NCBI RefSeq assembly: GCF_003002925.1
Contig: NZ_PVTK01000007.1
Span: 62,001-126,000 of the forward strand
Direction: 5' to 3'
DNA from: Vreelandella songnenensis
GTDB lineage: Bacteria > Pseudomonadota > Gammaproteobacteria > Pseudomonadales > Halomonadaceae
DNA: 64,000 nucleotides
A program made the translations under genes and the position numbers. Shown here one piece after another: positions 1 through 64,000 of this stretch (position 1 is the stretch's first letter; the number at the start of each line of letters is the position of its first letter). A model generated the notes under the pieces. It made no database searches. It saw nothing but the letters and a program-made list of their open reading frames with translations, and was not told the DNA's origin.

Positions 1-1
1 G

Positions 2-85
2 GATGGCCATCTACTGCCGCCCCACGGCATGTGCCTTTCCCATGAGGACGCTGCCGAAGAGCTCGACGAAGACGCCGAAGAGTAG
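2..85 (+). CDS. C-terminal end of an unidentified protein (partial)
   Basis: An open frame enters from the left edge and ends with TAG at 83-85, giving the last 27 residues of a protein whose tail is strongly acidic (EELDEDAEE). It is followed after about 55 bases by a good intrinsic terminator, which supports a real plus-strand gene convergent with dcd. Too little is present to name the family; no catalytic motif is visible. Confidence 0.5.
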   Translation, partial: DGHLLPPHGMCLSHEDAAEELDEDAEE

Positions 86-139
86 CCGGTAGCCGCTTGG
101 CCCTGTGACTTCGACCCTGTGGCTTAATATCGATGTATT

Positions 140-173
140 AAAAAAGCCTTACGGGAAACCGTAAGGCTTTTTT
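140..173. terminator. Bidirectional rho-independent terminator
   Basis: A 15-bp inverted repeat (140-154 with 159-173) has a GAAA loop, with A-run and T-run ends on both sides, so it can terminate both the plus-strand gene ending at 85 and the minus-strand dcd gene ending at 193. Confidence 0.85.
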
Positions 174-192
174 TGAAGCATGAAACCCGCTA

Positions 193-759
193 TCAGGTCC
201 GCGGCAGGGTTACACCGCGCTGCCCCATGTATTTCCCCCCCCGATCCTTGTAGGACGTTTCGCACACCTCATCGGATTCCAGAAACAGCATCTGGGCCAC
301 GCCTTCATGAGCATAGATCTTGGCGGGCAGATTGGTGGTGTTGGAAAACTCGAGCGTCACGTGACCTTCCCACTCGGGCTCAAGCGGTGTCACGTTGACG
401 ATGATACCGCAGCGCGCATAGGTAGACTTACCCAGGCAGATCGTCAATACGTTACGCGGAATGCGAAAATACTCGACGGTTCGCGCCAGCGCAAACGAGT
501 TGGGGGGAATGATGCATACGTCCCCTTTTATATCTACAAAGCTCTTGGCGTCAAACGCCTTGGGATCGACAATGGCCGAGTGGATATTGGTGAATACCTT
601 GAACTCATCGGCACAGCGCACATCGTAGCCGTAGCTTGAGGTGCCGTAGGAAATGACCCGCTGGTCATTTACATAGCGAACCTGCTCCGCTTCAAACGGC
701 TCGATCATGGCATCGCTTTGCGCCATGCGACGAATCCACTTATCTGATTTGATACTCAT
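193..759 (-). CDS. dcd: dCTP deaminase
   Basis: This enzyme converts dCTP to dUTP in the cytosol, feeding dTTP synthesis through dUTPase. The 188-residue product has the family hallmarks: a PPNSFALA segment near residues 85-92, the nucleotide-binding GKSTYAR motif at 110-116 and the catalytic glutamate in HVTLEFSN (E137). Its length matches the Pseudomonas-type enzyme. The ATG lies 9 bases after the stop of mrp, so the two genes are very probably co-transcribed, and the transcript ends at the hairpin at 140-173. Identification is secure. Confidence 0.96.
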
Positions 760-768
760 GCGTTACTT

Positions 769-1569
769 CTACTCGCTAAAAGAAATGGTGGGGCCATTGC
801 TTGCCCCGGCACTCACTGATTGAGCAACCTGACGGGCGATATCGGCAAAGGTCTGGCTGACAGCGCTATCCGGTTCGGAAATAACGCTTGGCTTGCCCGA
901 ATCCGCCAGCTCTCGAATCGATAGCGTCAGCGGCAGGCGGCCAAGCACGGCTGTCTGATACTCCTGGGCAATCAGGTCGCCACCACCGGTACCGAAAATG
1001 GCGGCTTCATGGCCACACTTTTCGCAGTGATAAAGGCTCATGTTCTCGACCACGCCCAGTACCGGTACGTTGACCTTGCGGAACATCTCGATACCCTTGC
1101 GCGCATCCAGCAGCGCGATATCCTGGGGAGTGGTGACGATAACCGCGCCGGATACCGGTACTTTCTGCGCCAGCGTCAGCTGTATATCGCCGGTGCCAGG
1201 CGGCATGTCAATCAGCAGAAAATCGAGATTGTCCCACTGGGTCTGGGTCAGCATCTGCTGGAATGCCCCTACCACCATCGGCCCACGCCAGACCATTGCT
1301 TCACGGCTATTGACCATGAACGCCATGGACATGGCTTGAAGGCCGTGGGCCTGTAGAGGCAGAAACTTGTTATCACCCGTCGCCTGAGGGCGCACACCCT
1401 CTTCAACGCCGAGCATCTGGGCTTGGCTTGGGCCGTAAATATCGGCATCCAGTACGCCAACCCGGTACCCAAGTGCAGAAAGGGCCAGAGCCAGATTCAC
1501 CGTAACGGTTGACTTGCCCACACCGCCTTTACCCGATGCCACTGCGACAATATGTTTTACGCCGTCCAT
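769..1569 (-). CDS. mrp: Iron-sulfur cluster carrier ATPase Mrp/ApbC
   Basis: A 266-residue ParA/MinD-type P-loop ATPase that binds and delivers Fe-S clusters to apo-proteins in the cytosol. A deviant Walker A (GKGGVGKST, residues 13-21), a DADIYGPSQ segment near 41-49 and the cluster-binding CEKC pair at 182-185 are all present. It lacks the N-terminal MIP18/DUF59 domain found in longer homologues such as E. coli Mrp, so it is the short form. A strong ribosome site (AAGAGGAG) precedes the ATG. It is the first gene of a two-gene unit with dcd. The symbol apbC is used for the same family. Confidence 0.93.
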   Translation of the reverse strand: MDGVKHIVAVASGKGGVGKSTVTVNLALALSALGYRVGVLDADIYGPSQAQMLGVEEGVRPQATGDNKFLPLQAHGLQAMSMAFMVNSREAMVWRGPMVVGAFQQMLTQTQWDNLDFLLIDMPPGTGDIQLTLAQKVPVSGAVIVTTPQDIALLDARKGIEMFRKVNVPVLGVVENMSLYHCEKCGHEAAIFGTGGGDLIAQEYQTAVLGRLPLTLSIRELADSGKPSVISEPDSAVSQTFADIARQVAQSVSAGASNGPTISFSE

Positions 1570-1650
1570 TTAGTCGCACTCCTCTTGTAGGGGTAGATCA
1601 TTCGCTTGGGCAAATGATACTCGCTGAGCGCGTTTTCATAAACTAACAAA

Positions 1651-1683
1651 CCAAAAAGCGGATGCTGGTGACCCAGCATCCGC
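1651..1683 (-). terminator. Rho-independent terminator of the coiled-coil gene
   Basis: An 11-bp perfect stem (1658-1668 with 1673-1683) and a 4-base loop are followed on the minus strand by five T residues. It sits 31 bases past the stop of the gene ending at 1715 and separates it from mrp. Confidence 0.85.
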
Positions 1684-1714
1684 CTGAACGATTATCAAAA
1701 TGAACAATAAAGCC

Positions 1715-2878
1715 CTACTGAGCGCTACCTTGTTGCTGGCTGTCGTCAGCATCATTGGCGGCTTCCTGGTTCTGACCATTCTGTTCGGAGCCACTATCAT
1801 TGGAAGCTTCCCCTTCTGAGGCAGCCTCTTCTTCCTGACCGGCAAGTGTAGGCACTTCGCCGCTTTCGACATCATCGACGCTGCCCAGGCGCTGGTCGAG
1901 CGAGGAAAGCTCTTCGCGCCACTCGCGAAGCTGGGTTTCCAGGCGAGAAAGCTGCTCTTCACGCGCCTCGATATCATTTTCGACATTGGCCACTTCATTG
2001 CGACCAATATCCAGCGCCACCATCAGGTCGTCCATTTCACTGCGAACCTGGCTCAGGCTCTCGTCTTCCTGCTCACGAAGTTCTGCCAGTGAATCGACTT
2101 CGTTTTGCAGCTCATCACGCTCGCTGGTGATCGATTCGCGGCTGCTCTCTATTTCATCGAGCTCGCTTTGGGCAGACGAAATCTGCTCCTGCAGATTGCT
2201 GAGCTCTTCATTGGCCTGGCTGATCTGCTCTTCGAGGTTGGAGAGCTCTTCTTCTGCGTTACCTAGCGCGTCAATAGCTTCCTGGCGCTGCTCTTCGGCC
2301 TGCTGGCGGGCAGTCTCGGCTTCCTGGCGAGCCTCATCGGCACTTTCGCGCGACGCTTCAATCTGCTGAAGCGTAGATTGTGCTTCATCACGCGTGGCAA
2401 CGATTTCATCACGCTCATCACGCAGTGACTGCATACCGCTTTCTGCACTTTCAAGCTCTTGGGTCAGAGCGTCGACCTCTTGTTGAAGCGAGTTACGCTC
2501 AGACTCCAACGTTTCCAGACGCGACTGGGTTGAGGCGGCCTCGCTCTGGGCATTTTCAAGTGCGGCGGTGGCTTCGTTGCGCTGCTCTTCCAGGGACGCT
2601 ATTTCAGCCTGAAGGTCGGCCATGTTCGTTTCGGCCTGATCGATCTCCTGGATGCGGCGGCTATAGCGGCGGTTGTCCTGCTCGACGCTTGCCAGCTGCG
2701 CTTCAAGGGTTTCAACGCGGTCCTTATGGGTATTGGCATTGGACTGCGCCATGATGGCCCAGATAACCGCAATGGCGGTGATACCGGCCATCGCCCTGAC
2801 GCGGTTATCCTTGAACAGGCTTTTGGTGCCCAACCGACTTGTAGGCGTGGGGTGGTCTGAGCGGTTTGCTTCTGACAT
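1715..2878 (-). CDS. Membrane-anchored coiled-coil protein of unknown function
   Basis: I do not recognise a named family. The 387-residue product has a short basic N-terminus, one predicted membrane segment (about residues 29-46), then about 270 residues of nearly uninterrupted coiled coil rich in E, Q, S, A and R (about 55-330). It ends in an acidic, glycine/serine/glutamine-rich tail of low complexity. With the basic end inside, the coiled coil would be periplasmic. A ribosome site (AGAGGGA) precedes the ATG, and a strong terminator follows the stop, so it appears to be a single-gene unit between cobA and mrp. Roles in cell-envelope spacing or polysaccharide export are possible but nothing in the sequence decides this. 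Confidence 0.75.
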   Translation of the reverse strand: MSEANRSDHPTPTSRLGTKSLFKDNRVRAMAGITAIAVIWAIMAQSNANTHKDRVETLEAQLASVEQDNRRYSRRIQEIDQAETNMADLQAEIASLEEQRNEATAALENAQSEAASTQSRLETLESERNSLQQEVDALTQELESAESGMQSLRDERDEIVATRDEAQSTLQQIEASRESADEARQEAETARQQAEEQRQEAIDALGNAEEELSNLEEQISQANEELSNLQEQISSAQSELDEIESSRESITSERDELQNEVDSLAELREQEDESLSQVRSEMDDLMVALDIGRNEVANVENDIEAREEQLSRLETQLREWREELSSLDQRLGSVDDVESGEVPTLAGQEEEAASEGEASNDSGSEQNGQNQEAANDADDSQQQGSAQ

Positions 2879-3018
2879 TCTGCGTCCCTCTTTTCTAGGC
2901 TACCGATACCAGCAGCGTTAATTGTGCGCTTACCCTGTATGTCTTTACTAGCATACACAGCAAATGGCATCTAGCCAGTCCATTAGCGAATTCAACGTAT
3001 TAACGCTAAACCCTCTTA

Positions 3019-3798
3019 CTAATGTAGATCATTTCCATGATCAGGCCCGCTCGTCTTCTGCCCTTCAAACCAGGATAGCCTTGAATGCAGTGATACCACG
3101 CTGCCCACGATTAAAAGCGCCGGCGATTGGATATGCCCAGCTGTCAATGCGCTCGGCAGACATGCCAACGTTCCCACATGGGTTTTTTGGGCGCTAGTCG
3201 TGCCCTGCTCGATGACGGCAAGCGGCGTATCAGACGCCAAGCCATGAACCTGGAGCTTGTCGCTAATCACCTCAACGCTGCTCAAGCCCATGTAGAACAC
3301 CAGTGTCTGACCCGACCGGGCTAACGCCGCCCAGTCCAGTGCGTTCTCATCACCTGCCACGTGGCCGGTAACAAGGTGTACCTCCTGAGCATGATCGCGG
3401 TGGGTCAATGGAATACCGGCATAGGCTGCGCAGCCGGAAGCCGCGGTAATCCCCGGCACGACTTCAACCGCCAGGTTATCGGCCATCAGTGCTTCAAGCT
3501 CTTCACCGCCGCGTCCAAAGATGAAGGGGTCACCCCCCTTTAACCTGACCACTCGCTTGCCTTCGCTCGCCCAGCCCACCAGTGCCTGATTGATATCCGC
3601 CTGAGGAACGCTATGCATCGAGCGCGCCTTGCCTACATAAAATCGCTGGACGCTTTCAGGTACCAGATCAAGAATCTCCTTACTCACCAGCCGGTCATAC
3701 ACCAGGATATCGGCCTGCTGTAAACGTTTATAGGCTTTCAATGTGAGTAGCTCGGCATCACCTGGTCCTGCCCCTATCAGGCTGACTAACCCGCGCAT
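3019..3798 (-). CDS. cobA: Uroporphyrinogen-III C-methyltransferase
   Basis: This SAM-dependent enzyme methylates uroporphyrinogen III at C2 and C7 to give precorrin-2, the branch point to siroheme, cobalamin or heme d1. The 259-residue protein shows the SAM-binding GAGPGD loop (9-14), the KGGDPFIFGRGGEE signature (87-100) and PGITAASG (115-122). It is the single-domain form, not the CysG fusion. No cobalamin or nitrite-reduction genes are adjacent, so siroheme for assimilatory sulfite or nitrite reduction is the likelier use. The start is supported by a GGGGAAAGGA ribosome site directly before the ATG. Confidence 0.92.
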   Translation of the reverse strand: MRGLVSLIGAGPGDAELLTLKAYKRLQQADILVYDRLVSKEILDLVPESVQRFYVGKARSMHSVPQADINQALVGWASEGKRVVRLKGGDPFIFGRGGEELEALMADNLAVEVVPGITAASGCAAYAGIPLTHRDHAQEVHLVTGHVAGDENALDWAALARSGQTLVFYMGLSSVEVISDKLQVHGLASDTPLAVIEQGTTSAQKTHVGTLACLPSALTAGHIQSPALLIVGSVVSLHSRLSWFEGQKTSGPDHGNDLH

Positions 3799-4095
3799 TC
3801 CTTTCCCCTGATCGATGTTTGCTTACGTTAATCTGTAAGCGCATGTTAATGACAACTTGGCTATTAATTGAACAAAGTGGCAGCAAAAATTACACAGAAA
3901 AATATATAGTCTAACCTTCATATAATTAAATACACTTAAAAGACGATAAACTCGCTTTTTATAATAAAAAAGAATCTATTAATACTAATTTATTATTAAA
4001 AATATACGCATTTGTCAGCAATAGCTTACAACTCAATTACGTAAATAGGGCTAGTCTTCACAGTCATCTTTTGGCATTCGTCTGGAGCTTCACGC
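3799..4095. other. AT-rich divergent regulatory region
   Basis: About 300 bases without a gene separate the methyltransferase (minus) from the diguanylate cyclase (plus). The stretch from about 3840 to 4010 is markedly AT-rich, with runs of TTAATA and TATTA unlike the surrounding genes. It must hold promoters for both genes; no single promoter can be picked with confidence. Such AT-rich DNA is a typical target of H-NS/MvaT-type silencers, which is an inference only. Confidence 0.5.
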
Positions 4096-4992
4096 ATGTC
4101 CGTGAAAGACAACCCTACATTCTTGAGCGCTGACGGCTTGGTACCACGGTTACCCGGCGTCGTTTTTCAGTTTTTCCGCTCGTTCAATGGTCATATGAAC
4201 TTCCCCTATCTCGAAGGAGGCGGAAGTGCGCTTGACTATATCGACCGCGAACAGCTGGCGCTTGATGCGGGTGGCCTGATTGAACATATAACAGGTAATG
4301 AATACCCCAAGGTCATGTCGGCCATCGAGCGCTCGGCACGCTGGATGCTACCACTTACCACACGCTTCAAGTTCCCCATGACCGGCACCCGTTCACACTG
4401 GATAGCCGTTTCCGCCAATCCTGAACCTACGGTAGAGGGCGTACTGTGGACAGGCTTGATGATGGATATCACCGAACAGGTGGTTGAAGAGCAAAGGCTA
4501 CGCAAACTGTGCGATACCGATGCGCTTACCGGCCTGCCCAATCGGCGCAAGCTGATGCTGCACCTGTCCCATCTGGCCTCGCTAAGCACGCGCCACGGCA
4601 CGCCGCTTTCCATCATGATGGTCGATATTGATCACTTCAAGCTGCTTAATGACCGCTGGGGGCATTTACAGGGCGATGAAGTGCTCAAGCAGCTAGCAAC
4701 AGAAATGAAAAAGCTTTTACGCTGCGAGGACATGGTGGCGCGTCTAGGGGGTGAGGAGTTTATGGTCGTGTTGCCGCTAACACCGCTGCAACAATGCCAT
4801 AAACTTGCCGACCGTTTACGTCTGTCTGTTTCTCAACAGGATTTTGGTGTGGGTGTAGGCGAAGTGACGCTTAGTATTGGGGTGGCCGAGTATCGATGTG
4901 GCGAGCCTTTAATGCACTTTATAGAGCGTACGGACCAGGCACTCTACAGCGCTAAAGATGTCGGACGCGACTGCGTCTGCTTATTACCCTGA
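4096..4992 (+). CDS. PAS-GGDEF diguanylate cyclase
   Basis: This enzyme makes cyclic di-GMP from two GTP. The 298-residue protein has an N-terminal PAS-like sensor (about residues 18-130, ending in the usual DITEQ linker) followed by a GGDEF domain (about 138-298). The active site is GGEEF at 218-222. The substrate-binding DIDHFKLLND segment begins at 177, and an RCED sequence at 209-212, five residues before GGEEF, forms a complete I-site for product inhibition. No membrane segment or EAL domain is present, so it is a soluble cyclase. The start is supported by TGGAG eight bases before the ATG. Its target is unknown; the PNAG operon 25 kb away is a c-di-GMP-responsive candidate. Confidence 0.92.
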   Translation: MSVKDNPTFLSADGLVPRLPGVVFQFFRSFNGHMNFPYLEGGGSALDYIDREQLALDAGGLIEHITGNEYPKVMSAIERSARWMLPLTTRFKFPMTGTRSHWIAVSANPEPTVEGVLWTGLMMDITEQVVEEQRLRKLCDTDALTGLPNRRKLMLHLSHLASLSTRHGTPLSIMMVDIDHFKLLNDRWGHLQGDEVLKQLATEMKKLLRCEDMVARLGGEEFMVVLPLTPLQQCHKLADRLRLSVSQQDFGVGVGEVTLSIGVAEYRCGEPLMHFIERTDQALYSAKDVGRDCVCLLP

Positions 4993-5257
4993 CCGTATAA
5001 CGTCGAAGGGCATCAGAGTGGCGGATTGTCGAGCACGATGGCATCATGAAGCTGTCACGATGTTTTACGTCGTGACGCTGCCAACGCGCGGGTATCTACT
5101 CAGCGAGTTGGCAAGCCAATCGCGCAGGCTGGATAACGTCCATTGCCTTGCCGGCCAGTTTAAACCCGCCTTGCACGGGTAGCCGCATCGCATCCACTGC
5201 CTGCAGCACCTAAATGATTTCCTTCTTGCCGCCAGAACCGACGAGGTAGCTGAGTAC
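4993..5257. other. Intergenic region, no supported gene
   Basis: Between the cyclase and the aminotransferase there is an imperfect hairpin at about 5054-5078 (GTCACGA ... TCGTGAC) without a T-run, possibly the end of the cyclase transcript. A 37-codon GTG frame on the minus strand (5096-5209) looks protein-like but is too short to accept. Confidence 0.4.
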
Positions 5258-6448
5258 ATGTTTGAGCATATAGAGCGAGTCCCTGGAGATGCCATTCTCG
5301 GGCTGATCGAAGCTTTCAAAAAAGACACCAATCCCCAGAAGGTTGACCTGGGCGTAGGTGTTTACCGCGACTCCAACGGTAATACGCCTGTCATGCGCGC
5401 CGTCAAGGAAGCCGAAGCTCGCCTGCTCAAGAATGAAAGCACCAAAACCTATATTGGCTCGCACGGCGCACCGGCTTATGGCCATGTCGTGCTCCCCATG
5501 GTACTGGGCGGCGACTCGCCCGTTCTTGCGGCCAACCGCGCAAGCGCAACGCAATCCCCCGGCGGTACCGGTGCACTGCGTCTGGCGGCGGATTTCATCG
5601 CCACACAGCTGCCGGGCAAAGGTATCTGGGTGAGCGACCCTACCTGGCCTAACCATCACGGAATCTTCACCTCCGCAGGCATCGAGCTCCATAAGTACCC
5701 CTATGTGGATGCCGATAACCGCCTGGACTTCTCCGGCATGCTCAATGCCCTGAAACAGATCCCCGAAGGCGATGTGGTCGTGCTTCACGCCTGCTGTCAT
5801 AACCCGACAGGCTTCGATCTTTCCCAGGAGCAGTGGCAGGAAGTACTCGAGGTCCTGCGCGAGCGCAAGCTGCTGCCGCTGGTTGATTTTGCCTACCAGG
5901 GGTTTGGTGAAGGCCTGGATGAAGACGCTTACGGCGTACGCCTTCTGGCAGAGAAGCTCGATGAAGTCATCATCACCAGCTCCTGCTCCAAGAACTTCGG
6001 CATTTACTGCGAGCGCACGGGTTGTCTGATCACCGTTGCCAAGGATGCCGAGCAGATGGAGAACGTACGCTCACAGGTAGCCATCGTTGCCCGTGAAAAC
6101 TACTCCAATCCGCCGGCTCACGGTGGTGCTATCGTCAGTGAAATCCTGGGCGATGCAGAGCTTACGGACATGTGGCGCGAAGAGCTCACGGAAATGCGTG
6201 ATCGGATCAATACTCTGCGTCGTGATTTCGTGGAAGCCCTGAAGCCTTATGGACTCGACCAGAAATATGCCTGCGTTGCCGAGCAGCGCGGCATGTTCTC
6301 CTACACGGGCCTGACGCCTGAACAGGTTGACCGTCTGCGCGATGAGTTTGGCATCTACATGGTGCGCTCTGGCCGCGCCAACGTGGCGGGCTTCTCGCAT
6401 GAGAATCTGCCCTACCTCGCCAAGGCGATCGCCGCTGTCAACGAATAA
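5258..6448 (+). CDS. tyrB: Aromatic-amino-acid / aspartate aminotransferase
   Basis: A class I PLP-dependent transaminase of 396 residues, the size of E. coli TyrB and AspC. HNPTG at 181-185, the PLP-contacting D210 and Y213, and the Schiff-base lysine in SSCSKNFG (K245) are intact. It would transfer amino groups between aromatic or dicarboxylic amino acids and 2-oxoglutarate in the cytosol. TyrB and AspC differ in only a few substrate-pocket positions, so the preference for aromatic substrates is inferred from the resemblance to Pseudomonas-type enzymes. The gene is followed by its own terminator. Confidence 0.88.
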   Translation: MFEHIERVPGDAILGLIEAFKKDTNPQKVDLGVGVYRDSNGNTPVMRAVKEAEARLLKNESTKTYIGSHGAPAYGHVVLPMVLGGDSPVLAANRASATQSPGGTGALRLAADFIATQLPGKGIWVSDPTWPNHHGIFTSAGIELHKYPYVDADNRLDFSGMLNALKQIPEGDVVVLHACCHNPTGFDLSQEQWQEVLEVLRERKLLPLVDFAYQGFGEGLDEDAYGVRLLAEKLDEVIITSSCSKNFGIYCERTGCLITVAKDAEQMENVRSQVAIVARENYSNPPAHGGAIVSEILGDAELTDMWREELTEMRDRINTLRRDFVEALKPYGLDQKYACVAEQRGMFSYTGLTPEQVDRLRDEFGIYMVRSGRANVAGFSHENLPYLAKAIAAVNE

Positions 6449-6470
6449 GCCGTACCGGTACGCCCCCTTG

Positions 6471-6496
6471 ACGCCCAGGCTCTGCCTGGGCGTTTT
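6471..6496 (+). terminator. Rho-independent terminator of tyrB
   Basis: A perfect 10-bp stem (6471-6480 with 6484-6493) with a 3-base loop and a short T-run lies 23 bases after the aminotransferase stop codon. Confidence 0.8.
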
Positions 6497-6514
6497 GCGT
6501 TGTGAGCATCACGC

Positions 6515-6543
6515 TTGGGAACGGTTTTAATGTTGTGTACAAT
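6515..6543 (+). promoter_or_regulatory. Sigma-70 promoter of the permease gene
   Basis: A TTGGGA -35 box (6515-6520), a 17-base spacer and a TACAAT -10 box (6538-6543) predict transcription from about 6550. That leaves a leader of about 125 bases before the permease ATG. Confidence 0.55.
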
Positions 6544-6544
6544 T

Positions 6545-6644
6545 GCGCGCTTGCCGCCAGAGCCTGGGGCGCCCGTGCGGCGTTCCTTTCAGCGCAACAC
6601 CTGACCGATTAGTCAAATCCAAGGACAACTCGCAGGTAGCGCGC
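6545..6644 (+). promoter_or_regulatory. Potential structured 5' leader of the permease mRNA
   Basis: A 7-bp all-strong helix can form between 6545-6551 (GCGCGCT) and 6638-6644 (AGCGCGC). It encloses two smaller helices: GCCGC/GCGGC (6553-6557 with 6577-6581) and TGAC/GTCA (6602-6605 with 6612-6615). This three-way-junction layout resembles a riboswitch, but it matches no class I can name, and GC-rich repeats can pair by chance. Confidence 0.3.
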
Positions 6645-6674
6645 TGACGACATCACTCGTAAACGAGGCCTTTC

Positions 6675-8159
6675 ATGGCGGCTGCCAGCACACACTATCC
6701 CTGGTACAAAAAAGAAGACACCGACGCGTTCTTCGCTCTCTTCCAGAACAATATCGCCAACTTCATCGTGATTGCGATCACCATGCTGGGCATGGGGTTT
6801 CCAACGTCGATTGTCTATGGGCAGGTGCTCCCGGGGGCGGCCGTTGCCGTCATGGTAGGTAACTTCTACTATGCCTGGAGCGCCGCGCGCCTTGCGCGCA
6901 AGGAGAATCGCACCGATGTCACCGCCCTCTCCTACGGTATCTCAACCCCGGTCATGTTCGTCTTTCTGTTCGGCGTACTGCTTCCCGCCAAGCAGCTGAC
7001 CGGAGATGCGGAGCTTGCCTGGAAGGTCGCGGTAGCCGCCTGCTTTATCAGCGGCGCCATTGAAGCTGCCATCAGCGTGATTGGCCGCTGGGTGCAGTAT
7101 CATCTTCCCCGCGCCGCCATGCTGGGCGCGGTGGCGGGTGTGGCGCTTACCTTCATCGCCGGTGAAATGCTGTTCAAGACGCTTGAAGTACCGGTAATCG
7201 GTCTGCTGGTGCTGGGAATCATCATTATCGGCCTGGTTGCCCGAGTCAGCATGCCGTTCAAATTACCCACCTCTCTGTTCGCCATTGTGATCGGCACGGC
7301 CATGGCGTACCTGATTGGCGATGCGGGCAGCGAGCGTTTCAGCGATGCCTTCACTCACCTGGGCTTCTACCCGCTGCTGCCCAACCTGGCCTGGTTCGAA
7401 GGTCTTGGCCTGCTGTTTACCGGCATGCTGGCCGTACTGACCGTAGTGCTGCCCATCACGCTCTACAATGCCATTGAAACCATGAACAATGTGGAAGCCA
7501 TGGAGGCCGCCGGCGACAAGTACGATGTGCGCGAATGTCAGGCCGTGGACGGCGTGGGCACCATGTTAGGCGCCCTGTTTGGTGGCGTATTCCCGACGAC
7601 TGTTTATATTGCAACGGTAGGAGCCAAATGGATGGGTGCCGGACGCGGCTACAGCCTTCTCAACGGCGCGGTTTATGCCTTGGCGACCATGACAGGCTTG
7701 ATCGCCGCGCTGGCAGCGATCATTCCGGTATCGGTAGTGGCCCCCATTCTGGTGTTCGTCGGCATGTCGATGATTGCAACCGCCTTCCAGGCCAACGACA
7801 CGCGCTACTACCCGGCCGTGGCGCTCGCCATGCTGCCCTACTTCGCCAACTACCTGATGACGCGTTTCAACCGGGGCGCCGGTGAGGTGGTCAGTGATAT
7901 CTCCAGCGCCATCGTCGTGATGGGCCAAGGCGCCATGTTCATGGCCATTCTGCTGGGCGCCATGACGGTGTCGGTGATCGATCATCAGTTCAGAAGAGCC
8001 GCGGTGTTTGCAGGTATTGCCGCAGGCTTCTCCTTTGTAGGGTTGATGCACGCGCCAAAGCTTGCCGTCAATGCGGCACCGGAGTTTGTGATGGGCTATC
8101 TAGCCATGGCACTGCTGTTTGTTTACTTCTCTTTTCAAGAGGCGCACCGCGTCCGCTGA
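6675..8159 (+). CDS. NCS2-family purine/xanthine/uracil permease
   Basis: A 494-residue inner-membrane protein with about 12-14 hydrophobic segments. The N-terminal part (GFPTSIVYGQVLPG, then ALSYGISTP near residue 93) and the central ETMNNVEAMEAAGD segment are typical of the nucleobase/cation symporter-2 superfamily, in which QTG-like and NxE motifs line the substrate site. It should import a nucleobase with a cation. Purine is likelier than pyrimidine by resemblance, but the exact substrate cannot be read from sequence. The start has GAGG seven bases upstream. It converges on the MATE gene with only 7 bases between stops. Confidence 0.82.
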   Translation: MAAASTHYPWYKKEDTDAFFALFQNNIANFIVIAITMLGMGFPTSIVYGQVLPGAAVAVMVGNFYYAWSAARLARKENRTDVTALSYGISTPVMFVFLFGVLLPAKQLTGDAELAWKVAVAACFISGAIEAAISVIGRWVQYHLPRAAMLGAVAGVALTFIAGEMLFKTLEVPVIGLLVLGIIIIGLVARVSMPFKLPTSLFAIVIGTAMAYLIGDAGSERFSDAFTHLGFYPLLPNLAWFEGLGLLFTGMLAVLTVVLPITLYNAIETMNNVEAMEAAGDKYDVRECQAVDGVGTMLGALFGGVFPTTVYIATVGAKWMGAGRGYSLLNGAVYALATMTGLIAALAAIIPVSVVAPILVFVGMSMIATAFQANDTRYYPAVALAMLPYFANYLMTRFNRGAGEVVSDISSAIVVMGQGAMFMAILLGAMTVSVIDHQFRRAAVFAGIAAGFSFVGLMHAPKLAVNAAPEFVMGYLAMALLFVYFSFQEAHRVR

Positions 8160-8166
8160 TAGCATC

Positions 8167-9513
8167 TCAAGCGCTGTATCCCGCCTGCCGTTCGGGGCGG
8201 GATAGTATGCGCCGCAACACAACCCAGGCAAAAAGTCCCGCCAGAAGGTTACCCAGCGCTGCCCCGGCAGCCAACCCCAGCCAGCCAAACAGCTGCGCGC
8301 CTACCCACAGGCAGGGCAAGTAGAAGACAAACAGCCGCGCGCTGGAAAGCAGCATGGCGCGCAGCGGCCAGCCCAGCGCGTTACCCGCCGAGACCACCAG
8401 CATGCATATCCCAAGGGCCGCGTAGCTGGGCAGCAAAAACCGGATTACCAGGGTCAGCTCGCTCTGAACGTTCGGCGTACCTGCCAGTACCAGGGCAAGC
8501 CAGGGCGCGCAGAGGGCAAGCAGCACGCCAAGCGTTAGTTGCCAGGCAAGGGCCACTTTCAGCGCCAGGCGCATGAGCTGCTGAATCTGCCCCCAGTCAC
8601 CGGCACCATAGCAGCGGCCAAGCCAGGGCGGAAGCGACATGGTCATGGCCAGTATGACCATCAGTGAAAGCGTCTCCAATCGGCTGGCAAGCCCCCAGGC
8701 CGCGACCTGGGTATCCCCCAGCCCCGCGACTACCGAAATGGTCAGCATACTGGCAAGCGGCGGCATCAGCTGGCTTACCATGGCAGGCGCGGCAATGCCC
8801 ATGTAGGGTCGCCAGGAGCGCTGGGCTTCCTGCCAGATTCCTACACGGGTTACCCACTGCTTGCGAATCAGCTTTTGGGTGGTTATCAAAAGCCCAAGCG
8901 TAAACGCAATACAGGTAGCCCATGCCGCGCCCGGCAGGCCCCAGCCCTCCCATGAGCCCACTCCAAAGATCAGCAGCGGGTCAAGCACCAGATTGGCAAC
9001 ACTGCTTAGCACCATCATCTTGCCCGGTAGCCGCGTATTACCGTGGGCGCGAAATACGCTATACATGAAGTAAAGCAGCGCACCAAGCCATGCCGATAAG
9101 AGCTGTGGCCCCCAGTAGATGCGAATGTAGGCAAGCGCCGTCGTATCGGCACCCAGCTGGCGAAAAATGGGCGCATGAAATAACCACAGTCCTATGCAGA
9201 TCACACCGATGATTACTCCACCGGCAAGCAGTACCAGGCTGCTCAGTCGCTTGGCCCGGGCGTGTTCATTGCCACCCAGAGCGCGCGATATAAGCGCGGC
9301 GATAGCAATGCCCATCCCCACCTGAATACCGATGATGAGAAACGAGAGAGGAAAGGTAAATGATTGCGCCGCCAGAGGCGCGGTGCCCAATCGGGCGATG
9401 AAAGCACTATCGACAAGTTGAAAACCCAATAACGCCAATACACCAATGGCCATCGGCCATGTCTGGCGCCATAAGGTTATAGCCAACTCGCGCTGTTGCA
9501 AGGTGTTACTCAA
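8167..9513 (-). CDS. MATE-family efflux transporter
   Basis: A 448-residue membrane protein with about 12 segments in two homologous halves, as expected for Na+- or H+-driven multidrug and toxic-compound extrusion pumps (NorM/DinF type). The N-terminal QLVDSAFIARLGTAPLAAQ resembles the conserved first-helix region. The start is best placed at a TTG (9511-9513), because the AAAAGGAG ribosome site lies 8 bases upstream of it. The in-frame GTG at 9522 would overlap that site. A 9-bp inverted repeat (8177-8204) inside its last codons may also help end the convergent permease transcript. Substrate unknown. Confidence 0.88.
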   Translation of the reverse strand: MSNTLQQRELAITLWRQTWPMAIGVLALLGFQLVDSAFIARLGTAPLAAQSFTFPLSFLIIGIQVGMGIAIAALISRALGGNEHARAKRLSSLVLLAGGVIIGVICIGLWLFHAPIFRQLGADTTALAYIRIYWGPQLLSAWLGALLYFMYSVFRAHGNTRLPGKMMVLSSVANLVLDPLLIFGVGSWEGWGLPGAAWATCIAFTLGLLITTQKLIRKQWVTRVGIWQEAQRSWRPYMGIAAPAMVSQLMPPLASMLTISVVAGLGDTQVAAWGLASRLETLSLMVILAMTMSLPPWLGRCYGAGDWGQIQQLMRLALKVALAWQLTLGVLLALCAPWLALVLAGTPNVQSELTLVIRFLLPSYAALGICMLVVSAGNALGWPLRAMLLSSARLFVFYLPCLWVGAQLFGWLGLAAGAALGNLLAGLFAWVVLRRILSRPERQAGYSA

Positions 9514-9550
9514 GCTCGTCACTCCTTTTCAAAATCGCGGGTCATAAACA

Positions 9551-9579
9551 AAAAAACCACCGCCCGGCAAGGGCGGTGG
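9551..9579 (-). terminator. Rho-independent terminator of the YceI gene
   Basis: The stem CCACCGCCC/GGGCGGTGG (9557-9565 with 9571-9579) is followed on the minus strand by seven T residues, 18 bases after the YceI stop. Confidence 0.88.
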
Positions 9580-9597
9580 CGTTTCAAGCATTAACGC

Positions 9598-10185
9598 TTA
9601 CTGACGAATGCCTTCAAACGTCACGTAAAGCTCGAGCTCGTGCATCGGCTCGGGGAAATCGCTCATGTCGATGCCGAAATCGCTCAGCGTCAGCGTTGTC
9701 TTGCCTTCAAACCCGGCGCGGTAGTTGCCCCACGGGTCATCGCCTTCACCAATAAGAGTAACCGGCATTTCGATTTCCTGGGTTTCACCATGCAGCATCA
9801 GGTCACCGGTAAGAACACCTTCGTTATCGCCGGTTGACTCAAAGCCGGTGGAGGTGAACGTGGCGGTGGGATACTCGCTCGCGTTCAGGAAATCATCGCT
9901 CAGGATATGACGGTCACGCTCAGCATGGTTGGAATCCAGGCTGTCGACCTTTACTTCAAACTCGACGGAAGAAGCATCCAGGTCATCTTCGTCGTAGGTG
10001 AACTGCCCATCAAATTCCTTGAAGCTGCCCAGCAGGTAAGACATGCCCAGATGGCTGATCTTGAACTGGACAAAAGCGTGCTGGCCTTCGGTATCCACCT
10101 GATAGTCGGCGGCTTGCGCCTGGCTCAGGGGTACCAGCAATGCAGCAGCAACGGCAGAGGCACATGCAGTCTTTTTCAACATCAT
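9598..10185 (-). CDS. YceI-family periplasmic lipid-binding-type protein
   Basis: A 195-residue secreted protein: a signal peptide of about 24 residues (LLVPLSQAQA before cleavage) and a YceI domain covering the rest, starting with YQVDTEGQHAFVQFKISHLG. Family members are lipocalin-like barrels that bind polyprenyl or fatty-acid-like ligands in the periplasm; the ligand here is unknown. An upstream in-frame ATG at 10215 is rejected, because AAGGAG sits six bases before the ATG at 10185 and the signal peptide begins there. The cytochrome b561 gene lies upstream on the same strand, a pairing common in proteobacteria and consistent with an isoprenoid-quinone connection. Confidence 0.92.
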   Translation of the reverse strand: MMLKKTACASAVAAALLVPLSQAQAADYQVDTEGQHAFVQFKISHLGMSYLLGSFKEFDGQFTYDEDDLDASSVEFEVKVDSLDSNHAERDRHILSDDFLNASEYPTATFTSTGFESTGDNEGVLTGDLMLHGETQEIEMPVTLIGEGDDPWGNYRAGFEGKTTLTLSDFGIDMSDFPEPMHELELYVTFEGIRQ

Positions 10186-10306
10186 CAATATCTCCTTACT
10201 TTCCGTAGTAGGCACTGCGAGTATAGTCTGCTCACAGCGTTCAAAACCCGTTTCATCAAACTCTACATGGCAAGCGCAAGTTTGCCATTCCCGGCGGCGT
10301 AGATGT

Positions 10307-10867
10307 TTACATCTGCCTGGGACGATACCAGGGATTGATCATCCGAATCAGCGTATCGTGCTTGTTGATCCAATGATGTTTGAAGGCAGCCAGCGCGTGT
10401 CCGGCAGCCAGAATGATCAGTGCCAGTGCGCTGTACCAGTGGATGTCGCCAGCAATGCTGGCCTGATTGGGCAGCCCATGAACCAGGGCTGGCACATCAA
10501 ACCAGCCAAATACGCTGATACTACGTCCGTTGGCGGTAGAGATCAGATAGCCACTCCCCATGACCAGCAGCAGAATCGCGTAAAGCGCAATATGCCCAAG
10601 GTGCGCGGCCAGCTGTTCAAAGCGACTGCCCTCACCGGCAGGCGTAGGCTGCACCAGACGCCAGATAATCCTCGCCACGGTGCCTGCCAGCAATAAAATA
10701 CCGATCGAGCGATGGACCCAGGGACCCAGGTTGTACCAGCTGTCGTAATAGCCAAGTCCCGTCATCCACCAACCCAGAGCAAACAGGCCAATAATCGCCA
10801 GAGCACTCAGCCAATGAAGAAAAACACTTACCACTCCCCAGCGCATGCGCGTGTTACGCCACATCAT
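10307..10867 (-). CDS. Cytochrome b561
   Basis: A 186-residue inner-membrane di-heme b-type cytochrome of the CybB family with four predicted membrane helices. Likely heme-ligand histidines occur in FLHWLSA (first helix), WVHRSIG (second) and DIHWYSALA (fourth), in the usual family positions. Members pass electrons between quinones and acceptors such as superoxide. The tandem ATGs at 10862-10867 both follow GAGGAA, so the start may be one codon later. The gene lies 121 bases before the YceI gene and could be co-transcribed with it. Confidence 0.9.
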   Translation of the reverse strand: MMWRNTRMRWGVVSVFLHWLSALAIIGLFALGWWMTGLGYYDSWYNLGPWVHRSIGILLLAGTVARIIWRLVQPTPAGEGSRFEQLAAHLGHIALYAILLLVMGSGYLISTANGRSISVFGWFDVPALVHGLPNQASIAGDIHWYSALALIILAAGHALAAFKHHWINKHDTLIRMINPWYRPRQM

Positions 10868-11225
10868 TTATTCCTCATCGAGCCGCCCGTGTTATTGCAG
10901 GGCTATCGGCTTGAGCGTGCCATTAATATGAGGTAAATCTTGAATTTACCTGCAAAGCATACTGATAACGAACATGCATGACTGCTGAAAAAACCAGAAC
11001 ACTTCATTCGTAAAAACCACTGAATAACCCGCTAACAATTTTTACACATGCATGGCTGCCAGCCTTCCTGAAATCGCTCACCACCATTCGATAAAGTAGC
11101 AAATAAACGGCAATTTTAATCAATTTTATTATTTGCTTTGCGCGCTTAATATTAGCGCATGCCTTAACACGGCACGTCGAAACGACTTGGTACCGAATTT
11201 AAAAAATCAAGAGAGAACGCCACTC
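10868..11225. other. Intergenic region with inverted and direct repeats
   Basis: This gene-free stretch separates cytochrome b561 (minus) from the small secreted protein (plus). It contains a perfect 8-bp inverted repeat at 10931-10951, a 14-base direct repeat ACATGCATGRCTGC at 10972-10985 and 11046-11059, and an AT-rich segment at 11095-11150 that probably holds the plus-strand promoter. No credible coding frame is visible. Confidence 0.5.
10931..10951. promoter_or_regulatory. Candidate operator upstream of cytochrome b561
   Basis: A perfect 8-bp inverted repeat, AGGTAAAT and ATTTACCT around a 5-base spacer, lies 64-84 bases upstream of the cytochrome b561 start. The size and symmetry fit a dimeric regulator site; the protein is unknown. 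Confidence 0.35.
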
Positions 11226-11498
11226 ATGAAAAAATCTACACTGATCGCCGCTATCGCCCTGACGCTGACCTCTACTGCTGCACTGGCTGAGCAGGGCTCT
11301 GGAGAACTCAATGAAATCGTTCACGCCAGCTCCACAGCAGGCTACAGCACCGACGAACTGTACATGACGCCCGCTGACCTGCCGCTGGTCAATGGCGACG
11401 CCGCCAAGAACCGCGTTATCGAGCCGAGCTCAGAAGCACATCACGGCAGCCACGACGAGATTGTCCAGTCAGACCTGCCGCACCGCAACGCTTCCTGA
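11226..11498 (+). CDS. Small secreted protein of unknown function
   Basis: A 90-residue product with a clear Sec signal peptide (KK, then a hydrophobic stretch ending ...TAALA, cleavage near residue 21), leaving a mature peptide of about 69 residues that is acidic and has three histidines near the C-terminal end (EAHHGSHDE). The start at 11226 is chosen because the signal peptide begins there, with AGAGA upstream. A good terminator follows. I do not recognise the family; metal binding through the histidines is only a possibility. Confidence 0.7.
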   Translation: MKKSTLIAAIALTLTSTAALAEQGSGELNEIVHASSTAGYSTDELYMTPADLPLVNGDAAKNRVIEPSSEAHHGSHDEIVQSDLPHRNAS

Positions 11499-11544
11499 AA
11501 CCGGCTGCCGCTGATTTAAACAGCGCAAGCCCAGGTTACGAAAG

Positions 11545-11572
11545 CAAAAAACCCACCGCGAGGTGGGTTTTT
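11545..11572. terminator. Bidirectional rho-independent terminator
   Basis: The stem ACCCACC/GGTGGGT (11551-11557 with 11562-11568) with a GCGA loop is flanked by an A-run and a T-run. It can end both the small secreted gene and the convergent metZ transcript. Confidence 0.85.
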
Positions 11573-11596
11573 CGTTATGCGCACGAACGCCTTACA

Positions 11597-12796
11597 TCAA
11601 CCGGCAGCCAATGCGTCCAGACCTCGTGCCAGGTCGCGCTGTAGATCCTGCTGGCTTTCCAGGCCAACGGCTACACGAATCAACCCGGGGGCGATGCCCG
11701 CCGCCTCCTTTTGAACATCAGAGAGACGACCATGGGTAGTGGTTGCCGGATGAGTGATCGTGGTTTTCACATCACCCAGGTTGCCGGTGATCGACAGCAG
11801 GCGCGTGGCATCGATTACCTGCCAGGCGCCCTCCTGCCCGTTGATCACTTCAAACCCCAGCACGGCGCCAAAGCCTTTCTGCTGCTGCTTGGCAAGGGCG
11901 TGCTGAGGATGCGTTTCCAGACCGCTGTAGTGCACCTTGCTTACCGCGGGATGCTGGTCAAGCCAGCGTGCCAGCGTCAGGGCGTTTTCACAGTGAGCCT
12001 TCATGCGCAGCGAAAGCGTTTCAAGGCCCTTGGTAAAGATCCAGGCGTTGAAGGGGCTCATGCACGGGCCACAGGTGCGGACGACGCCAAAGACCTCTTC
12101 CAGCAGGTCGTGCCTGCCAACCACCGCCCCGCCAATTGCCCTGCCCTGCCCATCCAGGTACTTGGTCGCGGAGTGAATCACCAGATCGGCACCCAGTGCC
12201 AGGGGCTGCTGAAGTACCGGCGTCAGAAAGCAGTTATCAATCGCCAGCAGAGCGTCATGCTTTCTGGCAAGTGCAGCAAGTGCCTTGATATCGGCAACTT
12301 CAGAAAGCGGGTTGGACGGCGTTTCGGCAAACAGCAGGCGCGTCTTGGGGGTAATGGCCGCTTCCCAGGCCTGCTGGTTTGAAAGCTCGACGTAGCGTGT
12401 AGTAATGCCGAACTTGCCCAGGTACTTGTCGAACAGACTGACCGTTGAACCGAACAGTGAACGCGACGCTACGATCTCATCCCCGGCTGACAACAGTGCA
12501 AGGGCGGTGGAAAGAATTGCCGCCATGCCCGAACTCGTGGCCACGCACCGCTCGCCGCCTTCAAGGGCGGCAAGACGACGCTCGAAAGTATGCACCGTGG
12601 GGTTGGTAAAGCGCGAGTAGACGTTGCCCGGTTCCTTGCCGCCAAACTTGCGTGCCGCCTCGGCGGCACTTTCATAGACAAAGCTTGAGGTAGGAAAGAT
12701 CGGCTCGGAGTGCTCCTGCTCGAATGTGCGCTGGTGGCCTGCACGAATCGCCAGCGTCTCCAACGACCAGTCGTCCTGTTGGTTGTCATCCTGCAT
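11597..12796 (-). CDS. metZ: O-succinylhomoserine sulfhydrylase
   Basis: A PLP enzyme of the Cys/Met metabolism family that makes homocysteine directly from O-succinylhomoserine and sulfide, bypassing cystathionine. The 399-residue protein has SGMAAI near 89-94, AETPSNP near 157-163 and the PLP lysine in SATKYLDGQG (K212). Its place directly after purF is the one metZ occupies in Pseudomonas, which favours this activity over cystathionine gamma-synthase. The gap to purF is 39 bases, so it is the last gene of the long minus-strand cluster and ends at the hairpin at 11545-11572. Confidence 0.9.
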   Translation of the reverse strand: MQDDNQQDDWSLETLAIRAGHQRTFEQEHSEPIFPTSSFVYESAAEAARKFGGKEPGNVYSRFTNPTVHTFERRLAALEGGERCVATSSGMAAILSTALALLSAGDEIVASRSLFGSTVSLFDKYLGKFGITTRYVELSNQQAWEAAITPKTRLLFAETPSNPLSEVADIKALAALARKHDALLAIDNCFLTPVLQQPLALGADLVIHSATKYLDGQGRAIGGAVVGRHDLLEEVFGVVRTCGPCMSPFNAWIFTKGLETLSLRMKAHCENALTLARWLDQHPAVSKVHYSGLETHPQHALAKQQQKGFGAVLGFEVINGQEGAWQVIDATRLLSITGNLGDVKTTITHPATTTHGRLSDVQKEAAGIAPGLIRVAVGLESQQDLQRDLARGLDALAAG

Positions 12797-12835
12797 GGGC
12801 GTGCCCCTTATATTCAGTAAACATCACGATCCGGT

Positions 12836-14356
12836 TCAGTCGTCGAGATCATCGTCCTGGTTATGCATATCCACCAGCGCATGATCGCCGGCGCTCTGAT
12901 CCTTGGCAGAATCGTTGCGGCTGGCTTCCAGGACTGCAAGGTAGGCCTCGTCGATGTCGCCGGTCACATAATTGCCATCAAACACCGAGCAATCAAAGGC
13001 TTCCATTTCCGGATTGACTTCACGGCAGGCATTCTTGAGGTCTTCCAGATCCTGATAGAAGATACGGTCGGCGCCAATCAGCTCGCCCACTTCCTCTTCC
13101 GTACGGCCATGGGCGATCAGCTCGACCGCCGCGGGCATATCGATGCCGTACACGTTGGGGTAACGTACCGGCGGCGCGGCGGAGGCAAAGTAGACCTTGC
13201 GGGCGCCCGCATCGCGCGCCATCTGAATGATCTGTTTACAGGTTGTGCCACGCACGATGGAGTCATCCACCAGCAGCACGTTCTTGCCCTTGAACTCAAC
13301 GTCGATGGCGTTGAGCTTCTGGCGCACCGACTTTTTCCGCTGGGTCTGGCCCGGCATGATGAAGGTCCGGCCGATATAGCGGTTCTTCATGAAGCCTTCG
13401 CGGTAGGTAACCCCCAGGTGCTGGGCCATCTCGAGTGCCGAGGTACGTGAGGTATCGGGGATCGGAATTACCACATCGATATCGTGATCCGGCCACTCGC
13501 TGAGAATACGGTCACCGAGCTTGCGCCCCATCTGCATCCGCGTGCCGTATACGTAGGCGCCGTCGAGAATGGAGTCAGGACGCGCCAGATACACGTGCTC
13601 GAAGATGCACGAACGCAGCTGTGGGCGGTCTGCACATACCTGGGTATGGAACTGTCCCTGCATATCGACAAAAATCGCTTCCCCAGGGCCGAGGTCGCGC
13701 TCAAGCTCAAAACCGCCCACGTCGAGCGCCACCGACTCGGAAGCGATCATCACTTCCTGACCGCTATCGGTCTGGCGCGTACCGAACACCACAGGGCGAA
13801 TGCCGTGAGGATCACGAAAGGCCACCATGCCAAAACCGTTGATGATCGCGACCGCCGCGTAGCCGCCCTTGCAGCGCCGGTGCACTCTACGAACGGCATC
13901 GAAGATGTCTTCCGCTTCCAGGTGCAGCCCCTGCTTGCCAAGCTCATGGGCAAACACGTTAAGCAGCACTTCCGAATCGGAACTGGTATTGATATGGCGA
14001 AGGTCGGTCGAGAACAGCTCCTGCTTCAACTGCTCGGAGTTGGTCAGATTGCCGTTATGCGCAAGCGCAATACCGTAGGGGGAGTTGACGTAAAACGGCT
14101 GTGATTCCGCTTCGCTGGAGGAACCGGCGGTTGGGTAACGTACGTGGCCGATGCCCAGGTTGCCCTTGAGGCGAGCCATGTGACGGGTGTGAAATACATC
14201 GCGCACCAGTCCGTTGCTCTTGCGCAGTAGGAAGCGTCCCTCGCTCCAGGTCATCATGCCGGCAGCGTCCTGGCCCCGATGCTGAAGTACGGTCAGGGCA
14301 TCGTAGATTCCCTGATTTACCGCCTGCTTGGCCAGAAGGCCTACTATACCGCACAT
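12836..14356 (-). CDS. purF: Amidophosphoribosyltransferase
   Basis: This enzyme catalyses the first committed step of purine synthesis, making phosphoribosylamine from PRPP and glutamine. The 506-residue protein begins MCGIVG, so cysteine 2 becomes the N-terminal nucleophile of the glutaminase domain (about residues 2-240). The phosphoribosyltransferase domain follows with the PRPP loop [13 protein letters not shown] at about 358-370. Length matches E. coli PurF. It is preceded by cvpA, the classic purF partner, with a 108-base gap containing a strong hairpin. Confidence 0.96.
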
Positions 14357-14424
14357 TCAAGTTACCTCGCTTTAGTGCCATGGCTTGCCAAAACAAGCCC
14401 GTACGTTCCTGAAACTCATTTTCA

Positions 14425-14459
14425 AACTGCCTTTCGCACCGACGGCGCCAAAGGCAGTT
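14425..14459 (-). repeat. Long hairpin between cvpA and purF
   Basis: A 10-bp inverted repeat (14425-14434 with 14450-14459) continues inward through a GCGCC/GGTGC helix. No T-run follows the stem on the minus strand, so it looks like an intercistronic stabilising or processing element, not a strong terminator. Confidence 0.5.
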
Positions 14460-14464
14460 GAATA

Positions 14465-15037
14465 CTACTGGCTATTCGCTGGCGGGGGTGTGAACCCTTC
14501 GCGGGTTCGAAGCTCCGGCAGGGATATATCGCGCAGTGACGCAGGCGCTTCGGGCAACTCGCGCTCCCACTGGTCAAGCTGACTGACCGCCCAGTCACGC
14601 AATTCGATGAAGGTCGGGCGCAGCGTTGCCTGCTGCCACGCCTGAAGCTCGGCAAGCGGCGTCAGGGTGATCAGCACCGTGGCCACCAGCAGAATCACTG
14701 CCCCGCGCGCAAGTCCGAATGCAGCGCCCGCAAAGCGGTTTAAAAGCCCCATGCCCACCCATACCACAGCGGCGTGCACCAGGCGAATGACGATGCCGCA
14801 GAGCAGGATCACGGCAAAAATCACCAGGGCAAAGGCCAGCACCAGGCGGGCATCGAAGCTTTCGATAAAGCCGCTCATCAGCTCGGCCACCGGCTCGGCA
14901 AGCACCCGAGCCACCATCAGCGCGACCACCCAAGCCCCCAGGCCTAGCGCTTCTCGGACAAAACCACGCACAAACCCTGACAGCATTGAAAGCGCCAACA
15001 CGGCCAGAAAGACAGCATCTATCCACGTCAATGCCAT
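14465..15037 (-). CDS. cvpA: CvpA-family inner-membrane protein
   Basis: A 190-residue protein with four predicted membrane helices, starting with the family-typical WIDAVFLAVLALSMLSGFVRGFVREALGL region (about residues 5-33). CvpA is named for colicin V production and affects envelope homeostasis; its biochemical role is not settled. The ATG is 3 bases after the stop of the SPOR gene, so the two are translationally linked, and purF follows as in many proteobacteria. Confidence 0.9.
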   Translation of the reverse strand: MALTWIDAVFLAVLALSMLSGFVRGFVREALGLGAWVVALMVARVLAEPVAELMSGFIESFDARLVLAFALVIFAVILLCGIVIRLVHAAVVWVGMGLLNRFAGAAFGLARGAVILLVATVLITLTPLAELQAWQQATLRPTFIELRDWAVSQLDQWERELPEAPASLRDISLPELRTREGFTPPPANSQ

Positions 15038-15040
15038 CGT

Positions 15041-15718
15041 TTAATCTCTAACCCGTACTAATAGACCTTGAACATTGGCTCGCTGCTTGATCAAGGCCAT
15101 GGCGGCCTCCCCATCTTCAGACGATGCGTAGGGCCCTACCAGTACCGTGGTCAGGTTGTTATCACGCTGACGCTTGAAGACACTGAACCCTTCGCCGGTA
15201 AGCTGGCTACCCAGGCGCTCGGCGTTGGCGGCATCGCCAAAGCTTCCCACCTGAACCGCCCACTCGCCCTGCTGCGTCGAGGATGGAGCCGAGGCCGCTG
15301 AAGAAGAGCTGCTGCTCTGGCTGCTGCCTTGTGTAGTGCTATTGGAAGCCACCAGATCAGCAATGGGATCGTTTTGAGGTGCGGATCCGCTTGATGAGGA
15401 GCTCGGCTCCTGGGTCGTCGCCGTTTCACTCGGCGGGTCGATCCGATCGGTCTGCGGCAGTGCAGGAGAAGCATCGATTGGCGCGTTGACCGCATCACTT
15501 GTGGAGACACCGTTCGATGAAGGCGTATTGATGGTTGAGGGCATTTCCGGTATTGCCACGTCACGCCGCGCTGTATCAATAGGCTGTTCGATGATGAACG
15601 TCGGCTGAGGCCGCTCTTCGCGAGGTGCCGGATCACTCATCAACCAAGGTACAAAGATCGCCAGTAGGGCAAGCAGGATCACGATACCGCTGATGCGTTC
15701 TGTTCTACCGTATTTCAT
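15041..15718 (-). CDS. SPOR-domain membrane protein (DedD-like)
   Basis: A 225-residue bitopic protein: one N-terminal membrane helix (about residues 11-28), a long Ser/Pro/Thr-rich linker (about 30-150) and a C-terminal SPOR domain (about 151-225) starting at WAVQVGSFGDAANAERLGSQL. SPOR domains bind denuded septal glycan, so it should act in the periplasm at the division site. Position between folC and cvpA matches DedD in E. coli and its counterpart in Pseudomonas. Confidence 0.88.
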   Translation of the reverse strand: MKYGRTERISGIVILLALLAIFVPWLMSDPAPREERPQPTFIIEQPIDTARRDVAIPEMPSTINTPSSNGVSTSDAVNAPIDASPALPQTDRIDPPSETATTQEPSSSSSGSAPQNDPIADLVASNSTTQGSSQSSSSSSAASAPSSTQQGEWAVQVGSFGDAANAERLGSQLTGEGFSVFKRQRDNNLTTVLVGPYASSEDGEAAMALIKQRANVQGLLVRVRD

Positions 15719-15769
15719 ATATCATCTCCCTCAAGCGAACTTGTGCCTTACGCGCGGTACCTGATAAAG

Positions 15770-17050
15770 CTACTCGGCCTGTGGCAAGGGCCGAGCCAGC
15801 AGAGCAGCAACGGTCAGAAAGGACCCGAGTGCCAACACACGATCCTGGGGGGTCAACTGGGATGCCAGGATATCCGCACCACCTTGCGGTGAGTCTGCAC
15901 AGCCGTAGACGTGCCCACCCTGGGCCTTGATACGCTCGGCAAGCTCGCTTGCCTCCCGCCCCCGCTCACCCTCCAGCGTGACACATACCCAATCCGTAAT
16001 AAGCGGGGCAAGTGCTGCAATGACGCCATCGGCATCTTTATCATCAAGCATGCCAATCAGCGCCCACTGCCGGCCACCTTCAGGTGGCGCGGGAAGCCGA
16101 TGTGCCAGGTAGGCGGCGGCATGCGGGTTGTGCCCGACATCCAGGCACCATTGCCCCTGCCACTGCATTCTGCCCGGCAGTTTCACCTGTGCCAGGGCGT
16201 TTTGGGTGACGCTGGATTTCAGCACAAGGCCGCTCATGGCGAGCGCCTGAAGCGCCGTTGCCGCATTATCTATCGGCAGACCAGGATCAGGAAGCGCATC
16301 GAGCGAAATAGTGTCGCCTTCTGCGGTCAGCCCATGCCAGCACCAGGGCCGACCGGCGGCCAACCCTGCGCTATGGCTGAATGCAAGCCCCAAGCGATAC
16401 ACCGGAGCCGCCATGCCAATGGCGGTTTCCGCCACGCTGCCGGGCAGCGTCTGGCTACCTAGTATCGCGGGTTTTAATGGACGAAAGATACCGGCTTTCT
16501 CGAATCCGATCTGAGAGATATCGGTGCCCAGAAAGCTCGCATGATCCTGTGCAATGGTGGTTACCACAGCGACATCGGCATCGATGATATTGACCGCGTC
16601 AAGGCGCCCGCCCAGGCCAATCTCCAGCACGGCAAGATCGAGTTCTGTCTGGGCCAGACACCATAGGGCACACAGGGTGCCGGCCTCGAAGTAGGTAAGG
16701 CTGACTTCGGGCGCTTGCAGGCGAGCCTGCTCGACACGTTCAAAACCATCAACGAGAGGCTGATCGTCGATCTCCTGCCCGGCAATCCTTACCCGCTCGT
16801 TATAGCGCAGCAGATGCGGCGATGAATAAGCTCCTACGCGCAGCCCGTGCGCCAGGGCGACCGCTTCTGCCATGGCAACGGTAGAACCCTTGCCGTTGGT
16901 ACCTGCAACAACCACGACCCGCTTGGCAATGGGGCTTTCAAGAAGCCCCATACGCTCAGCCACTTCCGAGACGCGCTCGAGACCCATATCGATCCCGACC
17001 GGGTGCAGGGTTTCCAGATGCTGAAGCCATTCGGCAAGAGATTTAGCCAT
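15770..17050 (-). CDS. folC: Dihydrofolate / folylpolyglutamate synthase
   Basis: A Mur-ligase-type ATPase that adds glutamate to dihydropteroate and then to folates. The 426-residue protein has the P-loop [11 protein letters not shown] (about 47-57), [14 protein letters not shown] and the central [14 protein letters not shown] segment, all diagnostic. The open frame extends upstream to 17161, but that part is accD read out of frame. The natural ATG at 17048-17050 overlaps the accD stop by eight bases, indicating coupled translation. Confidence 0.93.
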
Positions 17051-18050
17051 TGCGGTGGGCTTCATCGCTCTTGTCGATCGTCTCGTGACCGGCGTCGTTG
17101 CGAAGGCCATCGGCGTCAGCAGCAATATGAGCTTCGTCCACCATCGGCTCGGCCACTTCACCAGTAGCGTTCAGCTCTTCGGCGTAAGCCAGCGCTTCCT
17201 GATGGGTCAGCTTGCGCAGCACGCCGCCTATCCGGGTGCGCATTTCGTGACGATGCACGATCATGTCTACTGTGCCGTGCTCCAGCAGAAATTCGCTGCG
17301 CTGGAAGCCTTCGGGTAGCGTTTCGCGCACGGTCTGCTCGATGACCCGCGGTCCGGCAAAGCCGATCAGCGCATTGGGCTCGGCGATATTCAGATCACCC
17401 AACATGGCCAGCGAAGCAGATACCCCACCAAATACGGGATCCGTCAGCACGGAAATATACGGCACACCCGCCTGCTTGAGTTTCTCAAGAGCAGCCGACG
17501 TCTTGGCCATCTGCATCAATGAGAACAGCGCTTCCTGCATCCGAGCACCGCCAGACGCGGCAAAGCAGACCAGCGGAATGCCTTCATCGAGCGCGATAGT
17601 CGCTGCGCGAACGAATTTTTCGCCAACCACCGCGCCCATGGAGCCACCCATGAAGGTGAACTCGAAGGCAACGGCGACCACCGGCAGGCCATCCAGTTCG
17701 CCACGCATGGCAATCAGGGCGTCTTTTTCACCGGTATCCTTCTGCGCGGCGGTCAGGCGATCCTTGTACTTCTTGGAGTCACGGAACTTCAGACGATCAA
17801 CGGGCTCAAGCTCCGCTGCGATCTCTTCACGCCCGTTTTTATCCAGGAACCAGTCCAAGCGTTTGCGTGCGGTCAGGCGCAAGTGGTGGTCACATTTAGG
17901 ACACACGCTGTTGTGCTTCTCTAACTCCGGAAGATAGAGAACGGCTTCACACTTGGGACATTTACGCCAGAGGCCGTCGGGCACGCTAGCGCGACGGTCT
18001 TTACGCTGGATACGCCCCATGGAGGGCACTATCTTGTCTAACCAGCTCAT
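17043..18050 (-). CDS. accD: Acetyl-CoA carboxylase carboxyltransferase, beta subunit
   Basis: This subunit works with AccA to transfer the carboxyl group from biotin to acetyl-CoA, giving malonyl-CoA for fatty acid synthesis. The 335-residue protein has the N-terminal zinc ribbon (Cys31, Cys34, Cys50, Cys53) and a crotonase-type core containing [12 protein letters not shown] and [13 protein letters not shown]. The C-terminal tail of about 50 residues is longer and more charged than in E. coli. It is placed after trpA and overlaps folC, the usual accD-folC pairing. Confidence 0.95.
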
Positions 18051-18142
18051 ATCAAAAAGGCTTCCGTTTACGTCAATGCCTGCTAACGCCAGGCTTGATG
18101 AGTGTCGTCAATCAAATGCAGTCTAGACGATGAGAGGCAGCT

Positions 18143-18946
18143 TCAGGCGTCCATTGCAGTACGCATTTCTGCAAGCACGCTTTTTAGCTGTCCCGCGATA
18201 ATTTCGGGTGTTTCGGCGTTCTCGGCAATACGGTTAACCAGCGCGCTGCCTACAATCACCCCATCGGCCACTTTAGCTACTTCCGCCGCCGTCACACCGT
18301 CGCGGATACCGAAACCGACACACAGCGGCAAATCGGTCATCTCGCGAAGCGGCGCCAGATGCTCGGCGACATCGGCTGCATTGAGCGTGGCCGCACCGGT
18401 GACTCCTTTAAGCGAAACATAATAAAGGTAGCCTTCACCGTGGGCGCATATTGTAGCGGCTCGCGCAGGGGAAGTGGTAGGCGCGACAAGGAAAATCGCC
18501 GCTAAATTACGTACTTTTAACAGCGGACCAAACTCATCGGCCTCTTCGGGCGGCATATCCACCACCAGGACGCCATCCACACCTGCCTTGGCGGCCTTGT
18601 CGGCAAAGGTTTCATAGCCAATTCGCTCAATCGGGTTCAGGTAACCCATCAACACCACGGGTGTCGTGGTATCGGCCTGACGAAACTCGGCGACCATGTC
18701 CAGCAGATCCACCAATCGCGTTCCCTGCTTGAGCGCGCGCTCGCAGGCTTTCTGAATCACCGGGCCATCCGCCATGGGATCTGAAAATGGCACGCCAAGC
18801 TCGATGATATCGGCGCCCGCCTCAACGAGCGCATGCATGAAGCCCACGGTGTACTGAGGTGCCGGATCCCCTGCAGTAATGTAAGGGATCAGAGCCTTGC
18901 GACCCTGCTGCTTAAGTTCACTGAAACGCTGATCAATACGGTTCAT
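18143..18946 (-). CDS. trpA: Tryptophan synthase alpha chain
   Basis: This chain cleaves indole-3-glycerol phosphate to indole and glyceraldehyde-3-phosphate and channels indole to TrpB. The 267-residue TIM barrel has the catalytic Glu49 in [12 protein letters not shown] and Asp60 in MADGP, plus the phosphate-binding [10 protein letters not shown] segment. It begins 21 bases after trpB, consistent with co-translation of the complex subunits. Confidence 0.96.
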
Positions 18947-18967
18947 GTCTGTCCTTGAAAGCTGCCC

Positions 18968-20221
18968 TTAGAATTCGATACCGTCAATCTTGGCGACCGT
19001 CATGATGTCCTTGTCGCCACGCCCGGAAAGGTTGACCACGATATGTTGGTCAGGGCGCATGGTAGGCGCCAGCACCTTGGCATGCGCCAGGGCGTGGGCG
19101 GACTCGAGGGCGGGCATGATGCCTTCCATCTGGGTCAGCTCGCGAAACGCTTCCAGCACCTCTTTATCGTTCGCAGCCACGTACTTCACCCGTCCCACGT
19201 CTTTCCAGTGCGAGTGCTCGGGACCCACGCCCGGGTAGTCGAGGCCTGCGGATATCGAGTGGGTATCGGACACCTGCCCGGCTTCATCGGACATCAAATA
19301 GGTGCGATTGCCGTGGAGTACACCGCGCGGCGCGTTGGAAGCCAGCGGCGCGGCATGGCGGCCAGTCTCGACGCCGTCGCCACCGGCTTCAACGCCATAC
19401 ATCGCCACCGCGTCATCCTCGACAAACGGATAAAACAGGCCGATGGCGTTGGAACCACCGCCCACACAGGCAATGAGCGCATCAGGCAGGCGACCAATCT
19501 GTTCAAGCGACTGGCGCCGCGCCTCGCGCCCTACAACTGCGTTGAAGTCACGTACCAGCTGCGGATAGGGGTGCGGGCCAGCCACCGTACCGATGATATA
19601 GAAGGTGTTATCGACGTTGGTCACCCAGTCGCGCAACGCTTCGTTCATGGCATCTTTCAAGGTCCGGGTACCCGACTCGACCGGGATGACCCGCGCGCCA
19701 AGCAGGCGCATACGATACACGTTGAGCTTCTGACGCTGCACGTCTTCCGCCCCCATGTAGACATCGCACTCAAGGCCCAGGCGCGCCGCAACGGTTGCCG
19801 TGGCAACCCCATGCTGGCCGGCGCCGGTTTCGGCAATCACGCGTGGCTTGCCGGTCTTCTTGGCAAGAAGCGCCTGGCCAATCGTATTGTTGACCTTGTG
19901 CGCGCCGGTATGGTTGAGGTCTTCGCGCTTCAACCAGATCTGCGCGCCGCCCAGGGCGTTGGACCAGCGCTCGGCGTGATAAAGCGGGGATGGGCGGCCG
20001 ACATAATGCGCCAGGTCGCGATCAAACTCCGCCTGAAAAGCCGGATCATCGCGCAGGCTCAAATAGATCTTTTCGAGGTCCTCGAGCGCGTAGCTCAGGG
20101 TCTCCGACACGAACCGGCCGCCATAAGGCCCAAAATGACCGCGGGCATCAGGCATGCGGGTCAGGTCGCTGAACCGGGTTTCAGGCCTATTTTCAGGTGT
20201 ACCAGTTGCTGAGACAGTCAC
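18968..20221 (-). CDS. trpB: Tryptophan synthase beta chain
   Basis: A PLP enzyme that condenses indole with serine to tryptophan. The PLP lysine is K109 in [14 protein letters not shown], and the glycine-rich [10 protein letters not shown] phosphate loop is intact. The 417-residue protein has about 20 extra N-terminal residues relative to E. coli TrpB. The start is a GTG at 20221, supported by GAGG seven bases upstream. It lies 84 bases after trpF across a hairpin that could act as an attenuator. Confidence 0.95.
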
Positions 20222-20259
20222 AGAGATACCTCACAGATTGCCAGCGCAGGCAAATGTTG

Positions 20260-20298
20260 AAAAAAACCAGAGTGCGCAGTGGAAAAGATTCACTGCGC
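20260..20298 (-). terminator. Attenuator-like hairpin between trpF and trpB
   Basis: An 8-bp stem (20274-20281 with 20291-20298) is followed, 7 bases later on the minus strand, by seven T residues at 20260-20266. The offset T-run makes it a weak intrinsic terminator or attenuator. Confidence 0.4.
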
Positions 20299-20305
20299 GG
20301 CGTGC

Positions 20306-20947
20306 TTAGCGAGCGTCGGCTAACGCTAATTGATTGACGAACATGGCCATCTTTTCGGCGTCCTTGCTGCCAGGCGTGGATTCGATCCCACCTGAAACAT
20401 CAACGGCATAGGGCGTTACCTGGACCACGGCAGCCGCAATATTGTCTGGCGTGAGCCCTCCGGCGAGAATAACAGGTTTTGCAAGATCCGCGGGAATTCT
20501 CGACCAATCAAAGACTTCCCCGGTGCCGCCCGGCGTTCCAGGCCGGTAGGCATCCAGCAGTAGCGCCTGAGCACGGGCGTACTGCGCTGCCGCCTGATGC
20601 AGGTCAATACCGTCACGCATGCGCAGCGCCTTTATCCAAGGGCGGTCAAATTGGGTACAAAACGCCGCTGATTCATCGCCATGAAACTGAATCACATCCA
20701 GATACGGCAGGCACGCCTTGATAAGCTCGGCAGGCTGATCGACGAACAGCCCAACCCGGGTAACAAAAGCAGGCACGGATTCGGTGAGCGCTGCCAGTTG
20801 ATCTGGGGTAATGCCACGCTTGCTCGCCGGCCACATGACAAAGCCAAGCGCATCGGCTCCCAGCGAAACCGCTCGCGCAATATCATCGGCACGGGTAAAG
20901 CCACAAAACTTGATCCGCGTTCGCTGAGGTCTGGCGCTGTGTGTCAT
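20306..20947 (-). CDS. trpF: Phosphoribosylanthranilate isomerase
   Basis: This TIM-barrel enzyme isomerises phosphoribosylanthranilate to CdRP in tryptophan synthesis. The 213-residue protein begins with RIKFCGFTR, containing the catalytic cysteine of the family's KxCG motif, and ends with the conserved VDVSGGIESTPGSKD phosphate-binding region. Its ATG overlaps the truA stop by one base (TAATG), so translation is coupled. Trp genes for earlier steps are not in this window. Confidence 0.95.
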   Translation of the reverse strand: MTHSARPQRTRIKFCGFTRADDIARAVSLGADALGFVMWPASKRGITPDQLAALTESVPAFVTRVGLFVDQPAELIKACLPYLDVIQFHGDESAAFCTQFDRPWIKALRMRDGIDLHQAAAQYARAQALLLDAYRPGTPGGTGEVFDWSRIPADLAKPVILAGGLTPDNIAAAVVQVTPYAVDVSGGIESTPGSKDAEKMAMFVNQLALADAR

Positions 20948-21879
20948 TAACTCTCCTTGGCGGGGTGCGGCGTTTTCTTGGCGAATGTCAGGTTACGCCG
21001 TGCCGCTACCCGAGGGCTATCAGGAAGTACACGCTCGCCGGTCCACTCGCCGGTAAACGCGAGCAGGTTGGGGCCCAACGCCTCTTTCGGCAAGTCAAAG
21101 CGCTCGTCATAGAGCGAATCGACAAAGTGCAGGCCACATGCCGGTGCCGTCACGTCACCCTTCTTACGATTCCTGAGCGCCAGCAATCGTTCAATATAAC
21201 CTTCATCCTGGGCACCACGCCCTACACTGACCAAGGCACCGGCTATATTGCGAATCATGTGGTGCAAGAACGCATTGCCCTGGATATCGATCACCACCAG
21301 CAGCCCGAAACGCTTGACCTCGACAAAGTGCATCTGTCGCCAGGGCGTTTTTGATTGGCAACCAGCGGCGCGGAAGCTTGAAAAGTCATGCTCGCCGACC
21401 AACGCCTGCGCTGCGCGGTGCATGGCGTCGGCATCCAGCGGGTCACGACACCAGGTGACGTTGGTGCGTTCAAGCACCGGGCGACTGATCTGGTTGAGCA
21501 GCAGGTAGCGGTAGCGCCTGCCAAGCGCGCCAAGGCGCGAATGGAAATCGTCGGATACCGGCTTGACCCAACGCACTGCTACATCACGGGGCAGATTGGT
21601 ATTGGCACCAAAAATCCACGCTTTCTCGGTCCGCTCGGCAGGTGGGTCAAAATGAATGATCTGGCGCGTGGCATGAACACCGGAGTCGGTACGCCCGCTG
21701 GCATGAATCTGAACCGGCGCGTTCGCCACTTTGGCCAAGGCATCCTCTATTGCCCCCTGAACAGAAGCAGCATGCTTCAAGCGCTGAAAGCCACAAAAGC
21801 GCGAGCCGTCGTATTCGATGCCCATCGCCAGGCGGCCTTTCAGCGGATTTTTTTCATCAAAGTGGTAGAACAGGGTCAT
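20947..21879 (-). CDS. truA: tRNA pseudouridine synthase A
   Basis: This enzyme makes pseudouridine at positions 38-40 of tRNA anticodon arms. The catalytic aspartate is D65 in ASGRTDSGVHA of the 310-residue product, and the MGIEYDGSRFCGFQR start of the domain and the NAFLHHMIRNIAG segment are conserved. The ATG at 21879 is taken over the preceding TTG. About 17 residues precede the usual domain start. It sits between the FimV/HubP gene and trpF, as in Pseudomonas. Confidence 0.95.
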   Translation of the reverse strand: MTLFYHFDEKNPLKGRLAMGIEYDGSRFCGFQRLKHAASVQGAIEDALAKVANAPVQIHASGRTDSGVHATRQIIHFDPPAERTEKAWIFGANTNLPRDVAVRWVKPVSDDFHSRLGALGRRYRYLLLNQISRPVLERTNVTWCRDPLDADAMHRAAQALVGEHDFSSFRAAGCQSKTPWRQMHFVEVKRFGLLVVIDIQGNAFLHHMIRNIAGALVSVGRGAQDEGYIERLLALRNRKKGDVTAPACGLHFVDSLYDERFDLPKEALGPNLLAFTGEWTGERVLPDSPRVAARRNLTFAKKTPHPAKES

Positions 21880-21907
21880 CAAGCCACGTCATCAAGAGTT
21901 TGAAAGG

Positions 21908-23590
21908 TTAGCTATTATCCCGGCCTCGGGGCTTGAATGCTACCTCTTCGACCTCCCGGCGGGGCAATGCCTGCTCGCTATCAGAAGGTACGGAAGGTGC
22001 AAAAACGGTGGGGGTTGCGCGGCCTTGCACACGTGTAAGGTCGCTATAGCGCTGCCCTGTCAGTCCAGCCGCCTGACTTCTCGAGTAATCACTGCTCTGA
22101 CTCAACGCCTGCTCTTCTTCCAGCAAAGCGGCCTCATGGGCGTGCGAACCTGCACCCGCAGGGTGATCTAGTCCATCGCTCTTCTCATCTCCTGGACTCT
22201 TCGAGTTCGAGTATACATTTGCGCCTGCTGACGAAGATAACGGTATATTTTGAGGTGCTGGCGGATTCGGCTCGTTATAGGAGGACATTGTGGTGGTAAA
22301 AAGTCCAGGGCCCGGTTGTGATGCGCCCCGCCACTGATCGTCAGTTTCACGCCGCTTGCGAAGCCATATCAAGCCTACCAGCAACAAGCACAGCGCCAGA
22401 CTGATCAGCGGCCACTGATAGCGCTCCAGCCCGGTCAAAAGATCGTGGGCGGGCTCCTGATGCTGACCATGCAAACCTGCATCAGTGGGCCCGGCGCTGG
22501 CAGCCGCGACTGGGCCAGGCAAAGCTGGCTGAGGTTCATCGATGCGCTGTCTTAACGCATCAACGCTTTCGCGCAGCTCTCCAAGCGCCAGGCGCAGCTG
22601 CTCACGCTCCGCCTCGGCATGCTGCAAGCGAGCCTGGCTCTCTTCAAGGCGAGCGGTAAGCTCGGCGATAGCGTCAGACGTTGCGGGAGTATCCGCCATG
22701 GCGGGTGTATTCAGCGGGGCGCTTACCGCCAACGGCATATCCCCCGCTTCATCGACCTCGCTCGCCTGTGTCAGCAGTGGCTCCACGGCCGATGAAGCGC
22801 GCGGGTATTGCCCCGTTCTCACCATGACTTGCACCGCATCAGCGGCATCTGTTCGCGAGCGCGCCAGCGCCTGTTCAGCACCGGGCACGTTCAGCGCCTG
22901 CCCCGCCTGCAGGCGGTTAATGTCACCGCGCGGGAAAATGACCGGATTTGCCTGTACCAGCGCGAGCATCATTTGCTGGACGCTGGCCTCGGCAGGCTTG
23001 CTGCGCTCGGCAATGCTCCAGAGCGTATCGCCCGCACGTACAAGCGCTTTATCTGCGCTGGTCTCGGGTGACTCCACGCTCGCCGGAGTGGCATGGCGTT
23101 CCCATGCGGCACTTTGCGAGTGCTCGTTCTGCCCGTAGCCGGGTGGATCCAGCAGCAGCGTAACAGGATGAGTCAAGCGTCCTTCGGGATACTCGATGTT
23201 CAGCAGCAGGTCGATCCAGGACGATGTTATGGGCTGCGCCGAATGGATAGCTATATATCGGCTACCCTGCGTCTGTTTGAGTTCGACGTCTACGCCCTCG
23301 GTCCCAGGCATCCATTCAAGCCCCTGCTCCTCGAACGCACTTTTCTCTGCCAGCGAAACATGAATCTCGCTAAGCGGATAGATGTCGGCATCGTGCAACG
23401 CTATCGTCGCATTCAAAGGCGCTCGCAAGGTGGAGGCAACCGAAGCAGGCGCCAGCTCAAGCGCACAGGCCGGGAAGCTCGCGGCAGAAAGTGCCAGCCC
23501 AGCGGCCACTGTAAACGCCGCCGGTGGCAATAATGGTTTAAACACGTTTGGGTAAGCCCCCTGCTCTTCAGCGCGTCTCACGGCCTTCAT
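21908..23590 (-). CDS. FimV/HubP-like polar organising protein, short form
   Basis: A 560-residue inner-membrane protein with a signal sequence (ending near residue 43), an N-terminal FimV domain (about 44-150), a LysM peptidoglycan-binding motif starting VRAGDTLWSIA (184-236), a coiled coil (about 308-352), a membrane helix (about 393-411) and a disordered cytoplasmic tail of about 150 residues. FimV and HubP organise cell poles, type IV pili and twitching. This version is much shorter than Pseudomonas FimV (over 900 residues) and lacks a visible C-terminal TPR/FimV-C domain. A GTG at codon 16 is an alternative start that gives a neater signal peptide. Gene order asd-fimV-truA supports the call. 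Confidence 0.85.
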   Translation of the reverse strand: MKAVRRAEEQGAYPNVFKPLLPPAAFTVAAGLALSAASFPACALELAPASVASTLRAPLNATIALHDADIYPLSEIHVSLAEKSAFEEQGLEWMPGTEGVDVELKQTQGSRYIAIHSAQPITSSWIDLLLNIEYPEGRLTHPVTLLLDPPGYGQNEHSQSAAWERHATPASVESPETSADKALVRAGDTLWSIAERSKPAEASVQQMMLALVQANPVIFPRGDINRLQAGQALNVPGAEQALARSRTDAADAVQVMVRTGQYPRASSAVEPLLTQASEVDEAGDMPLAVSAPLNTPAMADTPATSDAIAELTARLEESQARLQHAEAEREQLRLALGELRESVDALRQRIDEPQPALPGPVAAASAGPTDAGLHGQHQEPAHDLLTGLERYQWPLISLALCLLLVGLIWLRKRRETDDQWRGASQPGPGLFTTTMSSYNEPNPPAPQNIPLSSSAGANVYSNSKSPGDEKSDGLDHPAGAGSHAHEAALLEEEQALSQSSDYSRSQAAGLTGQRYSDLTRVQGRATPTVFAPSVPSDSEQALPRREVEEVAFKPRGRDNS

Positions 23591-23697
23591 TCACGCCAAG
23601 TATAATTAACATACATAAAACATAAATACCCGCACCCGCTCATGACGCAGCCTGAAGCTTGATCCTGTTTGGCCCCGTTTTGCTGGTCCAGCACTTG

Positions 23698-23728
23698 CAA
23701 AAAAACGGGGAGCTTCAAAGCTCCCCGT
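23698..23728 (-). terminator. Rho-independent terminator of asd
   Basis: An 11-bp stem (23705-23715 with 23718-23728) is followed on the minus strand by seven T residues. It lies 38 bases past the asd stop and separates asd from the FimV-like gene. Confidence 0.85.
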
Positions 23729-23765
23729 CATGCTTGGTTCTCAGGTCTAACGACCCGAGCGCAGC

Positions 23766-24878
23766 TTACTGCTCACGCAGGATTTTCAGCATACGCTTGA
23801 GCGGCTCCGCCGCGCCCCACAAGAGCTGGTCGCCAACGCTGAAGGCCGAGAGGTATTCACCGCCCATATTGAGCTTACGCAGGCGGCCTACCGGAATATT
23901 CAAGGTGCCGGTGGCAGCAGCAGGCGTCAAACCGGCAACCGTGGCCTCTTTATCGTTGGGGATCAGCTTGACCCACTCGTTATGACTGGCGATACGATCC
24001 TCGATCTCATCAAGCGGCACATCCTGCTTCAGCTTGATGGTAAAGGCTTGGCTATGCGAGCGCATGGCGCCAATGCGAACGCAAAGGCCGTCGATGGGCA
24101 CCGGGTGGTCGCCACGACCCAGGATCTTGTTGGTTTCAACGAAGCCTTTCCACTCTTCGCGGCTCTGGCCGTTGTCCAGCTTGGTATCGATCCAGGGCAG
24201 CAGGCTGCCAGCCAGCGGGGCACCGAAGTTATCAACCAGGAAATCGTCTCCGCGCATGGCGGCGGTCACCTTGCGGTCAATTTCCAGAATGGCGCTGGAA
24301 GGATCAGCCAGCTCGCCGCTTACACTATCGCGCAGCTGGCCCATCTGATTGAGCAGTTCGCGCATGTGCTTGGCACCCGAGCCGGACGCCGCCTGGTAGG
24401 TCATGGAGGTCATCCACTCGACCATATCGGCCTCGAACAGACCACCCAGGCCCATCAACATCAGGCTGACGGTGCAGTTGCCGCCCACAAAGGTTTTTGC
24501 GCCCTTGGCCAACTGCGCATCGATCACCTTGCGGTTGACCGGATCAAGCACGATGGTGGCATCATCTTCCATGCGCAGCGTACTGGCCGCATCGATCCAG
24601 TAGCCCTGCCAGCCGTTCTTGCGCAGATCGGCATACACCTGCTTGGTGTAATCACCGCCCTGGCAGGTAATGATGACGTCCAGCGCCTTGAGCTCTTCAA
24701 GGGCAAACGCATCCTTTAGCGGAGGTACGTCCACGCCGATGTCGGGGCCAGGTTGACCCACCTGGGAGGTGGTAAAAAACACCGGCTCGATGCCGCTGAA
24801 ATCACCATCTTCCTGCATGCGCTGCATCAGCACAGAGCCAACCATGCCACGCCATCCCACGAAACCGACTTTCAACAT
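23766..24878 (-). CDS. asd: Aspartate-semialdehyde dehydrogenase
   Basis: This enzyme reduces aspartyl phosphate to aspartate semialdehyde with NADPH, the branch point to lysine/diaminopimelate, threonine and methionine. The 370-residue protein is the long gammaproteobacterial type: NADP loop [14 protein letters not shown] near the start and the active-site cysteine in [11 protein letters not shown]. The start at 24878 is fixed by AGGAGGACTTCAC directly upstream; the in-frame extension to 24920 has no role. It follows leuB after a gap with a hairpin. Confidence 0.96.
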
Positions 24879-24947
24879 GTGAAGTCCTCCTGAAAAGAAT
24901 GAGACCATTATTATACACAAACGCGATACAAAGATCAGACACGACGT

Positions 24948-24971
24948 CGGCCACCATTACGGTGGCCGCGT
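24948..24971 (-). repeat. Hairpin between leuB and asd
   Basis: The inverted repeat GGCCACC/GGTGGCC with a 5-base loop lies between the leuB stop and the asd start. It lacks a T-run on the minus strand, so partial termination or mRNA processing is more likely than a full stop. Confidence 0.5.
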
Positions 24972-25016
24972 CATGACGCCTTTCGGCACTAACGTTTTCG
25001 CAGGTGTGAACTTGCG

Positions 25017-26096
25017 CTACTGCTGTGCAAACGCCGCCAGCACGGCATCGCCCATTTCCACGGTAGACACGCACCGAGTACCTTCAGAGGCGATATCGGC
25101 AGTGCGCAGGCCATCATCCAGCACGGCGCCCACGGCGGCCTCAATACGCTCGGCCATGGCCGTCTCGTTCAACGAGTAGCGCAGCATCATGGCTACCGAA
25201 AGCATCATCGCCAGCGGGTTGGCAATATTCTGCCCGGCAATGTCCGGTGCGCTGCCGTGGCAGGGCTCGTACATGCCCTGGCCGCTTTCATTGAGCGAGG
25301 CTGAGGGCAGCATGCCGATGGAGCCGGTAAGCATGGCGGCGGCATCCGAAAGAATATCGCCAAACATGTTGCCGGTCACGACGACATCAAACTGCTTCGG
25401 CGCACGCACCAGCTGCATGGCGGCGTTATCCACGTACATGTGCGAAAGCTCGACATCCGGGTACTCCGGCGCCAGCCGCTCCATTACTTCGCGCCACAGA
25501 ATGGTCACTTCCAGCACGTTGGCCTTGTCCACCGAACAGAGCTTGCCGCCGCGCTTTTGAGCCATTTCAAACGCCACGCGGCCGATACGCTCGATTTCGC
25601 TTTCCGAATAGATGTAGGTATTGAAGCCAACGCGTTCGCCATTGCGCTCCTCGATACCCCGTGGCTGGCCGAAGTAGATGCCGCCGGTCAGCTCGCGCAC
25701 GATCATGATATCCAGTCCAGCCACCAGTTCGGGCTTGAGGCTCGAGGCGCTCGCCAACTGCGGGTAAAGCATGGCCGGGCGCAGGTTGCCAAACAGCCCC
25801 AGATTCTTGCGCAGGCCCAGGAGGCCCTTTTCAGGGCGCTTGGAAAGATCTTCGATCTTGTCCCACTTCGGCCCGCCTACAGCCCCCAGCAAAATGGCGC
25901 TGGCCGCCTTGGCCTTTTCAAGCGTCTCAGCGGGCAGTGGCTCACCGTGAACGTCGTAAGCAGAGCCGCCGACCAGCGCCTCCTCGACGTCGATATCCAG
26001 ACCCGCTTCCTGGCAGGCTTTCAGCAAACGTGCCGCCTGGGCGGCGATTTCAGGGCCAATACCATCGCCCGGCAGCAGTAATACCTTGTGCGTCAT
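25017..26096 (-). CDS. leuB: 3-isopropylmalate dehydrogenase
   Basis: This NAD-dependent decarboxylating dehydrogenase makes 2-oxoisocaproate in leucine synthesis. The 359-residue protein has the N-terminal [12 protein letters not shown], the substrate-binding REL...GGIYFG segment and C-terminal [16 protein letters not shown] site of the family. It lies 34 bases after leuD, completing leuCDB; leuA is not in the window. Confidence 0.96.
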
Positions 26097-26130
26097 GCTT
26101 TTTCCTTAACTATAAACGGTGCTACAAGCT

Positions 26131-26778
26131 TCATGCGGGCTGGCGGAAAAGCCAGGGGCGGGCTTGCTTGTGCTTCTGCTCGAAGGCGCGAATGGCGTCT
26201 TCGTCCTGTAGCGTGATGCCGATATCGTCCAGGCCATTGAGCAGGCAGTGCTTGCGAAAGGCATCTACCTCGAATGCCAGCGCTTTGCCATCGGGCGTTA
26301 TCACGCGCTGGTTCTCAAGGTCGATCTCAAGCCGGTAGCCTTCGCTGGCTTCAACGCCGGCAAACAGCTGGTCCACGTCCTCTTCGCTCAGGGTAATCAG
26401 CAAAATGCCGTTCTTGAACGCATTGTTGTAGAAGATATCCGCAAAGCTTGGGGCGATGACCACTCTGAAGCCAAAATCTTCAAGTGCCCAAGGGGCGTGC
26501 TCACGAGAGCTGCCGCAGCCGAAGTTACGCCGTGCCAGCAGCACCTCGGCGCCCTTGTAGCGCGGCTGATTCAAGACAAAATCCGGGTTCAGCGGGCGGT
26601 TGGAGCAGTCCTGCCCCGGCTGGCCCTCGTCCAGGTAGCGCAGCTCGTCAAACAGGTTGACGCCGAAGCCGGTGCGCTTGATCGATTTCAGAAACTGCTT
26701 CGGGATGATCAAATCGGTATCGACGTTGGCGCGATCAAGCGGCGCCACCACGCCATCAAAATGGGTAAACTTTTTCAT
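26131..26778 (-). CDS. leuD: 3-isopropylmalate dehydratase small subunit
   Basis: This subunit pairs with LeuC to isomerise 2- to 3-isopropylmalate. The 215-residue swivel-domain protein contains [13 protein letters not shown] near the start and the substrate-loop [15 protein letters not shown], both diagnostic for LeuD. Its ATG is 3 bases past the leuC stop, so the subunits are made together. Confidence 0.96.
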
Positions 26779-26781
26779 GGT

Positions 26782-28233
26782 TCAGGCCTCCTGGGCGTGG
26801 GTAGCGTCGTTGGCGGGCAGGCTGCGAACGTCGACGAAGTGGCCGGCAATCGCTGCCGCCGCGGCCATGGCCGGGCTGACCAGGTGCGTGCGCCCGCCGT
26901 AACCCTGGCGACCTTCAAAGTTGCGGTTGGAAGTCGACGCGCAGTGTTCACCGGCACCCAGCTTGTCGGCGTTCATGGCCAGGCACATGGAGCAGCCCGG
27001 CTCGCGCCACTCGAAACCGGCTTCGATAAAGATCTTGTCCAGCCCTTCCGCTTCCGCCTGACGCTTCACAAGGCCAGAACCCGGCACCACCATGGCAAGC
27101 TTGATGGAGTCTGCCACCTTGTTGCCCCGGGCCACCTTGGCCGCTTCACGCAGGTCTTCAATGCGTGAGTTGGTACACGAGCCGATGAACACCTTATCGA
27201 GCTTGATGTCGGTAATCTTCTGGTTGGCCTGCAGGCCCATGTACTCAAGCGCCCGGGTATGGCTGCGCTGTACGGTTTCATCCCGCGCGGCCTTGGGGTC
27301 CGGCACCTGCCCTGAAATACCCGTGACCATATCAGGGCTCGTTCCCCAGCTTACCTGGGGTTCGATCTCTTCGGCTTTGAGCGTGACCACTTTATCGAAC
27401 GCGGCATCATGATCGGATACAAGCGCACGCCAGTCGGCAACGGCGGCTTCCCACTGCTCGGCGGTGGGCGCAAAGGGACGCTTGGCAAGATACTCGATGG
27501 TGGTATCGTCCACGGCAATCAGGCCCACCCGGGCGCCCGCCTCAATGGCCATGTTGCACACGGTCATGCGGCCTTCCATGGAGAGCGATGCAATGGCGCT
27601 GCCGGCAAACTCGATAGCGTACCCCGTACCGCCGGCGGTACCAATCTCGCCGATAATCGCCAGTACCACGTCCTTGGCGGTTACCCCCAGGCCGAGCTTG
27701 CCTTCCACCCGCACCTGCATGTTCTTCATCTTCTGGGCCAGCAGACACTGGGTGGCCAGCACGTGCTCCACTTCCGAGGTACCGATGCCGTGAGCCAACG
27801 CACCAAATGCGCCATGCGTTGCGGTATGGGAATCACCACACACCACGGTCATGCCCGGCAGCGTCGCGCCCTGCTCGGGCCCGACCACGTGCACGATGCC
27901 CTGGCGCGGGTCGTTGATCTTGAACTCTTCGATACCGTACTCGACGCAGTTGTCATCCAGGGTCTGCACCTGAATCAGCGACACCGGGTCCTTGATACCG
28001 ATGTTGCCTTCGGCGCGCTCCTTCAAGGTGGTCGGCACGTTGTGATCCGGCGTGGCCAGGTTGGCATCCAGGCGCCAGGGCTTGCGCTTGGCAAGTCGCA
28101 GGCCCTCAAACGCTTGTGGCGATGTCACTTCATGAAGCAGCTGGCGGTCGATATAGATCAGCGCGGTACCATCATCGCGCTGTTTCACCAAGTGTTGATT
28201 CCAGAGTTTATCGTAGAGGGTTTGACCTGACAT
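26782..28233 (-). CDS. leuC: 3-isopropylmalate dehydratase large subunit
   Basis: An aconitase-type subunit carrying a [4Fe-4S] cluster. The cluster cysteines are in [11 protein letters not shown] (about residue 353) and GCSMC (about 413 and 416), and [17 protein letters not shown] is conserved. The 483-residue length matches the bacterial LeuC family (E. coli about 466). A GGGAGAG ribosome site precedes the ATG. It is the first gene of leuCDB and is divergent from a LysR regulator. Confidence 0.96.
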
Positions 28234-28348
28234 ATGGCTCTCCCGGGCAGCGCCCTGCTAGTTTTTTGCGCCGACGTCTTTGCGTCAGTGATGGTAGGAG
28301 TGTTACGCGTGTCGTTCATAAAAGCAATTCATGTTATTTATAGATGTA

Positions 28349-28363
28349 ATTCCATATTGGAAT
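28349..28363. promoter_or_regulatory. LysR-type operator palindrome between leuC and the LysR gene
   Basis: A perfect 15-base palindrome (ATTCCA-TAT-TGGAAT) contains the T-N11-A core (T28350, A28362) bound by LysR-family regulators. It lies 35 bases upstream of the LysR gene and 116 bases upstream of leuC, as expected for joint autoregulation and leu control. Confidence 0.6.
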
Positions 28364-28397
28364 AGCAGCAATCCCACTACCCCACTGCCGGAATCTT

Positions 28398-29273
28398 ATG
28401 GATACACAAAGCCTCCAAGCCTTCCTGGCCGTTGCCGAAACCCAAAGCTTCTCCCGTGCCGCCGAGCAGCTCTACCTGACCCAGCCTGCGGTCAGCAAAC
28501 GCATTGCCGCGCTTGAATCTCAGGTGAACACGCGCCTGTTTGATCGCATCGGCCGACGCATATCGCTTACCGAAGCAGGCCGCCTGCTGCTGCCCCAGGC
28601 CAAGCGCATACTCATGGCGGTGGAAGATAGCCGCCGAGCGCTTGCCAATCTTTCCGGGCAGGTGGGCGGGCGGCTGACCCTGGCCACCAGCCACCATATT
28701 GGCCTGCACCGACTGCCGCCGATTCTCAAGCGCTACACCCAGCGCCATCCGGAAGTTGAGCTGGATCTTCACTTTCTGGACTCAGAGTTCGCCTATCAGG
28801 GCGTGCAGGACGGTACGCTGGAAATGGCGCTGGTGACGCTGGCCCCCCACCCTATCGAACAGCTTCATGTAGTGAAGCTGTGGCATGATCGGCTATGTTT
28901 CGTATGCGCGCCGGACCACCCCTTGGCCCATGCATCATCGTTGACGCTCGAGGCACTGTGCCAATACAAGTGCGTACTCCCCGGCGCCATGACGTTTACC
29001 CGCACGCTGATTGAAGCGCGCTTTACCCAGGCAGGCCTTGCGTTGCCGGTCAGCATGGCCACCAACTACCTGGAAACCCTGAAAATGATGTGCAGCGTCG
29101 GGCTCGGCTGGAGCTTGCTGCCTGAAGGCATGGTGGATAATGAGCTGGTGGAACTCAGCGTCGATACTGCGCCGATTCATCGTCCATTGGGTTATCTGGT
29201 GCATACCAACCGAACGCTTTCCAACGCCGCCCAAACCATGATTGACGCTCTGGAAAACACCCGGGAGATATAA
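28398..29273 (+). CDS. LysR-family transcriptional regulator, probable leu regulator
   Basis: A 291-residue regulator: winged helix-turn-helix at residues 1-60 (SFSRAAEQLYLTQPAVSKRIAALE is the recognition region) and a periplasmic-binding-type effector domain at about 90-290. It is transcribed away from leuCDB and a perfect T-N11-A palindrome lies between them, so control of leu expression by a leucine-pathway intermediate is likely. The effector cannot be told from sequence. Confidence 0.9.
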   Translation: MDTQSLQAFLAVAETQSFSRAAEQLYLTQPAVSKRIAALESQVNTRLFDRIGRRISLTEAGRLLLPQAKRILMAVEDSRRALANLSGQVGGRLTLATSHHIGLHRLPPILKRYTQRHPEVELDLHFLDSEFAYQGVQDGTLEMALVTLAPHPIEQLHVVKLWHDRLCFVCAPDHPLAHASSLTLEALCQYKCVLPGAMTFTRTLIEARFTQAGLALPVSMATNYLETLKMMCSVGLGWSLLPEGMVDNELVELSVDTAPIHRPLGYLVHTNRTLSNAAQTMIDALENTREI

Positions 29274-29671
29274 AATACGCGTCAGTTTGAGGCCGACTAA
29301 TACTCCAAGTCTTACTTTTTATAACCAGATTTAAATGAATACTAAAACGCTTGGCATCAGTTTGCATCGACACGATAACCACGTGACGATTCCCACACTT
29401 ATTGGCAAATCACACTCAACAAGAGAGTCAATTACTTTTAAACAGCATTTACCAAAACAGTAAAAACATAATAGCAGACAATCAAAACAACCACTTGAGC
29501 ATGCATGATCATTCATTAAAACCCCAGCTACTGGCAAGACCTAAACGATCAAGCGGTCACTCACCATTCGTCATCATTAAGACTTAGCCTGTCCGCTTTT
29601 TATCGCTACTAATATCCCCTTCAATATCAACAGATGTGCTAGTTCAGCCTGTTAGATACTCCTATACACTT

Positions 29672-29712
29672 GGAAGTACGCTTTTATTAATAAATAAGCG
29701 ATAGCCACTTCC
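29672..29712 (+). repeat. Nested stem-loop before pgaA
   Basis: The outer arms GGAAGT/ACTTCC (29672-29677 and 29707-29712) enclose inner arms CGCTT/AAGCG (29679-29683 and 29696-29700) around an AT-only loop. It lies just upstream of the pgaA ribosome site and includes one GGA triplet. Confidence 0.4.
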
Positions 29713-29721
29713 TTCTAGTGC

Positions 29722-29745
29722 AGGAATAACAGTGTAGGAATAACA
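29722..29745 (+). promoter_or_regulatory. Tandem AGGAATAACA repeat at the pgaA ribosome-binding site
   Basis: Two identical 10-mers start at 29722 and 29736; the second provides the Shine-Dalgarno sequence of pgaA. Each carries a GGA triplet, the core of CsrA/RsmA sites. The arrangement parallels the CsrA-repressed pgaA leader of E. coli. Confidence 0.4.
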
Positions 29746-29747
29746 CC

Positions 29748-32174
29748 ATGTACGGTCGCCATCGCTCGTTACTGCCGATTTGCTTATTTGCCTGCCTCGC
29801 CACAGAAACGGCGTATGGGCAAACCACTACCGATGCACAACGAGAAGCCCTGGTGATACAAGCGCGCAATGGTGCGCTGGAAACGTCGATTGCAGACATG
29901 CAGATACTCTTTGAGCAAACCCAGAACCGACGCGTGCGTGAGGACCTGATTGCGCTGCTGGTACGTGCCTCCCGTTACCAGCAGGCGCTTGCGGTCTGCC
30001 CGGGCTGCGAAGCCGATGACTATAGCGATTCCGAACTTGCCACCTTGGGCGGTGCCGCGCGCAGCGCCGGTGAATACCCCCGGGCACTCCGCCTGTTTCA
30101 GACGCTGACCTACCGCAACCCGGCCAACGCCGAAGGCTGGCTGGGTCAGGCGCTGGTTCATACTGACATGGGGGCCTACACCCTTGCCGATATCGCGCTG
30201 CAACAGTATAGCCAGGTGGCGGGTAGCACCACGGCAGGTCTTGAAGCGCGCGGCTACCTGGCGGCAAGCACCTCCAATGCCATGCAGGAGCTTCAGGCCC
30301 GCCAGGCGCTGGTCGACCAGAATCCAGACAATACCAACGAGCTTCAGGCGCTTTATCGCCTGGCCGTCGGGCTGGGCGCAAGCTCCGCCGCACGTCAGAT
30401 CATGCAGGCCAACCCGGAAGTCTTCTCGGAAAGCGACCGACTCTGGCTTGCCTACTATGAAGCAGTTACCGACATACGTCTGGGCATTCATACCGACCAG
30501 CCTGTCAGAACCCAGAGTGGCCTGACGCTATTGAACCAGGTACTGCGCGACCCAGCCGCACCGCAGGAACTCGTCACCCTGGCCGAATACGACAAAGTCG
30601 TGGCGCTTGCCGAACTCAGGCAGTTCCCCGAAGCCGAGGCCCTGGCTGCAAGGCTCCACGCCCAGCAGCGCCAGCTGCCAAGCTATGTCAGCCGCGCCCG
30701 TGCCTATGCGCTCAACGGCCTGGGTCGGCCAAGCGATGCCATCCCGCTTTATGAAAGCCTGATTCGGCAAGCTCCGGAGCAGGCAACCAATCCTGATGAC
30801 CCGCTCAATGAAGGGCTCTTTTATAGCTATACCGATGCCCAGCAGTTTCGTGACGCCGACAGGTTGCTTGCCGCCTGGCGCGCGAAAGAGCCGGAGCAGC
30901 GGCTGGACTTTACACGAACCCTGCGCATCGATAACCCCAACTACCAGAAGGTGCTGCTGCTGGATGTGCTGCTGACCGCCTGGCGCGGCGATGCGGGCAA
31001 GGCCAGCGAGCAACTGGCTGGCTACCAGGCGCAGGCGCCGGCGGACCCTTATCTATGGTTACTGAAGGGCGACCTTGAGCGCGACCGCGGCTGGCCTCGA
31101 AAAGCCGAAGCCTCTTACCAGCAAGCCGAGCAGTTGATGCCACCGGCCCAGCGCGATGCCGCTCGCCACGGAGGGCTGCTTTCCGAACTGCAGCGCGGTC
31201 AATGGCGGGGTACCACCACACAGATCGCCGCAGAGATTGCTACCGCCAGACCCAGCCCCACCCGCGATCAGTTGGCCCGCGAGTGGCGCGAACTACGCGC
31301 CCCCCAAATAAGCAGCACGGTGGCGCGTAGCGAAGGCGAAGGCAGCGGCACACAGGCTTCACGCGAGTGGCGCTACGAAGTACTGCTGGAAGGCCCGCGC
31401 AACCAGAACGGCTCGCGCCCCTTTGCTCAGCGCATCGGCCAGTACGGCGAGTTCGAAGACGAGGCCCTGCATGCCGCCTATACCATTGCCGGTTACGAAT
31501 GGAACCTGCACCCGGCCACGTTAAGGCTGGCCGCCGGGCAAGGGGCACAGCTCAACGAGGATTTTCTAGCCCTGGCCGAACTGCGCTACGCCGTTTCCGA
31601 TCACCTGACGACCACGCTGGGTGTCGAGATCAACACACCGGATACCCCTTTACGCGCACTACGCGATGGCGTGAATGCCGACCGCTACCGGGGCGAGCTT
31701 GCCTACCGGCGTGACGAGCGGGGCGCCGGTGCGGTTGGTGTCATGGCCACCGACTTCGACGATGGCAACCTGCGCCAGGCCATTTACGGCTACTGGGCCC
31801 AGACGCTTTATCACTTCGACCGCTGGCAGATAAACGGGGAAGTTCGCGGCGCGGCCTCGCGTAACGACGAGGTCGAGGCCAGCTATTTCAATCCGCGCAA
31901 GGACGCAAGCCTGGGCGGCACGCTATCCGTTGATTACGAGCTGCCGCTTGATTACCGCAAGTCGTTTACCCAGCGCCTTTCCGCCGGTTCAGGTCACTAC
32001 TGGCAGCAGGATAACGACAGCGAAAACACCTGGACGGTGGGTTATGAGCATCAATGGGAGCTGGCCCCCACGCTAAGTATCGAGTACGGCATATTCAGGC
32101 AAAGGGCCGTCTACGACGGTACTCCCGAGTATGACAACAGCATTTCAGCAAGCTTTACATGGAGATTCTTATGA
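29748..32174 (+). CDS. pgaA: PNAG outer-membrane export porin PgaA
   Basis: This porin exports partly deacetylated poly-beta-1,6-N-acetylglucosamine across the outer membrane. The 808-residue protein has a signal peptide (cleavage near AYG-QT, residue 24), a periplasmic TPR superhelix (about 30-510) and a C-terminal beta-barrel (about 530-808) ending in an aromatic residue (SFTWRFL), the outer-membrane insertion signal. It is the first gene of pgaABCD and shares ATGA with pgaB. Length is close to E. coli PgaA (807). Confidence 0.94.
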   Translation: MYGRHRSLLPICLFACLATETAYGQTTTDAQREALVIQARNGALETSIADMQILFEQTQNRRVREDLIALLVRASRYQQALAVCPGCEADDYSDSELATLGGAARSAGEYPRALRLFQTLTYRNPANAEGWLGQALVHTDMGAYTLADIALQQYSQVAGSTTAGLEARGYLAASTSNAMQELQARQALVDQNPDNTNELQALYRLAVGLGASSAARQIMQANPEVFSESDRLWLAYYEAVTDIRLGIHTDQPVRTQSGLTLLNQVLRDPAAPQELVTLAEYDKVVALAELRQFPEAEALAARLHAQQRQLPSYVSRARAYALNGLGRPSDAIPLYESLIRQAPEQATNPDDPLNEGLFYSYTDAQQFRDADRLLAAWRAKEPEQRLDFTRTLRIDNPNYQKVLLLDVLLTAWRGDAGKASEQLAGYQAQAPADPYLWLLKGDLERDRGWPRKAEASYQQAEQLMPPAQRDAARHGGLLSELQRGQWRGTTTQIAAEIATARPSPTRDQLAREWRELRAPQISSTVARSEGEGSGTQASREWRYEVLLEGPRNQNGSRPFAQRIGQYGEFEDEALHAAYTIAGYEWNLHPATLRLAAGQGAQLNEDFLALAELRYAVSDHLTTTLGVEINTPDTPLRALRDGVNADRYRGELAYRRDERGAGAVGVMATDFDDGNLRQAIYGYWAQTLYHFDRWQINGEVRGAASRNDEVEASYFNPRKDASLGGTLSVDYELPLDYRKSFTQRLSAGSGHYWQQDNDSENTWTVGYEHQWELAPTLSIEYGIFRQRAVYDGTPEYDNSISASFTWRFL

Positions 32175-34135
32175 AACACTGGCGCACCTATCTCGTCAGC
32201 GCTGCCTTGCTGGTCATGCTGGGGCTGCAACAGGCCCAGGCCGCCCGGACGGCCAACGACTACGTGGTCATCAGCTACCACGATATCGTCGATACCGCGA
32301 CGACCCCGGACCTGCCCATCTACTCCCAGACCATCACCCGCAACCGGCTGGTCGAACACTTCAACCTGCTCGCCCTAGGCGGCTATCAGCCGGTCAGTCT
32401 GCAGCAGATTCTGGATGCCAAGGCCGGCGGCACGCCGCTGCCGGACAATGCCGTACTGTTGACCTTCGATGACGGCTACAGAAGCTTTTACGATATCGTC
32501 TTTCCCCTGCTCAAGCTTTATGGCTTTCCGGCGGTGCAGGCGGTTGTCGGCAGTTGGCTGGACGTTCCCGAAGGCGGACGGGTGCCCTACGGCAGCACGA
32601 CGCTTCCCCGCGAACGCTTTCTTACCTGGGAACAGGTGAAGACTCTGGATGAATCGCCGCTGGTGGAGATCGCCTCGCATACCTACAACCTGCACTACGG
32701 GGTAAAGGGTAATCCTATGGGCAATGAACAGGCAGCGGCTGTCACCAGCATCTGGAACACGCAAACCGGCTATGAAAGCGAAGCGGACTATCTGGAGCGC
32801 ATTCGCGGCGATATGGCACGCACCCAGGAGCAGTTTCAGGCACATATGGGCCGCTCGCCGCGCATGATGGTATGGCCTTACGGCGCCTATAGCGAAGCAA
32901 CGCTCAATATCGCTGCAGAGTACGGCATGATCTATACCTTCAGCCTGCTGAGTTCGCCCAATCAGCTCAATGACCCCATGCGCACCATCAACCGCTACCT
33001 GATTGATCAGGAAACCAGCCTGCAGACCATTGAGGAGATTCTTACCAATCGCGTCTGGGACCCGCAGGCACAGCGTATTGTTCATGTCGATCTGGATTAT
33101 GTCTTCGATACGGACCCGGTTCAGCAGGAGCAGAACCTTGACCGACTGATCGAGCGCATCTTCAACTACGGTGTTACAACGGTGTACCTGCAGGCGTTCT
33201 CGGACCCGGATGGCGATGGCGTGACCGACGCACTCTACTTCCCAAATCGCCACCTGCCGGTCAGGGCTGACCTTTTCAACCGGGTCGCCTGGCAGCTAAA
33301 GAAACGTGCAGGCGTCAAGGTATACGCCTGGATGCCCGTGCTCTCCTTTGATCTGGGCGACGATCATCGCTACGTAACCGACTCGCGGACAGGTCTGGAA
33401 TCTCCCGACCGCTATCGCAGACTTTCTCCCTACGTCGAGGAAAACCGTCAGCTCATCCGCGAGATCTATCAAGACCTTGGCCGGCTGACCAAATTCGATG
33501 GACTGCTGTTTCATGACGACGCCTTCCTGAACGATTTCGAGGATGCCAATCCGGAAGCGCTGACCGCCTATGCCCAAGCTACCCTGCCCGCGGATATTGC
33601 CGCCATCAACGATGATGACACTCTGATGGCCGCCTGGACGCAGCATAAGACGCAGTTTCTTACCGACTTCACACAGCAGCTTGCCCAGGCTGCCAACTAC
33701 TACCGCCAGGCAGATAACAAGCAGTTCACCACGGCGCGCAACCTGTATGCCGGCACCGTCATGAACCCTGAAAGCCAGCAATGGTTTTCCCAGGATATCC
33801 AGAATTTTGCCGCGGGTTACGATTTCGTTGCGGTCATGGCGATGCCCTACATGGAGCTTGCCGACGACGACCCGGATGGCTGGCTGCGATCACTTGCACG
33901 GCGCTCGCTTTCTCAGGTCAGCGCCGATCAGCTGGTATTCGAGCTGCAGACCCAGGATTGGCGTACCCAGACCCCGATCTCCAGTGAAGAGCTGGCCCGC
34001 TGGGTGCGCCTGCTGCGCGAAGAAGGCATCAAGCATATTGGCTACTACCCTGACGACTTCCTTCAGAACCACCCGGATATCAATGTACTCCGCCCGGTAT
34101 TCTCCCTCGGCCGTCGTTTCAGAGCGATCCCATGA
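32171..34135 (+). CDS. pgaB: PNAG N-deacetylase / glycoside hydrolase PgaB
   Basis: This periplasmic enzyme deacetylates PNAG before export and can cleave it. The 654-residue protein has an N-terminal polysaccharide deacetylase domain with the metal and catalytic motifs TFDDGY (98-103) and SHTYNLHYG (about 170-178). A C-terminal TIM-barrel hydrolase domain (about 300-654) contains a VHVDLDYVFD start and LLFHDDAFLNDF. E. coli PgaB is a lipoprotein, but here the signal sequence ends ...QQAQA with no cysteine after it, so this version seems to be a soluble periplasmic protein. The true start is the ATG inside the pgaA stop (ATGA). Confidence 0.93.
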   Translation: MKHWRTYLVSAALLVMLGLQQAQAARTANDYVVISYHDIVDTATTPDLPIYSQTITRNRLVEHFNLLALGGYQPVSLQQILDAKAGGTPLPDNAVLLTFDDGYRSFYDIVFPLLKLYGFPAVQAVVGSWLDVPEGGRVPYGSTTLPRERFLTWEQVKTLDESPLVEIASHTYNLHYGVKGNPMGNEQAAAVTSIWNTQTGYESEADYLERIRGDMARTQEQFQAHMGRSPRMMVWPYGAYSEATLNIAAEYGMIYTFSLLSSPNQLNDPMRTINRYLIDQETSLQTIEEILTNRVWDPQAQRIVHVDLDYVFDTDPVQQEQNLDRLIERIFNYGVTTVYLQAFSDPDGDGVTDALYFPNRHLPVRADLFNRVAWQLKKRAGVKVYAWMPVLSFDLGDDHRYVTDSRTGLESPDRYRRLSPYVEENRQLIREIYQDLGRLTKFDGLLFHDDAFLNDFEDANPEALTAYAQATLPADIAAINDDDTLMAAWTQHKTQFLTDFTQQLAQAANYYRQADNKQFTTARNLYAGTVMNPESQQWFSQDIQNFAAGYDFVAVMAMPYMELADDDPDGWLRSLARRSLSQVSADQLVFELQTQDWRTQTPISSEELARWVRLLREEGIKHIGYYPDDFLQNHPDINVLRPVFSLGRRFRAIP

Positions 34136-35382
34136 ACATACTCGACTATCTCGCCATCTTCACGCTGGGTTATCCGAGCATGATGGCCACGATATGGATT
34201 TGCGGCGGGGTGTACTTCTACCTTCACTGGGAGCGCAAACAGCCCTGGCCGGCCACGTTTGTCTGGGATGACAGCGCCCCCAACGTGACGGTGCTGCTGC
34301 CCTGCTACAACGAAGGCGCCAATGTCGATGAAACGGTTCACCATCTTTTCAAGCAGAACTACCCCAAGATGGACGTTATCGCCATCAATGACGGCAGTAC
34401 CGATGACACGGGCAGTCGGCTTGACGCGCTGGCGCTCGGCTATCCCAATCTCAAGGTGCTCCATCAGACCAACCAAGGCAAGGCCAGCGCCATGAACAAC
34501 GGTCTGCGCGAAGTGACCAGCGAGATCATCGTGGGCATCGATGGCGACGCCATTCTCGACTATGACGCTATCCCCTACATGGTGGGCCACTTCATGAGCA
34601 GCCCCAACGTCAGTGGGGTGACCGGCAATCCTCGGGTGCGCACGCGCTCCACCGCAATCGGCAAGATTCAGACCGGCGAGTTTTCCGCGATTATCGGTTT
34701 GATCAAACGCGCCCAGCGGATCTACGGCATGGTATTTACCATCTCCGGCGTCATCTGCGCCTTCAAACGCTCGGCTCTTGAAAGCATCGGCGGCTGGAAT
34801 ACCGATATGGTCACCGAAGATATCGATGTCAGCTGGCGGATGCAGCTGGCCGGGGGCCAGGTTCGCTACGAGCCGCGCGCCATGTGCTGGGTGCTGATGC
34901 CTGAAACCCTGCGCGGCCTGTTCAAGCAGCGCCTGCGCTGGTCACAAGGTGGCGGTGAAGTCGTGATCCGCTACTTTTCCCAGACCGTGCGCTGGAAGAA
35001 CCGTCGCTTCTGGCCGCTGATGCTGGAGTACATGATCAGCGTGGCCTGGTGCTACTCCGTGATTGCGCTGCTGCTTGCCTGGCTGATTTCTCAAGTAACG
35101 CTGCCCATGGCCTGGCCCATCACCACGCGAGTGTTCTCCTACTTCGGCAGCCTCTTGATCGCCATCAGCTTCATTCAGTTTACCGTCAGCTTCTATATCG
35201 ATAGCCGCTACGACAAGGAAATCTTTCGCTGCGTCTATTGGAGCATCTGGTATCCGTTCGCCTACTGGATTCTCAACATGGCCACGGTGGTGATTGCCTT
35301 CCCCAAGGCCATGGTGCGCCGCAAAGGCAAGCTTGCCACCTGGACCAGCCCCGACCGAGGAGAGCGTTTCCATGAACAATAA
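34132..35382 (+). CDS. pgaC: PNAG synthase, family 2 glycosyltransferase PgaC
   Basis: This inner-membrane enzyme polymerises GlcNAc from UDP-GlcNAc. The 416-residue protein has an N-terminal membrane helix (about 9-31), a GT2 domain with INDGSTDD (85-92), the DGD metal motif (137-139), the catalytic TEDIDVSW (about 229-236) and QRLRWSQGG (about 266-274). Several membrane helices follow from about 295 on. It overlaps pgaB by ATGA. In E. coli, PgaC with PgaD is allosterically activated by c-di-GMP. Confidence 0.96.
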   Translation: MNILDYLAIFTLGYPSMMATIWICGGVYFYLHWERKQPWPATFVWDDSAPNVTVLLPCYNEGANVDETVHHLFKQNYPKMDVIAINDGSTDDTGSRLDALALGYPNLKVLHQTNQGKASAMNNGLREVTSEIIVGIDGDAILDYDAIPYMVGHFMSSPNVSGVTGNPRVRTRSTAIGKIQTGEFSAIIGLIKRAQRIYGMVFTISGVICAFKRSALESIGGWNTDMVTEDIDVSWRMQLAGGQVRYEPRAMCWVLMPETLRGLFKQRLRWSQGGGEVVIRYFSQTVRWKNRRFWPLMLEYMISVAWCYSVIALLLAWLISQVTLPMAWPITTRVFSYFGSLLIAISFIQFTVSFYIDSRYDKEIFRCVYWSIWYPFAYWILNMATVVIAFPKAMVRRKGKLATWTSPDRGERFHEQ

Positions 35383-35773
35383 ACTCGTGCCCATCATCAT
35401 CAATAACCCCTGCCAGAAAGGCTGGGGTTACCGTACCCGCGATGCCGTGATCACGCTTGCCACGCTGATACTCTGGGTACTGGTAATGTCACGCTTATAC
35501 GTCTTCTTTGTCATGGAAGAAGCCGTTCTGGAGCAGCTCTGCGGCTCCTTCATGATCAAGGCGGTAGGCATTGGCTTCATACTGACGTTTTTCACGTTTC
35601 ATTGCTGGGCGGTCTATAACCGATACCTGTATACCAGCTACCTGAAAAGCCAGCCGCGTCATGTTGAACAGCCCCCGCTGACGATGGAGGAAAAAGTGCC
35701 AGTCGACGATATCACTCCCCCGATACCGCAAGCGCAAACAACGCAAGAGGCGCATCGCCATGTAACCCATTAG
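35372..35773 (+). CDS. pgaD: PNAG synthesis accessory protein PgaD
   Basis: A 133-residue inner-membrane partner of PgaC with two membrane helices (about 25-47 and 64-86). In E. coli the PgaC-PgaD interface binds c-di-GMP. The chosen ATG at 35372 has GAGGAGAG upstream and overlaps the pgaC stop by 11 bases; the open frame extends further upstream only because it reads through pgaC. The protein starts with a short hydrophobic LVPIIINNP stretch like other PgaD proteins. No terminator is evident after it. Confidence 0.88.
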   Translation: MNNKLVPIIINNPCQKGWGYRTRDAVITLATLILWVLVMSRLYVFFVMEEAVLEQLCGSFMIKAVGIGFILTFFTFHCWAVYNRYLYTSYLKSQPRHVEQPPLTMEEKVPVDDITPPIPQAQTTQEAHRHVTH

Positions 35774-35812
35774 CCTGAAAGTGACAGGCGTGCAGCGTAT
35801 GGTTCAACGTCC

Positions 35813-36025
35813 GTGACAAAACGAACGGCCCCCTCGCGAAAGTCACCTGCCCAACAACATCGCACGCTTGTCTTAAACGCCGACCGGCCTCAGTCGTGGC
35901 CAGTTTTGATACCACTGTCTTTGCACAACGCTCTGCCTGAAATCACCCGAATTAGGCCTTTTCGGGTTCAGCGTTATGGTGAGCGCAAACAACGGCTCGA
36001 TACCAACTATGAGTGCTTAGTTTAG
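35813..36025 (+). pseudogene. Possible N-terminal remnant of an HNH-endonuclease-family gene
   Basis: A GTG-started frame of 70 codons encodes RTLVLNADRPQSWP followed by PLSL and RVQRYGE, which resembles the conserved start of a common HNH endonuclease family (R-T-L-V-L-N-A-D-x-R-P-L-S, then PLSL). There is no HNH catalytic domain: the frame ends at a stop exactly where composition turns AT-rich. It could be a truncated remnant, or the resemblance could be chance. Confidence 0.3.
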
Positions 36026-36177
36026 GTATCAAAATACAAGGTTTATAGTCACATTGTTCGTCCGAAATGCTCACTCTAATCTATACAACATAAATAAAAT
36101 TTTTTGAGTATTTAAAATAACTATTAAGTATCGTCATTTAATTCTAAATTCTTCTTGTAACCAACTTAAACTAGTTA

Positions 36178-36203
36178 TTAAAAAAGCCCACTTATAGCGG
36201 GCT
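36178..36203 (-). terminator. Rho-independent terminator of the SIR2 gene
   Basis: A 7-bp stem (36185-36191 with 36197-36203, one G-T pair) is followed on the minus strand by a T-run. It lies 20 bases past the SIR2-gene stop, showing that the gene is an independent transcription unit. Confidence 0.75.
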
Positions 36204-36223
36204 AAATTATAGAAACCTCTAAT

Positions 36224-38824
36224 TTATTTTTCCAACTCTATTCCTTCAAGTATGGGCCATCTTAAAAAGCGATAATAATTAAGTTTATTTCTTGCAATTT
36301 CTTTATTAGCGATCTGAGATGCTTTAGTAGTTTCTCCAAGCATATATCGCGCACATATTTCTACACCCTTATCTTTTGTTTTATTATATACGTTTCTAAT
36401 ATCGATATCTCTATAAATTTGATCACCTAACTTTTTGGCTGCAAAGTAACCATTTAAGAAGAAAGCTTCATGCTCGACTTGAGATATATTTTCACGATAT
36501 TTTTTAAACAAAACTAAGCAGTCATCAAAATACCCAAATTTTATATGACAAAAAGACTTAGCTGTTAGATATGTTTCAAAACTTAGCCCTGACTTATAAG
36601 CTTTATCAATAGAAACTATCGCCCGCTCATAGTCCTCATTAAAAACTGCCAACTCATGTTGCAATCGATAATAAGCACTATCATCAATAATGCCAAAACT
36701 TTTGTTAGCTATAACTTCTATATCCTCATACAACTCTGGAAGAAAAGCAGCTACTAAAGTTAAAGCTTTTTCTAAATAAATATCAGCGTTTTTATTGTTT
36801 AGCGCAGAAACCACGCACTCTTTAGCTTTTTGTTCATCACCCATCACGCCATACATATATTCAGCTTTACATAGTAAAACATAAGGACTTATCTTTTTAC
36901 CAAAATCTTGAATATAAAACTCTTTAACCCTTCTTTGCAAATCTTCACTAACATCTTTTTCGTTAAGAATATTAAAGATTCTATTTTTTAGAAAAACAAT
37001 TCTTTGTTTTTTTCTTTCAACAGATTTACTAGATGCTAAATCAAGCAAATCTAATTGCTTTAAAGCATTTTCTTCATCAAATTTCTTATAGATTTTGCCA
37101 GTTAATAAATCTAAAGTTCTTATATGCATTTTGTTTAATTTCTCAAGATGCATATATAATTCACTAATTTGGCCTTCAATATCATTTACATCTTTTTTCG
37201 AACCATGATGATCAAATGTTTTTAACTCTCTTCTAGCATACAGCAAATCTAGCTTCAACGACCAAGCATCATTAGAAAGACTAGGCTCAAGCGCTAGACT
37301 TTTATCAATCCAAATACTAATATCATTTAAAACAGCTTCATCTCTTTTTACATTCTTTTCTTTATTATTAAATAGCTCATATCCAACTTCTGCGGCTCGG
37401 TTATATAACTCATAATTAAACTCAAAATAATTTGCTCTTTCTTCCAAGAAATCTCTTTTTTCTTTAATATTATCGAAGCAGTTTGCCTTTAATAGATAAT
37501 ATGCAACATTATTACTATCAATATCAATAAGTTGATCAGCCCATTTAGTTGCTGTATATTTATCATTATTCAAGTTAGCCAAACTTACTAATTTAGAAAT
37601 ATATCTAGTTCTTGCATCATCATTTACTAAATTCTTAAAATAGTTTTCGCACAACTCATAAGCTGCATGCACTCCTTTTTCATCTCTCACACTATCAATT
37701 TCAAGCAAATTTCTAAGATCTGTTATTCCTATATCTGAATAATTATCATCATCTTTTTCCATATTACTTAAAAATTCAGATATATCTTGCTTACTACTTT
37801 CATTCTTTAGGGTATTAACATCTTGTTCGATAAATGTATTTTTTGACAATAAAAATTCATCTGAAATAATATTCTGTATAGTTTTTTGAAGCTTAGATTC
37901 CTTATTGTTAGGTCTTAAATCTAAGTTTTTACCTACTATAGAATGATAGCAATTAGCAAAAAATTCATCAAAGCCATCAATTAAAACTGGATAAACCTTA
38001 TCTTTCCACAATAAATTTCTAAGAGTATGAGAAATTTCGTCATCCTTTCTCAAACACCAGTAGATGCCATTTTTAAGATAGTTATCCTGCTTTATTAAAA
38101 ACTCAAGCGTATCCATGATTGATCTATCATTTCCCGAATAGCCAACTACTACTAAACCATACTCTTTACAGAACTCTACAAGCTTTTCTTTAGTATTTTG
38201 TTCTAATGACTCGGTTTCTTTTAACGTACTTTTTATATCATCAAATAAATAATCACCATGCAATTTTATTATTTTAGGTCTTTTTGACGTGATTGAAATA
38301 GAGTGAATCGAAGAATCATGCGCACAATGTATGGGCCTAACGCTCGAAAACTGATAAAAAGCTTCATTTATTAAGTCATCAAAATTTGTTGTAAATATAT
38401 TGCTAAAATAATGCTCTTTCACCATCGAAATCAAATAAGAATACCCAATTGATGGTAGTTTTTCATCAACTTCATATTCAACAAACCTTCTACGCTGAGA
38501 AGGCAAATCAAATTTCTTTTCAAATAAAGATGAGTAAGGGTTTGCAGAACTATACCAACTAGCATGCTCTCTTTCTAAATAGCTTCTAGACTCAACGATG
38601 TCAGCTTTGACATTATTATATCTTTCGTATAACTCAAGCGTCCATTCATCAATAAGATTATTTGCTGTTCTTATACCAGATGTAACAGAACATCCAGCAC
38701 CCATCAATAAATTATAGTTTGACATCCCTCCTTCGCGAGTTCTTATATGCCTGATTAAGTCCATTTCTGTTCTAACTTTATGGAACAACTCACCGTTATT
38801 TTCAAAAAGCTGTGAAGCTTTCAT
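36224..38824 (-). CDS. SIR2-domain protein, probable anti-phage NADase
   Basis: An 866-residue protein with an N-terminal SIR2-like domain (about residues 30-300). The NAD-binding loop MGAGCSVTSG is at 41-50, TTNFDD at 145-150 (the conserved Asn is N147), the presumed catalytic histidine H189 is in KLHGDY, and VVGYSGND is at 226-233. These are the residues needed for NAD+ hydrolysis in defence SIR2 proteins. The remaining 560 residues are helical and repeat-like (TPR-type pattern), a likely sensor. There is no Walker A motif, Argonaute, HerA or membrane segment, which argues against Avs5, SIR2-pAgo and SIR2-HerA; a single-gene DSR-like system fits best. Local GC is about 30%, far below the flanking genes, indicating horizontal acquisition. 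GAGGA precedes the ATG and an own terminator follows. Defence function is inferred. Confidence 0.82.
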   Translation of the reverse strand: MKASQLFENNGELFHKVRTEMDLIRHIRTREGGMSNYNLLMGAGCSVTSGIRTANNLIDEWTLELYERYNNVKADIVESRSYLEREHASWYSSANPYSSLFEKKFDLPSQRRRFVEYEVDEKLPSIGYSYLISMVKEHYFSNIFTTNFDDLINEAFYQFSSVRPIHCAHDSSIHSISITSKRPKIIKLHGDYLFDDIKSTLKETESLEQNTKEKLVEFCKEYGLVVVGYSGNDRSIMDTLEFLIKQDNYLKNGIYWCLRKDDEISHTLRNLLWKDKVYPVLIDGFDEFFANCYHSIVGKNLDLRPNNKESKLQKTIQNIISDEFLLSKNTFIEQDVNTLKNESSKQDISEFLSNMEKDDDNYSDIGITDLRNLLEIDSVRDEKGVHAAYELCENYFKNLVNDDARTRYISKLVSLANLNNDKYTATKWADQLIDIDSNNVAYYLLKANCFDNIKEKRDFLEERANYFEFNYELYNRAAEVGYELFNNKEKNVKRDEAVLNDISIWIDKSLALEPSLSNDAWSLKLDLLYARRELKTFDHHGSKKDVNDIEGQISELYMHLEKLNKMHIRTLDLLTGKIYKKFDEENALKQLDLLDLASSKSVERKKQRIVFLKNRIFNILNEKDVSEDLQRRVKEFYIQDFGKKISPYVLLCKAEYMYGVMGDEQKAKECVVSALNNKNADIYLEKALTLVAAFLPELYEDIEVIANKSFGIIDDSAYYRLQHELAVFNEDYERAIVSIDKAYKSGLSFETYLTAKSFCHIKFGYFDDCLVLFKKYRENISQVEHEAFFLNGYFAAKKLGDQIYRDIDIRNVYNKTKDKGVEICARYMLGETTKASQIANKEIARNKLNYYRFLRWPILEGIELEK

Positions 38825-39153
38825 TTTTTATCCTCGATAAATATTAGTCATGCAATAAGTCAACATAAGACCAAGAAAGTTAAAATGAAATTATTAAAAT
38901 TATATATCATAGCAATTAGCTATAACGATATAGCGGAGCTAACTATAATTTAAGTAAACCAAGGCATAGAATAGAGGAAGTTTAAAAAAAAGCTATAGCT
39001 CTTCTAAAGCAACTAAAATCATCCTATACGCGCAGACCAATAACACAACAGAGAAATTCATTCAACACTTAATTAACCTAAAGCGCACTTTTGGTAATTA
39101 GCCTTTCCAAGTTTATTCTATTAGCCTGCTAATTCCAGGTGAAAGGACCAGGC
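38825..39153. other. AT-rich region upstream of the SIR2 gene
   Basis: About 330 gene-free bases separate the SIR2 start from the transporter start. The AT-rich composition continues to about 39070. It holds the SIR2 ribosome site (GAGGA), nested inverted repeats at 38916-38942 and several TATAAT-like sequences; no single promoter can be chosen. The plus-strand promoter of the transporter must lie near its right end. Confidence 0.5.
38916..38942. promoter_or_regulatory. Nested inverted repeat upstream of the SIR2 gene
   Basis: Outer arms TTAGCT/AGCTAA (38916-38921, 38937-38942) and inner arms GCTATA/TATAGC (38919-38924, 38929-38934) overlap in one 27-base element, about 95-120 bases before the SIR2 start. 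It could be an operator or a cruciform-prone sequence. Confidence 0.3.
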
Positions 39154-40467
39154 ATGGAAAAGATCTCTTCCCGGCATCGTGCGGCCGGCGTATTAGCATT
39201 ACTTGGGCTGGTAACTCAGATCGTCGGGTTCACTAGCTGGGCGGAGACCACTCAGCTCGTAAGCTACCTGCTTTGGGGAGCAGTGGCATTGCTCTGGCGC
39301 GATATTCCCGGGCGCTCACGGATACAGGCGGGCGCGTTGATGGCGACCGGCGCGCTAATGCTGCTGGTGGCGCGATTTGTGTATGACGCCTCTATTGATT
39401 GGCCCCGGGTGCTGGAAGGCAACGTGTTCGTCGTGGCGATGCTGATCGGCGTGAGTTTTATCTCGCTGATTGGCAGGCAGGGTAATCAGTCTGTCGGGGG
39501 CAAGCGGCTGACCGGTAGTGGCGGTATTCTACGCACCTGGCTGGGCGTACATTTTCTCGGCACCATCTTGAACCTTTCTACCATTTTCATGGTGGGCGAC
39601 CGCATCGCACGGCGGGCTCCCTTGACGACGCCGCAGTACCTGGCACTCAACCGCGGCCTTTCCAGCGCCGCCCTTTGGTCGCCGTTCTTCGCCTCGATGG
39701 GTCTGGTCATCGCGCTCGCCCCGGAAGTCCGCTACCTGCATATCGCGCTAGTCGGGTTTCCCATCGCCATGCTGTCTGGAGCCATTACCACGCTGGAACT
39801 TCGCCGCCGGTTCGATCTCACCGAGGTCGATGGTTTTTCGCTCTCGCCTAAAAGTCTTCTGATGCCCCTGGGCATGGCCGCTGGCGTCATGCTCTTTCAT
39901 TTCTGGCTCACGCCGTCGCTTTCCATCATCAGTATCATCACCTTTCTATTGCCCGGCGTGGCGGTCATCGCCAATCTTCGCAACGGGCCTGTGTTCACAC
40001 TAAAACGCGTACGGCAGCACGCCTTCCACCGCCTGCCCGCCATGCGTGGTGAATTTTCGCTATTTCTGGCGGCGGGGCTTCTGACCATCGGACTCTCCAC
40101 GCTGGTCAGCGCCGCGGCAGGCCAGGAGTGGACGCTTTTCGAGAATTTCGGTATCGGGCAGGGACTTTTAAGCTTCGTGGGTATCGTGGCAAGCGCCTTG
40201 CTGGGGCTTCATCCGATCATCGGCATTTCGGTACTGGCATCGATGCTTGATCTGGCGGCCAGCGACCAGACACTCTTTGCCTTCGTGGCCTTGAGTGCCT
40301 GGTCAGTGGGTACAAGCGTTGGCCCCTTGTCAGGTATCAACCTGTCACTGCAGGGACGCTACGGGGTAAGCAGCTATCAGATGATGCGTGACAATCTACT
40401 CTATGCAGGCATCATGAGCCTGCTTTCGCTGGGCGCGATTGCAGGCATCGGATTCATCCAGCCCTAG
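39154..40467 (+). CDS. Multi-pass membrane protein, putative ion/solute transporter
   Basis: A 437-residue protein with about 11-12 hydrophobic segments and little else. The C-terminal LGLHPIIGISVLASML and SVGPLSGINLSLQGRYG segments resemble the paired re-entrant loops of ion-transporter (IT) superfamily proteins such as citrate, arsenite or Na+/H+ carriers, but I cannot name a family or substrate. The ATG at 39154 is preferred over the upstream GTG because AAAGGA lies six bases before it. It ends tail to tail with the zinc-ribbon gene, the two stops sharing CTAG. Confidence 0.7.
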   Translation: MEKISSRHRAAGVLALLGLVTQIVGFTSWAETTQLVSYLLWGAVALLWRDIPGRSRIQAGALMATGALMLLVARFVYDASIDWPRVLEGNVFVVAMLIGVSFISLIGRQGNQSVGGKRLTGSGGILRTWLGVHFLGTILNLSTIFMVGDRIARRAPLTTPQYLALNRGLSSAALWSPFFASMGLVIALAPEVRYLHIALVGFPIAMLSGAITTLELRRRFDLTEVDGFSLSPKSLLMPLGMAAGVMLFHFWLTPSLSIISIITFLLPGVAVIANLRNGPVFTLKRVRQHAFHRLPAMRGEFSLFLAAGLLTIGLSTLVSAAAGQEWTLFENFGIGQGLLSFVGIVASALLGLHPIIGISVLASMLDLAASDQTLFAFVALSAWSVGTSVGPLSGINLSLQGRYGVSSYQMMRDNLLYAGIMSLLSLGAIAGIGFIQP

Positions 40468-40985
40468 CTTTCAATGACCTTGTTGACCACTCGGTAGAAG
40501 TAACGGTGCCCACACTGGTGGCAAGGCTCCAGGCGTGCAACGTTAGGCAGGCTCACCTGGGCGTCGCAATGAACGCAGGCCATCAGGCCGGGGGCCGCCA
40601 TTTCACCCTCGCAGTAGTCCGCCCGCGCCGCTTCTAGATTTTCGTCAAAACGCTCGCGCTCGACCACGCTGCGGTCTGCAATGGATAGAAGCGACTCCAC
40701 TACGCGACGCGAAAGCCCGGTGACATCGATTCCCAGCCAGGTCGCCACCTGCATGCCGGTATCGGCCAGGTAGTGACGCATATCCTTCAGATCGCGCTCG
40801 ACCCAGGCGCGCAACAGGGCCAGCTCGTCCTTGGTGTACTCTTCAAGCTCGGCTTCAAAGGCGACTGCGTCGTCCAGATCTTTTTGCAGATTGTCCCAGG
40901 TCAAATCCTTTGTGCCATCCTGCATGCGTTCCAGAAGGCGTTCGTAGCCTTCGCGCAAGCGGTGGTCGTTATGCTGTTCACTCAT
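40464..40985 (-). CDS. Zinc-ribbon protein of the YbeL/DUF1451 family
   Basis: A 173-residue protein with a long charged helical N-terminal part (about 1-125) and a C-terminal zinc ribbon formed by CVHC and CHQC pairs (about residues 137-162). E. coli ybeL, of the same family, is also a neighbour of leuS, and the divergent arrangement is seen here. The start at 40985 is fixed by AGGAGAGG upstream; the frame extends to 41069 without a ribosome site. Function is unknown. Confidence 0.82.
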   Translation of the reverse strand: MSEQHNDHRLREGYERLLERMQDGTKDLTWDNLQKDLDDAVAFEAELEEYTKDELALLRAWVERDLKDMRHYLADTGMQVATWLGIDVTGLSRRVVESLLSIADRSVVERERFDENLEAARADYCEGEMAAPGLMACVHCDAQVSLPNVARLEPCHQCGHRYFYRVVNKVIES

Positions 40986-41034
40986 CGAACCTCTCCTTTT
41001 ATCGACGCAGGTGTTTCCTATCATCAGCTTGCCG

Positions 41035-41063
41035 TTCAAGGATACTCCTTCATAGGATACAAT
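41035..41063 (+). promoter_or_regulatory. leuS: Sigma-70 promoter of leuS
   Basis: A TTCAAG -35 box (41035-41040), a 17-base spacer and a TACAAT -10 box (41058-41063) predict a start near 41070, about 77 bases before the leuS ATG. Confidence 0.55.
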
Positions 41064-41077
41064 CGACATTACTTATC

Positions 41078-44219
<3,142 letters not shown>

Positions 44220-44223
<4 letters not shown>

Positions 44224-45287
44224 AGGTCTTTGCCGACCAGCTGCCGGCAGCGCTTGCCAAGAAACTGCCTAAAGCCGTGATCGTGGCAGGCGATGAGCCG
44301 CTGCAACACCGCGATGCCTGCGATACGGTACGCGCAGCGGCGCGCCAGGCCGGAATCGAAGAGCGCGAAGTGCTGGATGTGGATGCCAACTTCGCCTGGG
44401 GGCGCTTGCTCGAAGCCGCCAGCAATCTTTCACTGTTTGCTACCAGCAAGCTGATGGAAGTGCGACTAGGTACTCACAAGCTGGGCCAGGAAGGTAGCAA
44501 AGCGCTTGCTCAATATGCCGAGATGCTGGAAACCAGCGACGATATCCTGCTGATCAGCATGGGCAAGCTGGACGGTAAACAGCAGAAAAGCGCCTGGTTC
44601 AAGGCGCTGGACAAGCACGGCTTGTTTGTGCCGGTATGGCCGGTAGACAACGCCCGCCTTGGCTACTGGCTACGTGACCGGGCCGCGCTGCATGGCCTTC
44701 AGATCGACCTCGAAGCGGCACGGCTTCTGGGCGAGCGCACCGAAGGCAATCTACTGGCCGCCGACCAGGAATTGCAGAAGCTTTCCCTGATCCACCCACA
44801 GGGCATGCGCCTGAACGTCGAAAGTATTGCCCAAGGAGTGGAGGACAGTTCGCGGTTTGACGTCTTCAATCTGGCGGATGCCTGCCTGAAAGGCGAACCC
44901 AGCCGCGTTTCGCGTATCGTTCAAGGGTTGCGTAGTGAAGGTGTCGAAGCACCCATTGTGCTCTGGGCATTGAGCCGTGAACTGCGCACCCTGCTGTCGC
45001 TGCATCAGCATCTCGATCAGGGCCAGAGCTTCGAGCACGCCTGCAAGACGCAAAAGCCAATGATCTTTGACAAGCGCCGCCCGGCCTATCAGAAGGCCAT
45101 CAAGCGGCTTTCCATGAAGCGTTTGCATAAGCTTCTGCTGATGGCACAGCGCCTTGATCTGGCCATCAAGGGCGCCAGTGCCGTTCCCCTTTGGGCCGGC
45201 CTGCACGACCTGGCGATGACCATGGCAGGAGGCAAAGGAATTCTTGCCGAGACCGCCTGGACCTACCGTATTAGTGCAAATAATTAG
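44220..45287 (+). CDS. holA: DNA polymerase III delta subunit
   Basis: The clamp-loader subunit that opens the beta sliding clamp. The 355-residue protein (E. coli 343) begins with MKVFADQLPAALAKKLPKAV and IVAGDEPLQ, the family pattern of an AAA+-like fold without a functional P-loop. It starts with GTG overlapping the lptE stop (GTGA). No clear terminator follows; an A/T-rich inverted repeat TAAAAC/GTTTTA occurs at about 45306-45323. Confidence 0.94.
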
Positions 45288-45390
45288 CATCTTGCATAAT
45301 TGACTTAAAACCCACGCGTTTTATTTCTATACTCTTGATTCGAGCAATAAAATGCTTGGCCACTCCGACCAGTCTATAAGGAAGAAGACG

Positions 45391-45795
45391 ATGAAGACAT
45401 TGCGCGCATACCTCTCTACACTGTTGATTGCTGCACTGGTGATTACCAGCCTGCCGGTGGCGGCAGCGCCTGCGGCCCCCCAGTCGATGGATCTCGTATC
45501 GACCCAGTCAGCGCTGGCCGGTGATCGTGCCGGTGCCGACCGCGAGCGTATCAACGAGATTCTGGCCCGCGCCGATGTACAGGAGCAGCTGATCAAGCAA
45601 GGCGTTGATCTTGACGAAGTGGATGCTCGTGTCGCTGCCCTTAGCGATGCCGAAGCGCAGCAGATGGCCCAACAGCTCGAGCAACTGCCAGCCGGTGCCG
45701 GTGGCGGCGTCGTTGGTGCCCTGTTTGCCGTTTTCATCATCCTGCTGATTACTGATATTCTCGGCCTGACCGACGTCTATCCGTTTACGCGCTAA
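45391..45795 (+). CDS. PA2779-like small membrane protein
   Basis: A 134-residue protein with a signal sequence (cleavage near AAA-APAAP, about residue 26), a helical middle with ERINEILARADVQEQLIKQGVD and a C-terminal membrane helix after a glycine-rich hinge (GAGGGVVGALFAVFIILLI). It resembles the family typified by Pseudomonas PA2779, which travels with the cysteine-peptidase-like gene that follows here after 12 bases. Start chosen at 45391, with AAGGAAG upstream. Function unknown; the pairing suggests a shared envelope role. Confidence 0.78.
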   Translation: MKTLRAYLSTLLIAALVITSLPVAAAPAAPQSMDLVSTQSALAGDRAGADRERINEILARADVQEQLIKQGVDLDEVDARVAALSDAEAQQMAQQLEQLPAGAGGGVVGALFAVFIILLITDILGLTDVYPFTR

Positions 45796-45807
45796 GTCAG
45801 GCAGGTC

Positions 45808-46737
45808 ATGAAAACACTGCTTTCTAACGCCCGCTTCGCGGGCGTTTTCGCGCTTGCCCTGCTGCTTTCAGCCTGTGCCCAGAGCCCAGTATTGCTGGAT
45901 AGCACCTATGAATCACTCACCCCTCAAGTAGAGAACCGCGAGGTGCCGTTTTTTGCTCAGAGCGAATATCAGTGCGGCCCGGCAACGCTTGCGATGGTAC
46001 TCAGCTACCAGGGCGTGGATACCAGTGTCGAAGAGTTGATCCCCCAGGTCTTTCTGCCTGGCCGCGACGGCAGCGTTCAGCCGGAAATGCTGGCCACAGT
46101 CCGCCGCCATCACAAGCTTGCCTACCCGATTCGCGGCACCATGGATGCGCTGTTGAATCACCTGGCGGCAGGTGACCCGGTAGTCGTCATGCAGAATCTG
46201 TCACTGCCTATCTACCCCATGTGGCACTACGCGGTAGCGATTGGTTTTGACCTGCCGGATGAGACCATCGTCCTGCGCAGCGGCGATCGCAAGCGCCACA
46301 CGCTCTCTTTCAGCCGCTTTGACGCTACCTGGGCACGCAGCGACCGCTGGGGGTTTATCGTTGCCGACCCTGGCACGCTGCCCGAAGGCATCAGTGCACG
46401 CAACGCACTTGAAGCCATCAGCGCCTATGAAGAGGCTCACGGCCCAGAAGCCGCGCTGAGCAGCTGGCAGGCGTTGGTAAAACGCTACCCCGATAACGCC
46501 ATGGGTCAGTTTGCGTTGGGCAATGCGCTGTACGCAGCCCAGCAGGTGAATGAGGCCACGGCAGCCTTTCGCGCAGCAACGCAGCAGGATCCACGCATGG
46601 GCGCTGCCTGGCTGAACCTGGGTATTGTACTGCTGCAGCAGGATAGGCCCGGTGATGCACGCGATGCATTGCGCCAAGCCGCCGCGCTTGACGGTAGCTG
46701 GCAGGTGCGTGCAGAGGCGTTGCTGAACGAGATGTAG
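45808..46737 (+). CDS. PA2778-like lipoprotein: C39-type peptidase domain plus TPR
   Basis: A 309-residue lipoprotein (LSAC lipobox, cysteine 23). A papain-like C39 peptidase domain follows (about 43-190) with Cys56 in EYQCGPATLAMVL and His140 in MWHYAVAIGF, both needed for catalysis, and a possible third residue D160. The last 100 residues form two or three TPR repeats (about 205-305). There is no ABC transporter fusion, unlike bacteriocin-processing C39 proteins. The substrate is unknown. It is coupled to the PA2779-like gene and both are closed by the hairpin at 46788-46813. Confidence 0.82.
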   Translation: MKTLLSNARFAGVFALALLLSACAQSPVLLDSTYESLTPQVENREVPFFAQSEYQCGPATLAMVLSYQGVDTSVEELIPQVFLPGRDGSVQPEMLATVRRHHKLAYPIRGTMDALLNHLAAGDPVVVMQNLSLPIYPMWHYAVAIGFDLPDETIVLRSGDRKRHTLSFSRFDATWARSDRWGFIVADPGTLPEGISARNALEAISAYEEAHGPEAALSSWQALVKRYPDNAMGQFALGNALYAAQQVNEATAAFRAATQQDPRMGAAWLNLGIVLLQQDRPGDARDALRQAAALDGSWQVRAEALLNEM

Positions 46738-46787
46738 CGCTTGAATGCCAGAGCCAGAATCGGCCAAGCGCTGACACCATGGATATA

Positions 46788-46813
46788 CAAAAGGGGCCGA
46801 ATGGCCCCTTTTG
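46788..46813. terminator. Bidirectional rho-independent terminator
   Basis: The 11-bp stem CAAAAGGGGCC/GGCCCCTTTTG with a GAAT loop lies between the convergent peptidase-like gene and sthA and has A/T runs on both sides. Confidence 0.85.
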
Positions 46814-46843
46814 TTGCGTTCAACCACAGGTCAACAGAGCGAT

Positions 46844-48235
46844 CTAGAATACCCGATTCAAACCATTCTGGGCGGCTACTCGATAAGCTTCGGCCATGGT
46901 CGGATAGTTGAAGGTGGTATTCACGAAATACTTGAGCGTGTTTGCCTCCCCCGGCTGCTGCATGATGGCCTGACCGATATGCAGAATCTCGGAGGCCTGA
47001 TCACCAAAGCAGTGAATACCCAGAATCTCCAGCGTGTCCTGGTGAAACAGAATCTTGAGCATTCCCACCACATCGCCGGTGATCTGCGCCCGGGCGGTAT
47101 CCTTGAAGAACGCCTTGCCCACTTCGTAAGGTACCTTGGCTTCGGTCAGCTCACGTTCGTTGGGGCCAAACGAGCTGATTTCCGGAATGGTATAGATGCC
47201 GGTGGGTACATCGCTGACAAACCGGTACTCCTTGTCGAGCAACTCGTTGCAGGAGTTGAGCCCCTGGTCGTAGGCGGCGCTGGCAAGGCTTGGCCAACCG
47301 ATGACGTCGCCCGCGGCATAGATGTGCGGTATCGATGTCCGATAGTGCTCGTCCACCCTCAGCTGCCCCCGGCTGTTGGCCTCGAGTCCAATATTTTCAA
47401 GTCCCAGGCTGTCGGTATTACCGGTACGCCCATTGGCCCACAGGAAGGCATCGGCACGGATCTTCTTACCCGACTTGAGATGTACGACCACCCCTGACTC
47501 ATCGCCTTCAACGCTTGCATACTCTTCATTGTGCCGAATGAGCACGCCGTGCTTGCGTAGATGGTAGGAGAGCGCGTCACTGATTTCGTCATCCAGAAAC
47601 GAGAGCAGGCTGTCGCGGTTGTTGATCAGATCGACCTTCAGGCCCAGGCCCGAGAATATCGACGCGTACTCGCAGCCGATCACCCCTGCCCCGAAGATGA
47701 CCAGCGTCTTGGGCGTATGCGCAAGGCTGAGAATGGTATCCGAACAGTAGATACGTGGATGGCGAAAATTGATATCAGCCGGGCGATAGGGCCGCGAGCC
47801 GGTAGCAATGACGATCTTCTTGGCTACGAGCTCTTCCATGCCTTCGTGCTGGTCGCGTACGACCAGCGTATGCTCATCCTTGAAGCGGGCGATACCGTGG
47901 AACAGGTCGATGCGGTTGCGAGCGTAGAAGGTGGTACGCATTTCGACTTGCTTGTCGATGGTACCGCGGGAGCGCTCCATCACTTTGGGAAACGAGAACC
48001 AGCGGGGTTCACCAATATCGCGGAACATGCGGTTGGTGTTGAACGCCATGATCTGCTTGACCTGATGGCGCAGCGCCTTGGAAGGAATCGTGCCCCAGTG
48101 GGTGCAGTTACCGCCAACCTGGGCCTGCTTTTCAATGATCGCTACACGCTTGCCGTGCTTGGCCGCATTGATGGCCGCGCTTTCCCCGGCCGGGCCTGTA
48201 CCAATAACCACCACATCGTAATTGTGAACCGCCAT
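46844..48235 (-). CDS. sthA: Soluble pyridine nucleotide transhydrogenase
   Basis: A cytosolic FAD enzyme that reoxidises NADPH with NAD+, balancing the two pools. The 463-residue protein has the FAD loop [12 protein letters not shown] near residue 10 and the [18 protein letters not shown] segment, in which the second redox cysteine of dihydrolipoamide dehydrogenase is replaced (by Thr), typical of SthA. A second dinucleotide fold ([16 protein letters not shown]) and C-terminal dimer domain are intact. It is downstream of nqrM with its own terminator between. Confidence 0.95.
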
Positions 48236-48258
48236 ACTCGCTGCGTCTCCCCTGTTCC

Positions 48259-48294
48259 TAAAAAACAGGCGCAGCGGATCTCTCGGCTGCGCCT
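48259..48294 (-). terminator. Rho-independent terminator between nqrM and sthA
   Basis: A 9-bp stem (48267-48275 with 48286-48294) is followed on the minus strand by a run of six T residues after one G. It lies 22 bases past the nqrM stop. Confidence 0.8.
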
Positions 48295-48315
48295 CGCTAT
48301 TTCCTGCGTGCGTGG

Positions 48316-48570
48316 CTAGCGGCGAGTCGCTTCGTAACCCAGGTCAGCCCCGCGGCTTTCGTCACTACGCCGGCGCACACCACCGCGCTTGCGATTCTCT
48401 TCCTCGCACACTTCATCTTTACCGCCACAGATATCGCAGCCGTCTTTCATACCAATCTGATTCAAGCCGCCACAGGAGCCTGCAATGGGCTTGCGGCCCA
48501 TCAACACGCCTACCGCCATTGCGCACATGATCAGTGCCATGAATCCTAAAACCAGTAGCCAGATTGCCAT
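48316..48570 (-). CDS. nqrM: Na+-NQR maturation factor NqrM
   Basis: An 84-residue membrane protein: one N-terminal helix (about residues 3-24) and a cysteine-rich segment [23 protein letters not shown] (Cys33, 45, 48) followed by Cys55 and a basic tail. NqrM is known in Vibrio to be required for maturation of Na+-NQR, probably by delivering iron to the NqrD/NqrE site. A GGGAGG ribosome site precedes the ATG. It is separated from nqrF by 326 bases that contain a terminator, so it may be transcribed on its own. Confidence 0.88.
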
Positions 48571-48732
48571 ACGAACCTCCCAGCATTGCTATTGAAGCCT
48601 TACCTGCGGACAACCGCTCAGCTTAAAAGTGCCCGGCGGGTGTTTTCTATAACTCCATTATACCTTACCTGAGACCGACTTATCATTGCCGTAGCCACTT
48701 TGAAAGCCCCATAGCGCCTGCCTATTGCACTT

Positions 48733-48784
48733 GTCTGCTACGCGTGTCTGCTACGCGCGTCTGCTACACGTGTCTGTAACATGC
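48733..48784. repeat. 13-bp tandem repeat, about four copies
   Basis: Units GTCTGCTACGCGT, GTCTGCTACGCGC, GTCTGCTACACGT and the decayed GTCTGTAACATGC start at 48733, 48746, 48759 and 48772. The array lies about 160-215 bases upstream of nqrM. Confidence 0.85.
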
Positions 48785-48823
48785 TCTGATTATTTCTATA
48801 CCAGCGGCTGTTTGAACAACGCT

Positions 48824-48862
48824 TGCCGCAAATAAAAAAGGGCCAGCCTTGCGGCCAGCCCC
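48824..48862 (-). terminator. Probable terminator of the nqr operon
   Basis: AAAAGGG and CCCTTTT arms flank a GC-rich imperfect stem (GCC/GGC) 35 bases past the nqrF stop, with a T-run on the minus strand. The stem has a bulge and an internal loop. Confidence 0.7.
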
Positions 48863-48896
48863 TTTTGCGCTTGAAAGCGCCCTGCTGTTTGAATCA

Positions 48897-50129
48897 TCAA
48901 CCGCCGAAATCATCCAGCATGATGTTTTCCGGTTCAACACCCAGGTCAAGCAACAGCTTGATGACCGAGGCGTTCATCATGGGCGGCCCGCACATGTAGT
49001 ATTCACAGTCTTCAGGCGCCGGGTGGTCCTTCAGATAGTTTTCATACAGCACGTTATGGATAAACCCGGTAGGGCCTTCCCAGTTGTCTTCGGGCTGCGG
49101 ATCGGAGAGCGCCAGGTGCCATTCGAAGTTCGGGAACTCTTCGGCCAGCTGGTCGTACTCTTCGTTGTAGAAGGTCTCACGCCAAGAGCGCGCGCCATAC
49201 CAGAAGGACATCTTGCGATCCGACTTGAGACGCTTGAGCTGATCGAAGATGTGGCTACGCATTGGCGCCATGCCGGCACCGCCACCAATGAAGACCATTT
49301 CCGCGTCGGTATCCTTGGCAAAGAACTCGCCAAACGGACCCATGACGGTTACCTTGTCACCGGGCTTCAGGCTGAAGACATAGGTGGACATCAGACCGGG
49401 CGGATGGCTTGACTTGGGCGGCGGCGTCGCGATGCGGATGTTGAACTTGAGAAGCCCCTTTTCTTCCGGGTAGTTCGCCATGGAATAAGCGCGAATCACT
49501 TCCTCGTTGTTCTTGTGGGAAACGTCGAACAGGCCGAATTTTTCCCAATCACCGCGGTACTCTTCCTCGATATCGAAGTCAGAGAACTTGATATCGTAAG
49601 GCGGTGCTACCAGCTGAACGTAACCGCCGGCACGGAAGGCGACTTCTTCACCTTCGGGCAGCTTGAGGTTCAGCTCCTTGATAAAGGTGGCGACGTTGGG
49701 GTTGGCCGTTACTTCGGTTTCCCACTTCTTGACGCCAAACACCTCTTCAGGCACTTCGATCTTCATGTCCTGCTTGACCGGCACCTGACAGGAAAGACGC
49801 CAGCCTTCCTTCTTTTCACGCATGGTGAAGTGCGACTCTTCGGTCGGCAGAATGGAGCCACCGCCCTCTTCCACGCGGCACTTGCACTGGGCGCAGGAAC
49901 CGCCGCCACCGCACGCCGAGGAGAGGAAGATTCCGTTTGCCGCCAGCGTATTCAAGAGCTTGCCGCCGGCCTGAGTCTTCAGAGTGTGCTCAGGGTCGTG
50001 ATTGACCTCGATGGTCACGTCCCCGCTACTTACTAGCTTGCTGCGTGCTGCCAGAATGATCCCCGTCAAGCTGATGACGATGATCGTGAACATGACAACA
50101 CCGAGCAAGATGATAGTTGTATCAACCAT
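48897..50129 (-). CDS. nqrF: Na+-NQR subunit F (NADH-oxidising)
   Basis: The electron-entry subunit of the sodium-pumping NADH:quinone oxidoreductase. The 410-residue protein has an N-terminal membrane helix (about 5-27), a [2Fe-2S] ferredoxin domain with Cys73, Cys79, Cys82 and Cys114, and a ferredoxin-reductase FAD/NADH module (about 130-410) with RAYSMANYP and a [19 protein letters not shown] loop. It is the last nqr gene, 69 bases after nqrE across a strong hairpin. Confidence 0.97.
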
Positions 50130-50160
50130 ATCGGCTTCCTATTGCTAAGGTTTCCTGTAA

Positions 50161-50183
50161 CCCGGCGATGCATCATCGCCGGG
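50161..50183 (-). repeat. Perfect hairpin between nqrE and nqrF
   Basis: A 10-bp perfect stem (50161-50170 with 50174-50183) and a 3-base loop, without a T-run on the minus strand. It could protect or separate the nqrABCDE and nqrF parts of the message. Confidence 0.6.
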
Positions 50184-50198
50184 AAAAACCGGCCCCGA

Positions 50199-50816
50199 TT
50201 AGAGCTGAATGCCCGAGAAGGACATGAAGCCCAGCGACATCAGACCCACGGTGATGAACGTGATACCCAGCCCTTGCAGACCGCCTGGCACGTCGCTGTA
50301 TTTGAGCTTTTCGCGAATGCCGGCAAGTGCGGCAATCGCCAGCGCCCAGCCGGTGCCCGCGCCAAAACCGTAGACCACGGATTCACCAAAGGTGTAGCTA
50401 CGCTCGACCATGAACAGTACACCACCCAGGATGGCGCAGTTAACGGTGATCAACGGCAGGAATACGCCCAGCGCGTTGTAAAGCGAAGGTACGTACTTAT
50501 CAAGGAACATCTCCATGATCTGTACCAGTGCCGCGATCACGCCGATATAGGAGAGCAGCCCCAGAAACGACAGATCGATATTTTCAGCACCGCTGATACC
50601 GGTCCAGGTCAGCGCGCCTTCCTGCAGCAGGTAGGTATACACCAGGTTGTTCACCGGTACGGTTACCGTCAGTACCACGATAACGGCGATACCCAGACCA
50701 ATGGCCGATGACACCTTCTTGGATACGGCAAGGAAGGTACACATGCCGAGGAAGAAGGCCAGGGCCATGTTCTCGACAAAGACCGAAGCAACGAAAAGGC
50801 TTAAATAGTGTTCCAT
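50199..50816 (-). CDS. nqrE: Na+-NQR subunit E
   Basis: A 205-residue inner-membrane subunit with six helices. With NqrD it forms the inverted-repeat pair that holds the membrane iron centre: one cysteine per half, here [13 protein letters not shown] (Cys26) and VNCAILGG (about Cys120). It lies 1 base after nqrD. Confidence 0.97.
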
Positions 50817-50817
50817 G

Positions 50818-51486
50818 TTACACGGCCTCCTGCGGCTTGGAGTTTTCCTTCATCTTGAACTCGTTCTCTTCTACCTGCTCGGGGTTGACCGAGCGCAGCA
50901 CCCAGATCAGCAGACCGATGATGAAGAAGGCCGAAGGCGGCAGCAGCAGCAGACCATTGGGCACGTACCAGCCGCCGTTTTGAACCGTCGGCAGGATGGT
51001 GAAGCCAAATACGCTGCCCGCACCCAGCAGTTCGCGGAAGAAGCCGACGACCATCAGAACGAAACCGTAGCCCAGCCCGTTACCGATACCGTCCAGGAAC
51101 GACATGCCGGGGGTGTTGGACATGGCAAAGCCTTCAGCACGACCCATTACAATACAGTTGGTAATAATCAGGCCCACAAACACCGACAGCTGCTTGGACA
51201 TCTCGTAAGCGTAGGCTTTGAGAATCTGATCCACCACGATAACCAGCGACGCGATGATGGTCATCTGTACGATAATACGGATCGCGGAAGGAATATGGTT
51301 CCGGATCAGCGAGACAAAGAAGTTAGAGAGCGAGGTTACAAAGATAACGGCCAGCGCCATTACCAACGACACGCTCATGCTGGTGGTTACCGCCAGCGCC
51401 GAACAAATCCCCAGAATCTGTAGTGCAATAGGGTTGTTCTGGAAGATTGGCGCTGTTAAAACGCTTTTTGCATTGACGTCCGCCAT
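50818..51486 (-). CDS. nqrD: Na+-NQR subunit D
   Basis: A 222-residue inner-membrane subunit, homologous to NqrE in inverted topology, with six helices. The conserved cysteines are in [12 protein letters not shown] (about residue 29) and [14 protein letters not shown] (about 111), ligands of the intramembrane iron site. It is separated from nqrC by 2 bases. Length matches Vibrio NqrD (about 210). Confidence 0.97.
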
Positions 51487-51488
51487 GA

Positions 51489-52310
51489 TTAAGCCCCCTC
51501 ACCGTCTTCGAAGTCAGTATCGGTGTTTTCGGCATCTTCAGGCTCGGTACCGTCGCGGAATTTCGCAAGGTAAGGACCGAAACCCTCTTCGCTCAGCCAG
51601 AACTGCAGCATGTTGGTCACACCATTACTGGTGAGCGTTGCACCGGATAACGCGTCTACTTCATTTTCGTTGCTAGCGCCGCCTTTGGTCAGGTGGATTG
51701 CCGGTGAGAGGTCACCCTCTTCATCGTAAATCTCCTTGCCTTCCCACTGGGCCTGCCAGCGCGGATTGTTTACCTCGGCACCGAGTCCCGGCGTTTCGCT
51801 ATGATCGTAATACGTGATACTCACGATCGTATTGCCGTCGCCCTCAACCGATAGAAAGCCCATCATGCGGCCCCACAGGCCTTGACCACGAATCGGCAGA
51901 ACGATCTGGTCCGGGTTTTCCTCATCGCCAACGAGGTAGACAGTGGCGTAGTTTTCAACGCGCGAAAGACCTGCGATATCACGATCACCTGAGAGGGTAC
52001 GGCCCGTTGCCGGGTCACGTGCCGCTTCAAAGCCGTCGTAGGTATCAGGATCAAACTCATCGGAGTAGTCGCCGGTTTCAAGCTCGACCACACGCGCGGT
52101 GATTTGCTCTCGGAACGCCTCTTCCACATCCATACCCGGCTCGTACAAGCGTGCCACGTTGAGGATGTTGGTTTTACGATCCAGTTCCTGGTTGAGCTGC
52201 TGCGTCGGGCGCAGTGCGACGGCGGCCGTCGAAACGATCACCGAACACACGATGCACAGCGCAAACGCCACAATCAGGATCTTCTTGATGGAGTTATTAC
52301 CTTGTGCCAT
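51489..52310 (-). CDS. nqrC: Na+-NQR subunit C (FMN-carrying)
   Basis: This subunit relays electrons through a covalently bound FMN. The 273-residue protein has an N-terminal membrane helix (about 9-31) and a periplasmic FMN-binding domain with the attachment motif SGAT at 222-225 (Thr225). The flavin is attached by ApbE, which is not encoded next to this operon. A C-terminal acidic tail of about 20 residues ([15 protein letters not shown]) is an extra feature. Its start overlaps the nqrB stop by one base. Confidence 0.97.
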
Positions 52311-53536
52311 TAGGCAGTCTCCTCGGCCGGTACGCCAGTACGCTTGATGCGGCGCTTGATATTGGCCTGGACGAAGAAATGGTCAATCAGCGGTGCAAAC
52401 AGGTTGGCGAACAGGATGGCCAGCATGATGCCTTCCGGGAAAGCCGGGTTGACCACACGAATCAACACCGTCAATACACCGATCAGCGCGCCAAACAGCA
52501 GGCGGCCCTGGGAGGTCATTGAAGCCGACACCGGGTCGGTCGCCATGAAGACCATACCAAACGCAAACCCACCAATCACGAAGTGCCAGTACCACGGCAT
52601 GTCGAACATGGCGTTGGTATCGGAACCAATCAGGTTGAAGAGCGTACTGGTGGCCACCATCCCGAGAAACACTCCCAACATGATCCGCCAGGAAGCGATA
52701 CGGGTATAGAGCAACACCAAGGCGCCTATCATGATGGCAAGCGTTGACACCTCACCGACAGACCCCGGCACGAAGCCCAGGAAGGCATCCCACCAGCTGA
52801 AGGTATTGGTCAGCGTGTCCATGCCATCCTGGAAAGCCATGGAAAGCGCGGTTGCACCGGTATAACCATCGGCTGCCACCCAGATTGCATCACCGGAGAT
52901 CTGCGCCGGGTAGGCAAAGTAGAGAAAGGCACGACCGGTCAGCGCCGGGTTGAGGAAGTTCTTGCCGGTACCGCCAAAAATCTCCTTGCCGATCACTACA
53001 CCAAAGGTAATACCGAGGGCTACCTGCCAAAGCGGAATGGTTGCCGGAAGAATCAACGCGTAGAGCACAGAGGTCACGAAGAAACCTTCATTGACTTCAT
53101 GGCCGCGCTTGATGGCAAACAGAACTTCCCAGAAGCCGCCGACCGCAAAGGTCACCAGATAGATCGGCAGGAAGTAGACAGCGCCCAGTGCAAAGTTCGC
53201 CCAGAGACTGCCCGGGTCATGCCCTGCAGCAATCGCCATGAACAGCGTTTCACGCCAGCCGCTTAAAGCGGCGTAGCCTGAGTCGATGGCAACGTTGGCC
53301 TGCCAGCCCGCGTTCCACATGCCGAAGAACATGGCCGGGAAGGTGCAGAGCCAGACGGTGATCATGATGCGCTTTAGATCGATACCATCACGCACGTGCG
53401 CCGTGGTTTTGGCAACGCTGGGCGGCGAGTAGAAAATGGTGTCTACCGCTTCGTAGAGCGGGTAGAACTTTTCATACTTGCCGCCTTTATGGAAGTGCGG
53501 CTCGATATTATCGAGTGTTTGTCGAATACCCATCAT
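52310..53536 (-). CDS. nqrB: Na+-NQR subunit B (FMN-carrying, quinone site)
   Basis: The largest membrane subunit, forming the Na+ pathway and ubiquinone site. The 408-residue protein has about ten helices and the covalent FMN threonine in [12 protein letters not shown] (Thr229). The [25 protein letters not shown] core segment begins near residue 183. Tandem ATG codons overlap the nqrA stop (TGATGATG); either could start translation. Confidence 0.97.
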
Positions 53537-54885
53537 CAGGCCTCTTTCTCGATCATGGTGAGATTGTCACGCAGGATAGGGCCATACTCGTATTTGCCGG
53601 GGCAAACGTACGTGCAGAGCGCCAGATCCTCTTCGTCTAGCTCAAGACACCCAAGTTGCATGGCAACTTCAATGTCGCCCACGATCAGCGAACGCAAGAG
53701 CTGCGTTGGCATGATGTCCAGTGGCATGACCGTCTCGTACGAACCCACCGGTACCATGGCACGCTCGGAGCCGTTGGTAGAAGTGGTAGGTGCGTAGTTG
53801 CGCAGGCCTTTGATGCGGGAAAGATAAATTCCAAGAACCGAATGGCGATCAGTACCCAGCGACAGCCAACCCAGCAAGGCACGCTTGTTGCCTTCTTCGA
53901 GCAGGCTGATCTGGTTGCTGAACCGTCCCAGGTAGCTCAGTTGGCCTTCCGCGGTAAAGCCCGAGAAGACGGAGCCGGAGATGACGCGAGTGTCATCGGG
54001 TTTGATGACTTCGCCGGCCAGGAGTTCCTCAGTGCTGGCACCCATGCGGGTACGAACAAGGCGAGGCTTCTCGGCGCGCGGACCGCCAATGGCGACAACG
54101 CGCTCGGTGCTCAGTTTGCCTTCGGTGAAGAGCTTGCCGAAGGCGATGACATCCTGATAACCGATATGCCAGACTTTCTTATGCAGTGCGACGGGCGAGA
54201 GGTAGTGGATATGCGTGCCTACCAGGCCAGCCGGGTGTGGGCCTGCAAAGCTTTCAGCCCTTACACCGTCGATATCACCGCCAGGGATATTGGCGTCAGC
54301 ACCCGTGCACAGGAAAACGTTGCCCTCGGTCAGGCGTGTTAGCACCTTGAGGCCGTCTTCAAACGCTTGGGTATTTTCATTGATGATGACGGCAGGGTCG
54401 GCACTCAGCGGATGAGTATCCACAGCCGTTACAAAAATATCGGCAGGCTTGCTGTCTATCGCAGGTGTTCGAGAGAAAGGACGCGTACGCAGTGCCGTCC
54501 AGAGTCCTGTTTCAACCAGTTGGTCGACTACCAGCTGACGATCAAGTTGCGCTAAAGAAGAGCGATCATGGGAAGCGAATGTCATCGCTTCTTCATTTTC
54601 TTCGACTTTAATGACCACAGACAGCAGACGACGCTTTTCGCCACGGTTTATTGCAACCACTTCACCGCTGGCAGGTGCGGTGAAGCGCACCCCTTCCACT
54701 TTCTTGTCGGTAAAGAGTAGCTGGCCCAGTTTGACCTTATCCCCTTCCTGAACTTCCATGGTTGGCTTCATGCCAACATAGTCAGTGCCCAGGATTGCCA
54801 CGTAACGCACAGGCTGCGCATCTTCAATACGCTGCTCGGGCGCTCCCGTGATGGGGAGATCCAGGCCTTTTTTGACTTCGATCAT
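53536..54885 (-). CDS. nqrA: Na+-NQR subunit A
   Basis: A 449-residue cytoplasmic-side subunit and first gene of nqrABCDEF. Family features are the N-terminal [14 protein letters not shown], a biotinyl/barrel-sandwich-like segment with [15 protein letters not shown] (about 70-85) and the central [13 protein letters not shown]. The complex pumps Na+ while oxidising NADH, suited to a salt-adapted bacterium. A promoter and paired repeats lie in its 312-base upstream region. Confidence 0.97.
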
Positions 54886-54930
54886 AGTCTCGCCCAGTTG
54901 ATGGATCGGATATACGAAGGTAAGGGGTTC

Positions 54931-54968
54931 GAATGCTTATTTTCTGCTCAGTGAATTCTTATTTTCTG
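54931..54968 (-). promoter_or_regulatory. Paired 16-base direct repeat in the nqrA leader
   Basis: GAATGCTTATTTTCTG (54931-54946) and GAATTCTTATTTTCTG (54953-54968), given on the plus strand, differ by one base and are spaced 22 bases apart, about two helical turns. They lie downstream of the predicted -10 box and 46-83 bases before the nqrA start. Confidence 0.5.
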
Positions 54969-55026
54969 TCAGATCGTTACCAGTCAGGCCCAAGCACCGC
55001 TTGAACCACCCCGAAAAATCCTCCGT

Positions 55027-55055
55027 ATTATAAAGATAAGCGCGGCCAATGACCA
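55027..55055 (-). promoter_or_regulatory. Sigma-70 promoter of nqrABCDEF
   Basis: On the minus strand, a consensus TATAAT -10 box (55027-55032) follows TGGTCA (55050-55055) with a 17-base spacer, about 140 bases before nqrA. Confidence 0.5.
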
Positions 55056-55112
55056 CATCCCTGATACCCACAAAAAGTGTTATGCACCTATCAATCAGGT
55101 TTGATTTTACAA

Positions 55113-55139
55113 TTAAAAACGCCACCCGAAGGTGGCGTT
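55113..55139 (-). terminator. Rho-independent terminator of gap
   Basis: A 9-bp stem AACGCCACC/GGTGGCGTT (55118-55126 with 55131-55139) with a tetraloop and a T-run on the minus strand lies 58 bases past the gap stop. Confidence 0.85.
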
Positions 55140-55197
55140 GAAAAAAACCGCGGCGCTGGAAAAGCCGTTTGACAGGCGATTCACCAACTTATAGGCA

Positions 55198-56658
55198 TTA
55201 ACCGTGGTGTGGCAGCTTGAGAAACTGAACGTTCGACATTTGCTGCAGGATGCGAATCACCTGGCAGCTGTAGCCAAATTCGTTGTCGTACCATACGTAC
55301 ACCACCGCGTGATTATCGTTGGCAATGGTTGCCTTGGCATCCACGATGCCCGCGTGGCGGTTGCCGACGAAGTCCGACGACACCACTTCAGCCGAATCCA
55401 CGAAGTCGATCTGCTTCTGGTAAGAAGAGTCGATGGACATGCGACGCAGGTAGTCGTTGAGTGACGCTGCATCCGTCGGCTTGTCCAGCGTCAGGTTCAA
55501 GATGGCCATGGAGACGTTGGGAGTAGGCACGCGGATGGCGTTACCGGTCAGCTTGCCTTCAAGCTCGGGCAGCGCCTTGGCCGCCGCTTTCGCCGCGCCG
55601 GTTTCCGTCAATACCATGTTGAGCGCCGCGCTGCGGCCGCGACGGTCACCCTTGTGATAGTTATCGATCAGGTTCTGGTCGTTGGTGTAGGCATGCACGG
55701 TTTCCACGTGGCCATTGGCAACGCCGTACTCATCATTGAGCACCTTGAGTACCGGAACGATGGCATTGGTAGTACAGGAGGCCGCCGAGACAATCCGGTC
55801 ACTCTCATCGATGGTCGTGTGATTCACGCCGTAAACGATATTCTTGATATCGCCCTTACCCGGAGCGGTCAACAGGGCCTTGGCAGCGCCCTTGCACTCC
55901 AGGTGCTGACCCAGGCCCGCTTCATCGCGCCAGATACCGGTGTTATCGACAATCACGGCGTTGTTGATGCCGTAAGTGGTGTAGTCGATTTCGCTGGGCG
56001 AATCAGCGTAGATTACCTGAACCACGTTACCGTTAACGGTCAGCGTACGCGCCTCGGCATCAACGGAAATAGTGCCTTCAAACGGGCCGTGCACGGAGTC
56101 ACGGCGCAGCAAGCTGGCACGCTTTTCCAGGTCCTTGGCCACATCGCCCCGACCACGCACCACAATAGCGCGAAGACGCAGCAGGTTGCCGCCGCCAGCT
56201 TTCTCGACCAGCACGCGCGCCAGCAGGCGGCCAATACGGCCAAATCCATACAGCACGACGTCCTGCGGCTCGCCCTTGCTGGCGCCGGGCTGATAACCCT
56301 CGATGATGTCCTTGAGCTCGCTGCGCAAGAACGCATCAAGGTCGCCGCCGCCCTGCTTCTTGAACGTCACCGCAAGCTTGCCCACATCCACGTGAGCCGG
56401 ACCCAGGTTGAGGGCATTCATGGCCTCAACGATGGGGAAGGTATCCTCGACCGAAAGCTCGGTACCTTCAATCTTGCGCACGAAGCGGTGGTCTTTGATG
56501 ATGCGGATAACCGACTGATTGATCAGCGAGCGCCCAAACATGGTGGCCACAACGTTGTTCTGGCGATACAGGCGTCCGACCAGCGGGATCATCTGCTCTG
56601 CCAGGGCTTGATTGTTCTGCCATTCCTGAAAAACGTTCTCGGAAGCTTGCTGACTCAC
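55198..56658 (-). CDS. gap: Glyceraldehyde-3-phosphate dehydrogenase, long N-terminal type
   Basis: A 486-residue GapDH in which about 130 extra residues precede the dehydrogenase. The core has GFGRIGR (about 138-144) and the catalytic cysteine C295 in SAASCTTNAIVPV, with TGAAKAAAKALPELEGKLTGNAIRVP-type substrate residues after it. Related long proteins occur beside mfd in Pseudomonas (PA3001). The start is set at GTG 56658, because GAGG lies six bases upstream and the predicted promoter (56692-56720) starts transcription at about 56685. That excludes the frame start (a TTG) at 56688. The direction of use (glycolytic or gluconeogenic) is not evident. Confidence 0.9.
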   Translation of the reverse strand: MSQQASENVFQEWQNNQALAEQMIPLVGRLYRQNNVVATMFGRSLINQSVIRIIKDHRFVRKIEGTELSVEDTFPIVEAMNALNLGPAHVDVGKLAVTFKKQGGGDLDAFLRSELKDIIEGYQPGASKGEPQDVVLYGFGRIGRLLARVLVEKAGGGNLLRLRAIVVRGRGDVAKDLEKRASLLRRDSVHGPFEGTISVDAEARTLTVNGNVVQVIYADSPSEIDYTTYGINNAVIVDNTGIWRDEAGLGQHLECKGAAKALLTAPGKGDIKNIVYGVNHTTIDESDRIVSAASCTTNAIVPVLKVLNDEYGVANGHVETVHAYTNDQNLIDNYHKGDRRGRSAALNMVLTETGAAKAAAKALPELEGKLTGNAIRVPTPNVSMAILNLTLDKPTDAASLNDYLRRMSIDSSYQKQIDFVDSAEVVSSDFVGNRHAGIVDAKATIANDNHAVVYVWYDNEFGYSCQVIRILQQMSNVQFLKLPHHG

Positions 56659-56691
56659 GTGCGGCCTCATAGGGTTAATAAAATTCAACGT

Positions 56692-56720
56692 ATTATCCCG
56701 GCCTTACCGCCGAGTCGCAA
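56692..56720 (-). promoter_or_regulatory. Sigma-70 promoter of gap
   Basis: On the minus strand, TTGCGA (56715-56720), a 17-base spacer and GATAAT (56692-56697) form a good promoter, with the predicted start 27 bases upstream of the chosen GTG. Confidence 0.6.
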
Positions 56721-56882
56721 TGAATGGATGGTCGCAGGTCATGTAGGGTTATTACAGAAAACGACGTTTGACTACAAACTCGAAATAGACTCTCTGTGAA
56801 ACCGCAGCGGCCAAGTCCTCTAATTGAAACGGGTCATCGTGTATGATCACTCCTCCGTTTCAGCGCAAAACGATACCTGACT

Positions 56883-59800
56883 ATGCCATCATTCTCTCTG
56901 CTCGAACCGCCCCAGCCGCAAGGAACACGCGACACGCTCTATTGGACAGCGCCACCGGGCAGCGCGTCTGCACTGGCGCTTTCCCAGGTAGCGTCGAGCG
57001 CCCCGCTGCTGGTGATTACCCCCAGCACCGCCAGCGCCCAACGCCTGGAACAGGACCTGGCATTTTACAGCGATGTGCCGGTACTGCCCTTTCCGGATTG
57101 GGAAACCCTGCCCTACGACAGCTTTTCGCCACACCAGGACATCGTCTCGGCACGCCTGCGCACGCTGCGCCTGCTTCAGGACGGTGTGCGCGGCATCGTA
57201 CTGGTCCCCATCAATACCCTGATGCAGCGCCTGTCGCCGGTTTCCTATATCGCCGGGCGAGTGATGTCGCTCAAGGCCGGCGCCAAGCTTGATCGAGAGA
57301 CGTTTCGGGAGTCGCTGACCCGCGCCGGGTATCGCGCCGTCGAAACCGTTTATGAACCCGGCGAATATGCCATGCGCGGCGCCTTGATCGACCTGTTTGC
57401 CATGGGCATGGACGAGCCGATCCGCATTGATCTGTTCGACGATGAGATCGATACGCTGCGCCACTTCGATCCCGGCAGCCAACGCTCAACCGACAAGGTC
57501 GGCACCATCGAGCTGCTGCCAGCGCATGAATACTCGCTGAGCCGCAGCGCCATTGCCTGTTTTCGCGAGCAGTTCGAGACCCTGTTCGACGTCGATCCGC
57601 GCCAGTGCCCGCTGTATAACGACGCCCTCAAGGCTATTCCCTCGCCCGGGCTTGAGCACTATCTGCCGCTGTTTTTCGACGAAACCGCCTCGCTTTTCGA
57701 TCACGTGACCAGTGACACGCGCGTGGCACTGCTGCCCGGTGTCTTCGAAGCGGCTGAGCAGCACTGGCGCTCCATCGAAGCGCGCTATACCAATCTCGGT
57801 GTCGACCCTACCCGCCCGCTACTTCCACCGCACCGGGCGTTCTTTTCGGTCAGCGATGTGTTTTCGGCCATCAAGGCGCGCCCGCGTATCGAGCTTACCG
57901 AAAGCACCGAACAGCGCCATGCCCTGCCCCCCAACGCTCAGGCGCTGCCGCCACTTGCCATCAACGCCCGCGCCAAGGAACCCCTGGCGGAGCTGGCTGA
58001 CTTTCTGGAGAAGCAGCCTAAACTTCGCGTGCTGTTTGTCGCCGAGTCTCGCGGGCGGCGTGAAGCGCTTGAAGAAATACTCGCGCCGCTTACCCGCGCC
58101 CTGCCCCACGTGGAAAGCTTCCAGGCCTTTCTGGCAAGCCCGCATACCTATGCGATTACCGAAAGTCTGGTCGATAGCGGCCTGTGGCTGACAGAGCCCG
58201 CCGTTGCGGTTATCAGCGAAACCGAGCTGTTCGGCGAAGTGGTACGCCAAAGCCGGCGGCGCGAAAAGGCCACCGACGACAACGAGCTGGCGGTACGCCA
58301 TCTGTCAGAGCTTCGTGAAGGCGCACCGGTGGTTCACCAAGCCCACGGCGTGGGCCGCTATCTGGGGCTTGAAACGCTTTCGGCCGGGGGCCAGGCCAAC
58401 GAGTTTCTCGCACTTTCCTATGCCGATGGCGCCAAGCTTTACGTTCCGGTGGACAGCCTGCACCTCATTTCACGCTACAGCGGTGCCGACGACGAGCTGG
58501 CTCCGTTGCATAAGCTAGGCTCGGATCAGTGGGAGAAAGCCAGACGCAAGGCGGCCGAGAAGATTCGCGATACGGCGGCGGAGCTGCTCGACGTCTACGC
58601 GAGGCGCGAAGCCCAGCAAGGGGTGGTCTACGACGCCCCTGCCGATGAGTATGTGCGCTTTGCCGCCAGCTTCCCGTTTGAAGAGACGCCGGATCAGCAG
58701 GCCGCTATCGAAGCCGTGATCGACGATATGGTCTCCCCCCAGCCAATGGACCGCGTGGTGTGTGGCGATGTCGGGTTCGGCAAGACCGAAGTAGCCATGC
58801 GCGCGGCGTTTCTGGCAGTGCAGTCAGGCCGTCAGGTGGTCGTGCTGGTGCCCACCACTCTGCTCGCCCGTCAGCATTTCGAGAACTTCCGCGACCGCTT
58901 TGCCGACACGGCCGTCAATATCCGCCTTATCTCGCGCTTTACGGCCGGCAAGGAGATGACGCAGACGCTGGAGAGCATCAAGAGCGGCCAGACCGATATC
59001 GTGATCGGTACGCACAAGCTGCTGTCCAAAAGCGTCGAGCTGCCCAAGATGGGGCTTCTGATCATCGATGAAGAGCACCGCTTTGGCGTCGCCCAGAAGG
59101 AGAAGCTCAAGACACTTCGTGCCGAGGTCGACATTCTGACGCTAACCGCCACGCCCATTCCGCGCACGCTGAACATGGCGATGAGCGGTATTCGTGATCT
59201 CTCGATCATTGCAACCCCCCCGGCACGCCGCCTGTCGGTGAAGACCTTTGTCCAGCAGCGTGACAACAGCATCATCAAGGAAGCATTGCTGCGCGAGATA
59301 CTTCGCGGTGGCCAGGTCTACTTTCTACACAATGAAGTCAAGAGCATCGAAAATGCCGCCGAGCAGATCCGCGAACTGGTGCCCGAAGCAAGAGTAGCGG
59401 TGGCTCATGGGCAACTGCCCGAGCGCAGCCTCGAACGAGTCATGTCCGACTTTTACCACCGGCGCTTCAATGTACTGGTGTGCTCGACCATCATTGAAAC
59501 CGGCATCGATGTGCCCAGCGCCAACACCATCTTGATCGAGCGGGCCGACAAATTCGGTCTGGCACAGCTTCACCAGCTACGCGGGCGTGTAGGACGCAGC
59601 CACCACCAGGCGTATGCCTACCTGCTGACTCCGCCACCCAAGGCCATGACCCGCGATGCCGTCAAGCGCCTGGAGGCCATCAGTGCCTCTGACGATCTGG
59701 GAGCCGGCTTTACCCTGGCAAGCCATGATATGGAAATTCGCGGGGCGGGTGAGCTGCTGGGCGATGAGCAAAGCGGCCAGATGGAAACCATTGGCTACAC

Positions 59801-60332
59801 TCTATACATGGAAATGCTGGACCGGGCCGTGAAGGCCATTCGTGCCGGCAAGACGCCAAATATCGATGCGCCCTTCAATACCGGCGTGGAAATTAGCCTA
59901 AACTTACCGGCATTGATACCCGACGACTATATTCATGATGTGCAGCAGCGTCTGGTGATGTATAAGCGCATTGCCAATACGCAAAGCGAGGGTGAACTCA
60001 AGGAGCTGCAGGTCGAGCTGATTGACCGCTTTGGCCTGCTGCCTCAGCCGCTCAAGAATCTGGTACGCCAGACCCGCCTGCGCCAGCGGGCCGAGCAGCT
60101 GGGCGTCAGTCGAATAGAGGCAAGCGAAAGCCGCGGCAGAGTACTGTTTGGAGGCTCGACCCAGGTAGATCCTTTAACCCTGGTCACTCTGATCCAGACA
60201 TCGCCGCAGCACTATCGTCTGGATGGCTCAGATACCCTTCGCTTTGAATTTGCAATGGAAACCGCTGAACAGCGTTTTAAACAGATAGAGTCGCTTTTAA
60301 GTACCCTTAATCAAAAAGTAGCGGCGGCGTGA
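56883..60332 (+). CDS. mfd: Transcription-repair coupling factor
   Basis: A DNA translocase that removes RNA polymerase stalled at lesions and recruits UvrA. The 1149-residue protein (E. coli 1148) has the UvrB-homology region at the N-terminus, the RNA-polymerase-interaction domain around residues 480-540 and a RecG-like helicase module. Walker A is GDVGFGKTE (about 627-635) and the Walker B box DEEHRFG (about 729-735). The C-terminal TRCF domain is complete. It is divergent from gap, the Pseudomonas arrangement. Confidence 0.97.
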   Translation: MPSFSLLEPPQPQGTRDTLYWTAPPGSASALALSQVASSAPLLVITPSTASAQRLEQDLAFYSDVPVLPFPDWETLPYDSFSPHQDIVSARLRTLRLLQDGVRGIVLVPINTLMQRLSPVSYIAGRVMSLKAGAKLDRETFRESLTRAGYRAVETVYEPGEYAMRGALIDLFAMGMDEPIRIDLFDDEIDTLRHFDPGSQRSTDKVGTIELLPAHEYSLSRSAIACFREQFETLFDVDPRQCPLYNDALKAIPSPGLEHYLPLFFDETASLFDHVTSDTRVALLPGVFEAAEQHWRSIEARYTNLGVDPTRPLLPPHRAFFSVSDVFSAIKARPRIELTESTEQRHALPPNAQALPPLAINARAKEPLAELADFLEKQPKLRVLFVAESRGRREALEEILAPLTRALPHVESFQAFLASPHTYAITESLVDSGLWLTEPAVAVISETELFGEVVRQSRRREKATDDNELAVRHLSELREGAPVVHQAHGVGRYLGLETLSAGGQANEFLALSYADGAKLYVPVDSLHLISRYSGADDELAPLHKLGSDQWEKARRKAAEKIRDTAAELLDVYARREAQQGVVYDAPADEYVRFAASFPFEETPDQQAAIEAVIDDMVSPQPMDRVVCGDVGFGKTEVAMRAAFLAVQSGRQVVVLVPTTLLARQHFENFRDRFADTAVNIRLISRFTAGKEMTQTLESIKSGQTDIVIGTHKLLSKSVELPKMGLLIIDEEHRFGVAQKEKLKTLRAEVDILTLTATPIPRTLNMAMSGIRDLSIIATPPARRLSVKTFVQQRDNSIIKEALLREILRGGQVYFLHNEVKSIENAAEQIRELVPEARVAVAHGQLPERSLERVMSDFYHRRFNVLVCSTIIETGIDVPSANTILIERADKFGLAQLHQLRGRVGRSHHQAYAYLLTPPPKAMTRDAVKRLEAISASDDLGAGFTLASHDMEIRGAGELLGDEQSGQMETIGYTLYMEMLDRAVKAIRAGKTPNIDAPFNTGVEISLNLPALIPDDYIHDVQQRLVMYKRIANTQSEGELKELQVELIDRFGLLPQPLKNLVRQTRLRQRAEQLGVSRIEASESRGRVLFGGSTQVDPLTLVTLIQTSPQHYRLDGSDTLRFEFAMETAEQRFKQIESLLSTLNQKVAAA

Positions 60333-60416
60333 ACCTTGGGGCAAACTGGTATCAAGCAACCTCCCCGTTTGCCCGTTTACGCGTACTAGCAGTGCATCAA
60401 CTCATTAGGAATGACC

Positions 60417-61544
60417 ATGAACACTCGTCAAAAATTCAACCTTTGGGGCCCGACCAGTCTGGCGGTCCTGCTGGCTGCCTCTCTTACCGGCCCGGTTTAC
60501 GCGCAACAAGCGCCTGAACAGGCAGATAGCGCGCAGACCGTTTCAGCTGAAGCGCAGGCGGGTGCTGAGCAGGCAGTCGAACAGGACCAGCGCGAGCTTC
60601 CCCGCGGGCATTTTCGTCTACCCGACCAAGGCGACATCATCGGTGAGTACTACACCGTGACCGTCGAAGACCCCAAGGAAACCCTGATCGATATCGCCCG
60701 TCGCCATAACATCGGCTACGAGGAAATGCGCATGGCCAACCCCGGCGTAAGCATGTGGGTACCCGGCGAAGGCACGGAAGTGGTCATTCCGGCCCGCTAT
60801 ATTCTGCCGCCCGCCCCGCGTGAGGGTGTTGTGGTCAATTTGTCTGAACTGCGCATGTACTACTACCCCGCCGACAAGCCCGGCATCGTCGAGACTTATC
60901 CGGTGAGCGTTGGCCGTGAAGAGTTCGCAACGCCGGTGGGCATCACGCGCACTACGGTCAAGGTCAAGGACCCTGCCTGGGCGCCACCCGCGTCCATGCG
61001 CCGTGAAGCAGCAGAGCGTGGCGACCCTGCCCCCTCTGTGGTACCGCCTGGCCCGGACAACCCCCTGGGCGAACACGCCATCCTGCTGGCCATGCCGAGC
61101 TACCTGATCCACGGCACCAACCGTCCTGACGGTGTTGGCATGCGCGCCAGCCGCGGCTGTATCCGCATGTATCCGGAAGACATCAAGTCCCTGTATGAAC
61201 GCCTGCCAAGCGGCACCCAGGTAAACCTGATGGACGCCCCCTTCAAGGCTGGCTGGGCCGCGGACGGTACGCTGTTCGTGCAGTCCTATCCTCAGCTTGA
61301 AGAGAACAAGGGCGACTTCGAGCCGTTGATCAACGCCATTGAGCGCGTCGACGCGCTTATCGAAGACCAGGTGGAAGTAGATTACGAGCAGGTCAAACGC
61401 GCCGTAGAATCCCCTGACGGCCACTTCGTTGCCCTGTACGGCCCTCAGGCACCAGCGCCAGCTGAAGAGGCGCCTGCAGAGCTTAACGGCCTGTTTGAAG
61501 AAGTTGAGCTAAGCCAGGCACCGCCTGCTGAAGAAGATGCTTGA
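60417..61544 (+). CDS. L,D-transpeptidase with LysM-like domain (ErfK/YbiS family)
   Basis: A periplasmic enzyme of 375 residues that forms 3-3 peptidoglycan cross-links or attaches lipoproteins to the wall. It has a signal peptide (cleavage near VYA-QQ, about residue 30), a LysM-like segment (about 78-125) and a YkuD catalytic domain (about 135-280). The motif HGTNRPDGVGMRASRGCIRMYP contains the catalytic cysteine near 248. A C-terminal extension of about 95 residues is rich in Ala, Pro and Glu. The second ATG (60417) is used because AGGA is six bases before it. The alanine-zipper lipoprotein encoded just downstream is a plausible anchoring substrate. Confidence 0.92.
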   Translation: MNTRQKFNLWGPTSLAVLLAASLTGPVYAQQAPEQADSAQTVSAEAQAGAEQAVEQDQRELPRGHFRLPDQGDIIGEYYTVTVEDPKETLIDIARRHNIGYEEMRMANPGVSMWVPGEGTEVVIPARYILPPAPREGVVVNLSELRMYYYPADKPGIVETYPVSVGREEFATPVGITRTTVKVKDPAWAPPASMRREAAERGDPAPSVVPPGPDNPLGEHAILLAMPSYLIHGTNRPDGVGMRASRGCIRMYPEDIKSLYERLPSGTQVNLMDAPFKAGWAADGTLFVQSYPQLEENKGDFEPLINAIERVDALIEDQVEVDYEQVKRAVESPDGHFVALYGPQAPAPAEEAPAELNGLFEEVELSQAPPAEEDA

Positions 61545-61565
61545 CGCAATGAAGTGATCAGCCAC

Positions 61566-61597
61566 AAAAAAACCCCGCCGAGGCGGGGTTTTTTTAC
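61566..61597. terminator. Bidirectional rho-independent terminator
   Basis: The 9-bp stem AACCCCGCC/GGCGGGGTT (61571-61579 with 61582-61590) is flanked by an A-run and a T-run between the convergent L,D-transpeptidase and lipoprotein genes. Confidence 0.9.
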
Positions 61598-61647
61598 ATC
61601 TTCAGCAAACCGCTGAGCCAAACTGCTGCCCAGTGGTCCAAGCAGAA

Positions 61648-61911
61648 TTACTTCTGCATGGAGCGCTGGAACATGCGGTTCATTTCTTCGCGGTTCTGCT
61701 CGGACATCTGCAGGGCAGCTTGCGCGTCGCGCTGAGCTTGGTTAGCAGTGTTCAGAGCTTGTGAAGCCATGCTGCGTGCTTCTGCGGCGTCAGCCTGTGC
61801 AGATTCAGCAGTCATGCGAACTTCTTCCAGAGCGCTGGTAGAAGCACAGCCAGCCAGGATTGCCAGAGAAGCGGCAGCGGCGGTCATTTTCAGAGTAGTC
61901 TTCAGAGTCAT
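61648..61911 (-). CDS. Lpp/OprI-type alanine-zipper lipoprotein
   Basis: An 87-residue lipoprotein: signal with lipobox LAGC (Cys22), then about 60 residues of regular alanine-rich heptads (TAESAQADAAEARSMASQAL and following), forming a coiled-coil trimer as in Lpp and OprI. It ends in a basic MQK, so the terminal lysine could be linked to peptidoglycan by an L,D-transpeptidase such as the neighbouring gene product. The ribosome site is AAGGAGAACATC. Its leader is unusually structured. Confidence 0.88.
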   Translation of the reverse strand: MTLKTTLKMTAAAASLAILAGCASTSALEEVRMTAESAQADAAEARSMASQALNTANQAQRDAQAALQMSEQNREEMNRMFQRSMQK

Positions 61912-61954
61912 GATGTTCTCCTTGAGTCTTCCTTGGGTACAACGTTAATGGTAT

Positions 61955-62005
61955 GACAAAGTCAGGCTAAGTGCTTAGTGCCACTTTGTCTACCTGCGGT
62001 GCAGG
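61955..62005 (-). promoter_or_regulatory. Two hairpins in the leader of the lipoprotein mRNA
   Basis: An 8-bp perfect stem GACAAAGT/ACTTTGTC (61955-61962 with 61983-61990), with further internal pairing, is next to CCTGC/GCAGG (61993-62005). Both lie 44-94 bases upstream of the lipoprotein start and could stabilise an abundant mRNA. Confidence 0.4.
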
Positions 62006-62120
62006 TTCTCTACAGTGACTTGTGCATGAGCACGTAAGTCAAACGCTGTTTTATAATAGACCACAACGCTTGTCTATAGCCACTTGTACAAAACCTCGTA
62101 CTTCCTTCAACGACATAAGA

Positions 62121-62750
62121 CTAGCGGATCACGACGCGAGTGCCAACATCAACGAGTTCTGCAACTCGCTCAATTTGCTCATTTGTCACTGCCACGCACC
62201 CTTGGGTCCAGTGATAGCGGCCATGAATCTCGGGATCACCGCTTCCGATGCCATGAATTCCGATTGCCCCACCCAGCGCAGTATCCTGCGGTGGATGTCC
62301 ATAACGACGATAGTAATCGAAATAGGCTTCATAGTCGCCTTGCGAGTAGATGCCTTTTTCCAACGCCATTCGCGCATGGGCTGGCGTAGGATAATCGATA
62401 CCGAGGAATATATGCCACCGACTTTGGTAATTAAATCGGTTAATGCGAAATTCACCCAACGGCGTGACGTTATCACCCCGTACACGCTGTGTCTTGGCGC
62501 CCGAGCGGCCCAATGAAATGGGCCCATAGTGCTCCACCAACGCATCACCACGATACACGCTGAGCGTTGACTGCTGATCGTCGATCATCAGCCATAGCTC
62601 ACTGCTGTAGCGGGGAATATGCGCCCGCGACAACAGCGTTTCAACCAGGTCGGTTGGCTGGGTATCAAGGGTGACGCTTGACGTGGCAGCGCTGGCAACC
62701 GCTGGCCAGCCTAGCGCCAGCGCTAAAAAACGGCGGCGGTTCAATGGCAT
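62121..62750 (-). CDS. L,D-transpeptidase (YkuD domain) with Tat-like signal
   Basis: A 209-residue exported enzyme with a twin-arginine-like leader (NRRRFLALAL, cleavage near ASA-A, about residue 21) and a YkuD domain over most of its length. The active site is HGIGSGDPEIHGRYHWTQGC, with H166 and the nucleophile C185. It has no LysM domain. It is distinct in sequence from the larger L,D-transpeptidase 1 kb away, so two such enzymes are encoded close together. No terminator is evident. Confidence 0.9.
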   Translation of the reverse strand: MPLNRRRFLALALGWPAVASAATSSVTLDTQPTDLVETLLSRAHIPRYSSELWLMIDDQQSTLSVYRGDALVEHYGPISLGRSGAKTQRVRGDNVTPLGEFRINRFNYQSRWHIFLGIDYPTPAHARMALEKGIYSQGDYEAYFDYYRRYGHPPQDTALGGAIGIHGIGSGDPEIHGRYHWTQGCVAVTNEQIERVAELVDVGTRVVIR

Positions 62751-62907
62751 GAAAGAGCCCTCAAAACGGGCCAGCTAGCGGCTGACCAACTAAGCATTTC
62801 TGGGGGCTGTTATACCCTATAACCGCCGCCGGTGTCAGTGATATCACCCAACTATTTAACACTGATTCTTACAAAAACGTGTCAATTCGGCATCATTCAA
62901 CGCAGCG

Positions 62908-63372
62908 CTAGATATCGGCAAACTCCTGCATGTTAGTCACAAGCTTGCGCACCTGCGCCTCATGGCCTTGTGCCAACGAAGTGAAGAAGGTGGCTTCTGG
63001 CTCGATTCTCGCCCGCAGGGCGCGATGCTCATAAAGCGCCTGAAGCCGCGTATGAGTTTCAATCGCCACTTGGGTGATGTCATCTACAGAACCGGTTACC
63101 GATTTATCGGCCAACTGTTCAAGCTCGGGGGGCTCGGGAAACTCACTGGACTCATCGAACCACGTTTCAAGCACTTTCGAATGATCTGCACCGTCATGAA
63201 AAAGGTCATCGAGGCCTTTTTGCATCTTGATTTCCTGGCTTGCAAGGTACGTCAGCGCCATTTGCATACGCTCATTATCTGTCTTGTCTGCCGCTTCACT
63301 GTATTGCTGGGCCATTTGCTTGTGAAAACCCTCCGCCCAAACAATGAGATCCTTGACCGTATTGTAACGCAT
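62908..63372 (-). CDS. Ferritin-like four-helix protein
   Basis: A 154-residue helical protein whose spacing of Glu and His residues (EGFHKQMAQQYSEAA near residues 11-25, ASQEIK, IETHTRL, QGHEAQVRKL) is suggestive of a ferritin/rubrerythrin-type four-helix bundle. I cannot assign a named family or prove a di-iron site. The ATG at 63372 follows AGGAG at six bases; the frame to 63405 is not needed. It stands alone between an L,D-transpeptidase and the DUF6586 gene. Confidence 0.65.
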   Translation of the reverse strand: MRYNTVKDLIVWAEGFHKQMAQQYSEAADKTDNERMQMALTYLASQEIKMQKGLDDLFHDGADHSKVLETWFDESSEFPEPPELEQLADKSVTGSVDDITQVAIETHTRLQALYEHRALRARIEPEATFFTSLAQGHEAQVRKLVTNMQEFADI

Positions 63373-63489
63373 CCTTGTCTCCTCTCTACTTGCCAAACTT
63401 GCCAATCACAAAGTGAGGCCACCATAACGCTAGTGGCCAACTGTTTGATATTGAAAGTACAGCGTAGTTCAGTCGCGATGTTTCCAGCG

Positions 63490-63951
63490 CTACCACTCCA
63501 GGCTGGTTTCCCGGAGCGAGGCTATTTCACGCTTGGCAGACTCTAGGCAGGCAAGCAGTTGAGTGGCTAAATCGGCCTGATTTCCCACGGCGATCATGGC
63601 GGGGTTGGCAGGCGCACGTCGGGCAGCGCCTTCACTACTGTGCAACTGCTCAAGTTGATGGACCAGCCAGCCAAGCCAGCTTTCCGGCGTGTTCATTACG
63701 TCACGCAAGCGCTGAAGCTCGGCAAGCTGCGGGCCACCATCTGCAAGCAGCAGACGCCAAGCGTGATTTTCCAGCCGCGCATGCTCGGTAACTTCCTTGA
63801 GCAGCGAATTCAGCGCAAGCTCCAACAGCGCAAGCGCGCTCTCCTCAAGCGCCATCTGACGAGCCTGGGCATGCTCGTCATCGCCTTTCGCCATGCCGAC
63901 CAGCAGTTCGACCTGGTAAAGGAGCTGATTGGTACGGGCACGCGGGCTCAT
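63490..63951 (-). CDS. DUF6586-type helical protein
   Basis: A 153-residue, probably cytosolic, mostly helical protein beginning SPRARTNQLLYQVELL. Similar proteins of unknown function lie next to topA in Pseudomonas and Halomonas, and here the start overlaps (ATGA) a gene whose last codons fit topA. The conserved N-terminal and LESWLGWLVHQL-like regions support the family, but no activity is known. Confidence 0.7.
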   Translation of the reverse strand: MSPRARTNQLLYQVELLVGMAKGDDEHAQARQMALEESALALLELALNSLLKEVTEHARLENHAWRLLLADGGPQLAELQRLRDVMNTPESWLGWLVHQLEQLHSSEGAARRAPANPAMIAVGNQADLATQLLACLESAKREIASLRETSLEW

Positions 63952-64000
63952 TTACGCTTGTCTTCCACGTGCCATTTACCTGCCTCATACGTGGCTTTCC
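63948..64000 (-). CDS. topA: C-terminal end of probable DNA topoisomerase I (partial)
   Basis: The last 16 codons, ending EAGKWHVEDKRK and TGA at 63948-63950, enter from the right edge. The product is called topA only from its coupling to the DUF6586 gene and the basic, lysine-ending tail, so the assignment is tentative. Confidence 0.4.
   Translation of the reverse strand, partial: KATYEAGKWHVEDKRK

Follow-up and report, generated by a model that had tools for sequence, protein, structure and literature searches.

What is a solitary SIR2 gene doing in an AT-rich island of the Vreelandella songnenensis chromosome, and where did it come from? The window analyzed here is the whole 64,000-nucleotide stretch of contig NZ_PVTK01000007.1 (positions 62,001 to 126,000) that contains this gene, and its features are collected in Table 1. 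A preliminary description of the sequence had assigned the gene a SIR2 fold with GAGCS, N147 and H189, and the open reading frame, the motifs (N147 within TTNFDDL, H189 within KLHGDY) and the Pfam family all agree with this assignment; SIR2_2 is the sole Pfam family above cut-off (E 9.8e-16, residues 142-274). The AlphaFold2 model of the 866-residue protein has a mean pLDDT of 87.1 and a pTM of 0.64. No Walker A motif was found in the protein, and neighbor and Piwi searches returned neither HerA nor Argonaute, as the description had stated. Its claim that there is no partner gene was likewise borne out, as the low-GC block holds no second ORF of at least 80 amino acids and none of its small ORFs was convincing by eye; a toxin-antitoxin or other two-gene system was rejected because inspection by eye yielded no credible second ORF. 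A search of the rest of the genome for a second SIR2_2 protein was negative. The terminator credited to the gene stands as a hairpin placed after the stop codon; one such hairpin was found near the stop against 1.5 +/- 1.6 expected from shuffled sequence, so that its position alone backs the call and its number is not above chance. A leader RNA at 36178-36254 was rejected (Trp_leader, E 0.36; its 21.8 bits fall short of the gathering score, 41), and this match is probably the terminator.

Table 1. Features of the SIR2-TPR gene and its surroundings, in window coordinates.
Feature	Position	Strand	Remarks
Left flanking gene, PgaD-like	35294..35773	+	weak TIGR03940 match
Low-GC block with one gene	36001..39110	.	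27.8-30.0% GC
Intrinsic-terminator-like hairpin, 3' of stop codon	36185..36203	-	8 pairs, then TTTTT
SIR2-TPR protein	36224..38824	-	intact 866-aa ORF, ATG start; Pfam SIR2_2
TPR-type superhelix, residues 367-855, putative sensor	36260..37726	-	models; TPR chains match family profile
Linker, residues 301-366, long helix 330-358	37727..37924	-	AlphaFold2 model
SIR2 (NADase-type) domain, residues 1-300	37925..38824	-
H189, predicted catalytic	38258..38260	-	101/101 sequences; aligns with SPARSA HGD motif
N147, predicted catalytic	38384..38386	-	101/101 sequences; aligns with SPARSA TTN motif
GAGCS NAD-loop, residues 42-46	38687..38701	-	G42, G44, S46 in 101/101 sequences
Right flanking gene, conserved uncharacterized, 'permease' in some sources	39139..40467	+	in 81/82 genus genomes

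Comparison of the SIR2 domain by sequence and by fold placed it closest to that of SPARSA (8jl0, 8jkz, 8in8), the match extending to residue 295 in sequence (profile position 311) and to residue 357 in fold. The best fold matches were SPARSA, Kom, ThsA, SIR2-HerA and DSR2, with classical sirtuins lower in the list; unlike the classical sirtuin deacetylases, the protein lacks the paired-cysteine zinc site, no C-x(1-6)-C pair being found along its whole length. A profile search returned 1769 matches at E <= 1e-3 among 7997 scored candidates, and alignment A2 was built from 100 of the best 120 of these 1769 proteins after fragments and some near-duplicates had been dropped (alignments A1 and A3 hold 31 and 58 sequences, respectively). 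Across 101 sequences G42, G44, S46, T145, N147, D149, K187, H189, G190, D191, G228, Y229, G231 and D233 are invariant, and identity to the window protein has a median of 71% over residues 36-300 and 26% over residues 301-866. DSR2 activity is reported to require N133/H171 (PMC11087589), and mutation of N168/H227 is reported to end activity or immunity of SIR2-HerA (PMC11559045). Because the corresponding residues are conserved here and the same residues are needed in DSR2 and SIR2-HerA, an NADase step is predicted, and by analogy the SIR2-TPR protein is very likely an NADase.

The C-terminal part of about 560 residues had been described as helical repeat with no recognizable sensor domain. Helical repeat it is, but of a recognizable fold class, the models showing 27 helices that form a superhelix of TPR type. 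In the window protein Pfam detects no TPR; the Pfam TPR scan also covered seven full-length homologues, three of them chosen because TPR had already been noted. TPR chains are among the 14 matches (E <= 1) of the 101-row profile to PDB sequences, and DSR2 chains are absent from these 14. The fold comparison of the C-terminal part that the preliminary description had proposed gave TPR-type proteins at scores near chance level for helical repeats, and DSR2 is not in its best 50 rows, an absence that excludes nothing. A sequence search with the C-terminal part returned five proteins only and no alternative effector; one of the candidates, P0121, considered as another effector on the same sensor, proved to be a fragment beginning inside SIR2. 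At E <= 0.001 the viral structure library yielded a single match, to a giant-virus protein, with general repeat proteins lower.

How does this architecture relate to known SIR2 systems? The preliminary description had called it DSR-like. This holds for the layout, since DSR2 too is a single protein with an N-terminal SIR2 NADase, a long helical solenoid and no ATPase, and the window protein carries the DSR1/DSR2 hallmarks of an N-terminal SIR2 with GAGxS, TTNxD and the catalytic N and H; it fails for the SIR2 domain, which is closest to SIR2-APAZ of SPARSA and not to DSR2. Foldseek aligns DSR2 with the whole model over ~1000 columns, loosely (TM ~0.2, rmsd ~29 A), and compared with the DSR2 solenoid that of the window protein looks TPR-type. 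The trigger of DSR2 is the phage tail tube (PMC11087589), and regions after SIR2 bind it. Likeness to Avs5 (SIR2-STAND-repeats) lies in the SIR2 effector followed by C-terminal repeats, and PMC12931631 proposes these repeats (TPR and others) as the sensor of a phage protein and names the GAGxS and TTNxD motifs for Avs5, DSR1/2, ThsA and short Argonautes. An Avs5-type STAND receptor was rejected, as the window protein has neither a STAND NTPase nor a Walker A motif. Because the layout resembles those of DSR2 and Avs5, a sensing step is proposed in which the TPR part likely senses a phage-made ligand; autoinhibition and oligomerization are inferred from named relatives.

SPARSA differs in being a two-component system with a short Argonaute, whereas the window system is a single gene, and in its APAZ domain, which is absent from the window protein and has a TPR-type superhelix in its place. 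The Piwi search found no match in the window's genome, which is estimated to be 100% complete, and one of 14 control genomes was positive; an orphan SPARSA was rejected on the absence of both APAZ and a Piwi match. In contrast to ThsA of Thoeris, the protein has no SLOG domain (Pfam SIR2_2 only) and the block encodes no TIR partner ThsB among ORFs of at least 80 amino acids. In contrast to SIR2-HerA (Nezha), HerA is lacking and the scanned neighbors match other families or none. The PADLOC candidate PDC-S65, a candidate family only, matches residues 36-349 (E 4.5e-28), and most of this model is matched in one E. coli member. The PADLOC short-Argonaute models (SIR2-APAZ) score far better on the window protein (E 2.3e-57), and because these are the best models, annotation tools would probably miscall the gene as a broken short-Argonaute system. 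According to a tree legend in PMC12700824, there are SIR2_2 proteins that carry a TPR domain. Among the open-access titles and abstract openings listed, none presents a protein of SIR2-TPR type that lacks an NTPase as a defense system put to the test. The SIR2-TPR architecture is in databases already, yet it is unnamed in the literature as far as searched.

The claim of an AT-rich island proved correct. The block contrasts with surroundings of 57.8% GC (1-35773) and 57.5% GC (39139-64000), and its edges are sharp to ~100-150 bp. Core genes had been claimed on both sides, which applies to the right flanking gene (Table 1), whose closest named relative is that of Halomonas aquamarina (91%) followed by Vreelandella, and does not apply to the arrangement as a whole, since pga-side sequence stands beside the right flanking gene in only two of 29 same-genus loci (L012 and L014, at 0.7-0.8 kb; flanks <=1.5 kb). 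The left gene matches TIGR03940 at E 0.026, its 14.5 bits falling below the cut-off of 31.45. Related genomes do lack the island: none of the 29 same-genus loci with the right flanking gene aligns inside the block (blastn E <= 1e-3; flanks 0.4-1.5 kb). Counting the window's own genome, the SIR2-TPR gene occurs in 1/82 genomes of the genus (E <= 1e-20), 2/390 of the order and 1/369 of the class sample (both E <= 1e-60). The order-level match, G141, and the Marinobacter locus, L002, are probably one genome, as their profile scores are identical. By reading, G005, the closest relative, carries a gene of LysR type together with two small ORFs ahead of the right flanking gene, and because other genes lie there the interval left of this gene is variable. 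The 9-mer ATTAGCCTG has only two occurrences in the window (35769 and 39120), bracketing the low-GC block, but a target-site duplication could not be demonstrated. Its right copy belongs to an old leader element that precedes the right flanking gene and is found in 28/29 same-genus loci, and similarity to these loci extends ~20 bp further left of it, so that ATTAGCCTG marks no clean insert border. No mobile-element gene adjoins the window copy.

In the viral-contig collection, which is viral by construction, relatives were found at 37 loci. Both halves are carried by 21 of them, including L066, where they lie in two ORFs; 15 have the SIR2 module alone, with a different C-terminal part, some of these differing very little from one another and one (L082) being truncated close to the end of its contig, and one locus is interrupted by the contig end. 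The SIR2 modules joined to a different C-terminal part (14/37 loci) are 33-47% identical. Fourteen of the 37 loci, spread over 13 contigs, occupy the interval of P2-like prophages that is bounded by portal gpQ and replication gpA, the gpA match of L066 being short; because several are near-identical (E. coli-type) phages, the 13 contigs do not represent 13 independent events. One viral contig with a relative has a Zot-like gene. The closest relative in the viral contigs, truncated by its contig end and matching at 65% across the first 347 residues, adjoins DnaB-like, repressor-like and recombinase-like ORFs by reading.

Of 5426 E. coli genomes 43 match, 19 of them over at least 80% of the gene. 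We inspected six of these 19, from different sequence groups, and all six copies occupy this gpQ-gpA interval in P2-like prophages and are annotated 'SIR2 family protein'; in the one inspected of the 24 shorter-match genomes, the gene belongs to a lambdoid prophage and comes after replication protein P. The gpA-gpQ interval of P2-like prophages is a tested anti-phage hotspot (Rousset et al. 2022, PMC9122126), and for this reason the location of the relatives counts for a defense reading. In that paper the legend of figure 4 includes SIR2 among the hotspot cassettes, and eight additional P2-hotspot systems were cloned, of which three defended; no defense result for a gpQ-gpA SIR2 cassette appears in the passages considered. 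The E. coli family members occupy the same site as those cassettes, which may be members of the SIR2-TPR family.

In named bacterial genomes we followed six loci, scanning chosen neighboring genes (10 + 10). Phage tail genes adjoin the Acinetobacter and Alkanindiges copies, P2-like capsid, terminase and portal genes lie at 4-9 kb from the Sodalis copy, and the Xenorhabdus and Pectobacterium copies are near a primase-helicase and transposase and near an integrase fragment, respectively; the scanned neighbors of the Marinobacter copy are an ABC-transporter gene and two genes without a match, with no phage gene among them. Plasmids gave 38 matching records out of 72,556, one over at least 80%, namely a full-length relative adjoining a tyrosine integrase on a Pantoea conjugative plasmid. 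Outside the viral collection, mobile-element genes were found near 12 of 13 full-length relatives examined (6 E. coli, 5/6 named genomes and 1 plasmid), so that the preliminary claim of no mobile-element gene is right for the window copy and not for its relatives. None of the 13 lies in a conserved metabolic locus, the setting held to speak against defense, the Marinobacter copy possibly excepted. Phage records gave four matches out of 50,697, none covering more than 80% of the protein, so that full-length members were seen in prophages or predicted viral contigs and in chromosomes, and not in these phage records. In the three of these four records that were inspected, a Vibrio P2-like phage, a corticovirus-like phage and a haloarchaeal virus, shorter relatives lie near integrases. 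In 11/11 loci measured the gene has 26-38% GC, below most of its neighbors. It is almost certain that the gene was acquired horizontally and belongs to a family that prophages often carry, and the proposal of a horizontally acquired single-gene SIR2 defense candidate is supported, as a candidate.

We consider it probable that the protein is a one-protein anti-phage receptor, in which a SPARSA-related NADase, switched by a ligand through the TPR superhelix, depletes NAD+, and which travels as cargo of phages and other mobile elements. The SIR2 domain would be an NAD+ hydrolase kept inactive in uninfected cells; the TPR-type superhelix would trap a ligand that arises in the course of infection, in the likeliest case a phage protein, and binding would alter shape or oligomer and turn the NADase on. 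NAD+ would then drop and phage production halt, whether or not the cell survives. The gene would be spread by temperate phages and other mobile elements, and the window copy would stand alone in its genome following horizontal transfer. Counted against this reading were the profile search that did not reach DSR2 chains at E <= 1, the loose DSR2 fold match, the near-chance TPR matches, the phage records with no full-length member, a viral-contig collection that is viral by construction, the lack of a mobile-element gene beside the window copy and a terminator not above chance.

Selection on the two halves was examined in six E. coli alleles. The dN/dS of the SIR2 half is 0.04-0.14 in 14/15 pairs and 0.27 in a near-identical pair; that of the C-terminal half is 0.04-0.17 in 10/15 pairs, the 0.04 value resting on a dS of 3.9, and 0.24 in the near-identical pair, with 4/15 pairs not computable. 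Selection therefore keeps both halves, a point in favor of the receptor reading. In these alleles the sensor half is looser, without visible diversification, so that a fast arms race on the scale of the whole domain is disfavored. The same purifying selection on the C-terminal part fits an alternative in which the gene serves defense or exclusion by a mobile element, with other mobile DNA (plasmids, satellites, competing prophages) as its main target, or with a change in the host as its trigger instead of a phage structural protein. SPARSA, to which the nearest solved SIR2 relatives belong, acts on plasmids and phages, and one full-length relative is plasmid-borne; but full-length relatives lie mostly in or near prophage genes, many at an anti-phage hotspot, and we regard this alternative as rather unlikely. 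Several NAD-dependent reactions are possible on sirtuin folds, and SirTM sirtuins catalyze ADP-ribosylation (PMC12700824), so the SIR2 domain might make or transfer an ADP-ribose product, as a signal or a protein modification, and leave the NAD+ pool filled; yet no partner effector gene lies beside the SIR2-TPR gene and the best-scoring solved relatives are immune sirtuins, which makes this improbable. A sirtuin domesticated for regulation or metabolism, without a part in defense, would suit a copy set between pga-like genes and a conserved gene, with no phage genes, and the equally non-phage Marinobacter neighbors, but is highly improbable in view of the rarity and low GC of the gene, the missing cysteine pair and the relatives in prophages.

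Beyond the anti-phage receptor itself, we hold it an evenly balanced question whether these proteins form a distinct, unnamed family in which a SPARSA-like NADase and a TPR superhelix are switched when a phage protein or peptide binds directly, without an ATPase or a guide of nucleic acid, and in which the effector is a cassette. Such a family would link the guide-directed architecture of SPARSA and the protein-sensing one of DSR2 via one effector module with different sensors, as a testable, not revolutionary, addition to known sirtuin defenses; it is directly testable in laboratory strains because it is single-gene and present in E. coli P2-like prophages. The effector is read as a cassette because the SIR2 module occurs with other C-terminal parts in the viral loci, has distant kin in Argonaute systems and shows exchange at its junction in E. 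coli. This last point comes from the 20A24 and NWU_4 alleles, which are 98-100% identical in the first 900 nt and 84-94% identical beyond, with a dS of 0.021 in the SIR2 half versus 0.466 in the C-terminal half, so that recombination at the effector-sensor junction is likely in this one pair. The pair GB089-NWU_4 shows a similar step, weaker.

Within the genus, the stretch separating the LysR-type gene from the conserved gene that flanks the SIR2 block on the right (39139-40467, + strand) varies in content, as judged from gene names assigned by reading. The SIR2 block itself is flanked on both sides by the 9-mer ATTAGCCTG, which is found at 35769-35777 and 39120-39128 and nowhere else in the window; the copy on the right is a leader element, conserved in 28 of the 29 same-genus loci.

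Content of the stretch separating the LysR-type gene from the 39139 gene in three genomes of the genus
Genome	Window position	Content	Basis
This genome	28398-39138	pga-like genes and SIR2 gene	
G005		two small ORFs	by reading
G061		pga-like genes and another ORF	by reading

Comparison of two E. coli alleles of the SIR2-TPR gene (L086:11947-14541 and L091:4001-6595) revealed that their SIR2 halves are 98-100% identical, as against 84-94% for the TPR halves, and this step in identity points to an exchange at the junction of the two domains. A match covering <80% of the gene was detected in 24 of 5426 E. coli genomes, with a coverage of 8% in all 7 among the matches listed. At the sole locus inspected among these 24 genomes, the gene for a 643-aa SIR2 protein (L092:5660-7591), which matches in its SIR2 part only, directly follows that for replication protein P in a lambdoid prophage. 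A SIR2-module protein is also carried by a corticovirus-like Vibrio phage, between the integrase and the remaining genome (L044:1354-3228). The combination of SIR2 and TPR extends to archaeal viruses, since a 555-aa protein of this kind is present in a haloarchaeal pleolipovirus (L046:2062-3729).

Near the SIR2-TPR gene of one viral contig lies a second large gene of low GC content (L067:14164-16548; 794 aa, 31% GC), which falls in a PHROG of unknown function and could be another cargo gene. The homologues of Pectobacterium (L005:10214-12539) and of another viral-contig locus (L066:3220-5845) are each present as two ORFs instead of one, possibly owing to decay or misassembly. On a single 48-kb viral contig the same stretch of ~19 kb occurs twice as inverted copies (L056 and L057), a duplication that is probably an assembly artefact.
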